Assembly (NCBI RefSeq): GCF_004359195.1
Contig: NZ_CP037954.1
Span: forward strand, 2,542,001-2,606,000
DNA length: 64,000 nucleotides
DNA from: Chryseobacterium salivictor
Lineage (GTDB): Bacteria; Bacteroidota; Bacteroidia; Flavobacteriales; Weeksellaceae
Direction: 5' to 3'
Shown: positions 1-64,000 of the stretch, piece after piece
How the letters are laid out: the number at the start of each line of letters is the position of its first letter
Position numbering within the stretch: position 1 is the stretch's first letter
The notes under the pieces: generated by a model
The model's database searches: none
What the model was told of the DNA's origin: nothing
The model's input: only the letters and a program-made list of their open reading frames with translations
Made by a program: the position numbers and the translations under genes

Positions 1-261
1 ATCAATGTCTAAGTCAGCGATTTTAAGAATAATGATTTTCTTTATGTGTTCGGTCTGAGTTTTTACCGCATTTTCCAGAATCTCGAAACCCTGTTTTTTG
101 AGATGTTCATTCAGGATTTTCAATTCTGCCTGCAAAAGTACATTTACCGTTTCGATTTCGCCCAGTTCCAGATTGGAAACCGGGATTTTCAACTCCACAA
201 ATAGGGTATTAACCGCCGAGATACAGCGGTCACAAACCATATTTTTAATATTGATCTTCAT
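1..261 (-). CDS. AraC-family-like regulator, N-terminal part (gene runs off the left edge)
   Basis: Reading leftwards from the ATG at 259-261 gives an open frame to the window edge, beginning MKINIKNMVCDRC. This small alpha/beta segment with a CxxC motif, followed by a LxLGE strand and a LNEHLKKQGFEIL helix, resembles the N-terminal domain that precedes the helix-turn-helix in many Bacteroidota AraC-type regulators (family recollection). The DNA-binding part would lie outside the window. The start codon overlaps the last 17 bases of the thioesterase gene, so the two are probably cotranscribed. The CxxC could bind metal, but that is inference. Confidence 0.6.
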   Translation of the reverse strand, partial: MKINIKNMVCDRCISAVNTLFVELKIPVSNLELGEIETVNVLLQAELKILNEHLKKQGFEILENAVKTQTEHIKKIIILKIADLDID

Positions 262-652
262 CTTTATTTTTTAACCGGTCGGCAATAAATTCAATTTTTG
301 TTTTCCCGTGCTTTGTCGGTTTTCCTTCCATATTCACTCCAACAAATATGATTTTATCAATGGTAATAATAGTTTGGCGTGTCATCATATTGCGGACTTC
401 GCACCTTAAAGTGATACTGGTATTCCCAAAATCAATGGCTTCAATCCCGATTTCAATAATATCGCCTTGTTTTGCTGAGCTCACAAAATTAATTTCAGAA
501 ATATATTTGGTGACGCACCGCGGCGTTTCGAGCTGTACAATCGCATATAATGCTGCTTCTTCGTCGATCCACTGCAGGAGCCGGCCACCGAATAAAGTAT
601 GATTAGGATTTAAATCTTCTGGTTTGATCCATTTTCTGGTATGGTAATTCAT
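245..652 (-). CDS. acyl-CoA thioesterase, hotdog fold (YciA-like)
   Basis: A 135-residue single-domain protein. The region HTLFGGRLLQWIDEEAALYA (residues about 18-37) is the conserved helix and loop of hotdog acyl-CoA hydrolases, which release free CoA from acyl-CoA esters in the cytoplasm. Length is normal for the YciA/BACH-type family. The chain length of the substrate cannot be read from the sequence. The gene overlaps the regulator gene downstream by 17 bases, suggesting one transcript. Confidence 0.85.
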   Translation of the reverse strand: MNYHTRKWIKPEDLNPNHTLFGGRLLQWIDEEAALYAIVQLETPRCVTKYISEINFVSSAKQGDIIEIGIEAIDFGNTSITLRCEVRNMMTRQTIITIDKIIFVGVNMEGKPTKHGKTKIEFIADRLKNKDEDQY

Positions 653-857
653 TTTTTTTATTTCTAATTAATACTTATTATTTTCAGTACAAAGATATTA
701 TAAAGTATTATTATTTAAGTGATTATGGTATAAAGACTCTTATTTTAGCAAAGAAAATTTAAACTCCAGTTCAATTTCCAAAAGGAAATCCTAATTGCTC
801 TTCATTTCTTAATGTTTAAAAAAGAGAGTGTTGCTTCCTGCACTCTTTTATTTCATC
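653..857. other. intergenic stretch with the yaaA terminator
   Basis: An AT-rich gap between the thioesterase start and the yaaA stop. On the minus strand, AGAGTG (846-841) pairs with CACTCT (830-825) and is followed by a T-run, a good rho-independent terminator for yaaA. Nothing else coding is visible. Confidence 0.6.
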
Positions 858-1616
858 TTATCTTGTAAAAACAAGTTTTGTTTCTGTGGAAAGTTCTTCA
901 GCAATACGGTAGTTTTCAAGGTTAAATCCTTTTACTTCATCTAATGTTTTCACCTCATTCTGAGCACAATATCTAGTGACTAAACCTCTTGCATGTTTGG
1001 TGTAAACCACGATGGTTTTTAGTTTTCCCTCTTTATATTCATAGAAATCAAAATCGATAATCGGTGCTTTTAATTTTGTTTTATCAATGACTTTGAAATA
1101 TTCTTTACTCGCTAAATTCAGAACAAAATCTTTTGATTTTAATTCATTGTTAAGTTGCTCTGTTACTTTATCTTTCCAGAATTCATAGAGGTTTTTGTAT
1201 TGGTCAAACTCAAATTTCCGACCCATTTCCAGACGGTAAAGCATTACTTTATCCGAAGGTTTCAGCAAACCATATAAACCGGAAAGTATTCTGTAATTTT
1301 TCTGAAGATATTTAACTGATTTTTCGTCCAGCGATTTGGCATCCAAACCGCGGTAAACTTCGCCGCTGAAAGCCATTAAAGCTGGTGCAGATTCTTTTGA
1401 AGACGGTTGGGCTTTCCAGTTTTGATTTCTCTCCCAGTTTTCATCAGCCAGTTTTGAAGAAATCTCCATGAGCTCTGATAAATATTGGGGAGATTTCTGT
1501 TTTAAAGTTTGTTGTATAAAGTCGGCCTCTTCAATGAAATGCGGTTGCGTTGGTTTTAGAAATTCACTTGAATTTTCTATGTTCATGAGTTTTGCCGGCG
1601 ATGTAATGATTTTCAT
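858..1616 (-). CDS. yaaA: YaaA-family peroxide stress protein
   Basis: A 252-residue protein starting MKIITSPAKLMN, the characteristic opening of the YaaA/DUF328 family. Further family landmarks are FSGEVYRGLDA (about residues 84-94), LSGLYGLLKPSD (about 111-122), the LxASKEYFKV block and the VVYTKHARGLVTRY segment. In E. coli YaaA limits intracellular free iron and oxidative damage during peroxide stress and binds DNA; the role here is carried over from the family. Length is full. It stands alone, with its own terminator downstream. Confidence 0.93.
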   Translation of the reverse strand: MKIITSPAKLMNIENSSEFLKPTQPHFIEEADFIQQTLKQKSPQYLSELMEISSKLADENWERNQNWKAQPSSKESAPALMAFSGEVYRGLDAKSLDEKSVKYLQKNYRILSGLYGLLKPSDKVMLYRLEMGRKFEFDQYKNLYEFWKDKVTEQLNNELKSKDFVLNLASKEYFKVIDKTKLKAPIIDFDFYEYKEGKLKTIVVYTKHARGLVTRYCAQNEVKTLDEVKGFNLENYRIAEELSTETKLVFTR

Positions 1617-1729
1617 GTTCTGAAATAATATAATAATGTTGCAGTTGGAAATACAGCGGATTCCAGTTTCCTGTCTAGAATTTTTATCGAAAAATCCAGA
1701 AGGAAACCTTGGAGAAAAGTAGAATAAAA

Positions 1730-2347
1730 CTAAAAAACTCCTTTTCCCTGACGGAGAATTTCAGGTTCGCCAGTGGTGAGATCTACAATGGTAGAGGCCA
1801 CATTATCACCATAACCTGAATCGATAACGATATCTACCAAATGATCATATTTTTCTGCAATCAGTTCGGGATCCGTAGAATACTCGATCACTTCATCATC
1901 ATCTTTAATCGAAGTAGAGGCAATCGGGTGGCCTAATTTCTGAACAATCAGCTGCGGGATGATATGGTCAGGCACGCGGATTCCGACTGTCTTATTGCCT
2001 TTGTAAGCAAGCGGTAAATTTTTGTTGGCTTCTAAAATAAAAGTAAACGGTCCGGGAACATTATTCTTTAAATACCGGAAAGTACTGGTATCAATCGGTC
2101 GCGAAAATTCGGACAGGTGACTTAAATCGTTACAGATGATTGAAAAATGGGCTTTTTCCAACTTGATTTTTTTGATCTGCGCCAACTTTTCCATTGCACG
2201 GATATCAAAAATATTGCAACCCAACGCGTAAACAGTGTCGGAAGGGTAAATAATCAATCCACCATTTTTCAACGTACGGACGACCTGATCAAGGAGGTTT
2301 TCCTGAGGATTATCGGGATATATTTTTAGAATTTTTGCCATATACAA
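1730..2347 (-). CDS. L-threonylcarbamoyladenylate synthase-type protein (Sua5/YciO/YrdC)
   Basis: A 205-residue YrdC-domain protein. Visible signatures are the GGLIIYPSDTVYALGCN strand-loop near residues 29-45, the KIKKLEKAHFSII segment, PGPFTFILEA and the VGIRVPDH motif. YrdC domains form threonylcarbamoyl-AMP from threonine, bicarbonate and ATP for the t6A37 modification of ANN-decoding tRNAs. The sequence looks closer to the YciO branch than to classical TsaC, so the exact activity is less certain than the fold. It reads away from the initiator tRNA gene. Confidence 0.85.
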   Translation of the reverse strand: MYMAKILKIYPDNPQENLLDQVVRTLKNGGLIIYPSDTVYALGCNIFDIRAMEKLAQIKKIKLEKAHFSIICNDLSHLSEFSRPIDTSTFRYLKNNVPGPFTFILEANKNLPLAYKGNKTVGIRVPDHIIPQLIVQKLGHPIASTSIKDDDEVIEYSTDPELIAEKYDHLVDIVIDSGYGDNVASTIVDLTTGEPEILRQGKGVF

Positions 2348-2387
2348 ATTTACTAAAAATAGATGAATAAAGTTTTTTCAGATAAAA

Positions 2388-2418
2388 TTTGGAAGTTTAG
2401 ATAATAGTTGTATATTTG
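2388..2418 (+). promoter_or_regulatory. Bacteroidota-type promoter for the initiator tRNA
   Basis: TTTG at 2388-2391, a 19-base spacer, then TATATTTG at 2411-2418. This matches the Bacteroidota sigma-A consensus (TTTG, about 19 bases, TAnnTTTG) and lies 11 bases before the tRNA. Confidence 0.8.
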
Positions 2419-2429
2419 CAGCACAATAA

Positions 2430-2502
<73 letters not shown>

Positions 2503-2510
2503 CTAAGTAA

Positions 2511-2540
2511 AGAGAATCAAGAAATTGGTTCTCTTTTTTT
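2511..2540 (+). terminator. rho-independent terminator after tRNA-fMet
   Basis: AGAGAATC (2511-2518) pairs with GGTTCTCT (2527-2534), followed by a T-run to 2540. Confidence 0.8.
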
Positions 2541-2721
2541 GTGGGCAATTTTCACCGACAGGTGCTCTTTTCGGGGGTTTTAAAAGTTTTCTGAGTACCT
2601 TTAAAAAAATAGAAATTTAAATACTCTAAATTACGTGGGATCCTTTCCGATGATCCATTTTTCAAGTCTGGTGAACTTATGGAATTGATCCTGTTTTAAA
2701 ATTCTTCCTTACATTTGGATC

Positions 2722-3933
2722 ATGAAAATTCTGCATACCGCCGATTGGCATTTGGGTAAACGGTTAGACCGCTTTTCGCGTCTGGAAGAACAGGTTTTAG
2801 TTTTGAATGAAATCATAGAAATCGCCGATGAGCATAAAGTAGATCTGGTTCTGGTTGCCGGCGATTTGTTTGATAATTTTAATCCAGGAGTTGAAGCCAT
2901 CGAACTCTTCTATAAAACTTTGAAACGGTTATCATTAAATGGGAAACGTCCTGTTATCGCCATATCGGGAAATCACGATGCTCCCAATTTGATCGATGCT
3001 CCCAATCCTCTAGCACGCGAATGTGGTATTATTCTCATTGGGCATCCCAATGCTGAAATTCATCCTTTTGAACTCGAAAATTTTAAAATAACCAATTCTG
3101 CCCAAGGTTTCTTAGAATTAAAATTAAACGGTTTTGATTTTCCAATCCGGATTTTGCATACGCCTTACGCCAATGAAGTCCGGTTAAAAGAATATTTTGG
3201 TGAAAATAAAGAACAGGCGCTTAATCAGGTTTTAGCGGAAAACTGGGCAAGGATTGCCGATGAATTCTGCGATGAAAAAGGAGTCAATCTTTTGATGGCT
3301 CATTTGTATATGAATAAAAAAGGAGCCGCGATTCTGGAAGAACCCGACGGTGAAAAACCGATTAAAATCGGAAACGCAGATTTGATTTTTTCAGAAACCA
3401 TTCCGCCGCAGATTCAATATACCGCTTTGGGACATCTCCACGGTTTTCAAAATATCGGAACGCCGGAAAAACCGGTCGTTTATTCGTCGTCGCCTTTGTG
3501 CTACAGTTTCAGTGAAGCAGGGCAGACCAAATATATTTCGATTATAGAAGCCCAACCAAATCAAGCGGTTTCATTTCAGAAAATTCCTTTGAAGAACGGA
3601 AAACCTTTGTTTCGGAAAACATTTGATTCCGTTGAAAATACAATCGACTGGCTGACCGAAAATGCAAATGCTCTGGTTGAATTGACACTGGAAAGCGAAA
3701 CTTTTCTAAAAGCCGAAGAGCGCAAACAGATTTATCAGTCGCATCGTGGAATTGTTCATTTGATTCCGAAAGTCAAAAGTCAGGAATTTACCGAAAATAA
3801 CTTACACCAAATTAATCTCGATCAGGATATTCAGTCTTTGTTTCAGGATTATTTTAAATCCAAAAACAATGGCCAACAGGCTAATGAAGACCTTCTTAAT
3901 TTGTTTAATGAAATTTTAAATCCTAATTCATGA
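2722..3933 (+). CDS. sbcD: SbcD, nuclease subunit of the SbcCD (Mre11-Rad50) complex
   Basis: A 403-residue metallophosphoesterase. The Mre11-type metal-binding motifs are in order: DWHLGK (residues 7-12), GDLFDN (about 49-54), GNHDA (about 84-88), and the later MAHLYM and ALGHLHG histidine motifs. With SbcC it forms the ATP-dependent nuclease that cuts hairpins and palindromes and processes double-strand break ends. The stop overlaps the sbcC start by four bases (ATGA at 3930-3933), giving translational coupling. Full length for the family. Confidence 0.96.
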   Translation: MKILHTADWHLGKRLDRFSRLEEQVLVLNEIIEIADEHKVDLVLVAGDLFDNFNPGVEAIELFYKTLKRLSLNGKRPVIAISGNHDAPNLIDAPNPLARECGIILIGHPNAEIHPFELENFKITNSAQGFLELKLNGFDFPIRILHTPYANEVRLKEYFGENKEQALNQVLAENWARIADEFCDEKGVNLLMAHLYMNKKGAAILEEPDGEKPIKIGNADLIFSETIPPQIQYTALGHLHGFQNIGTPEKPVVYSSSPLCYSFSEAGQTKYISIIEAQPNQAVSFQKIPLKNGKPLFRKTFDSVENTIDWLTENANALVELTLESETFLKAEERKQIYQSHRGIVHLIPKVKSQEFTENNLHQINLDQDIQSLFQDYFKSKNNGQQANEDLLNLFNEILNPNS

Positions 3934-6900
3934 TTCCGGTTCAACTCACGCTCGAAGGTTTATATTCTTATCAGGAAAGACAGACTATTGATTTTAAAAA
4001 TCTTACAGAATCCGGTCTTTTCGGTATTTTCGGAGCGGTCGGTTCCGGAAAATCATCCATTTTGGAAGCGATTTCGTTTGCTTTATACGGCGAAACAGAA
4101 CGGCTGAATGCAAGAGACAAACGGGCCTACAATATGATGAATCTGAAATCAAACCGGTCTTTTATCGAATTTGATTTCTTTAATTTTGAAAATAAGAAAT
4201 TTCGCGCGACCAGAGAATTTAAACGGAATTCTAAAAACTTTGACGATGTGAAACCATCGAATGTTGTTTTTTATGAATGGAAAGAAAACCGGTGGGAACC
4301 TTTGGAACATGTAAATCCAGAAAAGATAATCAATCTTACGTATGCGAATTTCAAACGCACGATTATTATTCCGCAAGGCCAGTTCAAAGAGTTTCTGGAA
4401 CTGGGTGCAACTGACAGAACCAATATGATGAAAGAGATTTTCAATCTGTATCGGTTCGATCTGCAGAATAATGTTTCAGGTTTGAATGCGAAAAACAGAT
4501 CTGAACTGGATCAGTTAGAAGGTCAGCTGAAAGGTTTTGAAGAAATAAATGAAGAACAGATTGCTGCTCAGAAAGAAAATTTAACCTTGCTTCAGAAAAA
4601 GTTTGAGGAGGCAAAAAATGAATTTAATAAAATTGATAAGAAATATCAGATTCAAAAGAATCTTAAAACAGATTTTGAACTGTTAAATGAGAAGCAGGAA
4701 AACTTCAAAAAACTTTCGCTTGAAAAAACTGAAATTGACGGATTAGAGAAGCAGACAGAACGGTTTGAGCAGGTTTTCAGATTATTCAATCCTTTGATTG
4801 GCGAGAAAAATAAACTTCAAAAAGAAATTGATTCTAAAAATCACGAGAAAGAAATTCAGGGTAAAAATTTAGCAGAAACTGAACGGAAATTTAATGTGTT
4901 GAAAGAAAGCATTACAGCAATTTTGCCTCAATATGAAGTTCTGGAACGGTCTAAAATTAAGGAAAATGATCTGCGTTTGATCCTGCAAATGCTCAGGTTT
5001 TCAGCCGAAATCGAAATTCTCAAATCCCGAACTGAAAATGGCGTAAAAGAAGTAGAAAAGGTTTCTGAAAATCAAAAAACAATCAGGAATAAAATTGATG
5101 TTTTGCTGAAAAATTCAGAGCTTTTGAAATCGCAAAGATTAGATGCTCAATTATTATTAAATGTCGGAAACTGGTTTTCAAAAAAGAGAAATTTAACGGA
5201 ATCTCTTCAGGCCCAACTTAAGAAAACAGATGATTTAAATTCAGAAATTCATAACATTTCTGAGGAATTGAAAACTTTTACTATTGATGCTGAAACTTTT
5301 AAAAATGATTTTAAACTGAAGAATGATTCTTTAGAAAATCAGAAAAAAAGTCTTTCAGAAAAAAAGAATCAACTGGAAGTTCAGCAGCAACTGGCGCATT
5401 TTGCCAATGAACTGCACGACGGAGAATCCTGTCCGCTTTGTGGCGCTTTGGAGCATCCGGATATTGTTGAATTTGAAGATGTGAAAAGTGAACTTTCTGC
5501 AGTTGCTGAGCAAATTATTGCGATTGAAAACCAGCAGAAAGAACTGCAACAGACAAGTTCGGAAATTGAAAAAATTCTGGCGAAAAAGAAATTCTTTGAA
5601 AGCCAGTTAAAAGCAGAAAACGAAGCTTTTGATCAGATAAAAACGGAAGTTGATACCCATCAAAATATTTTTTGTTGGAAGGAATTTAATGCTGAAAATG
5701 AACCTGATTTTGAACTGAAACGAAAACAGACTTTTGACCTCGAAAAACAAATTGAAGCGCTAAGTCAGGAGATTTCTCAGCAGCAGAAAAATCTGGAGAA
5801 AGAGCGTGAAAGCCTGGATAAATTCAATAAAGCCTTAGAAGATTTCAAATTAAAGGACAAGGAAGTTGAGACGAAATTCAAAACCAGTCAGTCGAATTTG
5901 AAGAATTTATTTTGGGAAGAATTCAGCAAGAAATCTGTGGAGGAGGTGGAAGAGCGTTTTCAGAATCTCTCAAAATCAAATCTGAAAACCGAACACGAAT
6001 ACCAAAATTTAATTCAACAGGAAAAAGAACTTTCGCCAAAGTTTGCTGAGCAGAAAGCGGTTTCCGAACAATTGGGAAAACGAATTGCGGAATTGGAAAA
6101 AGAAATCTCAGAAAATGGGACTGTTTTAATTCAACATTTAGAAGATCATCAATTTAGTAATTTAGAAGAAGTTGAAACCATTTTAGCGCAGGAAATCAAT
6201 GTTCAAAATAATAGAAATCAGATCCAGAAATTTAGAATTGATTTTGAAACTCTGAAAAATGGAGTGGAAGAATTATCACTAAAATTAAAAGGTTTTTCTT
6301 TTGACGAATCGCAGTTTGCTGCTTTGGAAACTCAATTTAAAACGGGTGAAAATGAATTGAAAACCGCAAATGATAATGTGGTAAAACTATGTTCGGAAAT
6401 CGACAGACTTGAAAAAGAATTTAAGAAAAAAGAAGATCTTTTAAAAGAATTAGCGAAACTTCAAAAGCGTGCAGATCATCTGAAAATAATGACGAATCTC
6501 TTTAAAGGAGCGGGTTTTGTGCAATATGTTTCTTCCATTTATTTAAGACAATTGTGCGATCATGCGAATATTCGTTTTCACCGGATGACCCGAAATCAAC
6601 TGAGTCTTCAACTGAATGAAAATAATGATTTTGAAATCGTGGATTTTCTGAATGAAGGCAGAAGCCGAAGTGTAAAAACCTTGTCTGGCGGACAATCTTT
6701 TCAGGTTTCTCTAAGTCTGGCTTTGGCTTTGGCAGAAAGTGTTCAGGCGAATGCGCAGGCGGAAAAGAATTTCTTCTTTATCGATGAAGGTTTCGGAACT
6801 CAGGATCTGGAATCGGTGAATGTTGTTTTTGAAACCCTGACCAATTTGCAAAAAGAAAACAGAATTGTCGGCATTATTTCCCACGTTGAAGAACTGAAAG

Positions 6901-6962
6901 AAAAAATGCCGGTTTCGCTGAATATCATCAAAGATGAAGAAAGAGGAAGTTTGATTTTTTAA
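3930..6962 (+). CDS. sbcC: SbcC, SMC-like ATPase subunit of SbcCD
   Basis: A 1010-residue SMC-like protein. Walker A is GAVGSGKSSILEAI near residues 36-49, followed by long coiled coils rich in K, E, Q and L. A zinc-hook CPLCG has its cysteines at about residues 501 and 504. After the second coiled coil come the ABC signature LSGGQSFQVSL and Walker B FFFIDEGFG. It uses ATP to open and tether DNA ends for SbcD. It overlaps sbcD by four bases, and a long perfect palindrome follows the stop. Confidence 0.96.
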   Translation: MIPVQLTLEGLYSYQERQTIDFKNLTESGLFGIFGAVGSGKSSILEAISFALYGETERLNARDKRAYNMMNLKSNRSFIEFDFFNFENKKFRATREFKRNSKNFDDVKPSNVVFYEWKENRWEPLEHVNPEKIINLTYANFKRTIIIPQGQFKEFLELGATDRTNMMKEIFNLYRFDLQNNVSGLNAKNRSELDQLEGQLKGFEEINEEQIAAQKENLTLLQKKFEEAKNEFNKIDKKYQIQKNLKTDFELLNEKQENFKKLSLEKTEIDGLEKQTERFEQVFRLFNPLIGEKNKLQKEIDSKNHEKEIQGKNLAETERKFNVLKESITAILPQYEVLERSKIKENDLRLILQMLRFSAEIEILKSRTENGVKEVEKVSENQKTIRNKIDVLLKNSELLKSQRLDAQLLLNVGNWFSKKRNLTESLQAQLKKTDDLNSEIHNISEELKTFTIDAETFKNDFKLKNDSLENQKKSLSEKKNQLEVQQQLAHFANELHDGESCPLCGALEHPDIVEFEDVKSELSAVAEQIIAIENQQKELQQTSSEIEKILAKKKFFESQLKAENEAFDQIKTEVDTHQNIFCWKEFNAENEPDFELKRKQTFDLEKQIEALSQEISQQQKNLEKERESLDKFNKALEDFKLKDKEVETKFKTSQSNLKNLFWEEFSKKSVEEVEERFQNLSKSNLKTEHEYQNLIQQEKELSPKFAEQKAVSEQLGKRIAELEKEISENGTVLIQHLEDHQFSNLEEVETILAQEINVQNNRNQIQKFRIDFETLKNGVEELSLKLKGFSFDESQFAALETQFKTGENELKTANDNVVKLCSEIDRLEKEFKKKEDLLKELAKLQKRADHLKIMTNLFKGAGFVQYVSSIYLRQLCDHANIRFHRMTRNQLSLQLNENNDFEIVDFLNEGRSRSVKTLSGGQSFQVSLSLALALAESVQANAQAEKNFFFIDEGFGTQDLESVNVVFETLTNLQKENRIVGIISHVEELKEKMPVSLNIIKDEERGSLIF

Positions 6963-7012
6963 CCATAAAAGTCACAAAAGATAGCTGGAAAATTTTAAAT
7001 TCCAACTTTCAA

Positions 7013-7056
7013 AAAAGCACAAAAGTAAAATCTATAGATTTTACTTTTGTGCTTTT
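7013..7056. terminator. 44-bp perfect palindrome, bidirectional terminator
   Basis: Arms 7013-7034 and 7035-7056 are exact reverse complements centred on TATA, beginning AAAAGCACAAAAG and ending with its complement. It lies between the convergent sbcC (+) and glycoside hydrolase (-) genes and has A/T-rich ends on both sides, as expected for a terminator working on both strands. Confidence 0.75.
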
Positions 7057-7161
7057 CTTAGTGATTTCTGAATTAAGCCTTTGTGACTCTTTTGTAGTTT
7101 TTAGATTTTGATATTCAAATTCATTATCGTTTTTCTTAGCTAAAATCCTCTGCTTTTTCTG

Positions 7162-8736
7162 CTACAGTTTTTTCGAGTCATAGTCACTTTCATTTCCTAG
7201 CCGGTCCACCGATTTCAGTGCAACCGTATTCAGTTTTTTGCCATTTTTATTTAAAGGTAAATTCCTGGAAACGATATCTTTTTCTAAGATTTCAGTTTCC
7301 CAGGTGTCTCCGTTTTTCACATACAGAATCCATTGGAAAACATTCGCAGCATCCAAAGCATTCCATTTAATACTTACAGAATTGCCGTTGTTTTCAACAG
7401 ACAAATTGGGTTTATCCAAAGGTTTTGCTTTGATCCAGGGTGTTCTCGGAATCAAGGCCTGCGTTTGATAGGCGTTTTTTACAGCGTTGAACATGTCCAC
7501 ATTTTTTGATAATCCATCTACGCTGTAATGTACCGTTCCCGAACTGTTTTTTAAAATCTGGCGTGTCAGGTTAATTTGCGAAACGATCTCTGCCGGACGG
7601 TCACTTACGCCATTGAGCCCAATCGTGTTCAAACCCGGATAAAGATGACGTTTCTGGGTGTTCTCACTTTCCCACCATTTCAGCAGCGCAGGGAAACTTT
7701 GGGGGCCGTCATTTTTCCAGTAGAGTTGGGGCGAGAAATAATCCAGCCACCCTTGGTTCAGCCATAATTTGGCATCGGCGTATAATTCGTCGTATTGGGA
7801 AGAACCTTTGATTCCTTCCGGAAAACCGGGTTTCCAGATTCCAAAAGGACTGATTCCAAACTGCACGTAACTTTTTTCGGCTTTGATTTCATCATGAATT
7901 CTTTTGATGAATTTATTCACGTTTGCTCTTCGCCAGTCTGCCCGCGAAAGGTTTCCGCCTTGCTTCAGGAAATCGTTCCAGCTTTTGTTGTCCGGGAAAT
8001 CTTTACCGCCATTGTATTCTCTGTATGGATAAAAATAATCGTCGATGTGGACTGCATCGATATCATAGCGTTTTACGAGATCCTTAATCACTTTTGAAGC
8101 ATGATCCTGGGTTTTCCCGTCAGACGGATCCATCCAGTACATCCCGTTGCGGAGTTTGACGATTTGGTCAGGCATTTTCTTAATCAGTGATTCTTCGGTA
8201 ATCGGCCCGCCTGTGGTGTGGTGAGCGCGGTAGGGATTCAACCAGACATGCAGTTCCATTCCTCTTTTATGAGCTTCTGTGATCCAGAATTCTAACGGAT
8301 CATAAAAAGGCATCGGAGCTTTACCAATGGAACCGGTCAGGAAATAAGACCAGGGCTCCAGATCGCTTTTATACATCGCATCTGCGGAAGGCCTTGCCTG
8401 AAAAATAACGGCATTGAAATTAGCATTTTTCAGTAAATCCAGAATTTTGATGGCTTCGTCTTTTTGCTGTTGCGTTGTCAGATTATTTTTTGAAGGCCAG
8501 TTGATATTCGCGACGGTCGCAATCCAGGCAGCACGGAATTCGCGGTTCACTTCCGGAAGGTTGAGGCTGATTTTTTTCTCGGGATCCGGCAGCGGTGTGA
8601 CTGGTTTCGGAGGCAAAGGTTTGGTGGTGGTCACCGGTTTTTTAGCCACCTGTTTCGCAGGTTTTTGGGTAGAACAGGAATTGATGAAAATTGCTGTTGC
8701 AACCAGTACGGTATATTGTAAGTTTCGGATATTCAT
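7162..8736 (-). CDS. family 10-like glycoside hydrolase lipoprotein (GHL10, DigH/YddW-like)
   Basis: A 524-residue protein with a lipoprotein signal peptide (IFINSC, Cys21) and a proline/lysine-rich linker. The GHL10 TIM-barrel core starts at FRAAWIATVANINWPS and includes VIFQARPSADAMY, MELHVWLNPYRAHH, VHIDDYFYP and FGISPFGIW. A fibronectin-type-III-like domain ends the protein (LSVENNGNSVSIKWNA onwards). GHL10 proteins such as E. coli DigH cleave denuded peptidoglycan glycan strands at the septum, so a periplasm-facing cell-wall role is likely but inferred. It is monocistronic as far as can be seen. Confidence 0.88.
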   Translation of the reverse strand: MNIRNLQYTVLVATAIFINSCSTQKPAKQVAKKPVTTTKPLPPKPVTPLPDPEKKISLNLPEVNREFRAAWIATVANINWPSKNNLTTQQQKDEAIKILDLLKNANFNAVIFQARPSADAMYKSDLEPWSYFLTGSIGKAPMPFYDPLEFWITEAHKRGMELHVWLNPYRAHHTTGGPITEESLIKKMPDQIVKLRNGMYWMDPSDGKTQDHASKVIKDLVKRYDIDAVHIDDYFYPYREYNGGKDFPDNKSWNDFLKQGGNLSRADWRRANVNKFIKRIHDEIKAEKSYVQFGISPFGIWKPGFPEGIKGSSQYDELYADAKLWLNQGWLDYFSPQLYWKNDGPQSFPALLKWWESENTQKRHLYPGLNTIGLNGVSDRPAEIVSQINLTRQILKNSSGTVHYSVDGLSKNVDMFNAVKNAYQTQALIPRTPWIKAKPLDKPNLSVENNGNSVSIKWNALDAANVFQWILYVKNGDTWETEILEKDIVSRNLPLNKNGKKLNTVALKSVDRLGNESDYDSKKL

Positions 8737-8810
8737 GGGACAAAAATACTATTATTATAAGAACTGAAAAATCGGCGTTATTGTATGCAGGGTTTTCATA
8801 AATTAAAATA

Positions 8811-9005
8811 GTACGCAGAGACGCAATGTTTTGCGTCTCCTTTTAAAACAGAATGTTTTGCGTCTTTTAAGACGCAAAACATTGCGTCTATAATTACAAC
8901 GCCCATAAAGACGTAAAACGGTTTCATTCATTCCCGCAGAGACGCAGTTATTCCCGCAGAGACGCAGCAGTTATTCCCGCAGAGACGCAATGCATTACGT
9001 CTCTA
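8811..9005. repeat. REP-like palindrome cluster downstream of and inside the RAYT 3' end
   Basis: Several related palindromes built on the core GAGACGCAA/TTGCGTCTC. One copy at 8818-8839 has perfect 9-bp arms. A 15-bp-arm hairpin (8852-8866 with 8869-8883) overlaps another GACGCAA/TTGCGTC pair. Three direct copies of TTCCCGCAGAGACGCA begin at 8931, 8951 and 8974. The last runs into a near-perfect 24-bp palindrome at 8981-9004, which lies inside the transposase coding end. Confidence 0.9.
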
Positions 9006-9664
9006 TTTTTAAATTGATCATTATCCCATTTTTCGGGATTATTGATAATGTATTGGGAAATCCTTTCAAATTCTCCCTCATTGCGGATAATGTGATCATG
9101 AAATCGCGGTTGCCATTGAAAATCAGGATTTATCTGACGCGCTGCAACGGTGACAGATGATTTAAACCCGCGGATAATAGATGCCAGATTTTTGGATTGT
9201 GGGCCGAATTGGTTTTTGGAGGTAATGGGGATATTTGTGGGATCCACCGTGGCAATGGGATTCACCACGCCAATGGGATTCACCACCACCGTAGAGACGC
9301 AATGCATTGCGTCTCTACAATCCCCGTTACCGTTACCGTTACCATTCCCATCGCCATCCCCCGATTCCCGTTTCATATTATATTCATTTTCCCCAATACC
9401 GATGATGGCGTGAAAATGATTGGGCATCACGACAAATTCACCCATGAATAGATTCATATCGGGGCGCAATTCAAATGTTTTCAACCATTCCCGTTCTGCA
9501 ATCCTACCAAGGTCCGACAACTGCATTTTGCCTTTGGTTATTTTGCCAAAGAAATGGGCTCTGTCGTGGGTACAGATGGTAATGAAATAGAAACCTGCCT
9601 TACCGTAATCCCAGCTTTGTAAACGGGCAGATGAAATGCGGTATTTATTATTAAAATGATCCAT
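8948..9664 (-). mobile_element. REP-associated Y1 transposase (RAYT), IS200-like HUH family
   Basis: A 238-residue protein of the Y1/REP-associated tyrosine transposase family. The HUH metal site is HFH at residues 83-85 in VVMPNHFHAIIGIG, and the likely catalytic tyrosine is Tyr205 in FERISQYIINNPEKW. Such proteins cut single-stranded palindromic ends and are thought to spread REP sequences. Residues about 99-147 are a low-complexity insertion (Gly/Asp/Asn repeats) not expected in the family, and it contains RDAMHCVST, encoded by a perfect 28-bp REP palindrome. The last 18 residues (RDVMHCVSAG onwards) are also read from repeat DNA. Both catalytic motifs are intact; activity cannot be judged. 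REP copies lie on both flanks. Confidence 0.88.
9291..9318. repeat. 28-bp perfect REP palindrome inside the transposase gene
   Basis: GTAGAGACGCAATG (9291-9304) is followed by its exact reverse complement (9305-9318). It lies in frame within the RAYT gene, and because it is palindromic the opposite strand also spells DAMHCVST. Hexamer repeats of CCGTTA follow at about 9325-9342. Confidence 0.95.
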
Positions 9665-9813
9665 AGGTTTAAATTGTGTTTAGTTAGTAGAGACGCAATG
9701 CGTTGCGTTCTCAAATCCATAGTTTTAAATTGTGTTTAGAGACACAAATACATTTCGGTTTCCGATCCATAATTTTAAATTGTGTTTAGAAACGCAATGC
9801 CTTGCGTCTATAC
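9658..9813. repeat. triplicated block (leader segment plus REP palindrome) upstream of the RAYT
   Basis: Three head-to-tail copies, beginning at 9658, 9714 and 9764, of a segment like GATCCATAGTTTTAAATTG followed by TGTTTAG and a GAGACGCAA..TTGCGTCTC-type palindrome. The palindromes range from nearly intact (9689-9712) through degenerate (about 9739-9761) to intact again (9787-9813). The first copy contains the RAYT start codon; the last contains the stop codon of the next gene. Confidence 0.85.
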
Positions 9814-10527
9814 AGATTTTGCGAAAAGGTAGGTGGAGCTGCCGTGAACAGCGGCGGTATGTAGAGGCGTTGCAGATTTAAAAATAAGGGTGCCCGTCAC
9901 CACCAACCACGCAGAATCATCAGGGATCCCGAATTTCCAAACGGTAGGGAGGGTGGCCTGGAAAATAGAAAGATCCGCGGTGTGGGAACTGATCAGGTTA
10001 AGATTGATGGTTCTGCTGAGCGGATTTACCGTAAAAGCATCCAGTCTTAACTCAGCACTCCGTGCATCTTGGGGAAGCACAATTTCCCGTCCTGCTTTCA
10101 GAGCCGGAAACCGGCATTCGAGCTCCCTGGTATCGGACAGTCTGAATTCTGGATAAAAGCGGGTGATTTTTTCCCAGGGACAGTGTGCATTAAAGTCGAA
10201 ACCGGTTAGCGATTCCGGCAATCCGAGGTTGTGTTCTGCATCCTGATGGTTTTGTTGACTGTGCACCATCAGTGCCTTGTTCATTCTGGCGCGGTGTCTT
10301 GAAGCATACCTGCTGTCGGTAATCAGCGGCAGTTGGCGAGTCAGTGCCAGGCGGAACAGTTTGTCCTGGGCACTGGCAAAACCGAAGGCCTTCGCAGCCG
10401 CTTTTGTTTTTGGGGTCTGTTGAAGCCCCGAAGGCTTTGTACGTACATAACTTTGGGATTCGCTATTGACGAATACCAGGTTTCCTAAGGCTCCGCTCAG
10501 AATACCGTTTTTTGAAATTCTTGCCAT
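9808..10527 (-). CDS. hypothetical protein, possibly DUF6266-like, ending inside a REP copy
   Basis: A 239-residue soluble protein starting MARISKNGILSGALGNLVFVN, with no signal peptide or membrane segment. The start faintly resembles DUF6266-type proteins of Flavobacteriia (recollection, not shown). The middle is mixed alpha/beta and gives no catalytic signature. Its TAG stop (9808-9810) lies within a REP palindrome, so insertion of the repeat may have set the present C-terminus. The coding DNA is visibly richer in G+C than its neighbours. Just upstream are 11-bp phased repeats (10637-10669). Confidence 0.6.
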   Translation of the reverse strand: MARISKNGILSGALGNLVFVNSESQSYVRTKPSGLQQTPKTKAAAKAFGFASAQDKLFRLALTRQLPLITDSRYASRHRARMNKALMVHSQQNHQDAEHNLGLPESLTGFDFNAHCPWEKITRFYPEFRLSDTRELECRFPALKAGREIVLPQDARSAELRLDAFTVNPLSRTINLNLISSHTADLSIFQATLPTVWKFGIPDDSAWLVVTGTLIFKSATPLHTAAVHGSSTYLFAKSV

Positions 10528-10636
10528 GATCTTGGTTGTTAGTGTAAGGTAAAGATAGGGATTCTTCTCCTTACAGAGTGCCTAAATCATAAAATAACAT
10601 ACTGTAGGTTAATGGCTTAACTATAAAATTACTGGT

Positions 10637-10669
10637 GTGGTTGTGGACTTGCTATGGACTCACTATGGA
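10637..10669. repeat. three 11-bp phased repeats upstream of the 9808-10527 gene
   Basis: Consecutive 11-base units (10637-10647, 10648-10658, 10659-10669) all end in TGGA, the last two in CTATGGA. The 11-bp spacing puts them on one face of the helix, about 110 bases upstream of the minus-strand start codon. Confidence 0.5.
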
Positions 10670-10735
10670 GTATCGCACATGGATAGTGAAACGGAATCAG
10701 GTTGAATTAAGTAAAGATAATAAAAAATCGGAATA

Positions 10736-10924
10736 GTGCAAAATGAGAAAATAAAAAAATTAGAAGACGTATTTAAATGGTGATTACGGTTTTCAGTAGG
10801 TTTTTTGTTAGTTTTGGGATTAAAAATTCAAATGGGAGGTTTATTATTTGGAGCAGAGATTTTCGAATCATGTCTTGTTTTTAGTATTGTAGCGACATTT
10901 ACATACGGAAAAATGAAGAAATAA
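10736..10924 (+). pseudogene. remnant of a small membrane protein, interrupted by TGA
   Basis: One frame reads from a GTG at 10736 through QNEKIKKLEDVFKW, then a TGA at 10781-10783, then LRFSVGFLLVLGLKIQMGG and a second hydrophobic stretch, ending at TAA 10922-10924. Continuity on both sides of the TGA and the hydrophobic pattern suggest a two-helix membrane protein broken by a nonsense mutation. No family is recognised. Confidence 0.35.
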
Positions 10925-11208
10925 TAGTCGTAGTGTTTCAGGATAAAGCCGATCGCGAAGCCTGTTTCGCCTTAGCCCGTTTTATGATATCATTTTTAAG
11001 GCTACCCCCGGCTTATATCAAGGAAACAGTCACAGTCTCAAATATCCTTTGTCGGGATTGTTGTTTTATTTCTTTGTGGAAGACACCGGGATTTTCGAAA
11101 AAGAAGGAATGTCCACCGATGCTATTGCGAATCATACTGCAGAAAATAGTTCGGATTTAAATGTTTTTTTAAAGATTTATTTGCGAAACTTAATAGTAAA
11201 TCGAGTAA

Positions 11209-11330
11209 AACTTTGGCAAAGTTGATAGAATACGCTATTTGCTAAGGAGGAGAAAAGTGAGAAAGAAGAAAAATGTTATCTAGCTTACCTAGCTCCTAAC
11301 TTTGCCAAAGTTCTAAACTTTGACAAAGTT
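11209..11330. repeat. AACTTTG-CAAAGTT dyad cluster
   Basis: Three copies of a short dyad: AACTTTGGCAAAGTT (11209-11223), AACTTTGCCAAAGTT (11298-11312) and AAACTTTGACAAAGTT (11315-11330). The last two are adjacent. Likely a dispersed intergenic repeat; a 61-codon minus-strand open frame through it (11296-11481) probably comes from the repeat. Confidence 0.7.
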
Positions 11331-11559
11331 GATTAATGCGCGGCTTTTTTGGACTTTTGACCAATTTAAATTGCATCAATCTTTTGCGGCTTTTGGGGTT
11401 GAATAGGATGGAGCCACAGCGCATACTGAGAAAATATTTTACGGAATGTTCCGGCCTCTTAACAGACCGGTTGGAAAACATTTGCTGCTTTTACGGTTTC
11501 CCTTTTTGCGGGATTCGCTAAAAAGAGTATCTTTAAAACTTAACATCTAAATAATATTT

Positions 11560-12522
11560 ATGTCTCTAACATTTCTACTTTTGGTAATGATCGCCGTTCT
11601 TGTAACCATTGGCATCATTACAAAAAAACTCGATATCTTAAGCTACGGTGAACCGGATAAAAACGGAAATCAAAAACCTGTTGGCGTTAAATGGAAACCG
11701 GTTACTTTTATTCTGTTGACTGTTCTTGCAGCGCTTTTTCAGCCCATGAATTACGAAGTGATCAGCGTGGGTCACAAAGGGCTTTTAATTAATTTACTCG
11801 GTGATAAAAGAGGGGCTTCGAATACCGAAGAAGTTTCGGGCGTCGTGTTCTACAACAAATACACCCAGGAAATACAGGAAGTTCCGCTCGATCAGAGGCA
11901 TATCGAATATCCCGAATCCATTATTGTGGCTAAAGGGGGGTTCCCCTGTCCGATCAAACCGTCGTTCAACTATTCGGTAAAGGAATCTACCGCGGCGGAT
12001 ATGTTTACCAACCTGAGATCCACCTACAAAAAGGGCGGACTGGAAGCCATTCAGGAAGGCTGGCTGAACAATGCCATTATCGGCGCCATCAATGATGTGG
12101 CGAACCGGCATTCTATCGATTACCTGTTCAACAACCGGGAAACCTACGAGGCAGAAATTCTGTCGGAAGTGAATAAAAGAATCGGGAAATGGTTTATGGT
12201 TTCTCAGCTGAAAACCAATATCCAGCCTCCGAAAGCCATCCGCCAGTCGATTGAAGACAAGGCGACGGCTGATGCTGATGCGATTAAAGCGGAAGCGCAG
12301 GCGCGTGTTGCGCAGGCGGATGCCCAGCGGAAAATCCAGTTGGCGAAAGGAGATTCGGCTTCTGTGGTCATCAGAGCGCAGGCGGAAGCCAAAGCCATCA
12401 GCCTGAAACAGCAGGAAATTACCCAAACTTACGTGGAATACCAGAGAGTCCTGAAATGGGATGGCGTGATGCCGACGACGGTGTTGGGGAGTGGGAGCAA
12501 TACGTTGTTGAATGTGAAGTAG
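11560..12522 (+). CDS. SPFH/Band 7 (prohibitin-like) membrane protein
   Basis: A 320-residue protein with an N-terminal membrane helix (residues 1-21) and a second hydrophobic stretch (about 47-62). Then come the SPFH beta-rich core (YEVISVGHKGLLINLLG onwards) and an Ala/Glu/Gln-rich coiled coil (about 235-290, DADAIKAEAQARVAQADA). SPFH proteins oligomerise into membrane microdomain scaffolds, often tied to protease control or stress. No neighbouring NfeD or FtsH gene is present to narrow the role. Coding DNA is GC-richer than the AT-rich defence-like gene that follows. Confidence 0.85.
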   Translation: MSLTFLLLVMIAVLVTIGIITKKLDILSYGEPDKNGNQKPVGVKWKPVTFILLTVLAALFQPMNYEVISVGHKGLLINLLGDKRGASNTEEVSGVVFYNKYTQEIQEVPLDQRHIEYPESIIVAKGGFPCPIKPSFNYSVKESTAADMFTNLRSTYKKGGLEAIQEGWLNNAIIGAINDVANRHSIDYLFNNRETYEAEILSEVNKRIGKWFMVSQLKTNIQPPKAIRQSIEDKATADADAIKAEAQARVAQADAQRKIQLAKGDSASVVIRAQAEAKAISLKQQEITQTYVEYQRVLKWDGVMPTTVLGSGSNTLLNVK

Positions 12523-12532
12523 GTTGAATAGC

Positions 12533-12567
12533 CACACAAAAGGATTCGCGGCAGCCGCAGCGGGGAA
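12533..12567 (+). repeat. REP-like sequence, left flank of the DUF262 gene
   Basis: CCACACAAAAGGATTCGCGG followed by a G/C-rich stretch. The complement of 14410-14448 matches it (CCACGCGAAAGGATTCGCAC, then G-rich) in opposite orientation. Together they bracket the DUF262 gene as imperfect inverted repeats. Confidence 0.6.
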
Positions 12568-12665
12568 ATTCCATAAATAAACCCATTTTATACATGTGGG
12601 AATGTATGTGTGATTTCATCAAATAGATAAACAAGCTATGCAACATTTTAAAAAACATTACACCA

Positions 12666-14399
12666 ATGAAATTTGACTCAATAGAAAAACTTTTAAATTA
12701 TGGGATCTTTACAATTCCTGAATATCAACGTGGTTATTCGTGGACAAAGGACCAATTAGATGATTTACTGAATGATTTAAGTGATGTTGAATTTATAAAA
12801 GAACATTATGCAGGAACAATAACCTTGATAAAATCTGGACAAGAAAAAATTGGAATAACTGATTTAACAAAATATGACATTGTTGACGGGCAGCAGAGAC
12901 TGACAACATTTCATTTATTTTTAGTAAGTATTTATCATAGAATCAGTGAAATTGATCCTCTACAAGCAGATGCTGTAATTATTAAAAATGTTTTAAATAA
13001 GGGCAAATCCCTACTTCGTTTAAATAGCAAAGACAATCAAGAATTTTTCTTTGCATTATTAAATGAACTCGACATAAATATAATTAAGAAGTATGCGCCA
13101 AAAAGTAAAACTCAAAAAAATCTCTTAAATACAAGAATACATTTCAATACATATTTACAACGGTATACCTCAATAAACACACTCGTAAAAATTTATAACA
13201 ACCTATTATCAAAATTTAAGGTTAATGTTTTTGAATTAGAAGAAGAATCTGAAGTAGGTTTAATATTTGAGACAATGAATGATAGAGGCTTGCCTTTATC
13301 CGATATGGATAAAGTGAAAAATTATCTAATTTATTTAACTCATCGTTTAAATGAAAAAACGATAGCAAAGGAAATAAATAGAAAATTTGGCGATATCTTT
13401 ACAGAATTGATGGAAATTAAAAACTATTCAGTAACAAGAATAGAGAATCAATTTCTAAAACATTGTTATATTGTTTATAGCGGAGATAATAATAACTTGT
13501 CTGATATACCCAAAAAGATAAAAACTGAATTGATTAAACAAAGGGAAATTTTTGCAAAAAAAAATCTTTTTGACAATGATACTGCACAAAGAGAAAAGAA
13601 GATTAAGGAAATAAAGGATTTCAATAATTTTCTGCAAAAAAGTGCCAATTATTATTCTGCTGTTTTAAATCAAAGTTTTGATATTCAAAATGTAAATGAT
13701 TCTCTTTACAGACTTGAAACTTTAGGTAAAATTGAATCTTTCTTACCATTGTACTTAGCCGTACTAAATAATAAAAAATTCAAACCTGAATTTCTCATTG
13801 CTATAAATGAAATTTTAGAGGCATTTACTATTAGAGTTTTTATTTTCGGAAATAAAAAAGGAAATACTGGAAATTCAGCGTTATTCGAACTTGCATATAA
13901 GGTTTTTACTAATAAGATCAATTTCACAGAACTTAAAAAAGAATTGCGGAATCTTATTGAAAAGAACAGCAGTAATTTAGATTTGAGAAAGTCCATCATT
14001 AATATGGGCGCATACAATAGTATTAGTAATTCTTCCTTAAAACTTATATTGTTAGACTATGAATATTATTTACAAGGAGAATTATCTGCAAAGTTTGATA
14101 TTGGATCAATCAGAGAGATAGTTAGTAATGGCAAAATCACTATTGAACATATAGCTCCCCAAACAATTCTTCCTGGGGTTAAGGCTATGGAAAACATAAA
14201 TTTGTTGGGCAATTTAGTTTTAACTTTTGAAAATGGTGTTTTAGGGAATAGAACATTTCTCTCTAAAAGAAGCACTTATGCCAAATCTAATTTTGCATCT
14301 GAAAGAGAATTAATTGGATATGAAGATTGGAATGATAAAACAATTCTCGAAAGAGGGAAAAAAATTCAAAAATTCATAATGGACAAATGGAAAGCATAA
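12666..14399 (+). CDS. DUF262-DUF1524 protein, GmrSD-type restriction-like nuclease
   Basis: A 577-residue fusion. The N-terminal DUF262 (GmrS-like) domain shows IPEYQRGYSW near residues 17-26 and the nucleotide-binding/hydrolysis motif DGQQR at about 74-78. The C-terminal DUF1524 (GmrD-like) His-Me nuclease domain shows EHIAPQ near 494-499 and then NLLGNLVLTF and GNRTFLSKRSTYAKS. In characterised members (GmrSD, SspE, BrxU) these domains cut modified DNA or sense DNA modification, so a phage-defence role is likely but inferred. The gene is strikingly AT-rich compared with the SPFH gene before it, is flanked by inverted REP-like sequence, and has no modification partner nearby, consistent with a stand-alone type IV-like system acquired by transfer. 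Confidence 0.85.
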   Translation: MKFDSIEKLLNYGIFTIPEYQRGYSWTKDQLDDLLNDLSDVEFIKEHYAGTITLIKSGQEKIGITDLTKYDIVDGQQRLTTFHLFLVSIYHRISEIDPLQADAVIIKNVLNKGKSLLRLNSKDNQEFFFALLNELDINIIKKYAPKSKTQKNLLNTRIHFNTYLQRYTSINTLVKIYNNLLSKFKVNVFELEEESEVGLIFETMNDRGLPLSDMDKVKNYLIYLTHRLNEKTIAKEINRKFGDIFTELMEIKNYSVTRIENQFLKHCYIVYSGDNNNLSDIPKKIKTELIKQREIFAKKNLFDNDTAQREKKIKEIKDFNNFLQKSANYYSAVLNQSFDIQNVNDSLYRLETLGKIESFLPLYLAVLNNKKFKPEFLIAINEILEAFTIRVFIFGNKKGNTGNSALFELAYKVFTNKINFTELKKELRNLIEKNSSNLDLRKSIINMGAYNSISNSSLKLILLDYEYYLQGELSAKFDIGSIREIVSNGKITIEHIAPQTILPGVKAMENINLLGNLVLTFENGVLGNRTFLSKRSTYAKSNFASERELIGYEDWNDKTILERGKKIQKFIMDKWKA

Positions 14400-14409
14400 A
14401 AAGCTTCAC

Positions 14410-14448
14410 TCGTTGCTGCCCCCGCTTCCGTGCGAATCCTTTCGCGTG
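14410..14448 (-). repeat. REP-like sequence, right flank of the DUF262 gene
   Basis: GCTTCCGTGCGAATCCTTTC with neighbouring bases is the inverted partner of the element at 12533-12567. It begins about 10 bases after the DUF262 stop and runs directly into the RAYT remnant. Confidence 0.6.
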
Positions 14449-14450
14449 GT

Positions 14451-14629
14451 CACAATTAAAAACCCATTGAATTATGGAGCAACCATGTCATTAAACAAAA
14501 AATAGATTACGTACATAAGCTGGTTTGGTTTTCAGGGCGGAAGATTACCAGTACAGCAGTGCAATAGATTATTCGGATGAGAAAGGGCTTCTGGATGGTA
14601 TAGAGGTTTTCAGGATGTTATATTTTTGA
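14451..14629 (+). pseudogene. C-terminal remnant of a second REP-associated transposase
   Basis: Translation gives HN-stop-KPIELWSNHVIKQKIDYVH, then after a frame change AGLVFRAEDYQYSSAIDYSD followed by EKGLLDG, ending at TGA 14627-14629. This is the typical RAYT C-terminal pattern, in which an IHxNPVRAG link joins YIH to AGLV; here that link is lost by a small deletion or frameshift. A nonsense codon also sits at 14457-14459. There is no upstream catalytic half, so it is dead. It belongs to a different RAYT branch from the intact gene at 8948-9664. Confidence 0.75.
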
Positions 14630-14828
14630 TCAGGTTTAAGTATTGGGGCCATACGTAAGGGTTCGTGCAGCAGGGGGCAGCGCGAAAATGCAAATACTTT
14701 GCTATATTTGGTTTAATAATAAAGTATCACTTTAGTCATACAAATGCACCGGTTTTTTATGACTTTATATGATTTTGTCATATAACGAGTTGTACACAAT
14801 ATTAACAAGGACATAATACGAAAATGCT
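14630..14828. other. gap upstream of the small lipoprotein gene
   Basis: Contains a consensus -7 box TATATTTG (14703-14710) about 120 bases before the next gene, repeated TCATA motifs (a TATGAC/GTCATA dyad around 14757-14782), and TTGTACACA at 14790-14798, whose inverted copy follows the gene. Confidence 0.45.
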
Positions 14829-15188
14829 TTGAATAAAATTAAATTTATACTTTTATTGATCTTATCAAATTCTTGTTCTCCATTAATAGAAAACGGAATT
14901 ATTGTTGAAATAGAAAACAACTCAAAACTTTCAGTTATAGGTGTGCAATTTTACACAACTGAAAAACTAATAACTTTAGATTTTGATAAAATTAAACCTG
15001 AGGAAACCATGTCGGGTTTTCTATCAATGAAAAATAATAAATCTGATGGTGGTTATGTTTTAGACTTTATCGGTGCTAATGGCGAAAAAGAACATACGGT
15101 TGTCGGCTATTATACTAACGGCGGTTCGCTTGATAGAAAAGTTAAGTTTACTATAGAAACTAAAAAAACACTCGTAAAGTTCGATTAA
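14829..15188 (+). CDS. small hypothetical lipoprotein
   Basis: A 119-residue protein with a lipoprotein signal (FILLLILSNSCS, cysteine at about residue 16), followed by a short beta-rich domain with no recognised family. The start must be TTG at 14829, because the nearby ATG (14824) runs into a stop after two codons. A five-base insertion after an original ATG would explain this arrangement. The gene is bracketed by 9-bp inverted repeats (14790-14798 and 15207-15215) and lies between RAYT fragments, so recent acquisition is plausible. Function unknown. Confidence 0.6.
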   Translation: MNKIKFILLLILSNSCSPLIENGIIVEIENNSKLSVIGVQFYTTEKLITLDFDKIKPEETMSGFLSMKNNKSDGGYVLDFIGANGEKEHTVVGYYTNGGSLDRKVKFTIETKKTLVKFD

Positions 15189-15400
15189 AAGAATATTAAA
15201 AAATACTGTGTACAATAAATAAGCTTTCGTTTTGTCTGCAAGAAATGAAAGCCCGTTGAACGGAACCTTCGGTAGCTTTTTGTCAGCATGTTGGTAACCT
15301 TAGGGAGTTATTCACTCGCTGGCAAAATCTCCTGCCCGCTGCACAAAATATCCTGACCCTCAGCCTTCTAAAAATCACTACCTTTGATAAAACACAACTC
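15189..15400. other. leader region of a former RAYT gene with promoter
   Basis: Includes TACCTTTG at 15379-15386, a consensus -7 box 14 bases before the ATG at 15401. This probably was the promoter of the lost transposase and now serves the fused lipoprotein gene. The remainder shows no coding signature. Confidence 0.5.
15379..15386 (+). promoter_or_regulatory. -7 promoter element, transposase-derived, before the chimeric lipoprotein gene
   Basis: TACCTTTG fits TAnnTTTG. The short distance to the ATG (15401) leaves a leader of fewer than 10 bases if transcription starts at the usual distance. Confidence 0.5.
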
Positions 15401-16507
15401 ATGAAAACTGGCTATGTCATCAGGGATCAGGAAAAACCACATTTTGTAACAGCTACTGTTGTTGACTGGTTTGATATTTTTACAAGGAAAACCTATCGCG
15501 ACACCCTTGCATTTTTCACACTCACTTTATTGTTTTTAAATACTGTAGCCTGCAATGGTGGCCAATCGGCCGAAACGGTAAAGGGAATAAAGAAACCGGA
15601 AACCGTAAAAATGGATTCCGTAGAGAAAAAAACAGTGAGCACCATTGATACGGTGGATTTCAATAAAAGAATACGCGCATTAAGCAACAGTGACGCTTCC
15701 GGAAAATGGCCTGTAAAAGCGCCTTATCCTTTGTCCGGAGCGTTATTGCCTTACCATAGAATTGTTGCTTTTTACGGAAATTTATATTCAACAAGAATGG
15801 GAATCTTAGGGGAACTGCCCCGAAAAGAAATGCTGGCGAAACTGGAGGGCGAAGTAGCCAAATGGCAAGCTGCAGATTCTGCGGTGATAACAATTCCTGC
15901 TTTGCACTACATTGCGGTGACAGCTCAGGGTGAACCGGGAAAAAATAATATGCACCGCCTGCGGATGCCCTTTCACCAGATTGACACGGTGATCAGTTGG
16001 GCAAAACCCATCAATGCATTGGTGTTTTTGGATATTCAGGTGGGACACAGCTCCGTGAAAGGGGAAGTTACAGAACTGGAACCATACCTTTCTATGCCCA
16101 ATGTACATCTTGGAATAGATCCTGAATTTTCGATGAAAAACGGTGAACGGCCAGGTTCCAAAATTGGGTATTTTAATGCCGCAGATATTAATGATGCCAT
16201 TGATATCTTAGCAGACATCGTACGCAAAAACAAGTTGCCTCCAAAAATACTGGTGGTCCACCGGTTTACGCAGGGAATGGTGAAAAATTATAAAGAAATC
16301 AAAACCGTTCCCGAAGTCCAGATTGTCATGAATATGGATGGTTTTGGAAGTAAAAGTTTAAAAAAAGACTCTTATGTGAGTTATATTTACAGAGAACCTG
16401 TACAGTTTACCGGTTTCAAATTATTTTATAAAAATGATCTGAAATTGTATACTCCCGAAGAATTAATGAAATTCACGCCGATACCGATTTACATCCAGTA
16501 CCAATAA
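15401..16507 (+). CDS. chimera: RAYT N-terminus fused to a putative hydrolase lipoprotein
   Basis: A 368-residue frame in two parts. Residues 1-34 (MKTGYVIRDQEKPHFVTATV, then VDWFDIFTRKTYRD) are the canonical N-terminus of a REP-associated transposase, cut just after TYRD. Residues 35-51 are a hydrophobic lipoprotein signal (LAFFTLTLLFLNTVAC). The remainder starts with a linker and a domain containing IVAFYGNLYSTRMGILGE, IAVTAQGEPG, VFLDIQVGHSSV, LGIDPEFSM and ILVVHRFTQGM. The acidic residues at strand ends look like a TIM-barrel hydrolase, similar to uncharacterised actinobacterial lipoproteins (recollection). No native ATG precedes the signal peptide, so it appears to use the transposase start. 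The 34-residue extension should hinder export unless translation starts internally, for example at a TTG within the signal. It pairs with the deacetylase 12 bases downstream. Confidence 0.7.
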   Translation: MKTGYVIRDQEKPHFVTATVVDWFDIFTRKTYRDTLAFFTLTLLFLNTVACNGGQSAETVKGIKKPETVKMDSVEKKTVSTIDTVDFNKRIRALSNSDASGKWPVKAPYPLSGALLPYHRIVAFYGNLYSTRMGILGELPRKEMLAKLEGEVAKWQAADSAVITIPALHYIAVTAQGEPGKNNMHRLRMPFHQIDTVISWAKPINALVFLDIQVGHSSVKGEVTELEPYLSMPNVHLGIDPEFSMKNGERPGSKIGYFNAADINDAIDILADIVRKNKLPPKILVVHRFTQGMVKNYKEIKTVPEVQIVMNMDGFGSKSLKKDSYVSYIYREPVQFTGFKLFYKNDLKLYTPEELMKFTPIPIYIQYQ

Positions 16508-16519
16508 TTTAATTTTTAA

Positions 16520-17362
16520 GTGATGAAAAATATTGTTGAGTCCGTTTTTGTTGCGTTGTTTTTATGGGTTGGCTGTCAGCCGGAACCTGCTAAAATAACT
16601 GCCGGGACGACGGTTATTGCCGCTCCCGCAAAAATCACAGCGCCAAAAAAAGTCAGGGCCGCTGCGGCGACTGTTCTTTCGAGAAAAGAAGTGCCGGTTT
16701 TATGCTATCATAATATTAAGGATTTCAGCGCCAGTGCGGGTGAAAACACAAAAGTGTATACCGTAAAACCTGCTGCCTTTGCGGAACAGATGAAAGCTTT
16801 GGCAGATGCCGGATACCAAACCGTTTTACCTGAACAGCTATATAACTATTTAGTTTTTGACGGTCCGTTACCAGAAAAACCCATCATGATTACCTTTGAT
16901 GATACGAGGGGAGCACAGTTCAGTATTGGCGCAACCGAAATGAAAAAATACGGTTTCAAAGGCGTGTTTTTTATCATGACCGTTTCTGTTAACCGTCCCG
17001 GATATATGACTAAAGAACAAATCAAAAGTTTATCGGACGACGGGCATGTTATCGGAGCACATACCTGGGATCATCATAGGGTCACTAAATACGCTGGAGA
17101 CGACTGGAATATACAATTGGTCAAACCAAAGGCTCAACTGGAGGAAATCACCGGTAAACCGGTAACCGATTTTGCTTATCCGTATGGATTATGGAATACC
17201 GCGGCCATCGATGAAATAAAAAAGAGTGATTATAAAATGGCTTATATATTATCTACCAAAAGAGATCCTGTAGATCCATTATACACCATCAGACGGATGA
17301 TCGTTTCGGGAACCTGGTCAACTCAGGGAATGATGAACGCTGTTCATTCTTCATTTCACTAA
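16520..17362 (+). CDS. polysaccharide deacetylase (NodB-type, CE4) lipoprotein
   Basis: A 280-residue protein with a lipoprotein-type signal (FLWVGC, Cys19), an Ala/Lys/Thr-rich linker and a NodB domain. Motif 1 is TFDD (125-128), motif 2 HTWDHH (181-186) and motif 3 YPYG (220-223), so the metal-binding Asp-His-His set (Asp128, His181, His185) is present. It likely removes acetyl groups from an envelope polysaccharide or peptidoglycan. The gene follows the chimeric lipoprotein gene by 12 bases and is probably its operon partner; both would act on the cell surface or periplasm. Confidence 0.88.
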   Translation: MMKNIVESVFVALFLWVGCQPEPAKITAGTTVIAAPAKITAPKKVRAAAATVLSRKEVPVLCYHNIKDFSASAGENTKVYTVKPAAFAEQMKALADAGYQTVLPEQLYNYLVFDGPLPEKPIMITFDDTRGAQFSIGATEMKKYGFKGVFFIMTVSVNRPGYMTKEQIKSLSDDGHVIGAHTWDHHRVTKYAGDDWNIQLVKPKAQLEEITGKPVTDFAYPYGLWNTAAIDEIKKSDYKMAYILSTKRDPVDPLYTIRRMIVSGTWSTQGMMNAVHSSFH

Positions 17363-17483
17363 AAGAGATCATCATTTCAGCCAAGAAGGAAATCCTGAGA
17401 GATATTTGAAGCCATTTTGGAGATTCTATTATGATGAAATACCTGATATTGCTGCGTTGCATCATTATTTCATTTACTTATGT
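17337..17483 (+). pseudogene. possible coding remnant after the deacetylase gene
   Basis: A frame overlapping the end of the deacetylase reads RDHHFSQEGNPERYLKPFWR and FYYDEIPDIAALHHYFIYLC before a stop at 17481-17483. The amino-acid composition looks protein-like, but I recognise no family and there is no start codon. It may be the end of a gene lost by deletion. Confidence 0.25.
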
Positions 17484-17500
17484 TAGATTATAAAACAAAA

Positions 17501-17525
17501 AAAGCCCCAATAAAACTGGGGCTTT
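17501..17525 (-). terminator. typA terminator
   Basis: AAAGCCCCA (17501-17509) pairs with TGGGGCTTT (17517-17525). On the minus strand a T-run follows, 18 bases after the typA stop. Confidence 0.85.
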
Positions 17526-17542
17526 TCTATATTTTGAAGAGA

Positions 17543-19351
17543 TTATCCTTTTGCGCCTCTTTCAATACGTTTTCTTTCGTTTTCAGAAAGGATTTTTTTA
17601 CGCATTCTGATGAAGTTTGGAGTTACCTCAATCGCTTCGTCACCCTGGATGTATTCCATACATTCTTCCAGAGAGAATAATTGTTTTGGAGCGATGTTAC
17701 CGTCTTTATCTTTTCCTGAAGCACGCATGTTGTTCAACTGTTTTGCTTCAACGATGTTTACTACTAAATCTCCCGGTTTGTTTTGCTCACCGATGATCAT
17801 TCCTTCGTAAATTTCTTCACCCGGATCAACAAAGAACTTACCTCTGTCCTGAAGTTTCGCGATAGAATATTCAGTTGCAGGTCCCTGACCTTTACTGATC
17901 AATACTCCAACGGATCTTCCGGGAATGGATCCTTTGAATGGTTTATAGTCTGTAAAACGGTGTGCCATAATTGCTTCACCGGCAGTTGCAGTCAACATTT
18001 GAGAACGCAGTCCGATCAATCCTCTTGAAGGAATTTCGAATTCCATGTGCTGCATTTCCCCTTTGGTTTCCATGATGTGCAGATCACCTTTTCTTTGAGT
18101 CGCAAGATCGATTACTTTTGACGCATATTCGTCCGGTACATCAACGACCATCGATTCATAAGGTTCACATTTAACACCGTCGATTTCTCTGATGATTACC
18201 TGTGGCTGACCAATGGTCATTTCATAACCTTCTCTTCTCATCGTTTCGATCAGAACAGAAAGGTGAAGAATACCACGACCAAATACCAGGAATGTATTGG
18301 CATCATCAGTAGGTTCAACTTTTAGAGCTAAGTTTTTCTCTAACTCCTTATACAACCTTTCTTTCAGGTGATTTGAAGTTACATATTTACCATCTTTTCC
18401 GAAGAAAGGAGAGTTGTTGATAGAGAAGGTCATGTTCAAAGTCGGCTCGTCAATCGCAGTTCTTGGCAATGGTTCCGGATTTTCAAGATCCACGAATGAA
18501 TCTCCGATCTGGAATTTATCAAATCCAACAATCGCACAGATGTCTCCGGCCTGAACTTCCTGAACTTTCTTTTTACCTAAACCTTCGAAAACGTATAATT
18601 CTTTTACTTTACCTCTAATTACTTTACCATCTTCCTGAGCAAGACCAATTGTCTGACCTTCTTTGATAGAGTTTCTTCTGATCTTTCCGATAGCGATTCT
18701 CCCTAAGAAAGAAGAGAAATCCAGTGAAGTAATCTGCATTTGCAGGCTTCCTTCGAAAGTTTCCGGTTCCGGTACATATTGGATAATTCCGTCTAATAGG
18801 GGAGTAATGTCTTCTGCAGGCTCTAAGCTCGTGTTGAACCAACCCTGTTTGGACGAACCATAGAAAGTTGGGAAATCCAGCTGCTCTTCTGTCGCTTCTA
18901 AGTTGAAGAACAAATCAAAAACTTTATCGTGAACTTCATCAGGACGACAGTTTGGTTTGTCAACTTTGTTGATTACTACAATCGGCTTCAAACCTAATTC
19001 CAATGCTTTGTGCAATACGAAACGGGTCTGAGGCATCGGTCCTTCAAAAGCATCTACTAAAAGTAAAACTCCATCGGCCATTTTCAGAACTCTTTCAACT
19101 TCACCACCGAAATCGGCGTGACCAGGCGTATCAATTACATTAATTTTGGTGCCTTTGTACATTACCGAAATGTTTTTCGATAAAATCGTAATTCCTCTTT
19201 CACGTTCCAAGTCATTGTTGTCCATGATCAGATCACCTGAATCTGCCTGATTTTCGCGGAAAACACTGGTTGCGTGGATGATTTTGTCAACCAAAGTCGT
19301 TTTACCGTGGTCAACGTGCGCAATAATTGCGATATTTCTAATGTTTTGCAT
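17543..19351 (-). CDS. typA: TypA/BipA, ribosome-associated translational GTPase
   Basis: A roughly 602-residue GTPase of the elongation-factor family. G1 is AHVDHGKTT near the N-terminus, G3 DTPGHADFGGE, G4 NKVD, followed by the EF-G-like beta-barrel and the conserved RGLIGLRSQ and KGQGPATEYSI region of the TypA C-terminal domain. It binds 70S ribosomes and supports ribosome assembly and stress adaptation. I place the start at the second Met (MQNIRNIAII, 19351): the upstream ATG at 19372 falls inside the -7 promoter box. Confidence 0.95.
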   Translation of the reverse strand: MQNIRNIAIIAHVDHGKTTLVDKIIHATSVFRENQADSGDLIMDNNDLERERGITILSKNISVMYKGTKINVIDTPGHADFGGEVERVLKMADGVLLLVDAFEGPMPQTRFVLHKALELGLKPIVVINKVDKPNCRPDEVHDKVFDLFFNLEATEEQLDFPTFYGSSKQGWFNTSLEPAEDITPLLDGIIQYVPEPETFEGSLQMQITSLDFSSFLGRIAIGKIRRNSIKEGQTIGLAQEDGKVIRGKVKELYVFEGLGKKKVQEVQAGDICAIVGFDKFQIGDSFVDLENPEPLPRTAIDEPTLNMTFSINNSPFFGKDGKYVTSNHLKERLYKELEKNLALKVEPTDDANTFLVFGRGILHLSVLIETMRREGYEMTIGQPQVIIREIDGVKCEPYESMVVDVPDEYASKVIDLATQRKGDLHIMETKGEMQHMEFEIPSRGLIGLRSQMLTATAGEAIMAHRFTDYKPFKGSIPGRSVGVLISKGQGPATEYSIAKLQDRGKFFVDPGEEIYEGMIIGEQNKPGDLVVNIVEAKQLNNMRASGKDKDGNIAPKQLFSLEECMEYIQGDEAIEVTPNFIRMRKKILSENERKRIERGAKG

Positions 19352-19369
19352 ATTCGTTTTTTGACGGTG

Positions 19370-19377
19370 CAAAAGTA
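19370..19377 (-). promoter_or_regulatory. -7 promoter element of typA
   Basis: Read on the minus strand the bases are TACTTTTG, matching TAnnTTTG, 18 bases upstream of the proposed ATG. It overlaps the longer-frame ATG at 19370-19372, which argues against that start. Confidence 0.65.
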
Positions 19378-19508
19378 ATCTTTTTTCGTCAATTTCTTTT
19401 ATAAGTTGTTTAATTTAATAAAAAATTATGTTAAAATTTATAGAAAGTTTAATAATAAGCTTGAAAACACCTTTATATCAAGCTAATTATTCGCAAAATA
19501 CAACAATA

Positions 19509-19532
19509 AAAGCGGCCTTTTCAAGCCGCTTT
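19509..19532 (-). terminator. terminator of the YdcH-like gene
   Basis: AAAGCGGC (19509-19516) pairs with GCCGCTTT (19525-19532), 27 bases past the gene's stop, with T-rich bases following on the minus strand. Confidence 0.7.
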
Positions 19533-19558
19533 GAAATAAATGAGCAGGTCGCCAAATT

Positions 19559-19795
19559 TTAATTCTGTTTTAAATAAGAGTACACATCATCTTTTAAATG
19601 AACTCTTTTTTTGCGTAATTCTGTTAAATGTTCGTCTGTCGTATGATTCTGCTCGCCTTCTTCGTAATGCTGAATGAGGGCATTTACTTCTTCATAATTC
19701 ACGTACATTTTTTTGAAGGTTTCATCATTCAGCTTAAGCACATTGATTTTATCTTCCAGTTCAGGGAATTCGTGGGTAAGGTTGTGATTTTCCAT
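19559..19795 (-). CDS. YdcH/DUF465-family small protein
   Basis: A 78-residue, charged, wholly helical protein (HEFPELEDKINVLKLNDETF and later EEVNALIQHYEEG, LRKKRVHLKDDVYSYL). The FxxLxxxxxxLD pattern followed by a hairpin of helices with LxKxRLxLKDxI is the DUF465 signature. The molecular role of the family is unknown. It has its own terminator and stands between typA and the GLPGLI gene. Confidence 0.75.
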   Translation of the reverse strand: MENHNLTHEFPELEDKINVLKLNDETFKKMYVNYEEVNALIQHYEEGEQNHTTDEHLTELRKKRVHLKDDVYSYLKQN

Positions 19796-19882
19796 GACTT
19801 TAAATATTTAATTTTTTAATACATTAAAGTTAAGGAAATTTTCCTTTTTCTAAAGATGAAAATTGTCAGGAATTTTAATAGT

Positions 19883-20746
19883 TTATTTCAGCAGATCGAG
19901 TTCGAGCAGGTTATTGTCTTTTGCGTTTTTTGCTTTTGTACCTTGCTCTTTGTTTTTAATCATTTCTGCCGGAGCGATACTGTTTCCGTTCTGATCGGTC
20001 AACTGAAAAACTGCTCCATTGGCTAATGCCTGCTTAATTGCTTTGGCAGGATCATTCCGGTCTTCTGAATAGATTTTTCTGTACTGCTTCTGATTGATTT
20101 CAATTTCCTTCTTTTTCACTGTAAATTCGGAAACTTTTTCAGTGACAGGAGTAAACTTCGAAATGCCGATTAACTCAAACTGATGTGTTTTGGTGAGATC
20201 TTCAAGTTTTACAATTAATCCCGGTAAACCGTGAAATTTGTAAGGGCCGTCCTGAAAAGGCAATTCCGCAGAAAACCACGCCACCCATTTTCTTCCGGCA
20301 AAGTCTGTAGTCGCTTTTTGCGCATTGAATTCACCGATTTTTTGTTGATCAGGCAAAATAGTCCAGACCATTTTCCGGTCATCAGAAACTTGATAAGAAT
20401 CCATTCCGATGTTGATGGATGCAGCTATTTTAAAATCAGGATATTTTTTAAAGATTTTGTATCTCACGCTTCCTTTTCTCTGCGACATCATCTTCATATC
20501 AACATTCATGGAACCTGTATTTTTGATTTGTCTTTCAAAATAAGCATTCATGGTAGAATCTGAAATATGCACGTCCCGGCTGTAAAAACTGGAGCCGTCT
20601 TTGGAGATATCCAGATTCATCAGTTCTTTGGTGATGTCCTGTTTATTTAAGGAGTCTTTTACGAACTGATATTCATAACTGAACCGTTGGTTTTGAGCAA
20701 AAAAGAAGTTGCAGGCTAATAGAAAGAGGGGGAGATATTTTTTCAT
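19883..20746 (-). CDS. GLPGLI family protein (exported)
   Basis: A 287-residue protein with an N-terminal signal peptide (LPLFLLACNFFFAQ). The family-naming motif HGLPGLIVKLED occurs at about residues 171-182, preceded by the usual WFSAELPFQDGPYKF. GLPGLI proteins are confined to Bacteroidota, are secreted, and have no firmly established function. The C-terminus is lysine-rich and charged. It lies downstream of the BlaI/BlaR1-type pair on the same strand, but a strong terminator separates them. Confidence 0.88.
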   Translation of the reverse strand: MKKYLPLFLLACNFFFAQNQRFSYEYQFVKDSLNKQDITKELMNLDISKDGSSFYSRDVHISDSTMNAYFERQIKNTGSMNVDMKMMSQRKGSVRYKIFKKYPDFKIAASINIGMDSYQVSDDRKMVWTILPDQQKIGEFNAQKATTDFAGRKWVAWFSAELPFQDGPYKFHGLPGLIVKLEDLTKTHQFELIGISKFTPVTEKVSEFTVKKKEIEINQKQYRKIYSEDRNDPAKAIKQALANGAVFQLTDQNGNSIAPAEMIKNKEQGTKAKNAKDNNLLELDLLK

Positions 20747-20768
20747 TGATGATTTTTTATAGTTAAAA

Positions 20769-20802
20769 AAATTGCCAAAGTTTAAAAGAGCTTTGGCAAT
20801 TT
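20769..20802 (-). terminator. terminator of the BlaR1-like gene
   Basis: AAATTGCCAAAG (20769-20780) and CTTTGGCAATTT (20791-20802) are perfect 12-bp arms; the minus-strand transcript continues into a T-run. Confidence 0.85.
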
Positions 20803-20810
20803 GTGATGAG

Positions 20811-22583
20811 TTATTTCTTTGTGGTGATATGGATTTCTCCGGATTTAGTGCCGTTGTAACCTTTTTTATTCACTTCCATTTTCTCGATGCGGTCTGGAGA
20901 TAAATTCTCCATTTCTAATTTGGTTACAGGTTTTCCGTCAATGAAAATTTTAATGTTATCAGCATCTGAATTCGCGTTTTTTCCATTGCTGTTCAAAATG
21001 ATAATTTTTGAATTTCCGTTTTCGGCAGCCAGCTTTGCGGTTTCTTCAGCCTCCTGAATTCTCTTTTTGAATTCTACTGAATTCACTGCTTTATCTGCTG
21101 CTTCGTTCGCACGTTTTTCGGCTTCTTCAATTCTTTTTTTAAACTCCGGAGAATTTATTTTTTTCTCAGCCTGTAAAGCCTGTTTTTCTGCTGCTGCAAT
21201 TTTCTTTTTAAATGCAGGAGAATTCACCAGTTTTTCTGCTTCTTTTGCGCGCGCTTCAGCGTCTTTTATTTTGAGTTTAAACTCATCAGAATTGTAGTAT
21301 TGATCAATCTTGGAATGGAGTTTATCCATTTCTGCGTGATTGAAATCCAGGTTTTTCATGGAATTTTTGAAGTCTTCGCTTTCGAATATCAGATTCATTT
21401 TGTTCCCCAGTGCATTCATTTCTTTTTCGAGCTTTTTGAATTTGGGGCTGTTAAAATCGTTGTTCTTTGCCAGTTTTTCTAACTCCTTACTTTTAAACTG
21501 CATTTCTGCACTGAGTTTTTGCGCTTCTTCGCTTTTTTTGGTGATTGCCTCGTTCATCGGCTTCAGTTCTTTCTCTTTAATCTGAAGCTGTTTTTCTAAT
21601 TCCTGAAGGCCGGGTGGCTCTTCATTAACGGGCGCCGGCGGAGGTGGAGGCGGCGGAATGGTATCTTTTTTAAGAGTGGAGACATAATCAGTTATTTCCT
21701 GATTTGTCGTCTTAATCTCTTTATTTTTTGCATTCACCAAATACATAAATGCGAGCGTAAACAATAATGGCAACGCCAGAATCCGCCGCGCATAACTGTA
21801 TTTTGTTTTTGATTTTTTTAGCATTGTTAATCTTTTTTTGAGGTTAGAACTTAAGAAAGGACTCGTGGCAGGAAACTCTTTTCCGGAAAAGTGACTTGCT
21901 AAAAGCATCTGCGCAAATGCTTTTGTGTCCGAATTTTTTACGGCTTTTTTATCAGCCAGATATTCGTGTATTAAATTGATTTCTTTTTTAATCAAATAAA
22001 TGAAAGGATTAAACCAGAAGAGGGCAGTAGTGATTTCTATAAAAATTTTGTCCCAGGAATGTTTCTGTTCGATGTGAACCATCTCGTGCTTCAATATTTG
22101 CCGTCCTAAATCCGACTGAATGGCAATCGAGTTTTTCCAGAATAAATTTTTGAAATAGGAAAATGGAGCTTCCACCAAATCGGTCTGATAAAAGCTGATA
22201 CCTTCAAAATTTTCTTTGTTGTATTTCTTTTTTAAAAGGTGAATTTTAACCAGTCCAACCGTTAATTTCGTTAGAAAAAAGAAAGTAACCAGTCCAATAA
22301 GAAAAGCGCAAATTTGAGAAAAATTGAAATCATCGTTTGAATTATTAGGTGAACTTAAATTTTGTAAACTATTAATTAACAAATATATATTGCTGTTTAC
22401 TTCAAGTGTAAAATAACTCACTTTCAGTAAAGGCAATAACAGACTGATCAGCACCGCGGCGAGCAAATAAAACCGGTTATAATGATGAAAAGTCCTGTCT
22501 TTAAGAAACAACCGATAGTACAGAAATGTTACACCGGAACATAAAATAACTTTCCCGAAATAGAAAAAAAGCGCTTCCATCAT
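20811..22583 (-). CDS. BlaR1-type M56 membrane metallopeptidase with repeat tail and plug-like C-terminus
   Basis: A 590-residue protein. The N-terminal membrane domain has helices at about 4-24, 36-57 and 90-112, a HEMVH zinc motif (166-170), ELNLIHEYLAD-type third-ligand region, and a fourth helix near 268-284. Then come a polyproline segment (310-317) and a long coiled coil. Four tandem repeats of 23-24 residues follow (431-523), each opening NSxEFKxKI. The end (547-588) resembles the TonB-receptor plug pattern (IFIDGKPV..LSPDRIEKMEV..GEIHITTK). M56 proteins cleave a BlaI-type repressor on signal; here no penicillin-binding sensor is present, so the inducer is unknown. The start overlaps the BlaI gene by four bases. 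Confidence 0.87.
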   Translation of the reverse strand: MMEALFFYFGKVILCSGVTFLYYRLFLKDRTFHHYNRFYLLAAVLISLLLPLLKVSYFTLEVNSNIYLLINSLQNLSSPNNSNDDFNFSQICAFLIGLVTFFFLTKLTVGLVKIHLLKKKYNKENFEGISFYQTDLVEAPFSYFKNLFWKNSIAIQSDLGRQILKHEMVHIEQKHSWDKIFIEITTALFWFNPFIYLIKKEINLIHEYLADKKAVKNSDTKAFAQMLLASHFSGKEFPATSPFLSSNLKKRLTMLKKSKTKYSYARRILALPLLFTLAFMYLVNAKNKEIKTTNQEITDYVSTLKKDTIPPPPPPPAPVNEEPPGLQELEKQLQIKEKELKPMNEAITKKSEEAQKLSAEMQFKSKELEKLAKNNDFNSPKFKKLEKEMNALGNKMNLIFESEDFKNSMKNLDFNHAEMDKLHSKIDQYYNSDEFKLKIKDAEARAKEAEKLVNSPAFKKKIAAAEKQALQAEKKINSPEFKKRIEEAEKRANEAADKAVNSVEFKKRIQEAEETAKLAAENGNSKIIILNSNGKNANSDADNIKIFIDGKPVTKLEMENLSPDRIEKMEVNKKGYNGTKSGEIHITTKK

Positions 22584-22945
22584 TCTTTATTTTTAAGTTC
22601 ATCGAGTAACATTTCGAGGTCTTCAACGCTCATTTGGTTTTTCTCCACCAGAAAAGAAACGGCGTTTTTATAAGAACCTTCAAAATAATTTTTCACCAGG
22701 CTTTTCATCGATTTTCCGCTGTATTTTTCTTTGGAGATCAACGGGAAATATTCATGTTGTCTCCCGAAAACTTTGTAATCGACGAAGTCTTTTTCTTTTA
22801 AAACCTTCAAAATGGTAGAGACGGTATTGGTGTGCGGTTTGGGTTCCGGAAACTGCTCGAGCATGTCTTTAAGAAAAGCTTTTTCCAAATCCCAAAGGTA
22901 GTGCATCACCTGCTCTTCGGCTTTTGTTAATTGAGAAATCTGCAT
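22580..22945 (-). CDS. BlaI/MecI/CopY-family transcriptional repressor
   Basis: A 121-residue winged-helix repressor: LTKAEEQVMHYLWDL (residues 6-20), the recognition helix region PKPHTNTVSTILKVLKEKDF (about 35-54), then the wing VDYKVFGRQHEYFPLIS and a dimerisation tail. BlaI proteins bind dyads at their own promoter and are cleaved by the partner M56 peptidase. The stop overlaps the BlaR1-like start (ATGA, 22580-22583). The promoter carries two operator-like dyads, supporting autoregulation. Confidence 0.92.
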   Translation of the reverse strand: MQISQLTKAEEQVMHYLWDLEKAFLKDMLEQFPEPKPHTNTVSTILKVLKEKDFVDYKVFGRQHEYFPLISKEKYSGKSMKSLVKNYFEGSYKNAVSFLVEKNQMSVEDLEMLLDELKNKE

Positions 22946-22966
22946 ATCACTATTTGTTTAGTGATA
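22945..22966. promoter_or_regulatory. BlaI operator-like dyad 1
   Basis: TATCACTA (22945-22952) and TAGTGATA (22959-22966) are perfect 8-bp arms with a 6-base centre. The dyad lies between the -7 box and the blaI start codon, over the expected transcription start. Confidence 0.7.
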
Positions 22967-22974
22967 CAAATGTA
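22967..22974 (-). promoter_or_regulatory. -7 promoter element of the blaI-blaR1 operon
   Basis: On the minus strand the bases read TACATTTG, fitting TAnnTTTG. It is directly abutted by operator dyad 1. Confidence 0.65.
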
Positions 22975-22994
22975 GAATTTAATTTTAACTATAC

Positions 22995-23013
22995 AACTAT
23001 TTTTATAGTGATA
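22995..23013. promoter_or_regulatory. BlaI operator-like dyad 2
   Basis: AACTATTTTTATAGTGATA shares 16 of 19 positions with the right portion of dyad 1 and contains the inner palindrome ACTAT-TTTT-ATAGT. It sits upstream of the -7 box, in the area of the -33 contacts. Confidence 0.55.
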
Positions 23014-23201
23014 AATTCAATATTTACGTATTTGATTGATTGTCAATGTTATTATTTTTGAATTCATATTAAAAACAACCTTTCTTTAATAATGATTCAA
23101 AAATCTGAAGCCTGATCTGTTAAAAAAAGCTTAAAATGATCGAACATTTATACAAAGGAATTATTATTGCTAAACTATACGCAATCATTAAAATTTAAAT
23201 T

Positions 23202-23753
23202 ATGGACACTAAAAGACTTTCTTCAACACTGGAAGAAGCGCTGAGCACCCAAATGAATGTAGAACTGTTGCAGTCTCACACCTATTTATCGTATGGGATC
23301 TGGGCAACCGATAAAGGATATGGCGGAATCGGGAATTTTCTGTTTCGCCATTCTTTAGAGGAAAGAAATCATGCGGTTAAATTCATGCAGTACATTTTAA
23401 ACAGAGGTGGAAAACCTACTGTAACTGGTATAAAAGCGCCAGATAAAGATCCTTCAACACTGAGTGAATGTTTCAATCAGGTTTTTAAACATGAAGTGGA
23501 TAACACCGAAAAAATCTATCATCTTGTGAATATGGCTTTTGAAGAAAAAGACTGGGCAACCTGGAATTTCCTGCAGTGGTTTGTACAGGAACAGATTGAA
23601 GAAGAAACGTTGGCGATGAATCTGATCGACAAATTAAAAATTGCCGGTGGCGACCGTGCTACCGATGAATCACTTTTCAACCTGGATAAAGATTTGGGAA
23701 AAGTTGCGGACGAAGCAGAACTGGCCAGAAATGCCACTTCTGAAAACCCATAA
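23202..23753 (+). CDS. ftnA: ferritin (iron storage)
   Basis: A 183-residue ferritin. The four-helix bundle carries ferroxidase-type ligands: the Glu in MNVELLQSHTYLSYG (about residue 21), Glu and His in HSLEERNHA (about 52-57), and a Glu in HEVDNTEKIYHL with the Gln/Glu cluster FVQEQIEEET. It stores iron as a mineral core in a 24-subunit shell. Length is typical for bacterial ferritins. It is monocistronic and transcribed away from the BlaI gene; the 250-base upstream region is AT-rich without an obvious Fur box that I can call. Confidence 0.93.
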   Translation: MDTKRLSSTLEEALSTQMNVELLQSHTYLSYGIWATDKGYGGIGNFLFRHSLEERNHAVKFMQYILNRGGKPTVTGIKAPDKDPSTLSECFNQVFKHEVDNTEKIYHLVNMAFEEKDWATWNFLQWFVQEQIEEETLAMNLIDKLKIAGGDRATDESLFNLDKDLGKVADEAELARNATSENP

Positions 23754-23982
23754 ACTGACGACAATTTGAAAGGTTAAATTTCCATTCAATAGTCACAAAA
23801 AAATTAGTTTTCACTATGAATAATAGGCAGAACACAAAATTCAAAATATTTACTTTCAGAACTTATGTGAACTTTAAAGTGATTTTTCACCAACTTTAAA
23901 ATGATTTTTCTTTAATTAAACACTTTTGTGACTTTGGTGGTTTAAAAAAATTATATGATCACTTAAAATTTTTAAAAATATT

Positions 23983-24013
23983 AAAATCTGCTGTGTTAAT
24001 AGCAGATTTTTTT
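23983..24013 (+). terminator. rho-independent terminator downstream of ferritin
   Basis: AAAATCTGCT (23983-23992) pairs with AGCAGATTTT (24001-24010), followed by more Ts. It is about 230 bases past the ferritin stop. Confidence 0.75.
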
Positions 24014-24037
24014 ATTCTATAACTCACTCAAAATCTT

Positions 24038-24045
24038 TATCTTTG
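24038..24045 (+). promoter_or_regulatory. -7 promoter element of ychF
   Basis: TATCTTTG matches TAnnTTTG, 67 bases before the ychF ATG. Confidence 0.6.
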
Positions 24046-24112
24046 CCAACTCGCAATTTAAGGGGTTTAAGGACGACTTTAAACCCTGAATTTTAAACTT
24101 TGAACTAAAGAT

Positions 24113-25204
24113 ATGAAATGTGGAATCGTAGGTTTGCCCAATGTAGGTAAATCAACCCTTTTTAACTGTTTGAGCAATGCCAAAGCGCAGTCTGCCAATT
24201 ACCCTTTCTGTACCATCGAACCCAATATTGGTACGGTTTCTGTTCCAGATGAGCGTTTGTTTGAACTGGAAAAATTAGTAAAACCTGAAAGAGTTTTACC
24301 GGCCGTAGTAGAAATCGTAGATATCGCAGGTTTGGTAAAAGGAGCAAGCAAAGGCGAAGGTTTGGGAAATAAATTCCTGGCAAATATCAGAGAATGTGAG
24401 GCGATTATTCACGTTTTAAGATGTTTCGAAGACGGAAACATTGTTCATGTTGAAGGAACCGTAGATCCGATCCGTGATAAAGAAATTATCGATATCGAAC
24501 TTCAGTTGAAAGATATTGAAACCCTGGCAAAAGCAGTTGAGAAAGCGAAAAAATTCATCAAGTCCGGTAAAAAGGATGATGTGATGACCTACGAAACGCT
24601 CCTTAATCTTCAGAAATTTGTGGAGGAAGGCAACAATGCGCGTGAATTTGCAATGGATGATTTTTCTACTTCAATCATTTCCGAAGTTCAGCTGTTGACC
24701 AATAAACCGGTTCTTTATGTTTGTAATGTCGATGAAAATTCCATTAAAAACGGAAACGAATGGATTGCAAAAATCGAAGAAATGGCCAAAAAAGAAAATG
24801 CAGAAGTTGTCGTTTTGGCCGCTCAGATCGAAGCAGACATCAATGAATTGGATACCTTCGAAGAAAGAGAAATGTTTCTGGATGAATTGGGTTTAACGGA
24901 ACCTGGTGTCAACAGGTTGATCAGAAAAGCCTACGATTTATTACAGTTGCAGACTTATTTCACCGCCGGTGTAAAAGAAGTTCGTGCCTGGACTATAGGA
25001 AAAGGCTGGACCGCACCACAGGCAGCTGGAGTAATTCACACCGATTTCGAAAAAGGATTCATCCGTGCAGAAGTAATCAAGTATGAAGACTTCATTAATT
25101 TCGGATCCGAAGCCAAAGTAAAAGAAGCCGGAAAACTATCTGTAGAAGGAAAAGAATACATCGTTCAGGATGGCGATATGATGAATTTTAGATTCAATGT
25201 GTAA
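24113..25204 (+). CDS. ychF: YchF/OLA1-type ATPase (Obg family)
   Basis: A 363-residue P-loop protein: G1 GLPNVGKSTLFN (residues 7-18), G3 DIAGLVKGASKGEGLGN, and a G4 of NVDE (in YVCNVDENS) instead of NKxD. This replacement is the hallmark of YchF and gives ATP rather than GTP preference. A coiled coil lies in the middle and a TGS domain at the C-terminus (LQTYFTAGVKEVRAWTI to the end). It binds ribosomes and is linked to oxidative-stress responses. It has its own promoter and terminator. Confidence 0.96.
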   Translation: MKCGIVGLPNVGKSTLFNCLSNAKAQSANYPFCTIEPNIGTVSVPDERLFELEKLVKPERVLPAVVEIVDIAGLVKGASKGEGLGNKFLANIRECEAIIHVLRCFEDGNIVHVEGTVDPIRDKEIIDIELQLKDIETLAKAVEKAKKFIKSGKKDDVMTYETLLNLQKFVEEGNNAREFAMDDFSTSIISEVQLLTNKPVLYVCNVDENSIKNGNEWIAKIEEMAKKENAEVVVLAAQIEADINELDTFEEREMFLDELGLTEPGVNRLIRKAYDLLQLQTYFTAGVKEVRAWTIGKGWTAPQAAGVIHTDFEKGFIRAEVIKYEDFINFGSEAKVKEAGKLSVEGKEYIVQDGDMMNFRFNV

Positions 25205-25245
25205 AGCATTTTTTGAATAAGATTATTCTTTAAAAATATATTATG

Positions 25246-25272
25246 AAGCGAACTTTGGTTCGCTTTTTTTTT
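25246..25272 (+). terminator. ychF terminator
   Basis: AAGCGAAC (25246-25253) pairs with GTTCGCTT (25258-25265), followed by a T-run. Confidence 0.85.
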
Positions 25273-25365
25273 GTTCCAGTTTTGTCGGAATGATTAAATT
25301 TTTGTTAAAGATTAATTTGTAAAACTTCAACCTGTTTCGAATGTGTAACTTTAATTAAAATTAAA

Positions 25366-25914
25366 ATGATGGAAAAGAAAATCGCAGTTTTAGTGGGCAG
25401 CTTGAGAAAAGAATCCTTCAACAGAAAAATCGCCAATGAACTGATTCGCCTTGCTCCCAAAACTTTAAAAATGGAAATGGTGGAAATCGGTAATTTGCCA
25501 CTTTATAATGAAGATTTAGATATAAATCCACCTAAAGAATGGACTGATTTCCGTGAAATCATTCAAAATTCAGATGCTGTACTTTTCGTTTCTCCGGAAT
25601 ACAACCGGACGATTCCCGGAGGTTTGAAAAACGCAATTGATGTCGGTTCGCGGCCGCCCGGAAAAAGTGCCTGGAAAGGAAAATCAGGTGCGGTAGTAAC
25701 TGTTTCTCCGGGTGCTACAGGTGGTCTTGGCTCCAATCATAATATTCGTCAAGCCGTTGTTTTTCTGGATATTCCGATGATGCAGCAACCGGAAGCTTAT
25801 ATCGGAAAAGTTCATGAATTATTACGGGAAGATGGAAAAACAGTCATCGAAAAAACGGAAACTTTTCTGAGAGATTATATGCTGGCTTTTGAGAAATGGG
25901 TGAACCGTTTTTAA
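25366..25914 (+). CDS. NADPH-dependent FMN reductase (flavodoxin-like quinone reductase)
   Basis: A 182-residue flavodoxin-fold protein. The FMN phosphate loop is GSLRKESFNRKIA (about residues 11-23), and the family motif SPEYNRTIPGGLKNAIDVGSR is at about 77-97. Members reduce FMN, quinones, azo dyes or chromate with NAD(P)H. The substrate is not predictable. Either of two adjacent Met codons can be the start (25366 or 25369). It appears monocistronic. Confidence 0.88.
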   Translation: MMEKKIAVLVGSLRKESFNRKIANELIRLAPKTLKMEMVEIGNLPLYNEDLDINPPKEWTDFREIIQNSDAVLFVSPEYNRTIPGGLKNAIDVGSRPPGKSAWKGKSGAVVTVSPGATGGLGSNHNIRQAVVFLDIPMMQQPEAYIGKVHELLREDGKTVIEKTETFLRDYMLAFEKWVNRF

Positions 25915-26021
25915 AGTGAAAACGGGAATTCTTAACCGGGAATTTAACTTTTATGATCATTAATACTGGACAGTTACCGAAAACTTTTCCACAAAATTTT
26001 AGAAATCAATTTCCTTTCGCT

Positions 26022-26029
26022 ATTTTTGT
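26022..26029 (+). promoter_or_regulatory. -7 promoter element of parE
   Basis: TATTTTTG matches TAnnTTTG and lies 35 bases before the ATG at 26064. It lies inside the longer open frame that begins at 25953, so that longer start is unlikely. Confidence 0.6.
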
Positions 26030-26063
26030 GAGTTACAGAATTTTAAAGTACTTTCTAAAAAAT

Positions 26064-27956
26064 ATGAGCGAAAACAATACGGTCAATTATTCCGAAGACA
26101 ATATCAGAACCCTCGATTGGCAAGAGCATATCCGACTGCGACCGGGAATGTATATCGGTAAATTGGGCGATGGTTCTTCGGCTGACGACGGAATCTATAT
26201 TTTGCTCAAAGAAATCATCGATAACTCCATCGATGAATTCGTGATGAAATCCGGAAAAAGAATCGAAATAAAAATCGATGACGGCAAAGCCGTGATCCGT
26301 GATTATGGCCGTGGGATTCCGTTAGGAAAGGTAGTTGACGCCGTTTCTAAAATGAATACTGGTGGAAAGTACGATTCGAAAGCTTTTAAAAAATCAGTCG
26401 GTTTAAATGGAGTAGGAACCAAGGCCGTGAATGCGCTTTCAGAGTTTTTCAAAGTAAAATCCGTCCGCGACGGAAAAATGAAAATTGCCCAGTTTTCAAA
26501 AGGACTTATTACGGACGATTTTCCGGAGGCAGATTCTACAGACAGAAACGGAACTGAAATCACTTTTGTGCCGGATACTACGATATTCACTCATTTCAAA
26601 TTTCGCAAGGAATATATCGAGAAAATGCTCAAAAACTATTGCTACCTGAATCCGGGTTTAAAAATAGTTTTTAATGGCGAAACGTATTTCTCAGAAAACG
26701 GGCTGAAAGATTTATTGAATGAAGAAATTGAGGGCGAAATTATCTACCCGATCGTTCATTTGAAAGATGAAGATATTGAAGTTGCCATTACGCATTCGGA
26801 TAAATCACAATCTGAAACTTATTTTTCTTTTGTCAACGGACAAAATACGACGCAAGGTGGAACGCACTTAAATGCCTTCCGGGAAGCCTATGTGAAAACA
26901 ATCCGGGAATATTTTAATAAAAACTTTGAGGCTGCCGATATTCGGAAATCGATTATTGCTGCCGTTGCCATTAAAGTCATTGAACCTGTTTTCGAATCCC
27001 AGACGAAAACAAAATTAGGATCCAACGAAATTGAGCCGGGAAAAGAAACGGTAAGATCTTTTATTACCAATTTCTTAAAAAATAAACTCGATAATTTCCT
27101 TCATCAAAACCAGGAAATTGCGGAAGCGATTCACCGCAAAATCATCATTTCTGAAAGAGAAAGGAAAGAGCTTTCGGGCATTCAGAAATTAGCGAGAGAA
27201 AGAGCGAAGAAAGTTTCACTTCACAACAAAAAACTCCGCGATTGCAGACAGCATTACAATGACCAAAAAGCATTGAGAAAGGCAGAAACCATGATCTTCA
27301 TCACCGAGGGAGATTCTGCTTCCGGCTCGATTACCAAATCGCGCGATGTAGAAACGCAGGCCGTTTTTTCGTTGAAAGGTAAACCGCTGAACTGTTATGG
27401 TTTGACGAAACGGGTCGTGTATGAAAATGAAGAATTCAACTATCTGCAGGCCGCTTTAAATATTGAAGACTCTCTGGAAGATCTCCGGTACAATCACGTG
27501 ATCATCGCCACCGATGCCGATGTCGACGGGATGCACATCCGTTTGCTGATGATTACTTTCTTCCTTCAGTTTTTCCCGGATTTAATTAAAAACGGACATC
27601 TTTATATTCTGCAAACGCCACTGTTCAGGGTGCGAAATAAAAAAGAAACCAGATATTGTTATTCAGAACCTGAAAGGGTAAAAGCCCTGCAGGAATTGGG
27701 TAAAAGCCCAGAAATCACCCGATTCAAAGGACTTGGGGAAATCTCTCCGGATGAGTTTAAGCATTTTATCGGGAAAGATATCCGGTTGGAACCGGTCGTT
27801 ATTGGGAAAGACCAGACCATAGATCATTTACTGGAGTTTTATATGGGTAAAAACACGCCGGACCGCCAGTTATTTATTCTGGAAAATCTCGTCGTAGAAG
27901 ATCCCGATATTGATAAAAAAGAACTGTTAACAGAAGCTGAGCAGGAAGTTAATTAA
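26064..27956 (+). CDS. parE: DNA topoisomerase IV subunit B (ParE)
   Basis: A 630-residue type IIA topoisomerase ATPase subunit from the start [21 protein letters not shown] motifs are DNSIDEF, DYGRGIP and [13 protein letters not shown]. The TOPRIM domain shows [11 protein letters not shown] and DADVDGMHI. With ParC it decatenates daughter chromosomes. The open frame extends upstream to 25953, but those 37 codons include a promoter box and have no family match. parE is followed after 5 bases by a small membrane-protein gene and then parC. Confidence 0.94.
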
Positions 27957-27961
27957 GGAGA

Positions 27962-28447
27962 ATGAGATTAAGAAATACAGACAAAGCGGGCTATTTTAGG
28001 TTCTTGAGTTTATTGGTCATTATCATTTTTATTTTGGGGATAGCGGCTTTTTTATTAGAATATTTCATTTACGATTATTTAGGATCAATGCAATATTTGC
28101 TTATTACCATTCCGGTAGTGACGGTATTGATATTTTATTTTAAAGGAAGGCAGATTTTTGAGTATGACAGTGAGGGCGAAGCTTTACATTTTAAAAACAG
28201 TAATGTTGTTTTATTTTTAAATAAAAGTCTCAACGACGAGTTTCCAAAATATAAACTTTTAGCATACGATATTGTTAATATTTTTATTGTGAAAAGATTG
28301 TACATTACAATCAATGGTAAGAAAGGGAATATTATTCTTAAATATGATATTTCGTATCTGACCAGGAAAGAATTAAATGACTTAAAAATGTCTCTCAGCA
28401 AAGTCATTAGAAATAATAAAGAACAAAAGAGAGAAGATATTAGTTGA
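27962..28447 (+). CDS. hypothetical membrane protein between parE and parC
   Basis: A 161-residue protein with two transmembrane helices (FRFLSLLVIIIFILGIAAFL and YLLITIPVVTVLIFYF), followed by a basic cytosolic part that resembles a bacterial PH-like beta domain (EYDSEGEALHFKNSNVVLF onwards). It begins 5 bases after the parE stop, and its TGA overlaps the parC ATG by one base (TGATG). It must therefore be cotranscribed with the topoisomerase IV subunits. No family is recognised and any link to topoisomerase function is unproven. Confidence 0.75.
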   Translation: MRLRNTDKAGYFRFLSLLVIIIFILGIAAFLLEYFIYDYLGSMQYLLITIPVVTVLIFYFKGRQIFEYDSEGEALHFKNSNVVLFLNKSLNDEFPKYKLLAYDIVNIFIVKRLYITINGKKGNIILKYDISYLTRKELNDLKMSLSKVIRNNKEQKREDIS

Positions 28448-31032
28448 TGGAAGAGCAAGAAAATCACCGGGAAGAATCCCTGAGAAAAGTTTCCGGTCTG
28501 TACAAGGACTGGTTTCTCGATTATGCATCATACGTTATTTTGGATCGTGCGATTCCTTCTATTTTTGATGGTTTCAAACCGGTTCAAAGAAGAATCATGC
28601 ACTCCATGCGTGAGTTGGAAGACGGCAGATATAACAAAGTTGCCAATGTGGTAGGAAATACCATGAAGTACCATCCACACGGAGATGCGTCGATTACCGA
28701 TGCAATGGTTCAAATCGGGCAGAAAGAATTGTTGATTGATACGCAGGGAAACTGGGGAAATATCTTCACCGGAGATTCTGCGGCAGCAGCCAGATATATT
28801 GAAGCAAGACTTACGCCTTTCGCTTTGGAAGTGGTCTTCAACCCGAAAACCACAGAATGGGCTAAATCCTATGACGGCAGAAATAACGAACCCATTGACC
28901 TGCCGGTAAAGTTTCCACTGCTTCTCGCACAGGGAGTCGAGGGAATTGGTGTAGGACTTTCTACCAAGATTATGCCTCATAATTTCAATGAATTAATTGA
29001 TGCTTCTATCGCTCACTTAAAAGGGAAGAAATTTCAGATTTTTCCGGATTTTATAACGGGTGGAATGCTCGATGTTTCAAATTATAATGACGGCGAGCGT
29101 GGCGGAAGAATCCGTGCCAGAGCCCGGATTATTCAGAAAGATAAAAATACGCTTTGCATTAATGAACTTCCTTTTGGTAAAAACACCAGCGATTTAATTG
29201 ATTCCATCATTAAAGCCAATGAAAAAGGAAAGATAAAAATCAAAAAAATTGAAGACAATACTTCCGACGAAGTTGAAATAAATATTTTTCTGACCAATGA
29301 TGTTTCGCCTGATAAAACGATCGATGCCTTATACGCTTTTACCGATTGCGAAATTCCGATTTCACCGAATGCCTGCGTAATTGTCGGCGACAAACCGATG
29401 TTCCTGAATGTGTCTGAAATCCTCAGACAGAATACAGATCACACGGTTTCTCTGCTTAAAAAAGAACTGCAGATCGAATTGCATGAACTGCAGGAAAACT
29501 GGCATTTTTCTTCGTTGGAAAGAATTTTTATTGAGAACCGAATTTACCACGATATCGAGGAAGTAAAATCCTGGGACGAAGTCATTGCGACCATCGACAA
29601 AGGGCTGAAACCTCATACCACTCATTTATTAAGAGCGGTAACAGAAGAAGATATTTTAAGATTAACCGAAATTAGAATTAAAAGAATTTCGCGTTTTGAT
29701 TTAGATAAATTCAAGGAAAACATCCTGGCTCTTGAAGGAAAAATTGAACAGGTTAAATATCATTTAGAACATTTGATTCCGTACGCGATTGACTATTATT
29801 CTAATATTCAGAAAAAATACGGAAAAGGAAGAGTGCGGAAAACTGAACTCAGAATTTTTGATACGATTGATGCGACGAAAGTTGCGGTGGCCAATGAGAA
29901 ATTCTATGCCAATTTTGAAGAGGGATTTATCGGAACTTCACTGAAAAAAGATCAGTATTTATTCGACTGTTCGGATATCGACGATATTATTACCTTCCAG
30001 AAAGACGGCACGATGCGGGTGGTGAAAGTGGAAGCCAAAACATTTATCGGTAAGAATATTCAACACGTTGCCATCTGGAAAAAGAACGATAAAAGAACGG
30101 TTTACAATATGATTTACCGGGAAGGAAAAGACGGTCCCTATTATATGAAACGTTTTTCTGTGACCGGCGTTACCAGAAATACCGATTACAAATTGGCTTC
30201 GGATAAAAAAGGATCCGAAATGCTGTACTTCTCAGCAAATCCTAATGGTGAAGCCGAGAAAGTAACCGTTTTATTAAAACCAAATGCGCGGGTAAGAAAA
30301 AACAAAATCGATATTGATTTCTCAGACCTGGCGATAAAAGGCCGTGATTCCAAAGGCAATGTGGTCACCAAATATATTGTCAAAAAGGTCGATTTAAAAG
30401 AAGAGGGTCACTCGACTTTGGCACCGAGAAAAATCTGGTTTGATGATACGGTCCGTCGATTAAATGCCGATGCGCGCGGAACTTTACTGGGAACTTTCAA
30501 AGGCGATGACAAAATAGTAATTATCAATTCTCATGGGGAAGCCAAGTTGGTGAGTTTCGAATTAGGTAACCGTTTCGATGATGAATATTTGGTCCTCGAA
30601 AAATGGAGACCAGAGCAACCAATTACCTGTATTTATTTTGATGGTGAAAAACAGATTTATTTTATTAAAAGATTCCTGCTCGAGAATACGGCGAACGTTC
30701 AGAATTTCATGCCGTCTGATCATCCGAAATCATTTGTAGAAAATGTCCTGATTGCCAATAATGCGACGGCCGAAATTATTTTTACCAAAGAGAAAGGCAA
30801 AGATAAAGAGCCGGAAACCGTTATTATTGATGAATTCATCTCGGTAAAAGGTATTAAAGCGATCGGAAATCAGTTTATCAAAGACAAAGTGAAATCCATT
30901 AATATCATCATTCCCGAACCGGAAGAAGAAGTTATTAAAGAGGAAGAAGAAGAAACTGATAATAGCGAAAATCTTACGGATGAGGAAATTCCGGAAGAAG
31001 GAACGATCGGTGATCTTTTCGATCTTGAATAG
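28447..31032 (+). CDS. parC: DNA topoisomerase IV subunit A (ParC)
   Basis: An 861-residue protein. The N-terminal breakage-reunion domain includes YASYVILDRAIPSIFDGFKP and VQRRIMHSM, and AAARYIEARLT with the catalytic tyrosine at residue 117. The C-terminal part has degenerate beta-pinwheel blades and a strongly acidic tail (EEEVIKEEEEETDNSEN region). The start is ATG 28447 (a TTG codon at 28444 gives the longer frame). It works with ParE, whose gene is in the same operon. Confidence 0.94.
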   Translation: MEEQENHREESLRKVSGLYKDWFLDYASYVILDRAIPSIFDGFKPVQRRIMHSMRELEDGRYNKVANVVGNTMKYHPHGDASITDAMVQIGQKELLIDTQGNWGNIFTGDSAAAARYIEARLTPFALEVVFNPKTTEWAKSYDGRNNEPIDLPVKFPLLLAQGVEGIGVGLSTKIMPHNFNELIDASIAHLKGKKFQIFPDFITGGMLDVSNYNDGERGGRIRARARIIQKDKNTLCINELPFGKNTSDLIDSIIKANEKGKIKIKKIEDNTSDEVEINIFLTNDVSPDKTIDALYAFTDCEIPISPNACVIVGDKPMFLNVSEILRQNTDHTVSLLKKELQIELHELQENWHFSSLERIFIENRIYHDIEEVKSWDEVIATIDKGLKPHTTHLLRAVTEEDILRLTEIRIKRISRFDLDKFKENILALEGKIEQVKYHLEHLIPYAIDYYSNIQKKYGKGRVRKTELRIFDTIDATKVAVANEKFYANFEEGFIGTSLKKDQYLFDCSDIDDIITFQKDGTMRVVKVEAKTFIGKNIQHVAIWKKNDKRTVYNMIYREGKDGPYYMKRFSVTGVTRNTDYKLASDKKGSEMLYFSANPNGEAEKVTVLLKPNARVRKNKIDIDFSDLAIKGRDSKGNVVTKYIVKKVDLKEEGHSTLAPRKIWFDDTVRRLNADARGTLLGTFKGDDKIVIINSHGEAKLVSFELGNRFDDEYLVLEKWRPEQPITCIYFDGEKQIYFIKRFLLENTANVQNFMPSDHPKSFVENVLIANNATAEIIFTKEKGKDKEPETVIIDEFISVKGIKAIGNQFIKDKVKSINIIIPEPEEEVIKEEEEETDNSENLTDEEIPEEGTIGDLFDLE

Positions 31033-31327
31033 TTAATGTGTGCTTCAAGCCTGTTTAAAAGTGATAAAAAGATTGCCTTTTCGGGTTTTAAAAAAAATTT
31101 AAAGTTCTTAGAAAAAGACCGTCTCAGAAATGGTCAGAAAATAGAAATAAGGAGTGAAAACCAGAAGGTTTTTGCTCCTTACTTTATAGGTTTAAATCTA
31201 AACGGAAAATCTCCAAAAGGTAAAAAACGGCAACTTTTTAGTACGCTTTCTTTTTTGATCTTTTGAAAGACTTAAAAAAATATCGCTTTTGGCCTTTATT
31301 GGTTTTAAAATAAACTTAAACAGGTTC
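31033..31327. other. parC-tamL convergent intergenic region
   Basis: About 295 bases. It contains an imperfect hairpin (31149-31180). A 76-codon frame (31036-31266) has no protein-like pattern and I treat it as non-coding. Confidence 0.55.
31149..31180. terminator. hairpin downstream of parC, possible terminator
   Basis: The 14-base arms 31149-31162 and 31167-31180 (starting AAGGAGTG and ending GCTCCTT) pair except at two positions. No strong T-run follows on either strand. Confidence 0.4.
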
Positions 31328-33889
31328 TTAAAAAGGATAACCGAAAGCAAAATTAACCACCGGTTTCCAAGTACTTCCAAAAACCCACCGGTCGCCCACA
31401 GGCTGGTTGGGATCGTAGACTTTGTACGCTGCATCTAACCGCAAAGTGATATAGGCGATATTGATCCTCAGACCAACTCCGGTTCCGACTCCCATCTGAG
31501 AAATGAATTTGTTAAACTTAAACTGGTCACCAAATCCGCTGTCTTTTAAACTCCAGATATTTCCTGCATCTACGAAGGCGGCGCCTTCAAACATGTCTGT
31601 AAATGGCATCCTGTACTCAATATTGGTGGTCAGTTTTATATTGTCCATTACGTAAGAACGAACCCTTTCATCGAGTTGAGAATCAGCAGGACCCAAACCT
31701 CCGTACACGCGCCAGGCACGAATATCATTGGAACCACCATTAAAATAAGATCTCACAAATGGCATTGTCGAAGAATTACCGTACGGAATTCCGATGCCGA
31801 TAAACTGTCTTAATGCGAGTGTTTGTTTTTCATTATTAAAGGTGAAATATTTTCTGACATCAAAATCAAATTTCACAAACTGGGAATAGGGGATTTTGAA
31901 AATGGTTCTGGAGGGGCCAGAGACTATTCCATCGTCTTTTCGGCTGCTGTTGAATGCACTGAAAATATTTCCGGCGATTTCAAATTTACCATTAAAATAG
32001 AACGGATTAGGGCGGTCTTTCTTTCCGATTTCATTATAAATAAAATTATAAATTACCGAAGAAATAAGAATATCCTGCGTTTGACGGTCTTTATTGATCA
32101 AAGACTGCAGGAAATTATTTAATGAGGAAAGGTTATCACCGGTTAAGGATTCCTGAAAGCTTTTATCATCTACGATCATGGTTGAAAAATCATCAGAACT
32201 TATACTTCCTGCAACGAAATCCTGGTATAAAGCAGGAGAATAAATTTTAAACATTTGGTTGCGGACTTCTGCATCCTGTGGAAAGAAATCATAATACCGG
32301 TCTTTATTTCGGGTTAAACTTAGTTGGGTATTAAAAATAGAAAGCCGGTGAGAAACAATATCATTGGCATTGGCAAAGTAGTTCAGACCTGCGTTAAAGC
32401 CAATTCTTCCTAATCCTATATTATCCTGAACCGAAGCTCCTAAAACAATCGATGAAGTAGGAGAGTACTTTTTGGGAACTAATTTCCAGGTTTTAAAAGG
32501 AAGCAGTAACCTCGGGAAACTCAACGAAGTTTGTGCCAGAATTTCATACGCGAGGGTTCGTTGGCTTGTATTTTTAGAATTGGTCACAGAACCGAAAATC
32601 CCGGAAAGACTTGTTGTCAGGTTTTCAGCACCTCCGAAAACATTACGGCTTGTAAGATCAATTGAAGGGGAAACTCCAAAGTTTAAAATTTGAGAATAAT
32701 TGATATCGGTCGCCACTTTTAAATCATACTTTGGCAATGGTGCCAGAAAATAGTTTACATCTAAAATACTGTCGCTGGACTTGCGCAGAATCTCATCATA
32801 TTTAATAATACTGAAATTATTCATCGCCGCGATATTCCTCTTCGTTAAATCCAAATTTCTCTGATCATATACTTCTCCGGGCCGCAAAATAATCGGTCTC
32901 CACAAGGACATTGTTTTATACTGATCATCAAGCTTATAAAAATTAATTCTTAATAATGAATCTTTGACCGTATCTGCCGAATCCGATAGTTTTTCCAGAA
33001 GATGAACCTTCACATTTCCGATGGTTGTAAGCTTATAACGCGAATCTATAGAATCTTTATGAATATCCATGGTCAGCGGAACATTCTTTCTGCTTTGTAA
33101 GGTATCTGCTGTAAAGTAGATTTCTTCATTAGTATTATTGAATTTGTAATAACCGTAGTCCTTCATCAAATCGTTAATCCTTTTGACTTCTTTCTCTAAA
33201 ACGGACTGATCCAATATCTTTTTTCCCCGAACCAAACTTTTAGCAAGATGTTGCTCATAAATATTTTTAATGGCGGGATCCGGAATATTATAGTAATAAT
33301 CGCTGATATAGGTTGGATCTTTATGGGTAATTAAATAATTAACCTGTGCTTTTTTTGCTGCTGAATCTAAATCTAGGGTGAACTTTACATCGGTATCCCA
33401 ATATCCTTTATACACTAAGAATTTACGGACTGAGGTCGCGCTCTGTTCCGTTTTTCCCTGATCTAAAATGACGGGAGGCTGTCCAATATTCTGTAAAAAT
33501 CTCTCATAAAAAAGCCGTTTTCCAACAAATTCCGGATGTTTGTATTTCACAAAAAGGGAATCCCGAAGTTTCTGATCTCTCATTTCATTGGGGTAAGTCA
33601 TGTATTCCGCAAGAATAGAATCGTATTTAGGATTGGTTGCATTGTACATCCACAATCCAATTGGCAAGATAAAAAGTTGCTTTTTATTGGGTTTTTGACT
33701 CACATGACTTTCAATTTCATCATCGTGCACTTTCCCATCTTCATATCTGAAATTATTTTTGGTCAAAAGATACTCACCATCAGGAACTTTTTTTGTTGTA
33801 CTGCAGGCATACAAAAAAACAATTGTGATTGCAGATGAAAAAAATAAGTAATACTTTTGAAAATATTTTGAAAAATGCTTACGGCTCAT
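31328..33889 (-). CDS. tamL: TamL-type BamA/TamA outer-membrane assembly lipoprotein
   Basis: An 853-residue protein with a lipoprotein signal (IVFLYACSTTKKVPDGEYLL; Cys29), POTRA-like repeats in the first half, and a C-terminal Omp85 beta-barrel (RSYFNGGSNDIRAWRVYGGLGP, FVDAGNIWSL and final strand VNFAFGYPF). The cysteine anchor plus KVPDGEYLLTKN is typical of TamL, the Bacteroidota lipidated TamA variant that partners TamB for envelope biogenesis. Its start codon overlaps the divergent trmH-like start by 15 bases. No tamB lies downstream here; parC follows convergently. Confidence 0.87.
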   Translation of the reverse strand: MSRKHFSKYFQKYYLFFSSAITIVFLYACSTTKKVPDGEYLLTKNNFRYEDGKVHDDEIESHVSQKPNKKQLFILPIGLWMYNATNPKYDSILAEYMTYPNEMRDQKLRDSLFVKYKHPEFVGKRLFYERFLQNIGQPPVILDQGKTEQSATSVRKFLVYKGYWDTDVKFTLDLDSAAKKAQVNYLITHKDPTYISDYYYNIPDPAIKNIYEQHLAKSLVRGKKILDQSVLEKEVKRINDLMKDYGYYKFNNTNEEIYFTADTLQSRKNVPLTMDIHKDSIDSRYKLTTIGNVKVHLLEKLSDSADTVKDSLLRINFYKLDDQYKTMSLWRPIILRPGEVYDQRNLDLTKRNIAAMNNFSIIKYDEILRKSSDSILDVNYFLAPLPKYDLKVATDINYSQILNFGVSPSIDLTSRNVFGGAENLTTSLSGIFGSVTNSKNTSQRTLAYEILAQTSLSFPRLLLPFKTWKLVPKKYSPTSSIVLGASVQDNIGLGRIGFNAGLNYFANANDIVSHRLSIFNTQLSLTRNKDRYYDFFPQDAEVRNQMFKIYSPALYQDFVAGSISSDDFSTMIVDDKSFQESLTGDNLSSLNNFLQSLINKDRQTQDILISSVIYNFIYNEIGKKDRPNPFYFNGKFEIAGNIFSAFNSSRKDDGIVSGPSRTIFKIPYSQFVKFDFDVRKYFTFNNEKQTLALRQFIGIGIPYGNSSTMPFVRSYFNGGSNDIRAWRVYGGLGPADSQLDERVRSYVMDNIKLTTNIEYRMPFTDMFEGAAFVDAGNIWSLKDSGFGDQFKFNKFISQMGVGTGVGLRINIAYITLRLDAAYKVYDPNQPVGDRWVFGSTWKPVVNFAFGYPF

Positions 33890-34603
33890 AAAAAAAAGAT
33901 TTTACAGTCTCTTGATAAAAAGAAGTTCAGACAAAAATACAATTTGTTTTTGGTTGAGGGTAATAAAACGCTTAAAGAAATACCAACTTCAAAGTTCAGA
34001 ATCAATGAAATTTTTTCGGTAAACCCTGCTGAATTATCAGCTGTCAATCTCGCTGCTACAGAAATTTCACCAAATGAATTGCAGAAAATAAGTTTCCTGC
34101 AACATCCTAAAGATTCAGTGGCGGTCTGCGAACTTAAGGAAGAAATGTTGTTGGAACAAACAGGCATTCAATTAATTTTAGACGGAATTCAGGATCCCGG
34201 CAACTTGGGAACGATTATCCGGCTGGCGGACTGGTTTGGGATTTCACAAATCATCTGTAGTGAGGATACTGCGGATTTTTATAATCCCAAGGTAATTCAG
34301 GCAAGTATGGGATCTTTTCTTCGGGTAAATATCGTTTACCGGGATTTAGAAAATTATCTTTCTGAAAATAAACAACCCATCATCGGAACGGATATGGATG
34401 GCACTGATTTTTATGACTATCAGTTCCCGGCCCAATTTAATTTAGTTCTCGGCAATGAAGGAAACGGAATCAGACCGGAAATTGAGACTCTGTTGACAGA
34501 CAAAATAACAATTCCGCGCTTTGGAAAATCGCAGTCTACCGAAAGTTTGAATGTAGCAATGTCTGCCGGGATTATCCTGGGTCAGATTTTCGCAAAAAAA
34601 TAA
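33875..34603 (+). CDS. TrmH/SpoU-family RNA 2'-O-methyltransferase
   Basis: A 242-residue protein with a small N-terminal substrate-binding domain (SLDKKKFRQKYNLFLVEG) and a trefoil-knotted SpoU methyltransferase domain. Motif 1 is DGIQDPGNLGTIIRLADWFG (about 102-121), motif 2 LVLGNEGNGI and motif 3 QSTESLNVAMSAGIIL. It methylates ribose 2'-OH in rRNA or tRNA using S-adenosylmethionine; the target base is unknown. The ATG (33875) and the tamL ATG (33887-33889 on the other strand) enclose exactly the 15 overlapping bases. Confidence 0.92.
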   Translation: MLTAHKKKILQSLDKKKFRQKYNLFLVEGNKTLKEIPTSKFRINEIFSVNPAELSAVNLAATEISPNELQKISFLQHPKDSVAVCELKEEMLLEQTGIQLILDGIQDPGNLGTIIRLADWFGISQIICSEDTADFYNPKVIQASMGSFLRVNIVYRDLENYLSENKQPIIGTDMDGTDFYDYQFPAQFNLVLGNEGNGIRPEIETLLTDKITIPRFGKSQSTESLNVAMSAGIILGQIFAKK

Positions 34604-34620
34604 AAGCCGGAAAACCGACT
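34598..34620 (-). terminator. terminator for the 34630-35438 gene pair
   Basis: On the minus strand AGTCGG (34620-34615) pairs with CCGGCT (34610-34605, one G-T pair) across a TTTT loop, followed by a T-run. On the plus strand the same arms give a C-A mismatch. Confidence 0.6.
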
Positions 34621-34629
34621 CTGTATTTT

Positions 34630-35127
34630 TTATATCAACTGTTCGAAACTGGAAGTTGTTTTACTTTTTTGATAATCTTCTAATTTTTTACGGATAAAGC
34701 GAAGTGCGATTGGCGCAAGATAAATAAGCGCTAAACCGATCATCTTTTTCTTCCAGCTTTTATTATAAAGATTTTTCCGCGCATAATTTCCTACAAAACT
34801 TACCGCTCCTAATTTCATTGCATTTTCAACAATACTCATTCCCGCATCGCTTTTTGCAAAGCCGTACACCGCATTTTTGTTTAGAATTGAATCTTTTATA
34901 CTCCCGGAAATCTCCCTTACAATTTCATTGGTATTCAAAGAAATCTTGGTTTCGCCGTCCGTCGATTTGTTTTCCTGCAGATATTTATCTGTAAAACCAT
35001 TAGTTAAAGCGCTGAGACTTTCTTTGGCATTGTCGAAGGTTAGAAGATCTTCTAACTCAGAAACCTCTTTTTTCAGCAGTGCTTTCTTTCTTCGGAGTTC
35101 TTCTAAGCTGTTGTATTTCGTGCTCAT
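34630..35127 (-). CDS. hypothetical protein of a YtxH/holin-like envelope group
   Basis: A 165-residue protein: an N-terminal coiled coil (LEELRRKKALLKKEVSELED), a central helical part, and one membrane helix near the C-terminus (KKKMIGLALIYLAPIALRFI) followed by a basic tail. No known catalytic motif. It starts 2 bases after the stop of the holin-like gene, so the two are tightly coupled. This three-gene set recurs in Flavobacteriia (recollection) and is probably an envelope or stress module. Confidence 0.7.
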   Translation of the reverse strand: MSTKYNSLEELRRKKALLKKEVSELEDLLTFDNAKESLSALTNGFTDKYLQENKSTDGETKISLNTNEIVREISGSIKDSILNKNAVYGFAKSDAGMSIVENAMKLGAVSFVGNYARKNLYNKSWKKKMIGLALIYLAPIALRFIRKKLEDYQKSKTTSSFEQLI

Positions 35128-35129
35128 CT

Positions 35130-35438
35130 TTAGGAATTTATAAATTTAATAATTTTATCGGCCACCTTATTTCTAATGGTATTTCGGACTGCAAAAGTGA
35201 TGATTAAAATCAGTAAATAAAACCCGGCCATTATCAGAATTCCGTAGGCGTAATTACCTAACCAGGAACCAATCAGTAAACCCAAACCAATATTAAAGAG
35301 AATGATGAAGAACAGAGCCGCAACCGATGCTAAAACAAGATAAGTTAAAGTACCTACCGTGAGCGAAGATTTTTCCGTCATCTCCATTTTAAGCAGATCT
35401 ATTTTTTTTGAGGCGAATTCTTTTACAATGTCAACCAT
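35130..35438 (-). CDS. phage-holin-like superfamily membrane protein (DUF1469-type)
   Basis: A 102-residue protein with an amphipathic N-terminus (VKEFASKKIDLLKMEMTEKSS) and two transmembrane helices (TYLVLASVAALFFIILFNIG and YGILIMAGFYLLILIITFAV). This is the layout of the Actinobacteria-holin/DUF1469 family, which is mostly a cell-envelope family and not evidence of a prophage. It lies between the YtxH gene and the hypothetical gene on the same strand. Confidence 0.7.
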   Translation of the reverse strand: MVDIVKEFASKKIDLLKMEMTEKSSLTVGTLTYLVLASVAALFFIILFNIGLGLLIGSWLGNYAYGILIMAGFYLLILIITFAVRNTIRNKVADKIIKFINS

Positions 35439-35460
35439 AATATTTTTTTTAAAGTTACAA

Positions 35461-35489
35461 AAAAAGGAACTTATCTAAAGTTCCTTTTT
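35461..35489 (-). terminator. terminator between ytxH and the holin-like gene
   Basis: AAAAAGGAACTT (35461-35472) and AAGTTCCTTTTT (35478-35489) are perfect 12-bp arms, with a T-run following on the minus strand. It would end or attenuate ytxH transcription before the next gene. Confidence 0.8.
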
Positions 35490-35515
35490 ATTTTTAGGAA
35501 TAATCTGATATCTTA

Positions 35516-35899
35516 TTACGATTTCATTCCGTCTAATTCGTTCTCTACATCACCTACAACCTCTTTGGTTTTAGCAACTGCTTCATCTTTGTACTTATCG
35601 TAGCCTTCTTTTACGGAAGATACTACTTTGTCAGCAGTTTCTTTCAGTTGAGATGAGATCGTATCATACTGATCTTTCACTTTTCCCGATACGTCTTCAT
35701 ACTGTTCTTTTGCTTTCTCAGAAACCTTACTGTACTGATCAACTGCCTGATCTTTTAAATCATTTGCTTTGCTCTTGATTTTTTTTCTTGTTTCTGCACC
35801 TTCTTCCGGAGCATAAAGCATTCCCAGAACAACACCTGCTGCTGCTCCAGCTAATAAACCTGCTAATACACTTGCTGCATTATTTCCTTTTTTTGACAT
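35516..35899 (-). CDS. YtxH domain-containing protein
   Basis: A 127-residue protein. The N-terminal membrane helix with the glycine-rich YtxH pattern is SVLAGLLAGAAAGVVLGMLYAPEEG followed by ETRKKIK. A long amphipathic, repeat-like helical tail follows, with recurring KxQYDxVSxxxK units (DQYSKVSEKAKEQYEDVSG). YtxH proteins are small general-stress-associated membrane proteins of unknown mechanism. The tail resembles LEA/apolipoprotein-like helices. Confidence 0.85.
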   Translation of the reverse strand: MSKKGNNAASVLAGLLAGAAAGVVLGMLYAPEEGAETRKKIKSKANDLKDQAVDQYSKVSEKAKEQYEDVSGKVKDQYDTISSQLKETADKVVSSVKEGYDKYKDEAVAKTKEVVGDVENELDGMKS

Positions 35900-36006
35900 C
35901 TTAGTTAATTTTTTTAATAGTTAATAAATCTTACGTTGGATTTCTCCATCTCTTCTAAAGTTACAATTAATATACCAAAGAAATAAAATGTTATCTTAAA
36001 ATTTTG

Positions 36007-36681
36007 TTAAAAGTCCTTTAGATAGGATAAAATTAAATCTACGGTCTCATTTTTTGTAAAATCTGAATTATCGATGGTGATCGCATCATCTGCTTTTCTT
36101 AATGGGGCAACTTCTCTTTCGCTGTCTGTTTTATCTCTGGAGATTAAATTTTCGCGCACGGTATTTTCATCCGTTTCGATGCCTAAACTTTGCAGCTCCA
36201 AAAAACGTCTTTTGGTCCGTTCGTCGACACTGGCTGTGAGAAAGAATTTAAAATCAGCTGTGGGTAAAATAACAGTTCCGATATCGCGGCCGTCCATAAT
36301 GACGCCACCTTTTTCTGCCATTTCTCTTTGAGCATCGAGCAGAAAATCACGTACTTCTTTTTGACTGGCAATTAAGCTTACATTTTGAGAGATTTCATTG
36401 GTCCGGATATCTGTCGAAATATCATTGCCATTAAGGAACATCACCAGTTCACGATCGATTGGTTTAAATTCGAGTTCTATTTCATTTAACCTGTTAAAGA
36501 GTTCCGGCAAGTTTATTTCACCATTGGCGTTTAAACAGTTTTTTAAAGCAAAATAAGTAATTCCGCGGTAGAGCGCTCCGGTATCCAAATGCACCAAACC
36601 GAGTTTTTGAGCAATGATTTTAGAAATCGAACTTTTGCCGGTAGAAGAGTAGCCGTCGATAGCAATTACAGGTTTTCTCAT
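36007..36681 (-). CDS. cmk: cytidylate kinase
   Basis: A 224-residue NMP kinase from the start MRKPVIAIDGYSSTGKSS. It has the P-loop GYSSTGKSSISK (residues 9-20), LDTGALYRG, MDGRDIGTVI (substrate-binding Asp/Arg) and SRDKTDSEREVAPLRKADDA in the lid region. It phosphorylates CMP and dCMP. The frame extends to 36750, but the extra 23 residues lie outside family homology. It is next to porQ on the same strand, and porQ-cmk-pyrH neighbourhoods are common in flavobacteria (recollection). Confidence 0.94.
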   Translation of the reverse strand: MRKPVIAIDGYSSTGKSSISKIIAQKLGLVHLDTGALYRGITYFALKNCLNANGEINLPELFNRLNEIELEFKPIDRELVMFLNGNDISTDIRTNEISQNVSLIASQKEVRDFLLDAQREMAEKGGVIMDGRDIGTVILPTADFKFFLTASVDERTKRRFLELQSLGIETDENTVRENLISRDKTDSEREVAPLRKADDAITIDNSDFTKNETVDLILSYLKDF

Positions 36682-36750
36682 AAGGCAAATTTCCTGAAAA
36701 TTTTCCGAGAAAAAAAATAAATCAGTACTGTTCTGTTTGCTGGGCAACAA

Positions 36751-37159
36751 TTAATGGTGTTTTTAGAACCTGTTTAAATTTATTCAATAAAAACTTTATG
36801 GCGGATAATTTGACCCTATTTTCAGAGTTTTCCCTGATGAGTTCATTTAATGTGTAGTGGTAATAAATTTTGCAGGTATATCAAGTTATTTTTTAAAACT
36901 TAAAATTAAGAAACACCGCGGTCTTTTCTAAATTTCACCGCGGTGATTTATTATTTTCACCGCGGTGATTTTTCCAAAGGTTACTGTGAAAAATAAAGAA
37001 TATAATAAGTAACTTATTAGTTAAACAACCAAGAAGTTACGAGAAATAATAAATATTAAGAACTGATAGTCAGTTTTTTTATGCTATTTTCCCATATGAA
37101 TATCCCAATAAACTTTTTCTTCATTTAATCTTTAAACACGCTCTAATGAAAGAAAATCT
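36751..37159. other. cmk-porQ intergenic region with triple GC palindromes
   Basis: About 410 bases, strongly AT-rich except for three copies of CACCGCGGT at 36914-36968. The remainder shows no gene or hairpin that I can support. Confidence 0.6.
36914..36968. repeat. three CACCGCGGTG palindromes
   Basis: The core CACCGCGGT occurs at 36914-36922, and the perfect 12-bp palindrome TCACCGCGGTGA at 36935-36946 and 36957-36968. The last two are spaced exactly 22 bases apart (two helical turns). They stand out in AT-rich surroundings, about 190-250 bases downstream of the porQ stop. Confidence 0.85.
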
Positions 37160-38158
37160 TTATCTCCTGTTCCCCGAAACTTCGATTAAATCGAGCGTTA
37201 CTCCAAACATATTCACATTAGAAGCATTGTGATATCTAATATGAGCATAATCGAACCTGAAACTCGAAATCTTTATGCCAAAACCTGCGGACAAGCCGGC
37301 AAAACTTCTTTGATCCAACACGGCCAGTTCATTTCCGCGTCTTACGTTATAACCGAACCGGATATTAAAAGCCTGTTCGGGAAAAAGTTCAGCGCCTAAA
37401 GAAAAATGATCGGCGACTTTGCGGCTCCAGTTAATTTCCTGACCATTATTATTGAAATCCTGTGAAATGTTGAGTTTTTGCAAATCATGAGCCGTGATGG
37501 TAAACGCTAAAGGAAATTCATCTAAAATTCTGGTATATCCTAAATCCACCCGAAAAGCCACATCCTCACGAAGACCATTAAATGATTTGAACTGATAGCC
37601 AAAATTCCGGAATACCAAAGCCAAGGTTTCCCGGCTCTGGGTGTTATGATAAGTAATTCCCGCCGTCCCGACAACAGCCATCGAGGTATAACTGTCGATT
37701 TTTGAAGTGACAAAATTAGCACCGCCGGCAATAGTAAAGTCTTCATCAAACTGGTACGCGTAGGAAAGTCCCAATGAAGCATCCATCGCGCCAAACTGTC
37801 CATTGATTTCTGCACTTTCATCCGTTCTAGGCATTTTGCCGTAATCCATATATCGGGCATTAAACCCAATGAGGTGACCCTCTTCTAGATCTTTTACAAA
37901 ACTGATGGTTCCATATTGTGAGCCGGCGAGATAAGAAGCATAGTTAATGGAAACCATTTGGTCTTGGTTCAAATTCATCAATCCGGGATTGATTGCGGCG
38001 AAACTCACATCAAAATCACGGACCGAAACAGCGTCACCGCCCAAAGCTGCCTGTCTGGCAGAACCAGATATATTCAGAAAAGGATACACATTCGTCCCTT
38101 CCTGAGCAGATAATAAGCTAGTAATTAATAAAGCTGAAACAGCGGTAATTTTTCTCAA
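37160..38158 (-). CDS. porQ: type IX secretion system protein PorQ
   Basis: A 332-residue outer-membrane protein with a signal peptide (ITAVSALLITSLLSAQ). PorQ landmarks are FLNISGSARQAALGGDAVSV, INPGLMNLNQDQMVSINYA, and beta-barrel strands to the C-terminus. PorQ forms a complex with PorU, PorV and PorZ that processes and attaches type IX cargo at the cell surface. Its presence places the organism in Bacteroidota with a T9SS. pyrH diverges from it. Confidence 0.92.
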   Translation of the reverse strand: MRKITAVSALLITSLLSAQEGTNVYPFLNISGSARQAALGGDAVSVRDFDVSFAAINPGLMNLNQDQMVSINYASYLAGSQYGTISFVKDLEEGHLIGFNARYMDYGKMPRTDESAEINGQFGAMDASLGLSYAYQFDEDFTIAGGANFVTSKIDSYTSMAVVGTAGITYHNTQSRETLALVFRNFGYQFKSFNGLREDVAFRVDLGYTRILDEFPLAFTITAHDLQKLNISQDFNNNGQEINWSRKVADHFSLGAELFPEQAFNIRFGYNVRRGNELAVLDQRSFAGLSAGFGIKISSFRFDYAHIRYHNASNVNMFGVTLDLIEVSGNRR

Positions 38159-38256
38159 AATGTGTTATAAAGATGCAAAAATAATTTAATTATGTGCTTT
38201 TCAAAAATAATTTCGGTGTAAATATAATTCTATTAACGAAATTATTTGCGTTTCCT

Positions 38257-38264
38257 TATATTTG
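38257..38264 (+). promoter_or_regulatory. -7 promoter element of pyrH-frr
   Basis: TATATTTG matches TAnnTTTG, 31 bases before the pyrH ATG. Confidence 0.7.
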
Positions 38265-38295
38265 CACCGTAAAAAAAGTAATAAAAAAGTAAAAA

Positions 38296-39003
38296 ATGAA
38301 ATACGAACGAATTCTTCTAAAATTAAGTGGCGAGGCCCTGATGGGAAACCGCCAGTACGGAATCGATAATGACCGACTGAAAGAATATGCCGCTGAAATA
38401 AAAAAAGTAGTCGATATCGGTTGTCAGGTGGCAATCGTCATCGGTGGCGGAAATATATTTAGAGGTCTTGCCGGTGCCGCTACAGGAATGGATAGGGTTC
38501 AGGGTGATTATATGGGAATGCTGGCCACTGTGATCAACGGTATGGCTCTACAGGGCGCGTTGGAAGATGCAGGAATTTTTACCCGTTTGCAAAGTGCCAT
38601 TGAAATGGATAAAGTTGCAGAACCGTTTATCAAAAGAAAAGCAGTTCGTCATTTAGAAAAAGGAAGAGTGGTCATTTTCGGAGCCGGAACAGGCAATCCT
38701 TATTTCACTACCGATACCGCAGCAACTTTGCGTGCGATCGAAATTGATGCAGATGTGATCTTAAAAGGAACAAGAGTCGATGGGATTTATGATTCTGATC
38801 CTGAAAAAAATTCTGATGCGGTAAAATTTCATTCATTAACGTACAGTGAAGTATACGAGAAAGATTTAAAAGTAATGGATATGACCGCTTTCACATTGAG
38901 CAGAGAAAATAATTTGCCCATTATTGTTTTTGATATGAATAAAGAAGGAAATCTATTAAAAGTAGTTCAGGGAGAAACTATCGGGACTTTAGTGAATTTA
39001 TAA
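38296..39003 (+). CDS. pyrH: UMP kinase
   Basis: A 235-residue amino-acid-kinase-fold enzyme: [13 protein letters not shown] (residues 4-16), [11 protein letters not shown] (46-56), [36 protein letters not shown] and the late [22 protein letters not shown]. It makes UDP from UMP with ATP and is hexameric in bacteria. It is followed after 60 bases by frr, the usual pyrH-frr pairing. Confidence 0.97.
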
Positions 39004-39063
39004 AAAAATAATACTATTTTTGAGTGCTTCATTTTAATTAGTAAAACAGAAATTTAAGATATA

Positions 39064-39618
39064 ATGGAAGAATTAGAACTTATTGCAGGCATGGTCAAGC
39101 AGGAAATGGATGCGGCCATTAAACATTTGGAACATGCTTTTCAGAAGATTAGAGCCGGCCGTGCTTCTACAACCATGGTGCAAGACGTTATGGTAGAATA
39201 TTACGGCGCGCCAACTCCCCTGAGCCAGGTTGCCAATGTGATGATTCCTGATGCGATGACGATTTCAATTCAGCCTTGGGACAGAACGGCTATTGGAGCC
39301 ATCGAAAAAGCGATTATCAATTCAAATCTGGGATTTGCACCATCGAATAACGGAGATAATATCATATTGAATGTTCCGCCATTGACGGAGGAAAGAAGAC
39401 GTGAATTGTCAAAACAGGCGAAATCCGAAGCGGAAGCTACCAAAATCACCGTAAGAAATGCACGCCAGGATGGAATGAAAGAACTTCGGAAATTAGACGG
39501 AGTTTCTGAAGATTTAATTAAAGACGAAGAAGCAAAAATCCAGATTCTTACCGACAAATATATCAAAATGTGCGACGATCACTTCAAAGTGAAAGAAGGC
39601 GAGATTATGAAAATCTAA
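39064..39618 (+). CDS. frr: ribosome recycling factor
   Basis: A 184-residue RRF. Visible signatures are HLEHAFQKIRAGRASTTMVQ (about 20-39), YYGAPTPLSQVANV, IQPWDRTAIGAIEKAI, NLGFAPSNNGDNIILNVPPL and TEERRRELSKQAK. With EF-G it splits post-termination ribosomes. A strong terminator follows. Confidence 0.97.
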   Translation: MEELELIAGMVKQEMDAAIKHLEHAFQKIRAGRASTTMVQDVMVEYYGAPTPLSQVANVMIPDAMTISIQPWDRTAIGAIEKAIINSNLGFAPSNNGDNIILNVPPLTEERRRELSKQAKSEAEATKITVRNARQDGMKELRKLDGVSEDLIKDEEAKIQILTDKYIKMCDDHFKVKEGEIMKI

Positions 39619-39638
39619 TCTTTTTTAAATATAATATT

Positions 39639-39672
39639 AAAAGCCGTTTCAAGATTTATGAAACGGCTTTTT
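39639..39672 (+). terminator. frr terminator
   Basis: AAAAGCCGTTTCA (39639-39651) pairs perfectly with TGAAACGGCTTTT (39659-39671), followed by Ts. Confidence 0.9.
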
Positions 39673-39848
39673 TGTTTTTTTTAAAACATTGATGAACCGG
39701 GATTTCACAAATTTTCAACTATTAAGAAATTAAGATCTTTAAGATTTCAGTCTTAAACATTGAAGAAACCGACCGTAATTTTATGCAGCATTATTTATTA
39801 ATCCTTTGCGTCTTTGCGTTAAAAAAAATAATGACTGTTACTGAAAAA

Positions 39849-40502
39849 TCAATTATGTTTGTTCGCAAAACTGAAAATACTTCCTAATTTAATTTTGGAA
39901 TAACCGTTCGATTTTATTTTTGACGCATTAATCATTGCGTGAGCAAGAACATCGGTTGGCAAAGGTTTTTGGCTTTTTAACAGACCGAATTTGTTGATGA
40001 ATTTAATTACTTTCGCGCCCGCAACTTCACCAAACCGGTCAGAACTTTTCCGCTCCAGCATTCCCGGCTGAAAAATGGTGACTTTGTTGAAATGCAACTT
40101 TTTTATCTTTTCTTCCAACTCCCCTTTTAGCTGAGAATAGAACATTTTTGAGGTCGCACTTGCACCGTAGGCAGAAACCAAAATGAAATCTTCCACTTCA
40201 TTTTCCTTTGCACTTTTAGCGAAGTTATATTGGTAATCCACATCTACTTTTTTCTGAGCTTCCTTACTCCCGGCAGTCTTCAAAGTCGTACCTAGACAGG
40301 AAAATGCAACATCGCCTTTTACCAGATCTTTCCATTCCTCAGGTTTTTCAAAATCAACGACGTGCGTTTTTAATTTTGAATCATTGATGGTCAAAGGTTT
40401 TCTTACAAATACATCAATTTCTTTAAAATCAGAATCCTGCAGCAACTGATGAACTAAATCTTTTCCTGTCGCGCCGGTAGCGCCGATGATTAATGCTTTC
40501 AT
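39849..40502 (-). CDS. NAD(P)H-binding atypical short-chain dehydrogenase
   Basis: A 217-residue Rossmann protein: IGATGATGKDLVHQLL (residues 5-20) is the nucleotide-binding GxxGxxG, SCLGTT follows the fourth strand, and SAYGAS plus YSQLKGELEE supply the Ser and YxxxK of an extended/atypical SDR. It resembles the HTATIP2/YbjT-like NAD(P)H-binding group. Substrate unknown. Isolated on its strand. Confidence 0.82.
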   Translation of the reverse strand: MKALIIGATGATGKDLVHQLLQDSDFKEIDVFVRKPLTINDSKLKTHVVDFEKPEEWKDLVKGDVAFSCLGTTLKTAGSKEAQKKVDVDYQYNFAKSAKENEVEDFILVSAYGASATSKMFYSQLKGELEEKIKKLHFNKVTIFQPGMLERKSSDRFGEVAGAKVIKFINKFGLLKSQKPLPTDVLAHAMINASKIKSNGYSKIKLGSIFSFANKHN

Positions 40503-40510
40503 AATTTTTG

Positions 40511-40642
40511 ATGAGTAATGAATAATAAGTAATGAGCAATTATTAATTTCTCACACAAATTTATTAATTTTATAATGTTAAAACGATTATTATTAGTCAT
40601 TATTACCTATTGATAATTACTTATTACCCATTACTTATATTA
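40511..40642. repeat. AT-rich inverted repeat between two divergent genes
   Basis: The segment around 40511-40545 (GAGTAATGAATAATAAGTAA and following bases) is largely complementary to 40609-40642. It is low complexity (TAATRAGTAAT-type units) and could form a long hairpin between the divergent SDR and MmcQ-like genes. Confidence 0.5.
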
Positions 40643-40646
40643 TAAT

Positions 40647-41009
40647 ATGGATATCACCGAAATTTTAACCTATTGCCAGCTCAAAAAAGGAGTAGAAGAA
40701 ACATTTCCTTTTAATTCTGAAACTTTGGTGCTGAAAGTGGCTGGGAAAATGTTTGCTTTAATTCCTCTGGAAAAACAACCGCTCAGTATTTCTTTAAAAG
40801 CCGATCCGGAATGGAGCGCAGAACTTCGCGAAAAACATCCGCAAATTACCGGGGCTTATCACATGAATAAAACCCATTGGAATTCGGTGGTTTGTGACGG
40901 TTTAAAAAAGGATTTGATTTTTGAATTAATCGATCATTCATATGATTTAATTTTAAATTCTTTAACAAAGAAAATGAGGGAAGCGTTTATTAATAAACAA
41001 TCGAATTGA
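40647..41009 (+). CDS. MmcQ/YjbR family protein
   Basis: A 120-residue protein of the MmcQ/YjbR double-wing-like fold: an N-terminal helix (ILTYCQLKKGVEETFPF), the strand pair LVLKVAGKMFALIPL, then SLKADPEWSAELREKHPQ, GAYHMNKTHWNSVVCDG and a C-terminal DHSYDLILNSL helix. The fold is linked to DNA-binding-like architecture, but the cellular role is unknown. Full length. Confidence 0.88.
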   Translation: MDITEILTYCQLKKGVEETFPFNSETLVLKVAGKMFALIPLEKQPLSISLKADPEWSAELREKHPQITGAYHMNKTHWNSVVCDGLKKDLIFELIDHSYDLILNSLTKKMREAFINKQSN

Positions 41010-41052
41010 TTTTTGTAAAAAAAACAATACATTTGTTGTTTTAAAATAATTT

Positions 41053-41517
41053 ATGAAATTAGTGAGTTTTTTATTGATATTATCATTATTATTCGGTTGC
41101 GATAGAGAAAAAAGTATTCAAGAAGTTACAAAAACTGATCTTTTAACGTCTTCTGAATGGAAGAAAGATTATTATGTAGATTCGTATTATTATAATAATA
41201 TTTTGGAAAATCAGATAAAAGACGAAACAAATAAGGGTGTTGAAGCAATTAAATTTAATGTTGATTTAACTGTAAATTATTTGAATCCTGCTTTAATAGA
41301 TAAAGTTAACGGTAATTGGAATTTTGATAATAATGAAACTATTGTGAAAACTAATTTGACTAAATTTGGATTCATTTTTTTTGCTTCACAAAAAATAAAC
41401 GTATTAGATGAAAATTCCCTCATGTTTGAATTAGAGCATCGGGCAATTGTATCTTTTAATCCAAACGGAACCGAAAAAATATCGATTCTGGTTAGAAAAT
41501 TATATTTCACACATTAG
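41053..41517 (+). CDS. hypothetical lipoprotein
   Basis: A 154-residue protein with a clear lipobox (LILSLLFGC, Cys16), then a lipocalin-like beta-rich domain (SSEWKKDYYVDSYYYN onwards; VNGNWNFDNNETIVKTN, SLMFELEHRAIV). The pattern of an opening tryptophan strand followed by a WNF strand resembles the small lipocalin-like lipoproteins common in Flavobacteriia, but no named family is certain. Downstream of the MmcQ gene with a 43-base gap. Confidence 0.65.
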   Translation: MKLVSFLLILSLLFGCDREKSIQEVTKTDLLTSSEWKKDYYVDSYYYNNILENQIKDETNKGVEAIKFNVDLTVNYLNPALIDKVNGNWNFDNNETIVKTNLTKFGFIFFASQKINVLDENSLMFELEHRAIVSFNPNGTEKISILVRKLYFTH

Positions 41518-41582
41518 GATTGATAAAAAAATATTAGCTTCTCATATATATTATAAATCAAATTTGAGAATTCGTGGCAAAA

Positions 41583-42503
41583 TTAAAACTGAAAATCTGC
41601 TGTCAATCGCTTATCTTCATCTAATCTTTCAACCAGTTCCTCCAAATTTTTAAATTTGATTTCGTCATGCAGAAATTCCCGAAAGTTGACAGAGATGTTC
41701 TGGCCGTAAATATCTTCATTAAAATCTAAAATATATACTTCCACAGAAAGTGAATTTCCATTAACGGTAGGATTGGTTCCGATACTCAACATTCCTTTAT
41801 AATGACGGTTTTTTACAAACACATCGACAATATACGCTCCTTTTTTTGGTAAAAGTTTAAGCACGTCAACTTCAATATTTGCGGTTGGATAACCAATTGT
41901 TCTACCGATTTTTTTACCGTGAACAACGGTTCCCGACAGCGAATAATGATAACCGAGCATTTCATTGGCAGCAATAATATTGCCTTTTGATAAAGCATTT
42001 CTAATTTGGGTGGAACTTATATTGAAATCTTTATAATTTACGGCTTCTACCTGTTCCACTTCAAAACCGAATTCCGGTCCCAATTTTTTTAACAAAGAAA
42101 AATCGCCACTTCTGTTCTTTCCAAAAGTATGATCGTAGCCGATAATCAAATGTTTCACCCGAAGTTTATCAACGAGAATCTGTTTCACGAATTCTTCGCC
42201 GGTTAAATTTCTGAACTCGTCATCAAATTCTTTTAAAAACAAATGTTGTAATCCGTTTTTCTCCAGCAGATATTTTTTTTCATCAATGGTGTTCAACAAT
42301 TTCAAATCATCATTTGGGCTAAAAACAGTTCTTGGATGCGGCCAAAAAGTAAGAATGGCAGATTCCAGGTTTTTCTTTTCAGAAATGGCATTAAGTTTCT
42401 TTATAATACTCTGATGTCCCAAGTGAACACCATCAAACATCCCAATAGAAAGTGCCAAAGGATTTTGGGAAACCGAACCGGTGAAATTTTCTGTAATTAT
42501 CAA
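41583..42503 (-). CDS. ribF: bifunctional riboflavin kinase/FMN adenylyltransferase
   Basis: About 306 residues. The N-terminal FAD-synthetase domain has SIGMFDGVHLGHQSII (nucleotidyltransferase HxGH motif); the flavokinase domain has GRTIGYPTANIEV and NPTVNGNSLSVEVYILDF. It converts riboflavin to FMN and then FAD. The open frame starts at a TTG at 42575, but that is upstream of a near-consensus -7 box (CATATTTG on the minus strand, 42564-42571). The family N-terminus aligns from the TTG at 42503 (IITENFTGS), which I therefore prefer. The start is uncertain; the function is not. Confidence 0.85.
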   Translation of the reverse strand: MIITENFTGSVSQNPLALSIGMFDGVHLGHQSIIKKLNAISEKKNLESAILTFWPHPRTVFSPNDDLKLLNTIDEKKYLLEKNGLQHLFLKEFDDEFRNLTGEEFVKQILVDKLRVKHLIIGYDHTFGKNRSGDFSLLKKLGPEFGFEVEQVEAVNYKDFNISSTQIRNALSKGNIIAANEMLGYHYSLSGTVVHGKKIGRTIGYPTANIEVDVLKLLPKKGAYIVDVFVKNRHYKGMLSIGTNPTVNGNSLSVEVYILDFNEDIYGQNISVNFREFLHDEIKFKNLEELVERLDEDKRLTADFQF

Positions 42504-42594
42504 CTGAAATTCTTGAATATAGTGAAATAATTGCCCTAAAAATGGGCTTATAATAAGTTTGTGCAAATATGACAAAAATCTTCTTTTAAACCAA

Positions 42595-42624
42595 TTGCAA
42601 ATGTGCGAATATTCATTATATTTG
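42595..42624 (+). promoter_or_regulatory. Bacteroidota promoter of atpD-atpC
   Basis: TTG at 42595-42597, a 19-base spacer, and TATATTTG at 42617-42624, 21 bases before the atpD ATG. Confidence 0.8.
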
Positions 42625-42642
42625 CACTCAAGAAAAAAATAA

Positions 42643-44154
<1,512 letters not shown>

Positions 44155-44175
44155 TTAGAAAATAGAATAAAGAAA

Positions 44176-44217
44176 AAAGAGTAAAGATTTCTCTTTTTTC
44201 TTTTCTCTTTACTCTTT
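44176..44217 (+). promoter_or_regulatory. intercistronic hairpin between atpD and atpC
   Basis: AAAGAGTAAAG (44176-44186) and CTTTACTCTTT (44207-44217) are perfect 11-bp arms around a T-rich loop. No T-run follows, so it may stabilise or attenuate the transcript, setting the beta:epsilon ratio. Function is inferred. Confidence 0.55.
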
Positions 44218-44230
44218 AAGTCTAAAAGAT

Positions 44231-44512
44231 ATGAATATAAAAATTTTAACTCCGGAATTCGTGATTTTTGAAGGTGAAGTGAAATCGGTTTTGCTTCCCG
44301 GAAAAAGTGGAGAATTCCATATCATGAAAGATCACGCCGCTATTGTTACTTCCTTAAATTCAGGGAAAATCAAAGTGTTCACGAATGAAATCAAGGAGGA
44401 ATACAGTCATCATTTCATCAGAGAAAATGAAAAAGAAAGTGTATTTTCTTTTACGATGAAAAGTGGAGTGGTAGAATTCAGCAATAATAAAGGAATTATT
44501 CTGGCTGAATAA
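44231..44512 (+). CDS. atpC: F1F0 ATP synthase subunit epsilon, short form
   Basis: A 93-residue epsilon subunit: MNIKILTPEFVIFEGEVKSV and LLPGKSGEFHIMKDHAAIVT are the beta-sandwich N-terminal domain. The protein ends at about the point where the two-helix C-terminal domain would begin; a typical epsilon is about 130-140 residues. The inhibitory C-terminal arm is therefore absent. Short forms like this are known in Bacteroidota (recollection), so it is probably not a truncation by mutation. Confidence 0.93.
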   Translation: MNIKILTPEFVIFEGEVKSVLLPGKSGEFHIMKDHAAIVTSLNSGKIKVFTNEIKEEYSHHFIRENEKESVFSFTMKSGVVEFSNNKGIILAE

Positions 44513-44531
44513 AAATCCTTTTTAAATAAAT

Positions 44532-44565
44532 AAAATCCCGTCTTTGAAAAAAAGACGGGATTTTT
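44532..44565 (+). terminator. atpC terminator
   Basis: AAAATCCCGTCTTT (44532-44545) pairs perfectly with AAAGACGGGATTTT (44551-44564), with another T following. Confidence 0.92.
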
Positions 44566-44670
44566 ATTATCATTTCAACTAATTAATATTTCAGATTTTG
44601 TAACAAGAATGACAATGTATTTCCGGTTAAATTTTAATTTGTGAATTTTTGACAAATTTTTCCAGATCAG

Positions 44671-45426
44671 TTAATTTCCTATTTTTTCTTGTCGGTGAGC
44701 TACAATTATTAAAGCAACCATAATGATGATTGAAACGAAAGAAGCATTTAAAGTTCCTAAATCTAACCCGCCCTTAGCGAGAGGTTTGGTTAAAAAATCA
44801 CCAAAGGTGGCACCAAACGGCCGGCTAAAAACAAAGGCGATCCAAAATAAAAGGATGTGGTTAATTTTGGTGTAAGAATGCAGAACAACCACCACGAGAA
44901 TAACGGCAAAAGTAATCAACGCGCCCACAAGATAACTGAATCCTAACCCATCATTTAAATAGTCACCGAAAGCGGTTCCTAAACTGTTAGAAAATAGTAC
45001 TGCAACCCAAAAAAAGATTTCCTTTTCTTTTTCGAATATAGGATAGACTTCAAGATTCCGGTATTTTTTATACCAAAAATAAAGAGTGAGCATTAAAAAA
45101 GTGACCAGAACCAAACTTCCGACAGCATAACCTAAATGCAAACTGCGGTCGATAAAATCTGAAATTTCTGTACCTAAAGTCGTTGTGCCAATAATCACCA
45201 GCCAGAAAAAAGCAGGAATAAATTTTTTCGATGAAAGTTGTAAGTAGAGGGTAAATAAAAAGAAAACGAGTGTGATTGCAATTCCGAAAAGATATCCTAA
45301 ATCGAGCGTCTGAGCAATAAAATCTCCTAAAGTTTCGCCAAGTGTTGTGGCCACAATTTTCATCAACCAAAAAAGCAAGGTGATTTTTGCTATTTTATTA
45401 AAGAAAAGATCTTCAGCGAAATTCAT
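44671..45426 (-). CDS. COG4705-type multi-pass membrane protein with fourfold internal repeat
   Basis: A 251-residue protein with about eight hydrophobic helices. Four repeats each carry a TxLGxxxxDF motif: TTLGETLGDFIAQTLDLGY, TTLGTEISDFIDRSLHLGY, NSLGTAFGDYLNDGLGFSY and RPFGATFGDFLTKPLAKGG. This matches the COG4705 membrane-anchored family. The acidic residue after LG(x4) is conserved in all four repeats, suggesting a polar site within the membrane; transport or metal handling is possible but unproven. It is monocistronic. Confidence 0.78.
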   Translation of the reverse strand: MNFAEDLFFNKIAKITLLFWLMKIVATTLGETLGDFIAQTLDLGYLFGIAITLVFFLFTLYLQLSSKKFIPAFFWLVIIGTTTLGTEISDFIDRSLHLGYAVGSLVLVTFLMLTLYFWYKKYRNLEVYPIFEKEKEIFFWVAVLFSNSLGTAFGDYLNDGLGFSYLVGALITFAVILVVVVLHSYTKINHILLFWIAFVFSRPFGATFGDFLTKPLAKGGLDLGTLNASFVSIIIMVALIIVAHRQEKIGN

Positions 45427-45545
45427 ATTCGTTCATTTAAATTTGAATACTTGAACTTTGATCAAGTATTTCTTTAGTAAAAATAATCTTTTTTAATGTT
45501 GAGTCGGTTTAAATTTCAAATAAATATTTTGAACAGTATATAAAA

Positions 45546-47741
45546 TTATAAACTCAGAATAACTCCGTTTTCCTTTAATTGTTGAATTGGTTTTGAAAAC
45601 CAGAATAATTCGAAATCTTCAAAGGATTCTTCAAACTGAGTCTTGAGTTGTTGAAGCGTTATTTTTTTAGGATTTTCTGTAGAATTTTCGGTAAATATTT
45701 TCATCAGCCAGTCTGCTTTTTCTTTTTCCAGTTCTATTTTTACAATATTGGTTTTAAGATGAAAAATCAGTCGCGAATATTCAAAAGAACCTGCTTTCGT
45801 TCTTTTTACAAAGTTCTCGACATTCGCATTTTTATCCAGAAAAATTAACTTTGAATTTCCTTTAAAAATAAAACTATCTTCTTCTAAAAGACAATCATGA
45901 ATATAATCGGGATGAATGGTTGTTTTGGGAATTTTAAAATCGAACCAGTCTTTTAACGGTAGATCAAAATTAATTCCGTGCATAAAATTGAACAGCGATT
46001 TCTTTAATCCAAAACTGAATTTGCTGTGGTCAATTCCTGTTTCATCGGTAAAATCGATATCGTTGTGGGCAAAAAGTATTTCCTTGTTTAAAGGTTTTAC
46101 ACCAAACTCTTCTGGGCGGTTTCCGATAGGCGAGTGCGCAGTCATGGCAAACTGATGCCAGAAACCACTTTGTACAATCCCCATTTCAAAAAGCTGACGC
46201 ACCATTTCTAAAGAATCCACCGTTTCCTGAACCGTTTGCGTCGGAAATCCGTACATTAAATAGGAGTGAACCATAATGCCGGCTTCGGTGAAATTTCGCG
46301 TTACTTTTGCGACCTGATCCACAGAAACTCCTTTGTCAATTAATTTTAATAATCGATCACTTGCTACTTCCAATCCGCCGGAAACTGCTACCAAACCTGA
46401 AGTTTTTAATAAGAAACATAAATCTTTACTGAAGCTTTTTTCAAACCGGATATTCGTCCACCAAGTCACCACGAGATTCCGGCGTAAGATTTCTAAAGCA
46501 ACTTCTCTCATTAAAGCTGGAGGCGCGGCTTCGTCCACAAAATGAAAACCTGATTCACCCGTTTGGGCAATCAATTCTTCCATTCTATCTACCAAAATTT
46601 TAGCGGAAATGGGTTCGTAAATTTTAATATAATCTAAAGAAATATCGCAAAAAGTACATTTCCCCCAATAGCAACCGTGCGCCATGGTGAGTTTATTCCA
46701 CCGGCCGTCGCTCCATAAACTGTGCATCGGATTGGCAATTTCTATAACGGAAATATACTGGTCTAAAAGTAAATCGGTATAATCCGGCGTTCCTATAAGA
46801 GCCTGTTTATAATCTGATCTCGCCGTATTGTTTTTATATTTTACTTCCTGATTTTCTAAGATAAAAGTTCTTTTGAATTCCCCTTCAAAAATTTCTTTGT
46901 TTAAAATTACATTTTCGAAAACCAATTCAATCGGCAATTCGCCATCATCTAAAGTGATATAATCGAAAAATTCAAAGACGCGCGGATCTTTCAATTCTCT
47001 TAATTCGGTGTTCGGAAAACCGCCGCCCATAGCCGTTTTCAGTCCGGGATAATTTTCTTTAATGAATTTTACAGACCTGAACGCGGCGTATAAATTCCCG
47101 GGAAAGGGAACTGAAAAACAGACCAGTTTTGGCTGAACGAAATCTATTTTCTCCTTTAATAATTTTAAGGTAAATTCATCGGTAAAAGTTGGAGGAGCAT
47201 TTAACTTTAAATAAAGTTCATCAAAGGAATTGGCGCTTTGCCCAATACGTTCGGCATATCTGCTGAAACCGAAATCTGCATCGATATTTTCAACGATATA
47301 ATCTGAAATATCTTCCAGATATAAAGTCGCCAGATGTTTTGCTTTATCCTGCAAACCCATATTTCCGAAAGCAAATTCCATGTCGTCCAACTGATTGAAA
47401 CGGGACGCTTCGGGCAGAAAATTCATACTGCAGATTTGTCTCGCTAAGGTAGGATTATGATTCTGCAGAAAAAGAACGACCTGATCGATAGTCTTCATAT
47501 ATTCTTCGCGTAAAGCAAAAATCCGTTTTGAATTTTCAGAGGTGTTGACCAGATCGATATTTTCCCCGAATATTTTTTGAATTCCTCTTTTTGAAAACAG
47601 TTCTAAGATCACTTCGATTCCCAGATCAATCTGATAACTTGAAATATTTTTAGTATTCAAAAACCCTTTAATATAAGCGGTCGCCGGATAAGGAGTATTG
47701 AGTTGGGTAAAAGGTGGAGTGATGAGGAGCAGATCTTTCAA
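45546..47741 (-). CDS. B12-binding-type radical SAM protein
   Basis: A 731-residue enzyme. An N-terminal region begins KDLLLITPPFTQLNTPYPAT. A Rossmann-like cobalamin-binding-type domain includes PKLVCFSVPFPGNLYAAFRS and KTAMGGGFPNTE (about 204-245). The radical SAM domain has HGCYWGKCTFCD with cysteines at 357, 362 and 365. SAM-binding segments GGLEVASDRLLKLIDKG and YLMYGFPTQT follow. It would cleave S-adenosylmethionine reductively to start radical chemistry; the substrate is unknown. The cysteine spacing is C-x4-C-x2-C, not the standard C-x3-C-x2-C. No DxHxxG cobalamin motif is visible, so cobalamin use is doubtful. Confidence 0.85.
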   Translation of the reverse strand: MKDLLLITPPFTQLNTPYPATAYIKGFLNTKNISSYQIDLGIEVILELFSKRGIQKIFGENIDLVNTSENSKRIFALREEYMKTIDQVVLFLQNHNPTLARQICSMNFLPEASRFNQLDDMEFAFGNMGLQDKAKHLATLYLEDISDYIVENIDADFGFSRYAERIGQSANSFDELYLKLNAPPTFTDEFTLKLLKEKIDFVQPKLVCFSVPFPGNLYAAFRSVKFIKENYPGLKTAMGGGFPNTELRELKDPRVFEFFDYITLDDGELPIELVFENVILNKEIFEGEFKRTFILENQEVKYKNNTARSDYKQALIGTPDYTDLLLDQYISVIEIANPMHSLWSDGRWNKLTMAHGCYWGKCTFCDISLDYIKIYEPISAKILVDRMEELIAQTGESGFHFVDEAAPPALMREVALEILRRNLVVTWWTNIRFEKSFSKDLCFLLKTSGLVAVSGGLEVASDRLLKLIDKGVSVDQVAKVTRNFTEAGIMVHSYLMYGFPTQTVQETVDSLEMVRQLFEMGIVQSGFWHQFAMTAHSPIGNRPEEFGVKPLNKEILFAHNDIDFTDETGIDHSKFSFGLKKSLFNFMHGINFDLPLKDWFDFKIPKTTIHPDYIHDCLLEEDSFIFKGNSKLIFLDKNANVENFVKRTKAGSFEYSRLIFHLKTNIVKIELEKEKADWLMKIFTENSTENPKKITLQQLKTQFEESFEDFELFWFSKPIQQLKENGVILSL

Positions 47742-47802
47742 GCGTTTTCTTTTTGCAAATTTATTTTAAATCTTTGGAATTACGGCCATTGATTTTATTT
47801 TG

Positions 47803-47834
47803 AAAAAACCGCCAGATCATTCTAACGGTTTTTT
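47803..47834 (-). terminator. terminator of the Gre-type gene
   Basis: AAAAAACCG (47803-47811) pairs with CGGTTTTTT (47826-47834); transcription from the minus strand runs into Ts before the radical SAM start. Confidence 0.8.
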
Positions 47835-47857
47835 AGTTCATTAATTTTTAATATCAA

Positions 47858-48268
47858 TTACAAATCAAAATCTCCGGCAGATTCTGGCTGATAAATTACT
47901 TCATCAATAACAATTTTGGTCATTCCGGACGGAATCAGCCAGTCGATTTCGTCACCAACACGGTAGCCGATCAATGCCGAAGCAACCGACGAAAAGATGG
48001 AGATTTTACGTTCCTTAATATTGGCATCAGCGGGATAAACCAGTTGAAATTCCATGGTCGTTTTATTATTCTGAAAGTGAATTTTCACAATAGAATTCAT
48101 CGTTACAACATCGGGTTCAATTTTGTCCTGTTCTACAATTTTTGCAGATTTCAGTTCTGCGAGTAGTTTCTCGGCTTCTTCTTTTTTGATGCTGTTCTTC
48201 GCTTTAGCGTCAGTAATCGATCTGTGGATTTTATTAAAATCCTGCTTGGTAATTATAACTTGACTCAT
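47858..48268 (-). CDS. GreA/GreB C-terminal domain protein (Rnk-like)
   Basis: A 136-residue protein. A short N-terminal coiled coil (NKIHRSITDAKAKNSIKKEE) is followed by the FKBP-like Gre C-terminal domain: DVVTMNSIVKIHFQ, FQLVYPADANIKERKISIFS, VASALIGYRVGDEIDWLIP. Like Rnk, it lacks the long coiled coil with acidic tip that Gre factors insert into RNA polymerase. A competitor or regulator of Gre factors is the family expectation. It lies downstream of the acyltransferase gene on the same strand, separated by a terminator. Confidence 0.87.
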   Translation of the reverse strand: MSQVIITKQDFNKIHRSITDAKAKNSIKKEEAEKLLAELKSAKIVEQDKIEPDVVTMNSIVKIHFQNNKTTMEFQLVYPADANIKERKISIFSSVASALIGYRVGDEIDWLIPSGMTKIVIDEVIYQPESAGDFDL

Positions 48269-48290
48269 GTTTTTAATGGGTATATCATAA

Positions 48291-48317
48291 AAAACCGCCT
48301 GAATTTTTCAAACGGTC
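48291..48317 (-). terminator. terminator downstream of the acyltransferase gene
   Basis: ACCG (48294-48297) with CGGT (48313-48316), plus an inner TGAA/TTCA pairing, followed by Ts on the minus strand. Confidence 0.6.
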
Positions 48318-48343
48318 TATATAAAAATATATTTTGAAAAATT

Positions 48344-49618
48344 TTATGATTCTTTAAATTGAAGTTGTTTTTCCTCCAACAGTTTTTGCTCCTGCTCTTT
48401 GTAAAAGCCCGAAACTAATTTCTCATGAATCGCTTCAAATGCCGCCAGTGTTTCATTAATTTCTGAATCGGTGTGGGAAGCGGTTGGAATTAATCTTAAT
48501 AAAATCATTCCTTTTGGAATCACCGGATAAATTACGACAGAAGTGAAAATCCCGAAATTCTCGCGTAAATCTCTGGAAAGTAGGGTAGCTTCTACCGTTG
48601 AACCTTCCATCATCACTGGAGTTACACAGGTATTAGATCCTCCCAGATTGAATCCTCTTTCCAGTAAACCATTTTGTAATTTACGAACGTTTTCCCAAAG
48701 CTTTGCTTTGATTTCCGGTCTTGAGCGTAATAAGTCCAATCTTTTCAAACCTCCGATAACCATTGGCATTGTTAAAGATTTTGCAAAAACCTGTGACCGC
48801 AAATTATATTTTAGAATTCTGATGATATCTTTATCTGCTGCGATAAATGCTCCGAAACCTGCCATTGATTTAGCAAAAGTAGAGAAGTACACATCGATCT
48901 GATCTTGGCAACCTTGCTCTTCACCGGCACCGGCACCTGTTTTTCCTAAAGTTCCAAATCCGTGCGCATCATCAACCAATAACCGGAAATCGAATTTTGA
49001 TTTTAAATCACAGATTTCTTTGATTTTTCCCTGCATTCCGCGCATTCCGAAAACACCTTCAGTAATCACTAAAATTCCACCGCCTTGCTCCTGTGCCACT
49101 TTAGTTGCTCTGATAAGATTTTTTTCTAAACTCGCAATATCATTATGCTTATAAGTAAAGCTTTTACCCATGTGAAGACGTACTCCATCAACGATACAAG
49201 CATGTGAATCTGCATCATATACGATAACATCATGTCTTCCGACTAAAGCATCAATGGTAGAAACCATTCCCTGATAACCGAAATTTAATAAATAGGCAGA
49301 TTCCTTTTCTACGAATTCTGCTAATTCTCTTTCTAATTGTTGATGTTGATCTGTTTCACCAGACATTGCTCTCGCTCCCATCGGATAAAACATTCCGTAT
49401 TCAGCGGCAGCTTTCGCATCAGCTTCTAAAACTTCTGGATGGTTACAAAGACCTAAGTAATCATTAGCGCTCCAAAAAATGACTTCTCTTCCTTGAAATT
49501 TCATTCTTGGGCCGATCGGACCTTCTAGTTTTGGGAAAACAAAATAACCCTCGGCGTAATCTGCAAATTGTCCTAAGGGACCTGGGTTTTCTCTAAGGCG
49601 ATCAAAAATATCTTTCAT
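48344..49618 (-). CDS. PLP-dependent alpha-oxoamine synthase, probable cysteate/serine C-fatty-acyltransferase
   Basis: A 424-residue member of the KBL/SPT/BioF family: FWSANDYLGLCNHPEV, MGARAMSGETDQHQQLE, ITEGVFGMRG, LVDDAHGFGTLGKTG, and FSTFAKSMAGFGAFIA, where Lys is the PLP Schiff-base residue. The family condenses an amino acid with an acyl thioester. A homologue is required for capnine synthesis in Flavobacterium johnsoniae (cysteate-fatty acyltransferase). Adjacency to a cysteine-synthase-like gene supports cysteate over serine as substrate here, by inference. The charged C-terminal extension (KEQEQKLLEEKQLQFKES) is unusual for BioF. Confidence 0.82.
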   Translation of the reverse strand: MKDIFDRLRENPGPLGQFADYAEGYFVFPKLEGPIGPRMKFQGREVIFWSANDYLGLCNHPEVLEADAKAAAEYGMFYPMGARAMSGETDQHQQLERELAEFVEKESAYLLNFGYQGMVSTIDALVGRHDVIVYDADSHACIVDGVRLHMGKSFTYKHNDIASLEKNLIRATKVAQEQGGGILVITEGVFGMRGMQGKIKEICDLKSKFDFRLLVDDAHGFGTLGKTGAGAGEEQGCQDQIDVYFSTFAKSMAGFGAFIAADKDIIRILKYNLRSQVFAKSLTMPMVIGGLKRLDLLRSRPEIKAKLWENVRKLQNGLLERGFNLGGSNTCVTPVMMEGSTVEATLLSRDLRENFGIFTSVVIYPVIPKGMILLRLIPTASHTDSEINETLAAFEAIHEKLVSGFYKEQEQKLLEEKQLQFKES

Positions 49619-49668
49619 TATTATTTTATTGTTTTTAAATACTCAAAGTTAATTAAATTAAACTAAAA

Positions 49669-49696
49669 AAACCTTTTGCTTACTACAAAAAGGTTT
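49669..49696 (-). terminator. terminator between the two sulfonolipid genes
   Basis: AAACCTTTT (49669-49677) and AAAAGGTTT (49688-49696) are perfect 9-bp arms with a T-run on the minus strand, so the genes may be transcribed separately or by partial read-through. Confidence 0.8.
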
Positions 49697-49718
49697 ATTC
49701 GCTATTTTTGGTTTTTTA

Positions 49719-50756
49719 TTATTTTATCAGTTCTGTTTTGTAAACTTCGTCATAATTATGGACTCCATTATTAACGAATCCCTGTTCTGCCATCCATTCG
49801 TCGCTGTAGACTTTAGTGATATATCTGGAACCGTGATCGGGGAATATGACCACCACTAAATCATCTTTTGTGAATTCATGAGAATTTGCATACTGCAAAA
49901 GTCCCTGTGTCACTGCGCCTGTAGTATAACCGCCCATAATCGCTTCCTTCAAAGCAATCTCGCGGGTTCTGTAAGCCGCCATTTCATCATTTACGCGAAC
50001 GAATTCATCGATCTTGTCAAATAATAAAGCAGATGGGATCAGGTTTTTCCCCATTCCCTCTATCTGGTAAGGATGAATATCTTCTTTATGAATTTCGCCG
50101 GTTTCATGATAACTTTTCAGAATAGATCCCGATGCATCAACGCCAATCACTTTAATGGCAGGATTTTTTTCCTTTAAAAATTTTGCAGAACCTGATAAAG
50201 TTCCTCCAGTTCCTGTACAGGCAATCAGGTGAGTAATTTTACCTTCTGTCTGTTCCCAAATTTCGGGACCAGTTGTCCGGTAATGTGCGTCAATATTTAA
50301 CTCGTTAAAGTACTGATTGATATATATAGAATCGGGCGTTTCAGAAGCTACTCTTTTCGCAACTTCGTAATAAGATCTGGGATCATCTGCCGCTACATTT
50401 GCGGGGCAAATATAAACCGTCGCACCCAAAGCTTTCAGATAGGCGATTTTTTCTTTTTTTGTTTTATCACTTACGGCAAGAATACAATGATAGCCTTTGA
50501 TAATACAAACCATGGCAATTGAGAAACCGGTATTTCCGGAAGTTGTTTCTACCACGGTTGAACCGGGTTTTAACAAGCCTTTTCTCTCAGCAGCTTCAAT
50601 GATATGAATTGCAATTCTGTCCTTTGTAGAATGGCCGGGATTAAAAGATTCTAATTTAGCATATACTGTGGCGGGAATCTCTTTTGTAACTTCATTTAGT
50701 TTCACCAAAGGAGTATTCCCAATTAAGCCCAGAATGTTATCGTGAACATTAGTCAT
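49719..50756 (-). CDS. PLP-dependent cysteine-synthase-like enzyme, candidate cysteate synthase
   Basis: A 345-residue fold-type II PLP enzyme. LIGNTPLVKLNEV opens the domain, SFNPGHSTKDRIA (about 38-50) carries the PLP lysine, ETTSGNTGFSIAM (about 69-81) binds the substrate carboxylate, and GTGGTLSGSAKFL binds phosphate. The STKDR variant of the usual SVKDR, and a C-terminal tail past the core, set it apart from housekeeping CysK/CysM. In sulfonolipid producers a homologue makes cysteate for condensation with fatty acyl groups. The neighbouring gene is the matching acyltransferase, so I call it candidate cysteate synthase; a cystathionine-beta-synthase-like or plain cysteine synthase remains possible. 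Confidence 0.72.
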   Translation of the reverse strand: MTNVHDNILGLIGNTPLVKLNEVTKEIPATVYAKLESFNPGHSTKDRIAIHIIEAAERKGLLKPGSTVVETTSGNTGFSIAMVCIIKGYHCILAVSDKTKKEKIAYLKALGATVYICPANVAADDPRSYYEVAKRVASETPDSIYINQYFNELNIDAHYRTTGPEIWEQTEGKITHLIACTGTGGTLSGSAKFLKEKNPAIKVIGVDASGSILKSYHETGEIHKEDIHPYQIEGMGKNLIPSALLFDKIDEFVRVNDEMAAYRTREIALKEAIMGGYTTGAVTQGLLQYANSHEFTKDDLVVVIFPDHGSRYITKVYSDEWMAEQGFVNNGVHNYDEVYKTELIK

Positions 50757-50982
50757 TATTTAGTCATTTTAGTCTATTAAAACCGTGTGCAAAAATACTA
50801 AAAAATTAATAAGTCAACAATTAAAACCCATGTTTGTATTTCAATGTATGAGAAATATCACTTTAATAATCTATAATTCTGCGATCTGCAATTTTTCAAA
50901 AATCAAGCCAATTGCTTAAATTTTGTTAAAATCAATGGATAATAAGTTAAAAACCTTATTTTCGCAATATTGAAAATTTAAT
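50757..50982. other. divergent promoter region
   Basis: About 225 AT-rich bases between the divergent cysteine-synthase-like and DUF2723 genes. TATTTTCG at 50957-50964 is one base off the -7 consensus, 19 bases before the DUF2723 ATG. Nothing else is supported. Confidence 0.45.
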
Positions 50983-53900
50983 ATGAAAAATTGGTCTTTT
51001 AAACAGTGGAATACGCTATTAGGATGGGTAGTATTCGGCATTGCATTTTTTACTTATTTATCAACCATCGAACCGAATTTCAGTTTCTGGGACTGTGGCG
51101 AGTATATTTCTTCAGCGGTAAAGCTGGAAGTAACCCACGCTCCCGGAGCAGCACTTTTCCAATTGGTTGGGGCCGTTTTTGCAGTATTTGCTTTTGGTAA
51201 CGGTGAACATTATTCGGTTGTTATCAATGCAATGTCTGCTTTATTCAGCGCATTTACAATACTGTTCCTCTTTTGGACCATTACGCATCTTGTTCGAAGA
51301 TTGCTACACAAAGATTTTAATGATATTACAAAACATCAGGAAATATCCATTCTGTTTGCCGGAGTGATCGGCGCTCTGTGTTTTACCTTTTCAGATACGT
51401 TCTGGTTTTCTGCTGTAGAAGGAGAAGTTTATTCGATGGCATCAATGTTTATCGCACTTTTGTTATGGTTAATAACGAAATGGGAAAATGAGTATTTAGA
51501 GACTGATAATGAACGTTGGATTATTTTAATATTCTTTGTAACCGGTTTATCAGTAGGAGTTCACATGATGTGTATGCTTGTGATTCCAGCGGTTTGCTTT
51601 ATTTACTATGCCCGGAATTATGAATTTAGCTGGAAAAGTTTCCTTTGGGCTAATGTAATAACGCTGTTTATTCTGGCAACGGTATTTAAAGGAATCTTCC
51701 CTTTAATCATGACTTTGTTCGGTAAGTTAGAGATTTTCGCAGTAAATGGAATCGGTCTTCCCTTCCACTCAGGAACCATTGTTGCCTTTATTATTTTAAT
51801 ATCAATTTTCGTTTTCGCTCTTAAATACGCCCGAAAAGCAAAGAAAAGCCTTTATCAGACCATCGTTCTTTCTGTAATTTATATGATGATCGGTTTTTCA
51901 TGTTGGATGGTTATTCCAATCAGAGCCAATGCAAATCCACCAATGAATCTTAATGATCCTGACACCGCAATCGGCATGCTTGATTATTATAACCGGGAGC
52001 AATATGGTGACTGGCCAACTTCTTACGGTCAAAATTATACGGCTTATTTGGATGCGAACGGAATTCAGAAAAATGAAGATGGAAGCTTTAAAACGAAAAA
52101 AACGGGAGATGCCTACGAAAAGGATGAAAAAACCGGAACGTACCGAAAGGTAGGAGAGCGTTTTAATTATGTATTCAGTCCGGATCAGGTGAGTTTTTTA
52201 CCACGGATGTTCAATGAAGATAAAACGGTGATGGAAAACTATATCTCCATGTATGGGGCGCCCGATTTCACCTTTAATTATGGCAATGAAGATGTGGCAG
52301 ACAATCCGGAAGCGCACAAAATTTTTGATGATTTAAGAAAAAAGTACGAAGATGGAAGTATCAAAGCTGCAGATTATTTACAGGTAAAACCTTATAATTT
52401 AATCAATGTGCAAAGGCCTTCTTTAGGACAGAATTTAAATTATTTCTTCACCTTCCAAAACGGATATTATTTTGTAAGATATCTCATGTGGAACTTCGTC
52501 GGAAGACAAAATGACCTCGAAGGAAATATGGAAAATAACCGTGGAAACTGGATTTCCGGGATTCCATTCATCGATAATGCCATGTATGGTGACCAAAGCC
52601 AGATGCCTGCAAAATTCAAAAATGAAAGTACTGTTGGATTCTTCTTCTTACCGCTTATTTTGGGATTAATTGGTTTCTTTTTCCAACTGAACCGTGATTT
52701 CGGCAGATTCTATGCGATCCTGTCCTTATTTATTATTACCAGCGTCGGAATTATTTTCTATACCGGTGTGAAACCTTTTGAAGTTCGCGAAAGAGATTAT
52801 GCGATGGTGGGTTCTTTCTATGCTTTTGCAATTTGGATCGGACTGGGAGCTGGAGCCCTACTTTGGTATTTGCAGGAAAAAGTAAAATCTAATACTTTAA
52901 ATATCGGTGCCGGCGTTATTTTAATGGGAATTCCTCTGATGATGGGCTTCCAGAATTACAATGTACACGACAGAAGTCAGCGGTATTCCGCTTATGACTA
53001 CGCCTATTCGACTTTAAAATCGTTACCGAAAAATGATATTCTCTTTGTTTATGGAGATAATGACACTTATCCGATTTGGGGAATGCAGGAAACTTCCGGA
53101 CTTCGGGATGATGTGAAAGTAGTGAATTTCACTTTGCTTTCAACGCCCTGGAATATCGATCAGGTGAAGAGAAGAACCTACAATTCAATGCCGGTTCCTT
53201 CAGTATTTACGCATGAAGATTACCGGGACGGCACGAATGATCAGATCTTTTTGATGAACAAAAAAGACTGGGAAAATATCTTTGCCAATATGAAAGAGCA
53301 AGGTGCACCGGATGACGTTTTCCCTGAGTTCAGAAAATATCTGACCCAAGATTCGATGTCTTTAAAAGAAGCCGTCAACTTTATTAAAATGAAATCTGAC
53401 GATAAAGATCAAATTTTAAAAATGATTTTCGGTGAAGCTAAATTTGAGAAATTTAATTTCTTGCCGGTTTCAAAATTCATTTTACCCGTAAACAAAGCAA
53501 ATGCTTTAAAAGCCGGAACGATAGAGCAGAAAGATTTAGGGCAAGCGGTTGATCAGATTACCATCGATTACAAGAAAACCAGCATGTTCAAAAACAATTT
53601 GCTGTTGATGGATATCTTAGCAAACTTCGACTGGAAACGTCCGATTAATTTCTCTTCAGGCGGAATTTACGATCCGGAAAATCTTTTCTTTTTAGGGGAT
53701 TACTTACAGTACGACGGATTCAGTTACCGGTTGGTGCCAATTAAAACAATGGAACGGGAAGACGGCGAAATGGGCAGAGTAGATGCCAACTCTCTTTACA
53801 ACATTGTTAAAAATTACAAATGGGGTAATTTCAAGAATTTGAAAGTTCATTTTGATGAAACCTGTACCCAGAATATTGTGAGTTATAGAAGTTCCGCCAG

Positions 53901-54468
53901 CCGTGCAGCAGAAGCGTTGGCACTTTCCGGACAAAAAGCAAAAGCAGTAGAGATATTGGATTTGGCGTCCAGAGAAATTCCGGTGGCGAAATACAATGAT
54001 CCGCGTTCATTAAGTTCGATGGTTTACGGATATATCGTTGCCGGACAGGAACAAAAAGGATTGGCTTTAGCTGAAGAGCTGAAAAAAGGAATCTTTACAG
54101 AATATGATTATTACACCAATTTGTCAGATAAAGAACAGCGTTTTGTCAGCCGGCAGATGAGAACCAAGCCGATGGAATATTCCCTGGTCGTCGGAGCAGT
54201 TTCAGACGCTTATACTAAAATCGGTCAAAAAGAAAAAGGGTATGATTATTTGGTAAAATCAATTGAACCTATTGATAAAAAATTCAATAATTTTGTTAAA
54301 GATCTGCAGATTATGGGTAAAGAAAAAGCCTATAATGAATCGGAAAAAGTACAGAAAATCACTCCATTTTATACGTATTTGTTTGATCTGATGAAACCGT
54401 ACGATTCCACTTATGCCAAAGAAAAAGAAGCGCAAATTACCGCTGCTGTTATGAAAGCGACCCAGTAA
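50983..54468 (+). CDS. DUF2723 multi-pass membrane protein (glycosyltransferase-like)
   Basis: An 1161-residue protein. The first half has about a dozen membrane helices and the DUF2723 signature PNFSFWDCGEYISSAVKLEV and THAPGAALFQLVGAVFA, with the acidic D/E pair in the first periplasmic loop as in GT-C glycosyltransferases. A large periplasmic middle (VRERDYAMVGSFYAFAIWIG and VYGDNDTYPIWGMQE) and a helical, TPR-like C-terminus follow. Eukaryotic TMEM260, an O-mannosyltransferase, belongs to this superfamily, so a role in protein O-glycosylation is plausible but inferred. It begins a same-strand run of add, DUF1697, kdsA and a TonB receptor gene. Confidence 0.85.
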   Translation: MKNWSFKQWNTLLGWVVFGIAFFTYLSTIEPNFSFWDCGEYISSAVKLEVTHAPGAALFQLVGAVFAVFAFGNGEHYSVVINAMSALFSAFTILFLFWTITHLVRRLLHKDFNDITKHQEISILFAGVIGALCFTFSDTFWFSAVEGEVYSMASMFIALLLWLITKWENEYLETDNERWIILIFFVTGLSVGVHMMCMLVIPAVCFIYYARNYEFSWKSFLWANVITLFILATVFKGIFPLIMTLFGKLEIFAVNGIGLPFHSGTIVAFIILISIFVFALKYARKAKKSLYQTIVLSVIYMMIGFSCWMVIPIRANANPPMNLNDPDTAIGMLDYYNREQYGDWPTSYGQNYTAYLDANGIQKNEDGSFKTKKTGDAYEKDEKTGTYRKVGERFNYVFSPDQVSFLPRMFNEDKTVMENYISMYGAPDFTFNYGNEDVADNPEAHKIFDDLRKKYEDGSIKAADYLQVKPYNLINVQRPSLGQNLNYFFTFQNGYYFVRYLMWNFVGRQNDLEGNMENNRGNWISGIPFIDNAMYGDQSQMPAKFKNESTVGFFFLPLILGLIGFFFQLNRDFGRFYAILSLFIITSVGIIFYTGVKPFEVRERDYAMVGSFYAFAIWIGLGAGALLWYLQEKVKSNTLNIGAGVILMGIPLMMGFQNYNVHDRSQRYSAYDYAYSTLKSLPKNDILFVYGDNDTYPIWGMQETSGLRDDVKVVNFTLLSTPWNIDQVKRRTYNSMPVPSVFTHEDYRDGTNDQIFLMNKKDWENIFANMKEQGAPDDVFPEFRKYLTQDSMSLKEAVNFIKMKSDDKDQILKMIFGEAKFEKFNFLPVSKFILPVNKANALKAGTIEQKDLGQAVDQITIDYKKTSMFKNNLLLMDILANFDWKRPINFSSGGIYDPENLFFLGDYLQYDGFSYRLVPIKTMEREDGEMGRVDANSLYNIVKNYKWGNFKNLKVHFDETCTQNIVSYRSSASRAAEALALSGQKAKAVEILDLASREIPVAKYNDPRSLSSMVYGYIVAGQEQKGLALAEELKKGIFTEYDYYTNLSDKEQRFVSRQMRTKPMEYSLVVGAVSDAYTKIGQKEKGYDYLVKSIEPIDKKFNNFVKDLQIMGKEKAYNESEKVQKITPFYTYLFDLMKPYDSTYAKEKEAQITAAVMKATQ

Positions 54469-54498
54469 ACGGAATCTCAACCCTAAATTATTGTCAAA

Positions 54499-55488
54499 AT
54501 GAACGCATTAGAATATATCAAAAAAGTTCCGAAAGCAGAATTACATCTTCACATTGAAGGCAGTTTCGAACCGGAATTAATGTTTGAAATCGCGCAGAGA
54601 AATAAGATCGAAATTCCGTATTCAAGTATCGGAGAATTAAAGAAAGCTTACCAATTTGGGAACTTACAGGATTTCCTGGATATTTATTATGCCGGAGCAA
54701 ATGTTCTCATCCACGAACAGGATTTTTATGATTTGACGATGGCTTATTTTAAACATTGCGCCGAAGAAAATATCGTGCATACCGAAATCATGTTCGATCC
54801 GCAAACCCATACCAAAAGAGGCGTGGCATTTTCCACCGTTATTAATGGAATCCAGCGCGCCAGAGAAGATGCAGAAAGACAATACGGGATTTCTTCTTTA
54901 TTAATAATGAGTTATCTGCGCCATTTATCCGAAGAAGATGCCTTCGAAACACTTCAGCAATCGCTTCCGTTCAGACACCTCATAAAATCCGTCGGTCTGG
55001 ATTCTTCAGAAAAAGGAAATCCACCTTCCAAATTCCGGAAAGTTTTTGAAGCTTCAGTGAAAGAAGGTTATATTCCTGTTGCGCATGCAGGTGAAGAAGG
55101 TCCGGCAGAATACATTTGCGAAGCATTGGATTTATTAAAAGTCGCCAGAATCGATCACGGAAACAATTGTCTGACAGACCCAAAATTGGTGGAAAGGCTC
55201 GTTGAAGAGAAAATGGCTTTAACGGTTTGTCCGCTGTCGAATACCGCACTTAGAAATGTAGATGACATCAAAAATCATCCGTTAAAAAAGATGTTGGATT
55301 TAGGTTTACAGGTAACCGTAAATTCTGACGATCCCGCATATTTCGGCGGATATCTTACGCAAAATTACATCAGCTGTATCGAGGCGCTCGATTTATCGTT
55401 GGAACAGGTGAAACAGTTGGTCCGCAATTCCTTTCAATATTCCTTTTTGCCGGAGGAAATGAAAGAAAAATTCCTCGCGCAACTTTAA
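54499..55488 (+). CDS. add: adenosine deaminase
   Basis: A 329-residue TIM-barrel deaminase: zinc ligands in [10 protein letters not shown] (His15 and His17 region), [11 protein letters not shown] (catalytic His and Glu), DHGNNCL and [12 protein letters not shown] (zinc Asp pair). It converts adenosine to inosine; related enzymes deaminate adenine, so substrate choice is not fully certain. It lies 30 bases after the DUF2723 gene and 10 bases before the DUF1697 gene, probably one operon. Confidence 0.92.
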
Positions 55489-55498
55489 AATTAATCAA

Positions 55499-56032
55499 TT
55501 GAGATATTGCGCTTTTCTCCGAGGAGTGAATGTTAACGGAACTTCCATGAAAATGGCAGAAGTCTGCAAAATATTTTCTGAGGTCGGAATGAAAGAAGTA
55601 TCTTCCGTTTTAGCCACGGGAAATATTTTGTTTTCATCCGCCATCAACCGGTCTGAATTAAAAATAATTTTAGAAAAAGCGCTGTCAGACTATTTCCATT
55701 ATGAAGCTTTTCTTTTCCTTAAAACCGAAAATGAAGTCGCTGAAATTTTTGCTGAGAATCCATTTGCAAAATCAGATGATTCCCACATTTATATTTTTAT
55801 CGGAATAGAAGGTATTGAAGATTTGCTTTTACAAGAGTTCAATGATTCTATAAAATCCGAGAACGAAAAAGGAGCAATTGTCGATCAAACTTTTTACTGG
55901 CAAATTTCGAAAGGATATACTTTAGATTCCAACTTCGGAAAAATTTTAGGCAAAAAATCCATGAAAGAAAAAATGACTTCCAGGAATTTGAATACGATTG
56001 AAAAAATAGTAAAGAAGTTCCAGTATAATTAA
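55499..56032 (+). CDS. DUF1697 family protein
   Basis: A 177-residue protein. RYCAFLRGVNVNGTSMKMAEV at the start and VLATGNILFSS (about 39-49) are DUF1697 hallmarks; the C-terminus (GKKSMKEKMTSRNLNTIEKI) also fits the family (TSRNxNTxxKL). The function of the family is unknown. The start is TTG at 55499, since family homology begins right there and no ATG is near. Ten bases separate it from add. Confidence 0.88.
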   Translation: MRYCAFLRGVNVNGTSMKMAEVCKIFSEVGMKEVSSVLATGNILFSSAINRSELKIILEKALSDYFHYEAFLFLKTENEVAEIFAENPFAKSDDSHIYIFIGIEGIEDLLLQEFNDSIKSENEKGAIVDQTFYWQISKGYTLDSNFGKILGKKSMKEKMTSRNLNTIEKIVKKFQYN

Positions 56033-56115
56033 AATTTATTTTTTGCATCAGTGTCATTTGTGTTTAAAGTGTTTTAACTTTCCAAACATAAAAATCATTT
56101 GCTCAAAAAAATCCG

Positions 56116-56123
56116 TATTTTTG
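56116..56123 (+). promoter_or_regulatory. -7 promoter element of kdsA
   Basis: TATTTTTG matches TAnnTTTG, 37 bases before the kdsA ATG. Confidence 0.55.
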
Positions 56124-56160
56124 TTATCTTTAATTCAACTTTAATTTTAACCAGAAATCA

Positions 56161-56970
56161 ATGATTCAATACTTAGATAACATCCATCACAAAAATTCTA
56201 AAAACTTTTTCCTGATTGCAGGTCCCTGCATTATTGAAGGTGAAGAAATGGCTTTGAATATCGCTGAGAAAATTGTGGAAATGACCAATAAATATGAGAT
56301 TCCATATATTTTCAAAGGAAGTTTCAAAAAAGCAAACCGAAGCAGAGTAGATTCTTTCACCACAATCGGTGAAGAAAAATCTTTGGAAATCCTCAGAAAA
56401 GTAGGAGAGACTTTCAATATTCCAACCACGACCGATATTCATGAAAATGACCATGCAGCTTTGGCAGCCCAATATGTTGATGTTTTGCAAATCCCAGCCT
56501 TTTTAGTTCGTCAGACCGACTTATTAATCGCCGCCGCAAAAACAGGAAAATGTGTTAGTCTGAAAAAAGGACAGTTCCTTTCTCCAGAATCCATGCAGTT
56601 TGCGGTACAGAAAGTAAACGATTCGGGGAATCCAAAAACAGCAATTATTGAAAGAGGAAATTCTTTTGGCTATACCGATTTAGTCGTTGATTTCAGAGGA
56701 ATTCCAACGATGAGAAATTACGCTCCCGTGATTTTAGATGTCACCCATTCATTACAACAACCGAATCAAAGTTCCGGCGTCACCGGCGGAAGACCCGAGT
56801 TAATTGAAACCATTGCAAAAGCAGGAATCGCAGTTGGCGCAGACGGACTTTTCATTGAAACACATCCCGATCCAAGTGTTGCACTTTCTGACGGCGCAAA
56901 TATGCTACGTCTCGATAAACTCGAGGAATTACTACAGAAATTAACACGCGTCCGGGAAGCCATTCTGTAA
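56161..56970 (+). CDS. kdsA: 3-deoxy-8-phosphooctulonate synthase
   Basis: A 269-residue KDO8P synthase: LIAGPCIIEGEEMALNIAEK (about 19-38), FKGSFKKANRSRVDSFTT, TDIHENDHAALAAQYVDVLQ, KKGQFLSPESM, ERGNSFGYTDLVVDFRGIP and DVTHSLQQPNQSSGVTGG. It condenses phosphoenolpyruvate with arabinose-5-phosphate for the lipid A core sugar Kdo. In motif GNSFGY an Asn precedes Ser-Phe-Gly-Tyr; a Cys ligand of the metal-dependent class is not obvious, suggesting the metal-independent class. Confidence 0.95.
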   Translation: MIQYLDNIHHKNSKNFFLIAGPCIIEGEEMALNIAEKIVEMTNKYEIPYIFKGSFKKANRSRVDSFTTIGEEKSLEILRKVGETFNIPTTTDIHENDHAALAAQYVDVLQIPAFLVRQTDLLIAAAKTGKCVSLKKGQFLSPESMQFAVQKVNDSGNPKTAIIERGNSFGYTDLVVDFRGIPTMRNYAPVILDVTHSLQQPNQSSGVTGGRPELIETIAKAGIAVGADGLFIETHPDPSVALSDGANMLRLDKLEELLQKLTRVREAIL

Positions 56971-57004
56971 TTTTTTGTTATCTTTAAAATCTAAATGTTT
57001 TACC

Positions 57005-59434
57005 TTGAAAAAAATTCTATTCCTATTACTGGTAATGCCGGTTTGCGCTTATTCGCAAATAAACATTAAAGTTCTGGACGAAAATGGCAAACCAGTTTCT
57101 GAAGCCTATATTTCTTATAACAATCAGAATTTTACGACCGATAATAATGGTTTTGTAAAAATTCCCATTGCAGATTCTGAGCAGTCTTTATCCGTTCAAA
57201 AAGCAAGTTTCAGAGGTTTTAATAAAAATATTAAAATCAATCCGAAAGTTCAAAACGTCAATGTTTTGTTTGTAAAAACCGAGCGGGAAACCGAAATTCA
57301 GGAAGTGGTATTTCAGAAAAAAGGGAAACCAAAAATCACGGATTTAACTTCGATAGAAATTTCTTCAAAGGAAGCACAGCAAGTGGCTTCACTTTCCGGC
57401 GGTGTAGAAGGACTTTTGAAAACTTTACCTTCCGTAAATTCAAACACCGAACTTTCGTCACAATATATGGTAAGAGGTGGAAATTACGATGAAAACCTGA
57501 TTTACATTAATGATATTGAAATTTACCGCCCGTTTTTAATCCGAAATTCTTTGCAGGAGGGACTCAGTATTATTAATCCGGATATGGTTCAGGCCATTAA
57601 CTTTTCTGCCGGTGGATTCGAGGCAAAATACGGAGATAAAATGTCTTCTGCTTTAAATATTTATTACCGTCAACCCACGAAATTTGAACTTTCCGGTGAA
57701 GCGAGTTTAATTGGAGGAAGACTTACGACCGGTTTTGCATCAAAGGATAAAAAATTGTCTGCCATGATTTCAGGAAGGTATAGAAATACCAATTTGGTTT
57801 TGAATACTTTGAATGAAGACACCGATTTCAATCCACAGTACATGGATTTCCAGACGTATATCAATTATAAATTAAATGATAAATGGGGATTTTCCTTCAT
57901 CGGTTACTGGAGTAAAAATGATTACGAAATGATTCCCAAAGTAAAGGAAGTTGATTTCGGAACTTTGCAGATGCCTTTGAAGCTGAGCGTTTTCTACAAT
58001 GGTAAAGAAGACGATAAGTACAAGAACATGATGGGAACGGCTTCCATTAATTTTAAACCCAATAAAAAATGGGCTTTTACCTTAGATAATTTCGCCTACC
58101 AAAACCGGGAGAGAGAATATTATTCGATTGCTTCTGCTTATATGTTGCAGACTTTTGATCCTGTTTCTGGTGCGCCGGTTGCTTCTTACGATGTCGGTGG
58201 TCAAATCGATCATGCCCGAAATGATTTATTGGTGAAAACATACGGTGCGCAATTGAAAGCGAAATTTTCACCGGACGTTAATACTGATTTTGAAGTCGGT
58301 TTGAAATTCGAAAAAGAAAATTTAAGAGACTTTACCAATGAATGGCAGTTGGTTGATTCATTGGGTTACAGCACGCCAAGAAATTATGCAGATCCCGGAA
58401 CTTTGGATCCGTCTCAACTTCGTTTGCGGTACAGCATTTCCGGTGCGAATCATATTGAACCAACGCGACTTTCCGGTTATGCGCAATATTCCAGAAAATT
58501 CTACTGGGGTGAAAACCGCATTTTCGTGAACGCCGGAATTCGTGCTTCTCACTGGGATTTTAATGATGAAACGATTATTTCTCCACGTGGACAAATTGCC
58601 ATTAAACCAAACTGGGATATGGATATGCTGTTCACCGTTTCCGGAGGAGTTTATTACCAGGCGCCTTTCTATAAAGAGATTAAAGATGTTGATGGTAACT
58701 TTAATCCAAATATAAAGTCACAACGTTCGATGCAGGTGATTTTAAAAAACGATTACGAATTTAACATGTCTGAACGCCCGTTTAAATTAACGACCGAATT
58801 GTATTATAAGAAAATGGATCATCTGATTCCTTATTATTTAGACAATGTCAGAATCAGATATTCCGGCTTAAATAATTCAGAAGGTTATGCTTACGGTATT
58901 GATACCAGATTATTCGGTGAATTTGTTCCGGGTATTGATTCCTGGGTTTCTGCGAGTTATTCCAGAGTTTACGAAAATATTGATGGCAGAGGTTATATTC
59001 CAAGACCAACGGATCCCCGTTTCAGATTCTCGATGTTTTACCAGGATTATATGCCGAAGTTCCCGTCGATGAGAGTCAACTTAACTTTGGTTTACGCCAA
59101 CGGACTTCCATCCGGAACACCTATTTCTCTGGATCAAAACGGAAAACCGGATTTCGAAGCACCTTACAAATACCAAAGAACTTTGCCTTCTTACAAAAGA
59201 GTGGATATTGGTTTATCTAAAGTTTTCATCGACCAAAAAGATAATAAAGTAAATGGCGGTTTCTGGGGCAATTTCAAAGAATTGACGTTGGGTGTTCAGA
59301 TTTTCAATGCCTTCAACATCAGCAATACCGTTGCAAACCAATGGGTAAATGATGTGAACTCCGGTTACAATTATCCGGTTCCCGTACGTTTGACAGGAAG
59401 ATTTTTTAATGTAAAGCTGGAGTTTAAACTTTAA
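57005..59434 (+). CDS. TonB-dependent receptor with carboxypeptidase-like N-terminal domain
   Basis: About 809 residues. A signal peptide (KKILFLLLVMPVCAYSQ) is followed by a CarboxypepD_reg-like beta domain (INIKVLDENGKPVSEAYISY), the plug (VEGLLKTLPSVNSNTELSSQ, YMVRGGNYDENLIYINDIEI) and a 22-strand-type barrel ending VKLEFKL. It would take up a large or metal-chelated nutrient across the outer membrane; the substrate is not visible. The start is TTG at 57005, which places the signal peptide correctly; a further TTG at 56975 would add ten residues. It follows kdsA closely but need not share function. Confidence 0.85.
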   Translation: MKKILFLLLVMPVCAYSQINIKVLDENGKPVSEAYISYNNQNFTTDNNGFVKIPIADSEQSLSVQKASFRGFNKNIKINPKVQNVNVLFVKTERETEIQEVVFQKKGKPKITDLTSIEISSKEAQQVASLSGGVEGLLKTLPSVNSNTELSSQYMVRGGNYDENLIYINDIEIYRPFLIRNSLQEGLSIINPDMVQAINFSAGGFEAKYGDKMSSALNIYYRQPTKFELSGEASLIGGRLTTGFASKDKKLSAMISGRYRNTNLVLNTLNEDTDFNPQYMDFQTYINYKLNDKWGFSFIGYWSKNDYEMIPKVKEVDFGTLQMPLKLSVFYNGKEDDKYKNMMGTASINFKPNKKWAFTLDNFAYQNREREYYSIASAYMLQTFDPVSGAPVASYDVGGQIDHARNDLLVKTYGAQLKAKFSPDVNTDFEVGLKFEKENLRDFTNEWQLVDSLGYSTPRNYADPGTLDPSQLRLRYSISGANHIEPTRLSGYAQYSRKFYWGENRIFVNAGIRASHWDFNDETIISPRGQIAIKPNWDMDMLFTVSGGVYYQAPFYKEIKDVDGNFNPNIKSQRSMQVILKNDYEFNMSERPFKLTTELYYKKMDHLIPYYLDNVRIRYSGLNNSEGYAYGIDTRLFGEFVPGIDSWVSASYSRVYENIDGRGYIPRPTDPRFRFSMFYQDYMPKFPSMRVNLTLVYANGLPSGTPISLDQNGKPDFEAPYKYQRTLPSYKRVDIGLSKVFIDQKDNKVNGGFWGNFKELTLGVQIFNAFNISNTVANQWVNDVNSGYNYPVPVRLTGRFFNVKLEFKL

Positions 59435-59463
59435 AAATGTCAAACTAAAGCCACTTGTAATGA

Positions 59464-59592
59464 AGAAGTATTCGTATTGAACAAATTAATTTGCAACCAC
59501 AACAACCCGTAAATTACGTTTTCAAATTTTGGAACCGTAAGAATGCCGCCGGAGAAAATATCTGGATTGAAAAAACCATTAAAGTTAAATAA
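59464..59592 (+). pseudogene. C-terminal remnant of an unidentified protein
   Basis: An open frame without start reads RSIRIEQINLQPQQPVNYVF and KFWNRKNAAGENIWIEKTIK, ending at TAA 59590-59592. The alternating hydrophobic/polar pattern looks like the last beta strands of a real protein, and a terminator follows 32 bases later. Its upstream part appears deleted. Confidence 0.45.
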
Positions 59593-59623
59593 ATTCGGCT
59601 CATCGATTCTCGACCGTTTTAAT

Positions 59624-59660
59624 AAAAAGCATTAAGAATTTAATTTCTTGATGCTTTTTT
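59624..59660 (+). terminator. terminator after the remnant
   Basis: AAAAAGCATTAAGAA (59624-59638) pairs with TTCTTGATGCTTTTT (59645-59659) with one T-G pair, followed by a T. Confidence 0.85.
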
Positions 59661-59729
59661 GTCGGATTTTCCTTATTTTTCATTTTCTTAACTCCAATTA
59701 GAGTAAAGATACCATTAAGAACACCATTC

Positions 59730-62456
59730 ATGAAATTTTTAAATAAAATCATTACCGAACTTTTAACACAAAATGTTGATTTGTCGGCATTTAATATTAT
59801 TCTTCCCGGTAAAAGACCTGTGGTTTTCATCAAAAAAATACTGAAAGAAAAACACTATTCGGGAATGTTGCCGAACTTTTTTACAATCGAAGATTTGATT
59901 AAAGAAATTGCAGACAAACAACCGGTTCAGGGAATCGCTTTGTGGCTTTTTTCTTTTGGAGTGTATCGGCAGGTTCAGCCGTCTGAAGATTTTGCGAATT
60001 TCTTGAAATGGTTTCCGACCATTGTAAAAGATTGGGATGATATTCTGAAATTTTCGGATTCCGACAAAGCGGTTTTAGAATATATGTTTGATGATGAACA
60101 GATAAAAAATTGGTCTGAAAATTTAGAAGTTCGCGAAGATGGATCTTTACGGAAGTTCCTTAATTTCTGGCAAAAAATGAATTTGTTTTTACCATTATTA
60201 AAGCAAAAGCTTAACGAAAAAAATTGGGCAACTTCAGGAATGATTCACGAAACGGCCAAAAATAAAATTAAAGAATATGCGCAAAAAACAGAAGGTAAAT
60301 TTGTCTTTTGTGGCTTTAATGCATTTACACCGGTAGAAGAAAAATTAGTAAGAAACCTGATGCAGTGGGATAAAGCGCAATGTTTTTTTCAGGCAGATGA
60401 ATATTATATCAATGATGAAAGACAGGAAGCCGGAAAGTTTTTAAGAATCATCAAAACCTGGAAGGAATTTAATGAAAGCAGAAATTTCAACTGGATTGAA
60501 AATGATTTTGCACAGCCGAAAAATATCAAAGTGTACGAAGTTTCGGGAAATATAACGCAGGCGAAAGTTTTGCCGGAAATTTTCGCGGAAATCAACGATG
60601 AAAATTCATCAAAAACCGCCGTTGTTTTATTGGATGAAAATCTGCTTTCAACTTGTTTAGATGCCATGAGCAGCGTACAACATCTGAATATTACGATGGG
60701 ATTCCCGCTGAAAAATCTTGGTTTCAGCAATGCCATGAAACAGCTTTTTTACCTGCAAAAACAGCTGGAGAAAAAAGATTCTTCTTATTATTACAATGAT
60801 GTTTTATCGGTTTTGGAAGAACTTCCGAATGAAGAAATTGATCAGCAGATCATTTTGGATTTTAAAGCAAAAATTGAAGAAAGAAATATCGTTTATATTT
60901 CCAAAAAGCAGTTTAAAGAATTTTTATCAGAACTTTCCTATTTTAATTTATTTGAAAAACCAAGTTCGGTCAATCAGTTCATCGATGAATTAATTGCGTA
61001 TTGTTATCAATTCAAGTTCAGGGATTTAGATGATATTTTGTATGAAAATATTTCCCATTTCGAGAAAAGTTTTAAAATTATTAAAAATCAACTTTCGCCT
61101 TATTCATTTGAAATAAAAATGGAAACACTGGAAGTTTTAATTAATCAACTGGTGAGTTCGGAAACGATTGATTTTCAGGGAGAACCACTTCAAGGACTGC
61201 AGGTAATGGGACTTTTGGAAACCCGGTTATTGAATTTTGAAAATATTATTCTGCTTTCTACCAACGAAGGAAAACTCCCTCTTGGAAATTCTCAAAACAC
61301 CTATCTCCCTTTCGATGTTCGCCAACATTTTCATATGCATACTTTTTTAGAAAATGACAGTATTTATGCGTATCATTTTTACCGGTTGTTACAGGATTCT
61401 CAGAATGTTCATCTGCTTTTTAATGCGTTAAGTTCCGGCGTAAATACGGGTGAAAAAAGCCGTTTTATTACCCAGATAGAAATTGAAGATCAACATCATC
61501 AAATTGAAAATATAATCATTGAAAATTCGTCTGAGCCGATTAACAAACAGTTGATTCAGATTGAAAAATCTTCTTCGGTCCTTCAAAAATTAGAGGAATG
61601 GAAAAAGAGAGTTTCACCGTCGCATCTTACCTCATTTATTTATAATCCAGTTGATTTTTATCTGACCAAAATTTTGGGAACCCGCGAAACCAGCGAAATG
61701 GAAGAAGAACTTTCCCAAAGAAGTTACGGTAATCTCGTGCATTATGCATTACAAATTATTTATGAGAGAAATTTAGGTAAAATTTTAGCTGCTAATGATT
61801 TAGAATTTTCAAATCAACAATTACTTGAAGTAATGAATCAGGCGATTATTAAATTAAATCATCAGACCGATTTCTATGAAAAAGGAATGAATTATATTCA
61901 TAAATCAATTGCAGAAAGGGTAGTGCGGACGATTTTGGAGGTCGATAAAAAATTAATTGCAGACGGAAATACGTTAGAAATTTTAAGTGTCGAAGGAAAT
62001 TTTGAAAATATCGATTATTATTTAAACGAAGAAAAAACGGATAAAGTTTCTTTTTACGGATTTATCGACCGAATCGACCGACTGAACGGAAAGTTAAGAA
62101 TTATCGATTACAAAACCGCTAAAACCAAAAATCTTCTCATTAAGGAAGCCAAAAAAGAAGAGGAAGCCGAAAAACTCGAACAGTTGTTTTTTAGAGATGA
62201 TTTCAAACAGGCGATGCAGTTATGCGTTTATGCTTATGCGGTTTTAAATGAGAAAAAATATCCCGATAATTTTGTAGAATGCGGAATCTGGAGTTTCGCA
62301 GAAGCGAATAAAGGCGTTCAGAATTTACAGATTTATGGAGAGGAAGAGATTTCGAATCAATCATTGGTAAGTCCTATGAATTGGATTAAAAACGTGATTG
62401 CAGAAATTCTGAATCCTGAAAATGATTTTGTAGAAGAAGTGAAAACCAGTTGGTAA
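59730..62456 (+). CDS. AddB-like PD-(D/E)XK nuclease family protein
   Basis: A 908-residue protein. It opens with a degenerate helicase-like ATP-site strand (NIILPGKRPVVFIKKIL), then helical domains, an LLETRLLNFENIILLSTNEGKLP segment typical of the second RecA-like fold, and a C-terminal nuclease. The nuclease has GNLVHYAL (active-site His), FIDRIDRLNGKLRIIDYKTAK (Asp and DYK of PD-(D/E)XK) and an AMQLCVYAYAVL helix. Resembles AddB/RexB subunits that process DNA ends for recombination. The cysteine cluster of iron-sulfur AddB is not visible. No addA-like helicase gene is adjacent. Confidence 0.83.
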   Translation: MKFLNKIITELLTQNVDLSAFNIILPGKRPVVFIKKILKEKHYSGMLPNFFTIEDLIKEIADKQPVQGIALWLFSFGVYRQVQPSEDFANFLKWFPTIVKDWDDILKFSDSDKAVLEYMFDDEQIKNWSENLEVREDGSLRKFLNFWQKMNLFLPLLKQKLNEKNWATSGMIHETAKNKIKEYAQKTEGKFVFCGFNAFTPVEEKLVRNLMQWDKAQCFFQADEYYINDERQEAGKFLRIIKTWKEFNESRNFNWIENDFAQPKNIKVYEVSGNITQAKVLPEIFAEINDENSSKTAVVLLDENLLSTCLDAMSSVQHLNITMGFPLKNLGFSNAMKQLFYLQKQLEKKDSSYYYNDVLSVLEELPNEEIDQQIILDFKAKIEERNIVYISKKQFKEFLSELSYFNLFEKPSSVNQFIDELIAYCYQFKFRDLDDILYENISHFEKSFKIIKNQLSPYSFEIKMETLEVLINQLVSSETIDFQGEPLQGLQVMGLLETRLLNFENIILLSTNEGKLPLGNSQNTYLPFDVRQHFHMHTFLENDSIYAYHFYRLLQDSQNVHLLFNALSSGVNTGEKSRFITQIEIEDQHHQIENIIIENSSEPINKQLIQIEKSSSVLQKLEEWKKRVSPSHLTSFIYNPVDFYLTKILGTRETSEMEEELSQRSYGNLVHYALQIIYERNLGKILAANDLEFSNQQLLEVMNQAIIKLNHQTDFYEKGMNYIHKSIAERVVRTILEVDKKLIADGNTLEILSVEGNFENIDYYLNEEKTDKVSFYGFIDRIDRLNGKLRIIDYKTAKTKNLLIKEAKKEEEAEKLEQLFFRDDFKQAMQLCVYAYAVLNEKKYPDNFVECGIWSFAEANKGVQNLQIYGEEEISNQSLVSPMNWIKNVIAEILNPENDFVEEVKTSW

Positions 62457-62460
62457 AAAA

Positions 62461-62491
62461 AAACCTTCAAGTTTTAAAATCTTGAAGGTTT
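62461..62491. terminator. bidirectional terminator between convergent genes
   Basis: AAACCTTCAAG (62461-62471) and CTTGAAGGTTT (62481-62491) are perfect arms, flanked by an A-run on the left and a T-run on the right, serving both strands. Confidence 0.92.
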
Positions 62492-62497
62492 TTTATT

Positions 62498-63679
62498 TTA
62501 TCCGAAAGCGTTAATTCCGGTAATATCCATGCCGGTGATCAGCAAATGAATATCGTGGGTTCCTTCGTAAGTGATGACGGATTCTAAATTCGCTGCATGA
62601 CGCATCATCGGGAATTCTCCCATAATTCCCATTCCGCCAAGAATCTGTCGGGATTCTCTGGCAATGTCGATTGCCATTTTCACGTTGTTTCTTTTCGCCA
62701 TTGAAATCTGTGCCGGCGTTGCTTTATGAGCATTTTTTAAATTTCCTAACTGAAGACAAAGCAATTGTGCTTTGGTAATTTCGGTTAAGAATTCGGCTAA
62801 CTTTTTCTGTTGTAATTGAAATCCTGCAATTGGTTTTCCAAATTGTGTTCTTTCTTTTGAATACTGAACTGCCGTGCAGTAACAGTCGATGGCTGCGCCG
62901 ATTACCCCCCAGGAAATTCCGTACCGTGCAGAATTTAAACAGGATAAAGGTCCTTTCAAACCAGTGACTTTCGGAAATATATTTTCTTTAGGAACCTTCA
63001 CATTATCAAAAACCAGTTCTCCGGTTTTCGATGCCCGGAGCGACCATTTATTATGGGTTTCCGGAGTGGTAAATCCTTCAAAACCTCTTTCTACAATTAA
63101 ACCCTGAACTTTTCCTTCTTCATTTTTTGCCCATACTACAGCGATATCACAGAGTGGCGCGTTGGTAATCCACATTTTTGCGCCGTTTAATAAATAATGA
63201 TCACCTTTGTCTACGAAATAAGTTTCCATTGAACTGGGATCGGAACCGTGATTGGGTTCTGTTAGCCCGAAAGCGCCAATCATTTCCCCATTGGCCAATT
63301 GCGGAAGAAATTTCTTTTTTTGTTCCTCAGAACCATATTCATTAATTGGAAACATGACCAAAGAACTTTGAACAGAAGCGGCTGAACGAACCGCAGAATC
63401 TCCTCTTTCAAGCTCCTGCATTATGATTCCGTAGGAAATTTGATCTAAACCGGAACCGCCATATTCTTCCGGAATATAAGGACCGAGTGCTCCGATTTTC
63501 CCTAATTCTTTCATAAGGTTTGGAATATCGGTATGATTTTGTGCTGCCTCATCAATTTTGGGCATTACAAAACTCTCCACCCAATCGCGAACAGATTGGC
63601 GGATAAGTAAGTGTTCCTCAGTAAGTAAACTGTCAATTCCGTAATAATCTGGAATGGAATTCAGTGGATAGTATGACAT
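62498..63679 (-). CDS. acyl-CoA dehydrogenase, glutaryl-CoA dehydrogenase type
   Basis: A 393-residue flavoprotein. FAD- and substrate-binding segments are GAFGLTEPNHGSDPSSMETYF, KMWITNAPLCDIAVVWA, ASKTGELVFDNVKVPKENIF and SARYGISWGVIGAAIDCY. RTQFGKPIAGFQLQQKKLAE and the catalytic glutamate in VITYEGTHDIHLLITG match the glutaryl-CoA dehydrogenase branch, which oxidises and decarboxylates glutaryl-CoA to crotonyl-CoA in lysine/tryptophan breakdown. Monocistronic; its neighbours add no pathway information. Confidence 0.88.
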   Translation of the reverse strand: MSYYPLNSIPDYYGIDSLLTEEHLLIRQSVRDWVESFVMPKIDEAAQNHTDIPNLMKELGKIGALGPYIPEEYGGSGLDQISYGIIMQELERGDSAVRSAASVQSSLVMFPINEYGSEEQKKKFLPQLANGEMIGAFGLTEPNHGSDPSSMETYFVDKGDHYLLNGAKMWITNAPLCDIAVVWAKNEEGKVQGLIVERGFEGFTTPETHNKWSLRASKTGELVFDNVKVPKENIFPKVTGLKGPLSCLNSARYGISWGVIGAAIDCYCTAVQYSKERTQFGKPIAGFQLQQKKLAEFLTEITKAQLLCLQLGNLKNAHKATPAQISMAKRNNVKMAIDIARESRQILGGMGIMGEFPMMRHAANLESVITYEGTHDIHLLITGMDITGINAFG

Positions 63680-63904
63680 ATTATTTAAGTTTGTCCTAAT
63701 TTAGGATATTTTAAAATTTTAAGGAAATATTTACCGAAAATTTATCGTTTTAACTGTATTATAAATTTATTCCCTTATTCTTTAGTCACGAAACGATATA
63801 TGCAGGCTCTTTGTCACGAAGTGACCAAAGGTCTAAATCATGGTATTTCAGAAGGAGGACTTTTAAACTATTTTCAGGAAAACGAAAAATTACTCAGTCG
63901 AACG
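63680..63904. other. intergenic region at the right end
   Basis: AT-rich. An imperfect hairpin CTTTGTCAC (63810-63818) / GTGACCAAAG (63821-63830) is visible. The plus strand is open from ATG 63800 to the window edge, but I treat it as non-coding because it is antisense to the better-looking frame at 63905-64000. Confidence 0.45.
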
Positions 63905-64000
63905 TTATTTCGTTTTAAATTTTTTATCAAAACCGGTGCAGTCTACGGGCTTCAAAATAGATCCTTCATATCTAAGTTTTGCAGGATTTACATAATTCGA
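63905..64000 (-). CDS. C-terminal end of an unidentified gene (runs off the right edge)
   Basis: Reading leftwards from the edge: SNYVNPAKLRYEGSILKPVD then CTGFDKKFKTK and TAA at 63905-63907. A lysine-rich ending and alternating pattern are typical of a real C-terminus, but 31 residues are too few to name the family. Confidence 0.45.
   Translation of the reverse strand, partial: SNYVNPAKLRYEGSILKPVDCTGFDKKFKTK

Follow-up and report, generated by a model that had tools for sequence, protein, structure and literature searches.

A transposase 5' end as the probable source of promoter and start codon for an acquired lipoprotein gene in Kaistella

Why does a predicted lipoprotein gene begin with the first codons of a transposase gene, and what would those codons do for it? 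The locus lies in a stretch of 64 kb, referred to here as the window, which comprises bases 2542001-2606000 of a 3.14 Mb single-contig genome placed in Kaistella (Weeksellaceae). In the list of open reading frames of the window, ORF 15401-16507 encodes 368 amino acids in which the start of a RAYT-type (REP-associated Y1) transposase is joined in frame to a lipoprotein: the protein begins MKTGYVIRDQEKPHFVTATVVDWFDIFTRKTYRD and continues TLAFFTLTLLFLNTVAC, with the lipobox cysteine at codon 51 (15551-15553). A preliminary description of the DNA had reported this in-frame join to a lipoprotein signal with Cys51, and the ORF and its coordinates are as described there. The features discussed below are collected in Table 1.

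Table 1. Features of the fused gene and its surroundings (positions in the window)
Feature	Position	Strand	Basis
3'-part remnant of a second, different RAYT	14451..14677	+	84.6% to 3' part of the G026 RAYT ORF
Degenerate REP-like motif on the RAYT 5' side, cgctgcacaaaatatcctgaccctcagc	15337..15364	+	aligned with the exact REP motif preceding the intact K. soli RAYT
-7 promoter box TACCTTTG, TAHHTTTG type, RAYT-inherited	15379..15386	+	TATCTTTG at the equivalent place in relatives
Codons 1-34, RAYT-derived N-terminus MKTGYVIRDQEKPHFVTATVVDWFDIFTRKTYRD	15401..15502	+	protein and DNA similarity, third-position excess
Fusion junction, RAYT GACA / Flavobacterium-type acnCTTGCA	15500..15508	+	alignments; end and start points of similarity
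Codons 35-50, signal peptide h- and c-region TLAFFTLTLLFLNTVA, Flavobacterium-derived	15503..15550	+	aligned with ...STIAFITLPLLLLSTLA of Flavobacterium orthologues
Mature lipoprotein, Cys51 to stop; predicted glycoside-hydrolase-like barrel	15551..16507	+	structure model
Downstream member of the acquired pair, a polysaccharide deacetylase with a separate lipoprotein-like signal	16523..17362	+	PF01522, E 1.8e-23

The RAYT identity of codons 1-34, also proposed in that description, is borne out by comparison with intact genes. Codons 1-36 of the fused ORF are 72% identical to an intact RAYT of the same genome (C1:1689907-1690014; E 3.6e-15), and the DNA from 15336 to 15503, which takes in the REP remnant, the -7 box, the leader, the ATG and all 34 codons, is 82% identical over 169 nt to an intact RAYT of Kaistella soli. 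The source of codons 1-34 and of the 5' region with its REP-like motif is of the RAYT or TnpA-REP type, as characterized in the consulted portions of Nunvar 2010 (PMC2817692) and of the subclass scheme (PMC6006769); by eye, the motifs NHIH, WQ, YIHLNP and SS of the intact K. soli RAYT come near Bacteroidetes subclass 2.6 in the portion of that scheme consulted (PMC6006769). The intact RAYTs of the window species and of K. soli exceed the Pfam cut-off for Y1_Tnp (PF01797), whereas neither the fused ORF nor its first 35 codons matches any Pfam family at E ≤ 1, and the fused gene has neither the HUH motif nor the catalytic tyrosine of Y1_Tnp. It also differs from RAYTs in having no downstream REP: the intact K. 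soli RAYT is flanked by the same 27-base REP on both sides in inverted orientation, the second copy following the RAYT stop (by eye), and the fused gene has a degenerate REP on the 5' side only. Judged by sequence, the stub is RAYT-derived, but the fused gene itself is not a RAYT.

Further RAYT sequences surround the fused gene in the three genomes that carry it, namely those of the window species, of K. soli (the nearest named relative with the unit) and of a third Kaistella, G026. In K. soli an intact RAYT ends 378 bp before the fused ATG. In G026 an additional 62-base copy of the RAYT 5' region immediately precedes the fused one, and a second-type RAYT lies about 1.9 kb upstream, of which the window retains only the 3' remnant (56% over 25 amino acids to a RAYT C-terminus, E 0.002). 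The fusion site is a RAYT hotspot. RAYT N-terminus matches occur in 116 of the 320 family genomes, and among the matches listed the frame of the window is the longest (415 codons), followed by frames of 291 and 287 codons; the matches listed do not include the degenerate G026 and K. soli stubs, and equally old fusions would therefore escape detection in this way.

The part of the gene downstream of the junction has a different history. DNA similarity to Flavobacterium glaciei runs from 15503 to 17356, the end of the deacetylase gene, with the gene order alike and up to 84% identity over 318 residues of the lipoprotein. The lipoprotein core is present in 3 of 320 Weeksellaceae genomes, all of them Kaistella (3 of 36 genomes of the genus). 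For comparison with orthologues we kept 80 loci out of 569, one from K. soli and the other 79 from outside Kaistella; a deacetylase homologue was found in 49 of the 80, K. soli among them. With an orthologous core and a neighbouring deacetylase gene, the Kaistella locus carries a pair of the Flavobacterium type. In the gene tree the Kaistella trio (100/100) falls within a starred set of 13 rows (96/84), the remaining 10 of which are all Flavobacterium. The restriction to three genomes, together with this nesting, points to horizontal acquisition of the lipoprotein-deacetylase pair. A native Kaistella gene lost by the relatives is unlikely given the same distribution and tree, and a Flavobacterium donor that was already fused was rejected, as none of the 79 non-Kaistella loci showed RAYT similarity in the DNA fetched around the orthologue.

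The orthologues that lack the extension show what was replaced. The nearest Flavobacterium sequences (L023 to L032 and L063) have an ATG of their own, with the start MKK, 19 or 20 codons before the cysteine, as in MKKSTIAFITLPLLLLSTLAC; in Kaistella TYRD stands where those orthologues have MKK(S), and the native start is missing, with the RAYT promoter box and ATG in its place. The same start appears in two orthologues, those of G026 and K. soli, and both carry RAYT-derived sequence; the refuting case named in the preliminary description, such a start with no transposase homology, therefore does not arise among them.

All three Kaistella species share the point at which RAYT codon 34 meets the lipoprotein sequence, and the junction aligns without gaps, which indicates a single shared fusion; separate fusions in each species were rejected on the same alignment. 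Downstream of the deacetylase gene, the stretches of the window, G026 and K. soli contained no RAYT C-terminal half, so the 3' part of the RAYT gene was lost or never present, and a clean insertion into a RAYT gene was discarded as an explanation. Within the trio the gene tree pairs G026 with K. soli (99/73, not starred), whereas typA and the SPFH gene group the window species with G026 (dS 0.36-0.45, against 0.72-0.73 between the window species and K. soli). For the lipoprotein-deacetylase unit, dS between the window species and K. soli is 0.39-0.45. In the window and in G026 the unit lies between the SPFH gene and typA, and in K. soli on a contig apart from both. The lower dS of the unit and its separate contig in K. 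soli indicate that the already fused unit moved between lineages or came from a shared source. An empty-site comparison at typA found no SPFH gene in the 1.5 kb flanking each of 30 typA loci; the SPFH gene is present in 14 of 36 genomes. The preliminary description had envisaged capture of promoter and start after an insertion or deletion: the replacement of start and promoter stands, whereas a recent event affecting a single gene gives way to an old fusion that involves an acquired two-gene unit and is shared by three species.

The interval between the SPFH gene and typA is variable in other respects as well. In the window it holds a GmrSD-type restriction gene (12666-14399; PF03235, PF07510); G026 carries different genes in it. 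Upstream of the SPFH gene the window has a single copy of a 132-base stretch (11297-11428), of which G026 has several tandem copies (L132 reversed, 1427-1938).

In Flavobacterium johnsoniae promoters have a -7 element of the form TAHHTTTG, a weak -33 motif and a G at -5, according to the portion of PMC6847099 consulted. TACCTTTG at 15379-15386 fits this consensus, which would place the transcription start near 15391. The position assigned to the box in the preliminary description is correct, and TATCTTTG occupies the equivalent position in both other fusions and in two intact RAYTs, that of K. soli and L106. This strand of the window contains 59 instances of TAnnTTTG, and the calculated chance of meeting one within 40 bp before a chosen ATG is about 4 in 100. 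Among the three fusions 4 of 35 columns vary in the box and leader (15367-15400), against 15 of 32 in the REP remnant (15335-15366). The REP arm of the intact K. soli RAYT carries TTTG 18 bases before the -7 box; the fusions have CCTC, TCTC or TTTA at that -33 position, which indicates that the -7 element was kept and the -33 element was not. A full -33/-7 promoter (TTG-N17-23-TAnnTTTG) is absent at the fused locus and was rejected. It also counts against use of the RAYT box and ATG that the leader would measure only about 10 nt and that the base at -3 of the window ATG is C, since A is favoured at -3 of the start codon in the consulted portion of PMC6847099.

Whether the stub is translated can be approached through its pattern of change. 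Among the three fusions 7 of 42 columns vary in codons 1-14, 16 of 36 in codons 15-26, 13 of 27 in codons 27-35 and 11 of 48 in the signal h-region, so that after the box and leader, codons 1-14 are the best conserved RAYT-derived stretch. In gap-free columns of the stub 17 of 29 changes fall at third positions (p 0.0013 in 100000 column shuffles, 0.0015 on repetition); in codons 1-25 of the three sequences the excess has p 0.013. Stub dN/dS is 0.23-0.24 in all three pairs, which are not independent; G026 and K. soli alone give dN/dS 0.24, with third-position p 0.044 over 34 codons and 0.16 over codons 1-25. Polarisation against intact RAYTs assigns 23 changes, 12 of them at third positions, and the excess depends on six ambiguous changes, of which five are third-position ones. 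The reading frame is open in all three species, and a 6-nt loss in the G026 stub preserves it. In codons 35-90 (signal and linker) dN/dS is 0.5 to 1.5, which shows that a coding pattern can be missing even where translation is required; the lipoprotein core (codons 91-368), at 0.11-0.14, indicates that the gene is kept; the deacetylase has dN 0.05-0.07 at dS 0.31-0.45 in all pairs. Gene conversion by RAYTs could import a coding pattern. On these three sequences, translation from the RAYT ATG receives moderate support.

That no native ATG precedes the signal peptide, as had been noticed, holds true: in the window species neither ATG nor GTG occurs in frame between codon 1 and Cys51, and the in-frame candidates there are ATC, ATT and one TTG (codon 44), which lies inside the h-region, 7 codons before the cysteine. 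The ATG at 15401 is thus the only conventional start preceding the h-region in this species. G026 and K. soli have, besides GTG pairs, an in-frame ATG 25 codons before the cysteine, where the window has ATT; intact RAYTs have isoleucine or valine at that codon, so the internal ATG is derived. It may represent a repair of the long n-region in the G026/K. soli lineage.

The preliminary description had expected a 34-residue extension to block the signal peptide or to force a non-ATG start. This expectation is not upheld: the h-region is intact and follows RKTYRD, and the 34 codons vary as coding sequence does. A hydrophobic run followed by LNTVAC provides the h-region and lipobox cysteine, as read from the sequence alone, and the highest 11-residue Kyte-Doolittle mean is 2.53 in the window species, against 2.30 and 1.91 for the remaining fusions and 2.66 and 2.75 for a pair of Flavobacterium orthologues. 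Counted from the RAYT ATG the n-region would comprise 34 residues; initiation at the internal ATG in G026 or K. soli would shorten it to about 9. The stub would most likely act as a long but tolerated n-region. Long N-terminal parts ahead of an ordinary Sec h-region are likewise known in autotransporters (PMC2805444, consulted in part). The autotransporter and two-partner proteins treated in that portion of PMC2805444 have a common domain organisation, whereas here a transposase stub precedes a lipobox.

We therefore weighed several readings of the stub and of the unit. RAYT DNA might give promoter and leader only, with translation starting inside the stub and the extended protein absent or a minor product. 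In two of the three species an internal ATG does lie at a normal distance for a lipoprotein signal, and from codon 15 onward the stub is at its most variable; the window species, however, has ATT at that codon, a rare start codon, and the conservation of codons 1-14, the third-position excess in codons 1-25 and the frame-preserving loss in G026 all run against an internal start, which we regard as unlikely. Alternatively, the coding pattern would be borrowed, kept or renewed in a neutral stub by gene conversion with intact RAYTs. The window stub shows more identity to the intact K. soli RAYT (81%) than to the other fused stubs (79% and 75%), stub dS (0.44-0.85) exceeds that of the core (0.35-0.39), and RAYTs are common in the family. 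Yet the window species' own intact RAYT (L102) is just 70% identical to the stub, the low dN/dS is seen between G026 and K. soli alone, and a slow branch from the RAYT ancestor accounts equally for the likeness, which leaves this reading quite improbable.

As for the unit as a whole, its movement between lineages might be that of a non-autonomous RAYT-type element mobilized in trans by intact RAYTs, the RAYT 5' end forming its left end and the gene pair its cargo. The K. soli copy does stand elsewhere, beside an intact RAYT, with dS below that of flanking-type genes, and the surroundings in G026 and the window are RAYT-rich; but an inverted REP after the deacetylase gene was not seen by eye in any of the three, target-site evidence was not found, and ordinary recombination or transfer explains the move, so that we consider such an element very unlikely. 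The least probable reading, to which we give almost no weight, is that the fused gene is inconsequential, a remnant that is decaying or not expressed: the REP and the -33 region are degenerate and the G026 and K. soli stubs have several radical residue changes, but the constraint on core and deacetylase and the open frame in three species contradict it. We consider it probable that the RAYT promoter and ATG now drive the acquired lipoprotein gene, its product bearing a 34-residue stub that would be removed at Cys51.

The function of the pair can be approached through structure prediction. Searches of Pfam, NCBIfam and PDB by sequence gave nothing firm for the lipoprotein. The model of the mature part (pLDDT 87.4, pTM 0.88) has 5oq3 (Cwp19) as its best VIA-align row (Z 13.4, rmsd 3.1, 205 residues aligned), followed by GH5 and GH18 chains, with GH5 rows at Z of about 12 and aldolase rows at 11.7; the best Foldseek hit is human O-GlcNAcase (E 2.2e-4, TM 0.40). 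The mature part is predicted to have a glycoside-hydrolase-like barrel fold, and fold alone gives no function. The best NCBIfam row of the deacetylase is PgaB, far below the cut-off (68.5 of 321.9). PgaB holds deacetylase and barrel parts in one protein; a similar architecture appears here, the modelled barrel adjoining a PF01522 deacetylase, with the parts in two proteins. From the barrel model and the adjoining PgaB-like deacetylase we infer that the pair may handle glycan processing at the cell surface.

Several mobile-element features were noticed nearby. Repeats at 15205-15311 (repeat B) and 14684-14794 flank a small lipoprotein-like ORF (14829-15188), and copies of these repeats (L134-L139) occur in four genome clusters, where most of them follow a lone small ORF. 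An imperfect hairpin in repeat B, gctttcgttttgtctgcaagacaagaaatgaaagc, is conserved and stands between AAC and GTTGAAC; this arrangement looks like an integron attC site, and 14684-15250 may accordingly be a stray cassette. The second half of repeat B (15255-15311) is matched by DNA 166 bases ahead of three tyrosine integrase frames (G000 C1:2130004, 2138717 and 2141875), one of them followed by a Y2_Tnp (IS91-like) gene, and looks like the end of an IS91-type element inserted at GAAC of attC-like sites. The integrases tested or read adjoin Y2_Tnp (IS91-like) genes; a test of integron membership for the locus gave a best integrase score of 147.5 bits, below the cut-off of 265, which says little, since all 14 control genomes also gave hits below that cut-off. 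On the minus strand, an ORF at 8948-9664 with NHFHAII resembles an HUH transposase by eye (no Pfam match at E ≤ 0.01), and an ORF at 9808-10527, itself without a Pfam match, shares a similar N-terminus (KNG.LSGA.GN.VFVN) with one at L137 2147395-2148105; one of these two sits in a cluster of repeats and integrases.

The events that would have produced the fused gene can be outlined as follows. A lipoprotein-deacetylase pair of Flavobacterium origin would have entered Kaistella and been joined to RAYT codon 34, presumably at a few shared bases (ACA), the remainder of the RAYT gene being lost. As the Flavobacterium orthologues show, the join removed the native promoter, the ATG and MKK(S). The RAYT 5' region would then supply -7 box, leader and ATG, the presence of box and ATG resting on comparison and their use being a supposition. 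RKTYRD would replace MKK as the charged n-region ahead of an unchanged Flavobacterium h-region and lipobox, and the stub would be cleaved off with the signal peptide on lipoprotein processing at Cys51. In G026 and K. soli the in-stub ATG may share or take over initiation. The fused unit would later have shifted genome position or host between Kaistella lineages. A further proposal is that selection has kept the stub, with the initiation region setting expression of an acquired cell-surface gene, RKTYRD serving as n-region and the unit spreading between Kaistella lineages as RAYT-associated cargo, so that a transposase 5' end would have been exapted as a leader for expression and export; we regard this as doubtful.

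Capture of promoters and starts from insertion sequences is a general phenomenon, and the present case is alike in that a mobile-element promoter and start codon would drive the adjacent gene after a join. It differs in that a RAYT gene, usually single-copy, takes the place of an outward insertion-sequence promoter, in the coding stub before the signal peptide and in its persistence in three species. Our literature searches found no RAYT case of promoter or start capture and no transposase-lipoprotein fusion, which does not prove their absence. Acquired genes need a promoter and a start readable by the new host, and here the join, the lost native start, the type of donor transposase and the later evolution are all visible in three species. 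The fusion sits ahead of an export signal, a position at which added residues are commonly expected to abolish function. It provides a natural and testable example of the n-region length that a bacterial lipoprotein signal can bear, and of RAYT genes as donors of coding sequence in addition to REPs.
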